A DNA stretch of 8,845 bases from Candidatus Iainarchaeum sp. (lineage in GTDB: Archaea; Iainarchaeota; Iainarchaeia; Iainarchaeales; GW2011-AR10): the NCBI GenBank assembly GCA_016186855.1, contig JACPKT010000075.1, positions 1 through 8,845 of the forward strand, read 5' to 3'. Position 1 is the first letter of the stretch. Each line of letters begins with the position of its first letter. Under the pieces are notes generated by a model. The model worked only from the letters and a program-made list of their open reading frames with translations, ran no database searches and had not been told where the DNA came from. Shown in pieces: positions 1-8,845 of the stretch. The translations under genes and the position numbers were made by a program.

Positions 1-672
1 AAGGCACTCTGATCCTGCCACATGAAATGTCCCACTACAGTTTTTTTCAAGCAAAGACTTCAATGCAAAAGCAAAATCATCAGTTAGAGTAGGATTGCAT
101 GACTGGTCGGTAAAGCATGTCACTTCTTTTTTCTGCTTGAGTTTTCCAATAATGAATGCCGGAAAAGTAAGCTTGTCTTTTTTTCCGTTAAAACCATAGA
201 TTGCGGAGGTGCGCAAAATTAAGTTGGCCGGATTTTCTTTTGAAACAATTTTTTCGCCTTCAAGCTTTGATTTTGCATAAACGCTTAACGGGTTTGTGGC
301 ATCAACTTCACTGTATTTTGATTTTTTTTTTCCGTCAAACACATAATCTGTTGAAATGAACACCATTTTTGAATCAAATTGGCTACATGTGGTTGAAACA
401 TTTTTTGTGCCTTCCACATTCACTTCAAAAGTTTCCTCCATATTTTCCTCGCACCAGTCAACATCGGTCACTGCAGCGCAATGAATTACAGCATGTGGCT
501 TGTATTTTTTTATAGCATCCATTACAGAATTTTTTTTTGTGACATCAAGCTTGATTTGCCTTTTGTCTGCAAACAAATCTGTCTCAATTGTTTCAAACCC
601 ATTTTGAGACACGATTTTGCAGATTTTTTTGCCCAAAAAACCGTTTGCCCCAATAATCAAAAGTCTGTTCAT
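1..672 (-). CDS. rmlD: dTDP-4-dehydrorhamnose reductase-like SDR (RmlD), 3' end cut by window edge
   Basis: Reading the minus strand from ATG at 672-670 gives 224 open codons running off the left edge, so the C-terminus is missing (the family is usually about 280-300 residues). Visible hallmarks are a Rossmann GxxGxxG at residues 8-14 (GANGFLG), VIHCAAVTDVDWCE at 62-75, FISTDYVFDG at 105-114, the catalytic YxxxK at Y132/K136 (YAKSK), LRTSAIYG at 153-160, and a CNPT..TDDFA stretch typical of the RmlD substrate region. The family reduces dTDP-4-keto-L-rhamnose to dTDP-L-rhamnose with NAD(P)H in the cytoplasm. rmlA and rmlB on the opposite strand support that role. No RmlC epimerase is seen here, so the exact sugar is an inference; a related SDR reductase is the alternative. 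It lies 35 bases downstream of the radical SAM gene on the same strand but has its own TATA-like element. Confidence 0.85.
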   Translation of the reverse strand, partial: MNRLLIIGANGFLGKKICKIVSQNGFETIETDLFADKRQIKLDVTKKNSVMDAIKKYKPHAVIHCAAVTDVDWCEENMEETFEVNVEGTKNVSTTCSQFDSKMVFISTDYVFDGKKKSKYSEVDATNPLSVYAKSKLEGEKIVSKENPANLILRTSAIYGFNGKKDKLTFPAFIIGKLKQKKEVTCFTDQSCNPTLTDDFAFALKSLLEKNCSGTFHVAGSECL

Positions 673-699
673 AGCAAAAACAACTTAAAAAGGAAAGCA

Positions 700-708
700 C
701 TTAAATAC
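700..708 (-). promoter_or_regulatory. Putative archaeal TATA box for rmlD
   Basis: On the minus strand the bases read GTATTTAAG, centred about 32 bases before the rmlD ATG at 672. An archaeal TATA box at that distance would place transcription start near 678, giving a nearly leaderless mRNA. No Shine-Dalgarno-like sequence is obvious before the ATG, which fits. The element abuts the TAG stop of the upstream radical SAM gene (708-710). Read-through from that gene is equally possible. Confidence 0.4.
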
Positions 709-1772
709 TAGTCAATGAATCCAGTGTAAATGCAGTTTTGACAGACAAGCTTGTTGTCAACAGCCCTTCTTGCAACAATGTCGCGGGACTTTTGGTATTT
801 TTCATTGTTCCAGATTTTTTTAATGCCACCTTCCTTGAATGCATTGCCGACATCTGCCTGCTCTGGGTAAATTCCGCAACAAGGCGAAACTGAACCAGAA
901 GCATTTATTACTGAGACAGTCCACAAAAAATGGCAGTATTTTTTCCTGAGTTTTCTTTTTTTCTCCTCATACTGGTATCTGGAAAGTTTTTCATCAGTCG
1001 GAAGGTAGTCTTTTAGAGAATCGACTTTTTGCTCATCTGTCAAAAAAATCTCCTTGCCAAGGTCTGCTCTGACTGGCGCAATAATAAGGTTGTCTGCGCC
1101 GATTTCTTCCTTGAACTTTGAAAGCTCAGGAAGTTCATGCTCGTTGTGCTTGAACACAAGGAATTGCCAGTCAACGCGCGGGTTTTTGGCACCCATTTCT
1201 TTTTTTATTTTTTTCAGTAGTTTTAAATTGGTTACAACCGTTTCAAGTTTTCCAGCAGCCCTGTATTTTTCATAGGTTTCCTGTCTTATGCCATCAACGG
1301 ATGCGCGCAGAATGTCCAAGCCATTTGAAATAAGAAGCCTTACCTGTTCTTTCGTCCACGGAACATTTAGGTTTGAGTTCACGCTTGTTCTGATGTTTTT
1401 TTCATGCGCGTATTTTATCATGTCATAAATGTATTTGTTTGAAAACGGCTCGCCCCAGTTGTTTAGGTCAATTTCGTAAAGGTATGGAGCCATTTCGTCA
1501 ACTGTGTGCTTGAAATGTTCAAGCGGCATTATCGCACCAGGTCTTGATGGATCGCGCCTGCCGGTTGGACACAATGGGCAGCGAAGCATGCAGAGATTAG
1601 TCGGGTCCATGGATAATTTCAGCGGATAGCCTTTGACTTTTTTGTTTTTGAAAAAAAGAAACTGGCCAAAAAGCAGGCATGCGTTCAGGAATTTCTTTGG
1701 CGTAAAATATGGAGTTAGAATAAAGCGGCCAATTGAACGCTTGAACTGATACCAGTAATAACTCCAATACAC
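708..1772 (-). CDS. Radical SAM / SPASM-domain protein, substrate unknown
   Basis: A 354-residue protein with a GTG start (1772-1770). The frame is closed by TGA a few codons upstream, and the first ATG (residue 55) lies too close to the cluster motif, so GTG is preferred. The radical SAM motif CMLRCPLC (C61, C65, C68) binds the 4Fe-4S cluster that cleaves S-adenosylmethionine. It is preceded by the usual PLKLSMDPTNL and followed by the NNWGEPF segment seen in this superfamily. The C-terminus has a SPASM-like cysteine set (C280, C298, C299, C344, C347) that would hold auxiliary cluster(s). The first 50 residues are aromatic and basic (several W/Y/F), perhaps a membrane-contacting or substrate-specific lid. 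Such proteins modify peptides, sugars or lipids; nothing here identifies the substrate. It is divergent from the rml operon and precedes rmlD, so a role in glycan or lipid-carrier modification is an inference. Confidence 0.85.
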   Translation of the reverse strand: MYWSYYWYQFKRSIGRFILTPYFTPKKFLNACLLFGQFLFFKNKKVKGYPLKLSMDPTNLCMLRCPLCPTGRRDPSRPGAIMPLEHFKHTVDEMAPYLYEIDLNNWGEPFSNKYIYDMIKYAHEKNIRTSVNSNLNVPWTKEQVRLLISNGLDILRASVDGIRQETYEKYRAAGKLETVVTNLKLLKKIKKEMGAKNPRVDWQFLVFKHNEHELPELSKFKEEIGADNLIIAPVRADLGKEIFLTDEQKVDSLKDYLPTDEKLSRYQYEEKKRKLRKKYCHFLWTVSVINASGSVSPCCGIYPEQADVGNAFKEGGIKKIWNNEKYQKSRDIVARRAVDNKLVCQNCIYTGFID

Positions 1773-1810
1773 AAAACCAACTCAAATAACAAATTTTTTT
1801 AGAATTGTTA

Positions 1811-1818
1811 TTATATAC
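1811..1818 (-). promoter_or_regulatory. Putative TATA box of the radical SAM/SPASM gene
   Basis: The core TATATA (1812-1817) is self-complementary. Read on the minus strand it lies about 40 bases before the GTG start at 1772, predicting a transcript start near 1789 and a leader of about 17 bases. This is an inference from spacing only. Because the core is palindromic it might also be read toward rmlB. Confidence 0.4.
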
Positions 1819-1828
1819 TTTTTGCAGA

Positions 1829-1837
1829 TTTTATAAG
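1829..1837 (+). promoter_or_regulatory. Putative TATA box of the rmlB operon
   Basis: TTTATAAGG in the divergent intergenic region (1773-1924, about 152 bases, very AT-rich) resembles an archaeal TATA box. It would place transcription start near 1858, about 65 bases before the preferred rmlB ATG. A second AT-rich candidate at 1887-1896 (TTATTTTAAA) sits about 26 bases before ATG 1913 and would give a leaderless message. I cannot choose between them from sequence alone. No Shine-Dalgarno sequence is visible before either ATG. Confidence 0.35.
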
Positions 1838-1924
1838 GCTTTATTGGTACAAAGCTAAAATGCCTTGTTTTTTGCAAAAAAAACCATTATTTTAAAGCTT
1901 GTGCAAAAAAATATGTTTGGTCAA

Positions 1925-2914
1925 ATGCAAAAAATCCTTGTAACGGGTGGAGCAGGCTTCATTGGAAGCAATTTTATCAGACACCTGCTTTCATTACAAA
2001 AAGAAATCGAAATAGTCAACTTTGACAAGCTGACTTATGCAGGAAACCTTGAAAACCTCCGTGATGTCGAACAAAACCCAAATTACTCTTTTTTAAAAGG
2101 CGACATTTGCGATGAAAAAACTGTGAAAAATGCAATGCAAGAAATTGAGGTGGTTATTAATTTTGCTGCAGAAAGTCATGTTGACCGGAGCATTTATGAT
2201 CCAGAATCTTTTATCCGTACAGACATGATTGGCGCACACGTTTTGCTTGAAGAGGCAAGAAGACAAGATGTCGAAAAATTTATTCAAATCAGTACCGATG
2301 AAGTTTACGGAAGCATTGAGAAACGAAAATTTTCTGAACGCAGCCCACTTAACCCAAGCAACCCTTATTCTGCATCAAAGGCTGGTGCTGACAGACTTGC
2401 TTACAGTTACTTCAAAACATATGGCTTGCCGATCATAATTACCCGAAGTTCAAATAATTTTGGGCCATACCAGTTTCCGGAAAAAATTATTCCACTTTTT
2501 ATTACAAATTTACTTTTGAAAAAAAAAGTTCCTTTATATGGTGACGGAAAAAATGTAAGAGACTGGCTGTTTGTTGAAGACAACTGCAGGGCAATTAGCT
2601 TGTGCATGCAAAAAGGAAAAAACGGGGAAACATACAATATTGGCGGAGGCAACGAAAAAACAAACATTGAACTGACAAAAATTATCCTAAAAGAGCTTGG
2701 ATTGGATGAAAGCAGGGTTGAGTTTGTTGCCGATAGACTAGGGCATGACAGGCGTTATGCGCTTGACTTTTCAAAAGTGAAAAAACTTGGCTTTCGGCCC
2801 TCAAAAAATTTTGAGCAGCAACTCAAAGAAACAATTCACTGGTATAAGAACAACCAAAACTGGTGGAAGCCATTAATTGAAAAAGCACAAATAAAAAGAG
2901 GAAAATTTAAATGA
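1925..2914 (+). CDS. rmlB: dTDP-glucose 4,6-dehydratase
   Basis: A 329-residue protein when started at ATG 1925, which puts the conserved N-terminus MQKILVTGGAGFIGSNF at residue 1, as in the family. An ATG at 1913 and a TTG at 1865 are in frame but only add unconserved residues. Features are NAD-binding GxxGxxG (G8, G11, G14), NFAAESHVDRS, the dehydratase triad STDE (T124, D125, E126) with YxxxK at Y148/K152 (YSASK), SSNNFGPYQFPEKIIP, and YGDGKNVRDWLFVED. These are diagnostic of RmlB rather than general epimerases. The enzyme converts dTDP-glucose to dTDP-4-keto-6-deoxyglucose in the cytoplasm and uses the product of RmlA, encoded two genes downstream. Its TGA stop overlaps the next ORF start as ATGA. 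Confidence 0.95.
   Translation: MQKILVTGGAGFIGSNFIRHLLSLQKEIEIVNFDKLTYAGNLENLRDVEQNPNYSFLKGDICDEKTVKNAMQEIEVVINFAAESHVDRSIYDPESFIRTDMIGAHVLLEEARRQDVEKFIQISTDEVYGSIEKRKFSERSPLNPSNPYSASKAGADRLAYSYFKTYGLPIIITRSSNNFGPYQFPEKIIPLFITNLLLKKKVPLYGDGKNVRDWLFVEDNCRAISLCMQKGKNGETYNIGGGNEKTNIELTKIILKELGLDESRVEFVADRLGHDRRYALDFSKVKKLGFRPSKNFEQQLKETIHWYKNNQNWWKPLIEKAQIKRGKFK
2896..2901 (+). promoter_or_regulatory. Ribosome binding site for the small ORF after rmlB
   Basis: AAGAGG lies inside the last codons of rmlB, 9 bases before ATG 2911. With the ATGA overlap it suggests the following ORF is translated, or was inserted behind a site that once served another operon gene. Confidence 0.5.
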
Positions 2915-3264
2915 ATGAGAATCTTAAATTCCCACCGGAAATGCACTGTTCCGAAAGCTATAACATAACTAAAAATCATATTGTTGAAATGCCAGCTAAA
3001 TATGAAATTGACAAATCGATAATTGAACAAGAATATTTTAAAAATAATAAATCGCAAGAAGAAATTGCAAATAAATTTGGAGTAAGTAAGACAAAACTTA
3101 CAAAAAACACTGCTTTGAGTAATCATTATGCACTTAGATACAGAGGAAAAAATCAAGCAATGAAGATTTTTGATTGGTTATATTTAAACAAAAAACATTC
3201 GTTAAAAAGAAAATATAAAAAATATTTAGAAATTAAAAGGAGGCGATATCTATTCGCGGAGTAA
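2911..3264 (+). CDS. HTH plus LAGLIDADG-endonuclease-like C-terminal tail; likely internally deleted homing endonuclease remnant
   Basis: An intact 117-codon ORF. Residues about 35-65 (IDKSIIEQEYF..NKSQEEIANKFGVSKTKL) form a clear helix-turn-helix. Residues about 71-108 (NHYALRYRGKNQAMKIFDWLY, then LKRKYKKY) resemble the last strand and helix of free-standing LAGLIDADG homing endonucleases, where a G..QA.KI.DWLY....L.RKY pattern is common. The catalytic core expected between these parts is absent, so nuclease activity is not expected; the fragment may still bind DNA. I judge the family from memory of its pattern, without a search. GC is about 24% over 2941-3240, against roughly 37% in rmlB and 45% in rmlA, consistent with foreign origin. 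It is coupled to rmlB (ATGA, with an AAGAGG site) and its last 13 bases overlap rmlA, whose ribosome binding site it contains. An unrelated small HTH protein is the alternative. Confidence 0.6.
   Translation: MNENLKFPPEMHCSESYNITKNHIVEMPAKYEIDKSIIEQEYFKNNKSQEEIANKFGVSKTKLTKNTALSNHYALRYRGKNQAMKIFDWLYLNKKHSLKRKYKKYLEIKRRRYLFAE
3238..3247 (+). promoter_or_regulatory. Extended Shine-Dalgarno sequence that decides the rmlA start
   Basis: AGGAGGCGAT matches 9 of 10 positions of AGGAGGTGAT, the complement of the conserved archaeal 16S rRNA 3' end. The AGGAGG core ends at 3243, leaving 8 bases before ATT at 3252, an ideal spacing. It is embedded in the end of the preceding ORF (AGG AGG arginine codons). 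No ATG, GTG or TTG occurs at the right distance, which is why ATT is called as the rmlA start. Confidence 0.75.
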
Positions 3265-3974
3265 TACTTGCAGGCGGGACAGGCAGTCGATTAAGACCAT
3301 TAAGTTTGGTTACAAACAAGCATTTGCTGCCGGTTTACAACAGACCCATGATTTATTATCCCATCAACACTCTGGTGCAGGCCGGAATAAAAGAAATCAT
3401 GATTGTGACTGGCACCGACCATGCCGGTGATTTTTTGAAGCTTTTGGGAAGCGGCAGGGAATTTGGAGTGAAGTTCACTTTTGAACTGCAGGACGGAGCA
3501 AAAGGAATTGCGGACGCCCTGAGGCTTGCGGAAGACTTCATTGATGGCGACAAATTTGCAGCAATTCTTGGCGACAACATTTTTGAGGACAACATCAGGC
3601 CGCAATTTGAAAATTTTTTGACTGAAAAAAAAATGGCAAAGATTTTTCTTAAAAAAGTGCCCGACGCACAAAGGTTTGGCGTTGCGGAACTGAAAGGAAA
3701 AGAAGTCGTGTCAATTGAGGAAAAGCCAAAAAACCCGAAAACAGATTTTGCCGTAACCGGATTGTACATGTATTCTGGTGACGTTTTTGATAAAATCAGG
3801 AAGCTAAAGCCGTCAAAGCGCGAGGAGTATGAAATAACTGACGTGAACAACGCGTACATTAGTGAAGGGCAGCTTTCTGCAGAAGTGCTAAACGGCTTTT
3901 GGAGCGATGCAGGAACATTTGAATCGCTTTTTCACGCAGCACAGTTGACCAGGCAAAAAGAGGGCGGAAAATAA
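3252..3974 (+). CDS. rmlA: Glucose-1-phosphate thymidylyltransferase, probable ATT start codon
   Basis: From ATT 3252 the protein is 240 residues and begins exactly where the family begins: (M)RGVILAGGTGSRLRPL, the nucleotide-binding signature. The frame is closed by TAA at 3234-3236, and the next conventional start, TTG 3306, would delete this essential loop. ATA 3246 is too close to the ribosome binding site. Other signatures are NKHLLPVYNRPMIYYP, ILGDN with metal-binding D108, IEEKPKNPKTDFAVTGLYMY, YEITDVNNAYI, and a C-terminal FWSDAGTFESL corresponding to the usual W.DTGT. The enzyme makes dTDP-glucose from dTTP and glucose-1-phosphate for RmlB. The length fits the short form lacking the long C-terminal extension of many bacterial enzymes. 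GC (about 45% over 3361-3780) is higher than in rmlB, hinting at separate ancestry. A sequencing error turning ATG into ATT is possible. Confidence 0.88.
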   Translation: MRGVILAGGTGSRLRPLSLVTNKHLLPVYNRPMIYYPINTLVQAGIKEIMIVTGTDHAGDFLKLLGSGREFGVKFTFELQDGAKGIADALRLAEDFIDGDKFAAILGDNIFEDNIRPQFENFLTEKKMAKIFLKKVPDAQRFGVAELKGKEVVSIEEKPKNPKTDFAVTGLYMYSGDVFDKIRKLKPSKREEYEITDVNNAYISEGQLSAEVLNGFWSDAGTFESLFHAAQLTRQKEGGK

Positions 3975-3987
3975 ATTTCTGATTTTT

Positions 3988-4860
3988 ATGTCAAACGCAA
4001 GCATTGTCGTGATGACCCACAACCGAAAGACGATCCTGGAAAAAACCCTGAAAGCCATGCTTGCACAGAAATTCAGCGGAAAATTCGAAATAATTGTCGT
4101 CAACGATGGTTCAAGCGATGGAACAAAGGAAATGCTTGAAAAAAAATTTGGAAAAGAAAAAAAAATTGCAATAATTAACCAGAAAAGAAGCTTGCCGTGC
4201 AAGGCAAGAAACAACGGGATAAAAATTGCAAAGCATGAATTTGTGGCTATAATGGATGACGATTGCATTCCAGAAAAAAACTGGTTGCAGCCCCTAATTG
4301 CTGGTTTTTCTTCAGAAAAAATCGGCGTCGTCAGTTCATATGATCTGTTTGGTGGAACTTCAACAGCTTACCGGAAAAAAATTCTTGACCAGGTCGGCGG
4401 ATTTGACGAAGAATATGGATATTACAGGGAGGACACTGATTTGGTTTTGCGCGTAAAGGAAAAAGGCTTTGAATCAAGGCTTGTGAAAGCAGATTTTTTG
4501 CACGAGCACAAAATTGAGTCGCCAAAAGGAGTATTTGGAGTGGCAAAATATGCTTTGGAGCGCGCAAAATACCACCAAAACGATGTTTTGCTTTACAAAA
4601 AGCACCCAAAAACTTCAATTGATTTTCTCAAGATAAAGTTTGGCTTTTTAGTTGATCCACAAAAAGATTTTGCAGCAGCAACAAACACTTGGTGGAAAGG
4701 AGGAAAACTTGAATTGAGTTCTCCAAGGGGCATTGTTTTCATAAAAAATACCGGCATTTTTTCCATGCCATTAATTATAATTTGTGGAATAGCTTGGGTT
4801 TTTTTGGTGAAATTTTTCAGGCTACGTGCAAGCCTGAAATTCGGAAAATTCCTTGTCTGA
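3988..4860 (+). CDS. Family 2 (GT-A fold) glycosyltransferase with C-terminal membrane helix
   Basis: A 290-residue protein. The N-terminal GT-A domain shows SIVVMTHNRKTILEKTL, the sugar-nucleotide motif VNDGSSD (about 38-44), the metal-binding DDD at 90-92 (MDDDCIPE), and the probable catalytic-base region GFDEEYGYYREDTDL with ED at 148-149. Residues about 256-276 (FSMPLIIICGIAWVFLV) form a hydrophobic helix followed by a basic tail (FFRLRASLKFGK), suggesting anchoring to the cytoplasmic membrane face. The family transfers a sugar from a nucleotide donor to a lipid carrier or growing glycan. Here the donor is probably a dTDP- or CDP-deoxysugar from the neighbours, which is an inference. It starts 13 bases after rmlA with no clear ribosome binding site, so translational coupling is likely. 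Acceptor and linkage cannot be read from the sequence. Confidence 0.88.
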   Translation: MSNASIVVMTHNRKTILEKTLKAMLAQKFSGKFEIIVVNDGSSDGTKEMLEKKFGKEKKIAIINQKRSLPCKARNNGIKIAKHEFVAIMDDDCIPEKNWLQPLIAGFSSEKIGVVSSYDLFGGTSTAYRKKILDQVGGFDEEYGYYREDTDLVLRVKEKGFESRLVKADFLHEHKIESPKGVFGVAKYALERAKYHQNDVLLYKKHPKTSIDFLKIKFGFLVDPQKDFAAATNTWWKGGKLELSSPRGIVFIKNTGIFSMPLIIICGIAWVFLVKFFRLRASLKFGKFLV

Positions 4861-4919
4861 AAATTGCTGGTGAAAAATTATTAAAGAGTTGGAAAAATCC
4901 ATTAATTGAAGTGATTTGG

Positions 4920-5618
4920 ATGAAAACAGTAATTTTGTGCGGAGGAAAAGGAACAAGAATGAGCGCTCTGACTGAAAAAATACCAAAACCGCTTGTGGCT
5001 ATCGGTGAAAAGCCTGTTTTGTGGCACATAATGAAGATTTATGCCTCACAAGGATTTGATAGTTTCGTTTTGTGCCTTGGGTATAAGGGTTCTGAAATAA
5101 AAAAGTATTTTGAAAAAAACAATTCAGAGAAATGGAAAATCGAGTTTGCAGACACAGGTGAAAACAGCACAAAAAGCCAAAGACTTGAAAAAGTCAAGAA
5201 ATTGATTTCAGACGAAAATTTTTTTTTAGCTTACGGGGACGACCTGTCAAATGTTGACCTGAAAAAATTGAAAAAATTTCACGAAAAAAACAAAAAAATA
5301 GTAACCGTAACTGCTGTAAAAATGGAATCACCGTTTGGCATTTTAGAAACGAATGCAAAAAACGAAATCATAAAATTTTATGAAAAACCCATTTTAGATT
5401 ATTGGTTGAACGGTGGATACATGGTTTTGAACAAGAAAATTTTTAACTACTTAAAGTTTGGGGAACTTGAAAAAGAAGTGTTTGAAAAACTTGTGCGAGA
5501 AAAAGAAATACAGGCATTCAAGCACTCTGGGGAATGGAAAACAATGAACACTTTAAAAGACAACCAAGAGCTAAATGAATTGTGGGAAAATGGAAAAGCG
5601 TTCTGGAAAATATGGTGA
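4920..5618 (+). CDS. rfbF: Glucose-1-phosphate cytidylyltransferase-like nucleotidyltransferase (RfbF family)
   Basis: A 232-residue protein from ATG 4920, which places MKTVILCGGKGTRM at the N-terminus as in the family; a weak AAGTGAT site precedes it by 4 bases. An in-frame ATG at 4782 would overlap the glycosyltransferase and add 46 unconserved residues. Diagnostic stretches are KPVLWHIMKIYASQGF, LCLGYKGSEIKKYF, FADTGENS..SQRLEKVK, YGDDLSNVD (metal site D107), VTVTAVKMESPFGILE, and the ending WKTMNTLKDN..LNELWENGKAFWKIW. These fit RfbF, which makes CDP-glucose from CTP and glucose-1-phosphate. It is about 25 residues shorter than typical RfbF (about 257) because the insertion between KKYF and WKIEFADTG is largely missing, so nucleotide or sugar preference could differ. 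A 59-base gap separates it from the gene before; the next gene follows after 4 bases. Confidence 0.82.
   Translation: MKTVILCGGKGTRMSALTEKIPKPLVAIGEKPVLWHIMKIYASQGFDSFVLCLGYKGSEIKKYFEKNNSEKWKIEFADTGENSTKSQRLEKVKKLISDENFFLAYGDDLSNVDLKKLKKFHEKNKKIVTVTAVKMESPFGILETNAKNEIIKFYEKPILDYWLNGGYMVLNKKIFNYLKFGELEKEVFEKLVREKEIQAFKHSGEWKTMNTLKDNQELNELWENGKAFWKIW
5614..5618 (+). promoter_or_regulatory. Ribosome binding site overlapping the rfbF stop
   Basis: GGTGA includes the TGA stop of rfbF and ends 4 bases before the ATG of the dehydratase at 5623. This is a typical archaeal arrangement for translational coupling and supports that start. Confidence 0.55.
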
Positions 5619-5622
5619 CTAA

Positions 5623-6600
5623 ATGAAAAATTTTTGGGAAGAAAAAAAGGTTTTTATAACAGGTGCAGACGGTTTTATTGGCAGTTGGGTTGCAAAAGAA
5701 CTCGTTGAGAAAAAAGCAAAAGTAGTCGCATTGGTAAGAGATTTAAAACCAGGCCTTGGATTTGACCTGCATGGCCTGCGTGATAGAATAACAATTGTGA
5801 ACGGAGATTTGGCAGACTTAAAGGTACTGCAACGAGCACTAAACGAATACGAGATTGACTCCGTTTTTCACATTGCAGCACAGGCAATCGTTGGAATTGC
5901 AAACAAAAGCCCTCTTTCAACTTTTGAATCAAACATCAAAGGCACATGGAACATTCTTGAAGCTTGCAGGTTAAACGATTCAATTCAAAGAATTGTCGTT
6001 GCAAGCTCTGACAAAGCTTATGGAGCGCAAAAACAATTGCCTTACACAGAAGAAAGTCCATTGTTAGGAATTTACCCATATGATGCATCAAAGGCTTGTG
6101 CTGACATCTTGGCGCGCTCATATTTTGCCACATACGGACTTCCGGTTGCAGTTACAAGGAATGCGAACACTTTTGGCGGGGGGGACATGAATTTTTCAAG
6201 GATAATTCCTGATGCTATCAAATGCCTGATTGATGGAAAAAAATTTGCCATCAGAAGCGACGGAACGCCTGAACGCGATTATATGTATGTGAAAGATGCT
6301 TCGAATGCCTATCTTGCTTTGGGAAAAGCGCTTGACAGAAAAGAATTGCACGGAGAAGCATTCAATTTCGGCACAGAAAGGCCCGTTAGTGTTGTTGAAT
6401 TATTCAAAAAAATTTCTTCGCTAATGGGAAAACCAAATGAACAGCCAGAAATTTTAGGACAGGCAAGGAACGAAATCGACACACAATACTTGTCAATCTC
6501 CAAAGCAAAAAAACTGCTTGGCTGGCAGCCAAAATATTCACTGGAAAAAGGATTAATGGAAACAATAGAATGGTACAGAAAGTTCTTCAAAAGCAAATAG
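5623..6600 (+). CDS. rfbG: CDP-glucose 4,6-dehydratase-like SDR enzyme (RfbG type)
   Basis: A 325-residue extended short-chain dehydrogenase/reductase. It opens with NFWEEKKVFITGADGFIGSW, whose FW..K.VFITG start is typical of RfbG; the glycine motif is G14/G17/G20. Further features are HIAAQAIV (83-90), the active-site SSDKAYG with S129-D130-K131 (the D-K pair replaces the D-E of RmlB, as in CDP-glucose dehydratases), YxxxK at Y153/K157 (YDASKACAD), NANTFGGGDMNFSRIIPD, and RSDGTPERDYMYVKD. The family converts CDP-glucose to CDP-4-keto-6-deoxyglucose, the branch point to several dideoxy- and deoxysugars. Position 4 bases after the cytidylyltransferase strongly supports the pairing. It is somewhat shorter than classical RfbG (about 355). 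A GDP-mannose-type dehydratase or another NAD-dependent epimerase/dehydratase is the alternative. No downstream RfbH or reductase for CDP-sugars is seen in the window. Confidence 0.75.
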   Translation: MKNFWEEKKVFITGADGFIGSWVAKELVEKKAKVVALVRDLKPGLGFDLHGLRDRITIVNGDLADLKVLQRALNEYEIDSVFHIAAQAIVGIANKSPLSTFESNIKGTWNILEACRLNDSIQRIVVASSDKAYGAQKQLPYTEESPLLGIYPYDASKACADILARSYFATYGLPVAVTRNANTFGGGDMNFSRIIPDAIKCLIDGKKFAIRSDGTPERDYMYVKDASNAYLALGKALDRKELHGEAFNFGTERPVSVVELFKKISSLMGKPNEQPEILGQARNEIDTQYLSISKAKKLLGWQPKYSLEKGLMETIEWYRKFFKSK

Positions 6601-6643
6601 TTTCTACATTTGAACCAAAAAATAACATAAAAGAGCTTACAAT

Positions 6644-6657
6644 TAGTTTTTGAACTA
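6644..6657 (+). repeat. Small inverted repeat, possible weak terminator
   Basis: TAGTT-TTTG-AACTA forms a 5-bp stem with a 4-base loop, 44 bases after the rfbG stop, followed by a T-rich stretch. It is too AT-rich to be a convincing hairpin terminator, but the T-rich run could assist archaeal termination. Confidence 0.2.
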
Positions 6658-6670
6658 TTTATTTAAATAG
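6655..6670. repeat. Perfect 7-bp inverted repeat overlapping the TATA region
   Basis: CTATTTA-TT-TAAATAG has perfect 7-base arms around a 2-base centre. It overlaps the TATA-like box of the next gene and shares three bases with the preceding inverted repeat. It may be an operator for a dimeric regulator, or a by-product of very AT-rich DNA. Confidence 0.3.
6660..6669 (+). promoter_or_regulatory. Putative TATA box of the B12-type radical SAM gene
   Basis: TATTTAAATA is a good archaeal TATA-box match. Centred about 33 bases before the ATG at 6698, it predicts a transcript start near 6690 and an 8-base leader. The 97-base gap after rfbG is the longest within the plus-strand genes, so this gene probably has its own promoter. 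Confidence 0.5.
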
Positions 6671-6697
6671 GTTTTAATACAATTTAAGTGGATTTAA

Positions 6698-8212
6698 ATG
6701 AAAATTTTGATGCTTAACCCGCCTTTTTTAAACAAGTTTTCAAGGACAAGCAGATCTCCTGCAATTTCAAAAGGAGGATGCGTTTATTACCCTATTTGGA
6801 TGGGTTATGCAACCGGGATTTTGGAGCAGGAGGGCCATGATGTAAAGCTAGTTGATGCAACCGCTGCTTCACTGACACACGAGCAGGCATACAAAATTGC
6901 CGAGGACTTTTCCCCAGAACTGATGGTTATTGATTCAGTAACTGCATCTTTTCACAACGATGTTTTTGTTGCAGGAAAACTAAAAGACATGTTTCCTGAA
7001 TCGTTTGTAATGATGGTCGGGGACATGGTTACCGCAATCCCAAACGAGGCAATGCAGGCAAGTGAAAAAATTGACGCGCTTGCACGCGGTGAATACGATT
7101 TTACTGTCAGGGATGTTGCAATGGAATTAAAGCAAAAAAAAGACATGTCAAAAGTGCTTGGCCTGACTTTTCGCGACAAAAACAATGGCGGAAAAATTGT
7201 TTCAAACCCTGACAGAGAACCGATAAGTGGAGAAGAACTAGACAAGTTTCCTTTTGTCAGCGAGGTATACTCGAGACACTTGAATATTGAAGATTATTTT
7301 TACCCAAGTGTTTTGTATCCTGAAGTGACAATAATTACAGGAAGAGGGTGCTATTACAGATGTACTTTTTGCAAGTGGCCTCAGCTGCTTACCTACCACT
7401 CGTACCGTGCAAGAAGCGTGAAAAACCTTGTTGACGAATTTGAATGGATTCGCGACAACCTGCCCCAGGTAAAAGACATCATGATTGAGGACGACACGCT
7501 TACTCAAGACGGAAAAAGAACAATGGAGCTATGCCAAGAAATCAAAAACAGGGGCCTAAAAACAACGTGGACCTGCAATGCAAGAGCGGATTTAGACTAT
7601 GAACTGATGAGAAATATGAAAGAGGCAGGTTGCAGGCTAATGTGCGTTGGCTTTGAATCAGCAGACCAGCAAATTTTAAACAACATCCGCAAAGGTACAA
7701 ACATCGAAAAAATAAAGCAGTTCATGAATGATTCAAAACGTGCAAGAATTTTAGTGCACGGGTGCTTTATGATGGGAAACAACGGTGAAACAAAAGAAAC
7801 TGTCAGAAAAACAACCGAGTTTGCAAAAGAGCTTGACCCTGACACTGCACAGTTTTTTCCGGTAATGGTTTATCCCGGAACAGAAGCCTATAGGTGGGCG
7901 GAAGAGAACGGTTTCCTTACAACAAAGAACTGGAATGAATGGCTCAAGCCGGACGGCACGCACAACACGATTGTTTCGACAGACAAGATGACAGCACAGG
8001 AACTTGTTGATGCATGTGACAGGGCAAGGATTGAGTTCTACCTGCGCCCAAAATTCATGGCAAGGAAATTAAAGCAGATAATTGTCAACCCAAAAGACAT
8101 TCCACGCACAGCTATTTCAACTATGGTGTTTGCAAAATATTTAAAGCAGCACATCCAGAAATCTTATTTTGGAAGCACTTCCAAGACCCTAAAAAGCCTC
8201 AATTCTTCCTGA
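6698..8212 (+). CDS. B12-binding-domain-type radical SAM protein, substrate unknown
   Basis: A 504-residue protein. Residues 1 to about 150 form a Rossmann-like cobalamin-binding-type domain (MKILMLNPPF, YPIWMGYATGILEQEGHDVKLVDA, then VMMVGDMVTAIP and ALARGEYDFTV), laid out as in class B radical SAM enzymes. The DxHxxG cobalamin ligand motif is not seen, as in many relatives, so B12 use is uncertain. The 4Fe-4S motif is TGRGCYYRCTFC with C218, C222, C225, followed by YRARSVKNLVDEFE, IEDDTLTQD, TTWTCNARADLD and GCRLMCVGFESAD, all typical of this superfamily. The C-terminus (DPDTAQFFPVMVYPGTEAYRWAEENG onward) includes a helical, basic tail. The family includes methyltransferases and ring- or lipid-modifying enzymes. 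Location beside a deoxysugar operon suggests sugar or carrier-lipid modification, which is an inference. The start ATG has an imperfect AAGTGGAT site 4 bases upstream. It overlaps the opposing methyltransferase by 14 bases. Confidence 0.88.
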   Translation: MKILMLNPPFLNKFSRTSRSPAISKGGCVYYPIWMGYATGILEQEGHDVKLVDATAASLTHEQAYKIAEDFSPELMVIDSVTASFHNDVFVAGKLKDMFPESFVMMVGDMVTAIPNEAMQASEKIDALARGEYDFTVRDVAMELKQKKDMSKVLGLTFRDKNNGGKIVSNPDREPISGEELDKFPFVSEVYSRHLNIEDYFYPSVLYPEVTIITGRGCYYRCTFCKWPQLLTYHSYRARSVKNLVDEFEWIRDNLPQVKDIMIEDDTLTQDGKRTMELCQEIKNRGLKTTWTCNARADLDYELMRNMKEAGCRLMCVGFESADQQILNNIRKGTNIEKIKQFMNDSKRARILVHGCFMMGNNGETKETVRKTTEFAKELDPDTAQFFPVMVYPGTEAYRWAEENGFLTTKNWNEWLKPDGTHNTIVSTDKMTAQELVDACDRARIEFYLRPKFMARKLKQIIVNPKDIPRTAISTMVFAKYLKQHIQKSYFGSTSKTLKSLNSS

Positions 8213-8717
8213 GGAAAAAAATGTTTTTGTTGTAGGCGTCAAGCAGCAACAGCTTGTTGAACAAAATTTTTAAGGGGTTTTTGAAAAAATGAAATGGGAC
8301 AACTTCCATTTCAAACCCATAATTGTCCGCATACCACTTCAGTGTCATCACAGTGTATGGGCGAATGTGGGTTGGCTCGTCCCAGAACAAAGAAACCTGA
8401 TATAAGTTATTAATGTTTGGAGTAGAAATCACAAAGTAGCCCCCTACTTTGAGGTTTTTTGACACATAAGAAAAATATTTTTCAACAAGTGGCACAGTTA
8501 AATGCTCTATAACATCACACATAAAGACATAATCAAATTTTTTGTTGGGCCACGCATCTCCTTTTTCTATTCCAAAACAACTGATAGTTTGGTTTTTTTC
8601 TTTTATTTTTCTTAAAAGATACTCTTCGCCATATCCTATATCAAGGACATTTGTTGCAGAAGAGAAATCCAATTTTTTAATCAAAAAATCGTGTAAATCA
8701 CGATTATAGCTGTTCAT
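8199..8717 (-). CDS. Class I SAM-dependent methyltransferase
   Basis: A 172-residue protein from ATG 8717-8715, read leftward. The SAM-binding motif I is VLDIGYGEEYLL (24-35); the usual GCGEG is changed to GYGEE, keeping the first two glycines. FDYVFMCDVIEHL (61-73) and VGGYFVISTPNINNLY (91-106) match motifs II and III of the Methyltransf_23-type family. DEPTHIRPYT (113-122) is a segment often seen in methyltransferases from glycan and lipid clusters. The protein is short: family members commonly have 200 or more residues with a longer N-terminus. In-frame codons do continue upstream, interrupted by a TAG directly before this ATG (see the leader at 8718-8759). AAGGGG at 8727-8732, 9 bases upstream, could serve as ribosome binding site. 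A function in methylating a sugar or lipid is inferred from context only. Confidence 0.82.
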   Translation of the reverse strand: MNSYNRDLHDFLIKKLDFSSATNVLDIGYGEEYLLRKIKEKNQTISCFGIEKGDAWPNKKFDYVFMCDVIEHLTVPLVEKYFSYVSKNLKVGGYFVISTPNINNLYQVSLFWDEPTHIRPYTVMTLKWYADNYGFEMEVVPFHFFKNPLKILFNKLLLLDAYNKNIFFLRKN

Positions 8718-8759
8718 CTATGAAAACCCCTTATTAATGTAATGTTTTTTTTCAATCAT
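8718..8759 (-). other. 13-codon leader ORF in frame with the methyltransferase, ending in TAG next to its ATG
   Basis: On the minus strand ATG 8759-8757 opens MIEKKHYINKGFS and stops at TAG 8720-8718. The methyltransferase ATG follows as the very next codon in the same frame. The leader ATG has a better ribosome binding site than most genes here: AAGGAG at 8769-8774, 9 bases away. The peptide resembles the first residues of methyltransferases of this kind (charged, then an aromatic xY..GFS-like stretch), so the true protein may have started here before an amber mutation. A regulatory leader peptide with termination-reinitiation is the alternative. Confidence 0.4.
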
Positions 8760-8768
8760 TTATTTTTT

Positions 8769-8774
8769 CTCCTT
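8769..8774 (-). promoter_or_regulatory. Strong Shine-Dalgarno sequence before the methyltransferase leader
   Basis: AAGGAG on the minus strand is spaced 9 bases from ATG 8759. It points to translation beginning upstream of the annotated methyltransferase ATG. Confidence 0.5.
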
Positions 8775-8845
8775 GCTCGTTTAACGACAGTCATCTATTC
8801 GTGCGTTTTCCGTTACTGAAGGGATAGAGGCACATTGTGTTTGGT
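8775..8845. other. Right edge, no gene assigned
   Basis: This stretch is richer in G and C than the leader region beside it. On the minus strand two frames are open from the window edge, one to a TGA at 8791-8793 and one to a TAA at 8781-8783. Either could be the last 17-20 codons of an upstream co-directional gene, but neither fragment is recognisable. I see no tRNA or repeat here. Confidence 0.25.

Follow-up and report, generated by a model that had tools for sequence, protein, structure and literature searches.

A probable homing-endonuclease origin for an apparent AUU start codon in an archaeal rmlA gene

The locus raises the question of how rmlA, whose conserved N-terminus is unbroken, is translated when no ATG, GTG or TTG lies in front of it. 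The window, the whole stretch of DNA analysed (8,845 nucleotides), corresponds to contig C38. The bin to which it belongs is fragmentary (817 kb in 160 contigs, 60% complete), and the window's relatives place this bin in the family of the archaeon GW2011_AR10 (Candidatus Diapherotrites). Its + strand carries rmlB, a 117-aa open reading frame (ORF), rmlA, a glycosyltransferase gene and further sugar genes. Diverging from the rmlB-rmlA block, a rmlD-like gene cut by the contig end (1-672) and one or more radical SAM/SPASM genes (708-1772) lie on the − strand. The features on which the question turns are as follows.

1865..2914, + strand: rmlB, dTDP-glucose 4,6-dehydratase (TIGR01181, 465 bits against a cut-off of 365)
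2911..3264, + strand: remnant of an HTH-LAGLIDADG (LAGLIDADG_3) homing endonuclease, 117 aa, assigned from homologs and two separate profile matches
3252..3974, + strand: rmlA, glucose-1-phosphate thymidylyltransferase-like, 240 codons with no internal stop (PF00483, 200 bits)
3252..3254, + strand: ATT in the rmlA start slot, opposite the ATG of GW2011_AR10 in a gap-free alignment

The window protein belongs to PF00483, its gene adjoins rmlB and its best match among solved structures was 3hl3. Against the NCBIfam equivalog TIGR01207 it scored 244.9 bits, under the cut-off of 360.65, and it is therefore described as RmlA-like, short form, rather than as a certified equivalog. In the rmlA frame a TAA at 3234-3236 is followed by AAG GAG GCG ATA TCT up to the ATT at 3252-3254, after which CGC GGA GTA ATA CTT GCA is read; the earliest ATG, GTG or TTG is the TTG at 3306. 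The initial annotation, which proposed ATT as the start, had described this arrangement correctly. Among 29 relatives fetched, a canonical rmlA start was present in all 28 readable loci, L016 having been left out of the count because the contig end cuts the locus. A motif scan located the RmlA N-terminus in 54 of 80 named-genome loci (26 were unscored), and all 54 had a canonical codon no more than eight codons upstream of it.

Two further elements bear on the choice of start codon.

3238..3247, + strand: Shine-Dalgarno sequence AGGAGGCGAT, built from endonuclease K-R-R codons
3246..3248, + strand: ATA, a rival start codon 2 nt past AGGAGG, which would read x-S-I-R-G

The nine matches in ten positions claimed for the Shine-Dalgarno sequence, and the 8 nt from AGGAGG to ATT, were both confirmed. 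Since no 16S rRNA was detected in the window's bin, the anti-Shine-Dalgarno sequence, CACCTCC, was taken from the 16S rRNA of GW2011_AR10, the end of which reads GGATCACCTCCT. Scanning of both strands of the window showed AGGAGGCGAT to be the sole match to AGGAGGTGAT with at most one mismatch. As a bare motif it was rejected as statistically notable, 0.28 such matches being expected by chance and at least one being present in 51 of 200 shuffles; it is the position of the sequence, not the bare motif, that counts. It lies within the coding end of ORF 2911-3264, a circumstance that the first reading had not noticed, and five archaeal relatives that also carry this gene upstream have an identical distance from the end of AGGAGG to the start. 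Archaeal tails of this endonuclease have K-R-R as their final conserved residues, encoded by AAA or AAG followed by AGG and AGG, with AGA as the last of these codons in GW2011_AR10. The start slot falls 8 nt past AGGAGR in six of six archaeal junctions (the window counted, with ATT taken as the start), and only the window lacks NTG in it. The strong ribosome-binding site need not compensate for ATT, as had been suggested earlier: the sequence is an endonuclease coding tail, equally strong before ATG, and adaptation to ATT was rejected as its explanation. The window's genome does not have such strong Shine-Dalgarno matches as a rule: of 53 genes sampled that share their start, 6 have an exact match of at least 6 nt.

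The initial annotation had not considered ATA at 3246-3248, from which translation would yield M-S-I-R-G and make ATT an internal Ile codon. Starts two codons ahead of M-K-G do occur in relatives, namely ATG ACA ATT CGA GGA in L019, ATG ACA CTT AGA GGA in G026 and ATG GTA CTT CGT GGA in G050. In the sister lineage represented by endonuclease P0135 and RmlA protein P0002, described below, this register is compatible with NTA and with NTC, which encode Ile where N is A. However, the 2 nt between AGGAGG and ATA stand against the 8 nt of all six archaeal endonuclease junctions and are atypical among relatives, 19 of the 20 with a Shine-Dalgarno match of at least 5 nt having a spacing of 7-9 nt and L019 alone one of 2 nt. 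GW2011_AR10 has AAG at the position of ATA and ATG opposite ATT. AUA is no better than AUU as a start codon. The 8-nt spacing together with the ATG of GW2011_AR10 thus favours ATT, and initiation at ATA is unlikely.

The ORF that supplies the Shine-Dalgarno sequence can be divided as follows.

2998..3090, + strand: part of the remnant like the N-terminal HTH region (profile 3-33; 23 of 31 residues identical to P0135)
3079..3261, + strand: part like the C-terminal region (profile 222-276; 48 of 60 residues identical to P0135), ending K-R-R-R-Y-L-F-A-E
3262..3264, + strand: TAA stop of the remnant, its first base 10 nt past the first base of ATT

The TGA of rmlB (2912-2914) overlaps the ATG of this ORF (ATGA), and its 3' end extends 13 nt into rmlA. 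Neither a catalytic DG motif nor a match to PF14528 was found in ORF 2911-3264. With profile matches confined to 3-33 and 222-276, it lacks about 190 residues, among them the two catalytic motifs, through an in-frame deletion; it is a remnant and not an endonuclease. Directly before rmlA in GW2011_AR10 lies the gene for a 304-aa protein that matches PF14528 (LAGLIDADG_3) at 36.4 bits against a cut-off of 22.5, shows HTH matches only below the Pfam cut-off and has a distant match to I-HjeMI (3uvf, E = 1.2e-4). PF14528 was matched by three relatives, and both LAGLIDADG motifs are present in P0128, P0125, P0135 and P0129; P0135 is the nearest endonuclease to the remnant among the 119 listed relatives compared. 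An intron was rejected, no Rfam family reaching its gathering score in the window, as was an intein, the intein domain being absent from the three endonucleases scanned. Unlike in an intron or intein arrangement, the rmlA downstream of the endonuclease keeps its full N-terminus.

Some endonuclease match was found in 29 of 75 genomes of the window's order, and close homologs, defined as at least 54% identical to the GW2011_AR10 endonuclease, in six only. These are full-length in G001 (GW2011_AR10), G026 and G064, cut by a contig end in G041, and remnants in G000 (the window's bin) and G050. All six lie directly before rmlA, whereas the fetched stretches of the other 18 loci that matched the family profile contained no same-strand rmlA. 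In the bacterial phylum Omnitrophota a distant endonuclease was detected in 1 of 384 genomes, and in 2 of 11 genomes of that genome's order, the same one included. The two copies, full-length in G1250 and with a broken frame in G861, again lie directly before rmlA, with an ATGA overlap. The endonuclease thus abuts or overlaps the rmlA start in eight of eight genomes (six archaea including the window, two Omnitrophota): the overlap is ATGA in GW2011_AR10, G064, G861 and G1250, GTGA in G041 and TAATG in G026 and G050, and only in the window does the endonuclease frame continue past the start. The association of endonuclease and rmlA is specific. At the thresholds used, no endonuclease was found in 371 genomes from the phylum of a Pacearchaeota genome, 383 from the class of a Yanofskybacteria genome or 32 behind named loci; despite these empty searches, protein names put relatives of the endonuclease in Pacearchaeota, Woesearchaeota and Nealsonbacteria. 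Viral contigs examined with P0122 led nowhere.

Several decayed or possibly decayed copies were also seen. The G050 remnant (L122, G050:C54, 822-1001) is a 60-aa ORF, open in frame over the whole interval between the rmlB end and the TAATG shared with rmlA, and like that of the window it retains only the endonuclease tail. In the G861 copy (L162, G861:C21) the frame changes between the HTH and LAGLIDADG parts, so that it looks broken, and its tail still overlaps the ATG of rmlA. One frame before rmlA in L019 (G017:C40) reads R-K-Y-K-R-Y-L-D-Y and resembles a decayed endonuclease tail, although the profile gave no detection there.

Since the endonuclease frame overlaps the slot, the slot residue reveals the second and third bases of the rmlA start codon, assuming a tail free of indels. 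Of 27 proteins (P0121-P0147), 22 had tails that fitted the pattern; P0146 and P0147 were misparsed and 20 were used. Thirteen of these tails end at the slot or one codon before it, and four have Cys at the slot, as NTG requires. The window tail has Phe (TTC), hence ATT. Ser occupies the slot in P0135, which ends ..K-R-G-L-Y-L-S-A-E, and in the remnant P0122, which means that NTG is missing there because no codon beginning with TG encodes Ser. P0122 is another tail-only remnant, the ORF of which reads through the rmlA start slot. Both P0135 and P0002 come with a longest contig of 3906 and 2 contigs, and from these equal sizes and numbers they appear to lie on the same contig. P0002 is an unbroken RmlA of 243 aa with a 5' end closely similar to that of the window and likewise start-less; its start is predicted at a Val within the conserved motif, which is unique among the 120 listed RmlA proteins. 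By residue logic, the absence of NTG therefore appears to recur in this separate sister. Counting against the explanation preferred below, P0002 might begin at its own V3 codon, where the window has GTA and so is without this start. In the comparison of related genomes that had been proposed as a check on the ATT start, GW2011_AR10 has ATG at the junction and the P0135/P0002 lineage appears to be without NTG in the slot.

The apparent recurrence is the main argument against a sequencing or assembly error, by which the true base at 3254 would be G and the codon ATG. The condition of the bin invites such a reading, and the ordinary start predicted for P0001 (MSLKSKG), to which the window RmlA is closest overall, both favours an error and counts against the explanation preferred below. 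The frequency of lesions was gauged in a survey of starts in which 60 contigs and the window were compared with 64% of GW2011_AR10, giving 165 reciprocal best ORF pairs, 122 once shadow frames were removed and 102 tested at 40% identity or more. Twelve of the 102 ORFs were without a canonical codon close to the aligned start: rmlA itself, two broken genes, five with ATG or TTG slightly further in (the window's glycosyltransferase, L214, L145, L218 and L215) and four antisense to much longer ORFs. One broken gene (L149, G000:C8, about 5355-5648, − strand), which we take to be RNase P component-like, is conserved and is interrupted in frame by a stop codon at a position that is Glu in the relative; the stop is either genuine or an artefact of assembly. 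The other (L218, G000:C36, about 5386-5500, + strand), presumably prepilin-peptidase-like, changes frame near its N-terminus. By this reading, no conserved gene of the 102 other than rmlA is both unbroken and start-less, which speaks against an error at this one codon, but the apparent lesions in 2 of 102 genes keep a wrong base at 3254 among the candidates; we regard it as improbable.

The gene could instead be dead, or translated from TTG 3306 as a truncated protein, with another nucleotidyltransferase substituting for it. A start at 3306, the first canonical one available, would cost the protein its nucleotide-binding loop, and the bin does hold two further nucleotidyltransferase matches. 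The 240 codons are nevertheless stop-free and conserved throughout, the neighbouring rmlB is unbroken, and P0002 shares the start-less 5' end while being an otherwise different, unbroken RmlA. Loss of function is thus distinctly improbable. No start codon would be needed if a −1 ribosomal frameshift in the overlap fused the remnant to RmlA. Shine-Dalgarno-like sequences can stimulate frameshifting, and 3237-3261 is open in both frames; no convincing slippery heptamer was seen by eye, however, and the endonuclease frame of relatives ends no later than the rmlA start, so that a fusion is not ancestral. We consider frameshifting extremely improbable.

The best reading of these sequence data is that the start codon of rmlA is AUU, helped by a fixed Shine-Dalgarno sequence and by translation of the remnant. 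The choice of ATT made in the initial annotation is supported by the gap-free alignment with the ATG of GW2011_AR10, by the 8-nt spacing at six of six junctions and by the sister lineage that also appears to lack NTG in the slot. That annotation had also drawn an analogy with E. coli infC, which starts at AUU and is autoregulated through IF3. The initiator is shared, but infC is bacterial and no equivalent of the IF3 circuit was seen at the window rmlA. In archaea the start codon is proofread by aIF1, not IF3, and the host being an archaeon, the analogy is unsupported; nor was evidence found that low-efficiency initiation sets dTDP-glucose flux. According to one report, archaeal aIF1 destabilises non-AUG mRNA initiation complexes (PMC6237735), and weak initiation at AUU is therefore to be expected. 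A strong Shine-Dalgarno sequence and coupling may suffice for it.

A possible origin of this start is suggested by the composition of the protein, the 5' part of which differs in affinity from the remainder.

3252..3383, + strand: 5' part of rmlA, residues 1-44, a putative conversion tract, P0002-like where the remainder is P0001-like

The two best database matches of the window RmlA are P0001, 90% identical overall, and P0002, 79% identical. Over residues 1-33, 28 of 30 match P0002 and 26 of 33 match P0001, and after residue 33 the matches are 189 of 207 to P0001 and 158 of 207 to P0002. A site was treated as informative if the window shares its residue with only one of the two relatives (n = 53); position 4 was dropped because the residue of P0002 there is its predicted start. 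Up to residue 44, six of seven such sites follow P0002, and from residue 55 on, 39 of 46 follow P0001, which puts the inferred breakpoint between residues 44 and 55. The maximum chi-square of 16.3 was reached in 49 of 20,000 permutations, or in 97 of 10,000 with position 4 kept. As judged from protein sequences, with one pair of relatives (P0001/P0002) tested, the window RmlA is a mosaic. Endonuclease and rmlA front seem to share one source, other than that of the rmlA body.

Traces of insertion into rmlA were found in the endonucleases themselves. A profile search gave 155 relatives, of which 120 were listed, the window's own among these, and eight of the 120 (P0131, P0133, P0138, P0143, P0157, P0161, P0162 and P0172) are headed by the RmlA N-terminus, in register and at residues 1-4. 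The clearest are P0157 and P0161, in which the start of RmlA is kept through R-L-Y-P-L-T, the nucleotide-binding loop; P0133, with an 8-residue match, and P0131, which is loose, are weak, and P0211 was not counted, its score being about that of P0131 but its match out of register. In loci whose DNA was read, a complete rmlA follows the endonuclease. The rmlA start ahead of the endonuclease in the former copies and the complete rmlA after it in the latter loci are both explained by an inserted element carrying a new rmlA front. The idea that the endonuclease is preceded by a directly repeated rmlA 5' end was rejected at the DNA level: local alignment against 100 shuffles each revealed no such repeat in the six archaeal loci tested (window, GW2011_AR10, G026, G064, G050 and G041), all scores lying within the shuffle range.

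Taken together, these data suggest that the front of rmlA was probably replaced by the family of the upstream endonuclease, now a remnant, and that the ATT stands in the slot so delivered, which is the predicted start. Replacement of the rmlA 5' end is likely to be what this endonuclease family does. The endonuclease would cut rmlA somewhere in about its first 50 codons, and repair from a carrier would copy both the endonuclease and the donor's rmlA 5' end. The resulting rmlA would be recoded and uncleavable, and its translation would begin at a new start overlapping the stop codon of the endonuclease. The old rmlA 5' end of the recipient would stay in front, usable as the endonuclease's own start. 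The new start would be served by the internal Shine-Dalgarno sequence and by ribosomes terminating nearby. A later in-frame deletion in the window lineage would have removed the middle of the endonuclease and left its tail as the rmlA ribosome-binding site, so that ribosomes would still run through rmlB, remnant and rmlA, initiating at AUU beside their own termination point. Termination-reinitiation at overlapping genes has been reported for Haloferax volcanii and E. coli and is described for ATGA/TGATG overlaps in archaea and bacteria, where an internal Shine-Dalgarno sequence lets the terminating ribosome reinitiate (PMC6728339). The overlaps named there have AUG starts (PMC6728339), whereas the window has AUU, 10 nt upstream of the stop.

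The closest described case found is the WHO family of Torulaspora and Lachancea, which is related to the HO endonuclease. These elements home into FBA1 without splicing and exchange its 3' end with every homing event, so that the target becomes chimeric, leaving old gene-end fragments and decayed copies behind; cleavage of FBA1 was shown by experiment, in eukaryotic hosts (PMC7282813). The likenesses are that one end of a housekeeping gene is replaced, the window RmlA being mosaic at its 5' end (at protein level, for one pair), and that old target fragments lie by the endonuclease, an RmlA N-terminus heading 8 of 120 listed relatives. Unlike the WHO fragments, rmlA remains at the DNA level were not found in the six archaeal loci. 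The WHO proteins are HO/intein-like and directed at FBA1, whereas here the target is rmlA and the protein a PF14528 member with an HTH-like N-terminus (below cut-off). WHO elements lie downstream and replace the 3' end; here the end replaced would be the 5' one, and the endonuclease lies upstream, overlapping the start codon. The WHO hosts are eukaryotic and cleavage was assayed, whereas the hosts here are archaeal and bacterial. The rmlA endonuclease would thus work like WHO, mirrored, but is not a member, since it differs in its target, in the gene end affected, in the side on which it lies and in the domain of life, and its cleavage of rmlA is a prediction.

In a mitochondrial atp6 insertion of Allomyces, an endonuclease ORF reportedly travels with a replacement C-terminal gene end; endonuclease and replacement end are common to both cases, but the end replaced in rmlA is the 5' one. 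Free-standing homing endonucleases of phage T4 lie beside their targets, as the rmlA endonuclease does, and their flanks are co-converted, but they are intergenic, and to our knowledge they have not been described as delivering the start codon of the target. No description of an rmlA-directed homing endonuclease was found among the open-licence papers listed, and no prokaryotic case of such gene-end replacement was found by title among the matches listed.

More generally, we hold it evenly balanced whether archaea and bacteria harbour an endonuclease family dedicated to the rmlA 5' end, which takes the old start, brings a new start and a recoded front, and has the ribosome-binding site of rmlA as its last codons. 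The delivered start could then drift to AUU or AUC, because the built-in Shine-Dalgarno sequence and the ribosomes finishing the endonuclease support it, and the endonuclease could decay to its ribosome-binding tail. If this is true, a selfish gene replaces the front of an enzyme gene, takes its start codon and hands back a new one, an example of how parasitic DNA can change where translation begins with no splicing involved. The presence of AUU in a housekeeping gene, where gene finders expect ATG, would then be explained as well. Judging by the sister protein P0002, programs that predict starts would place them wrongly in such genes or overlook the genes.
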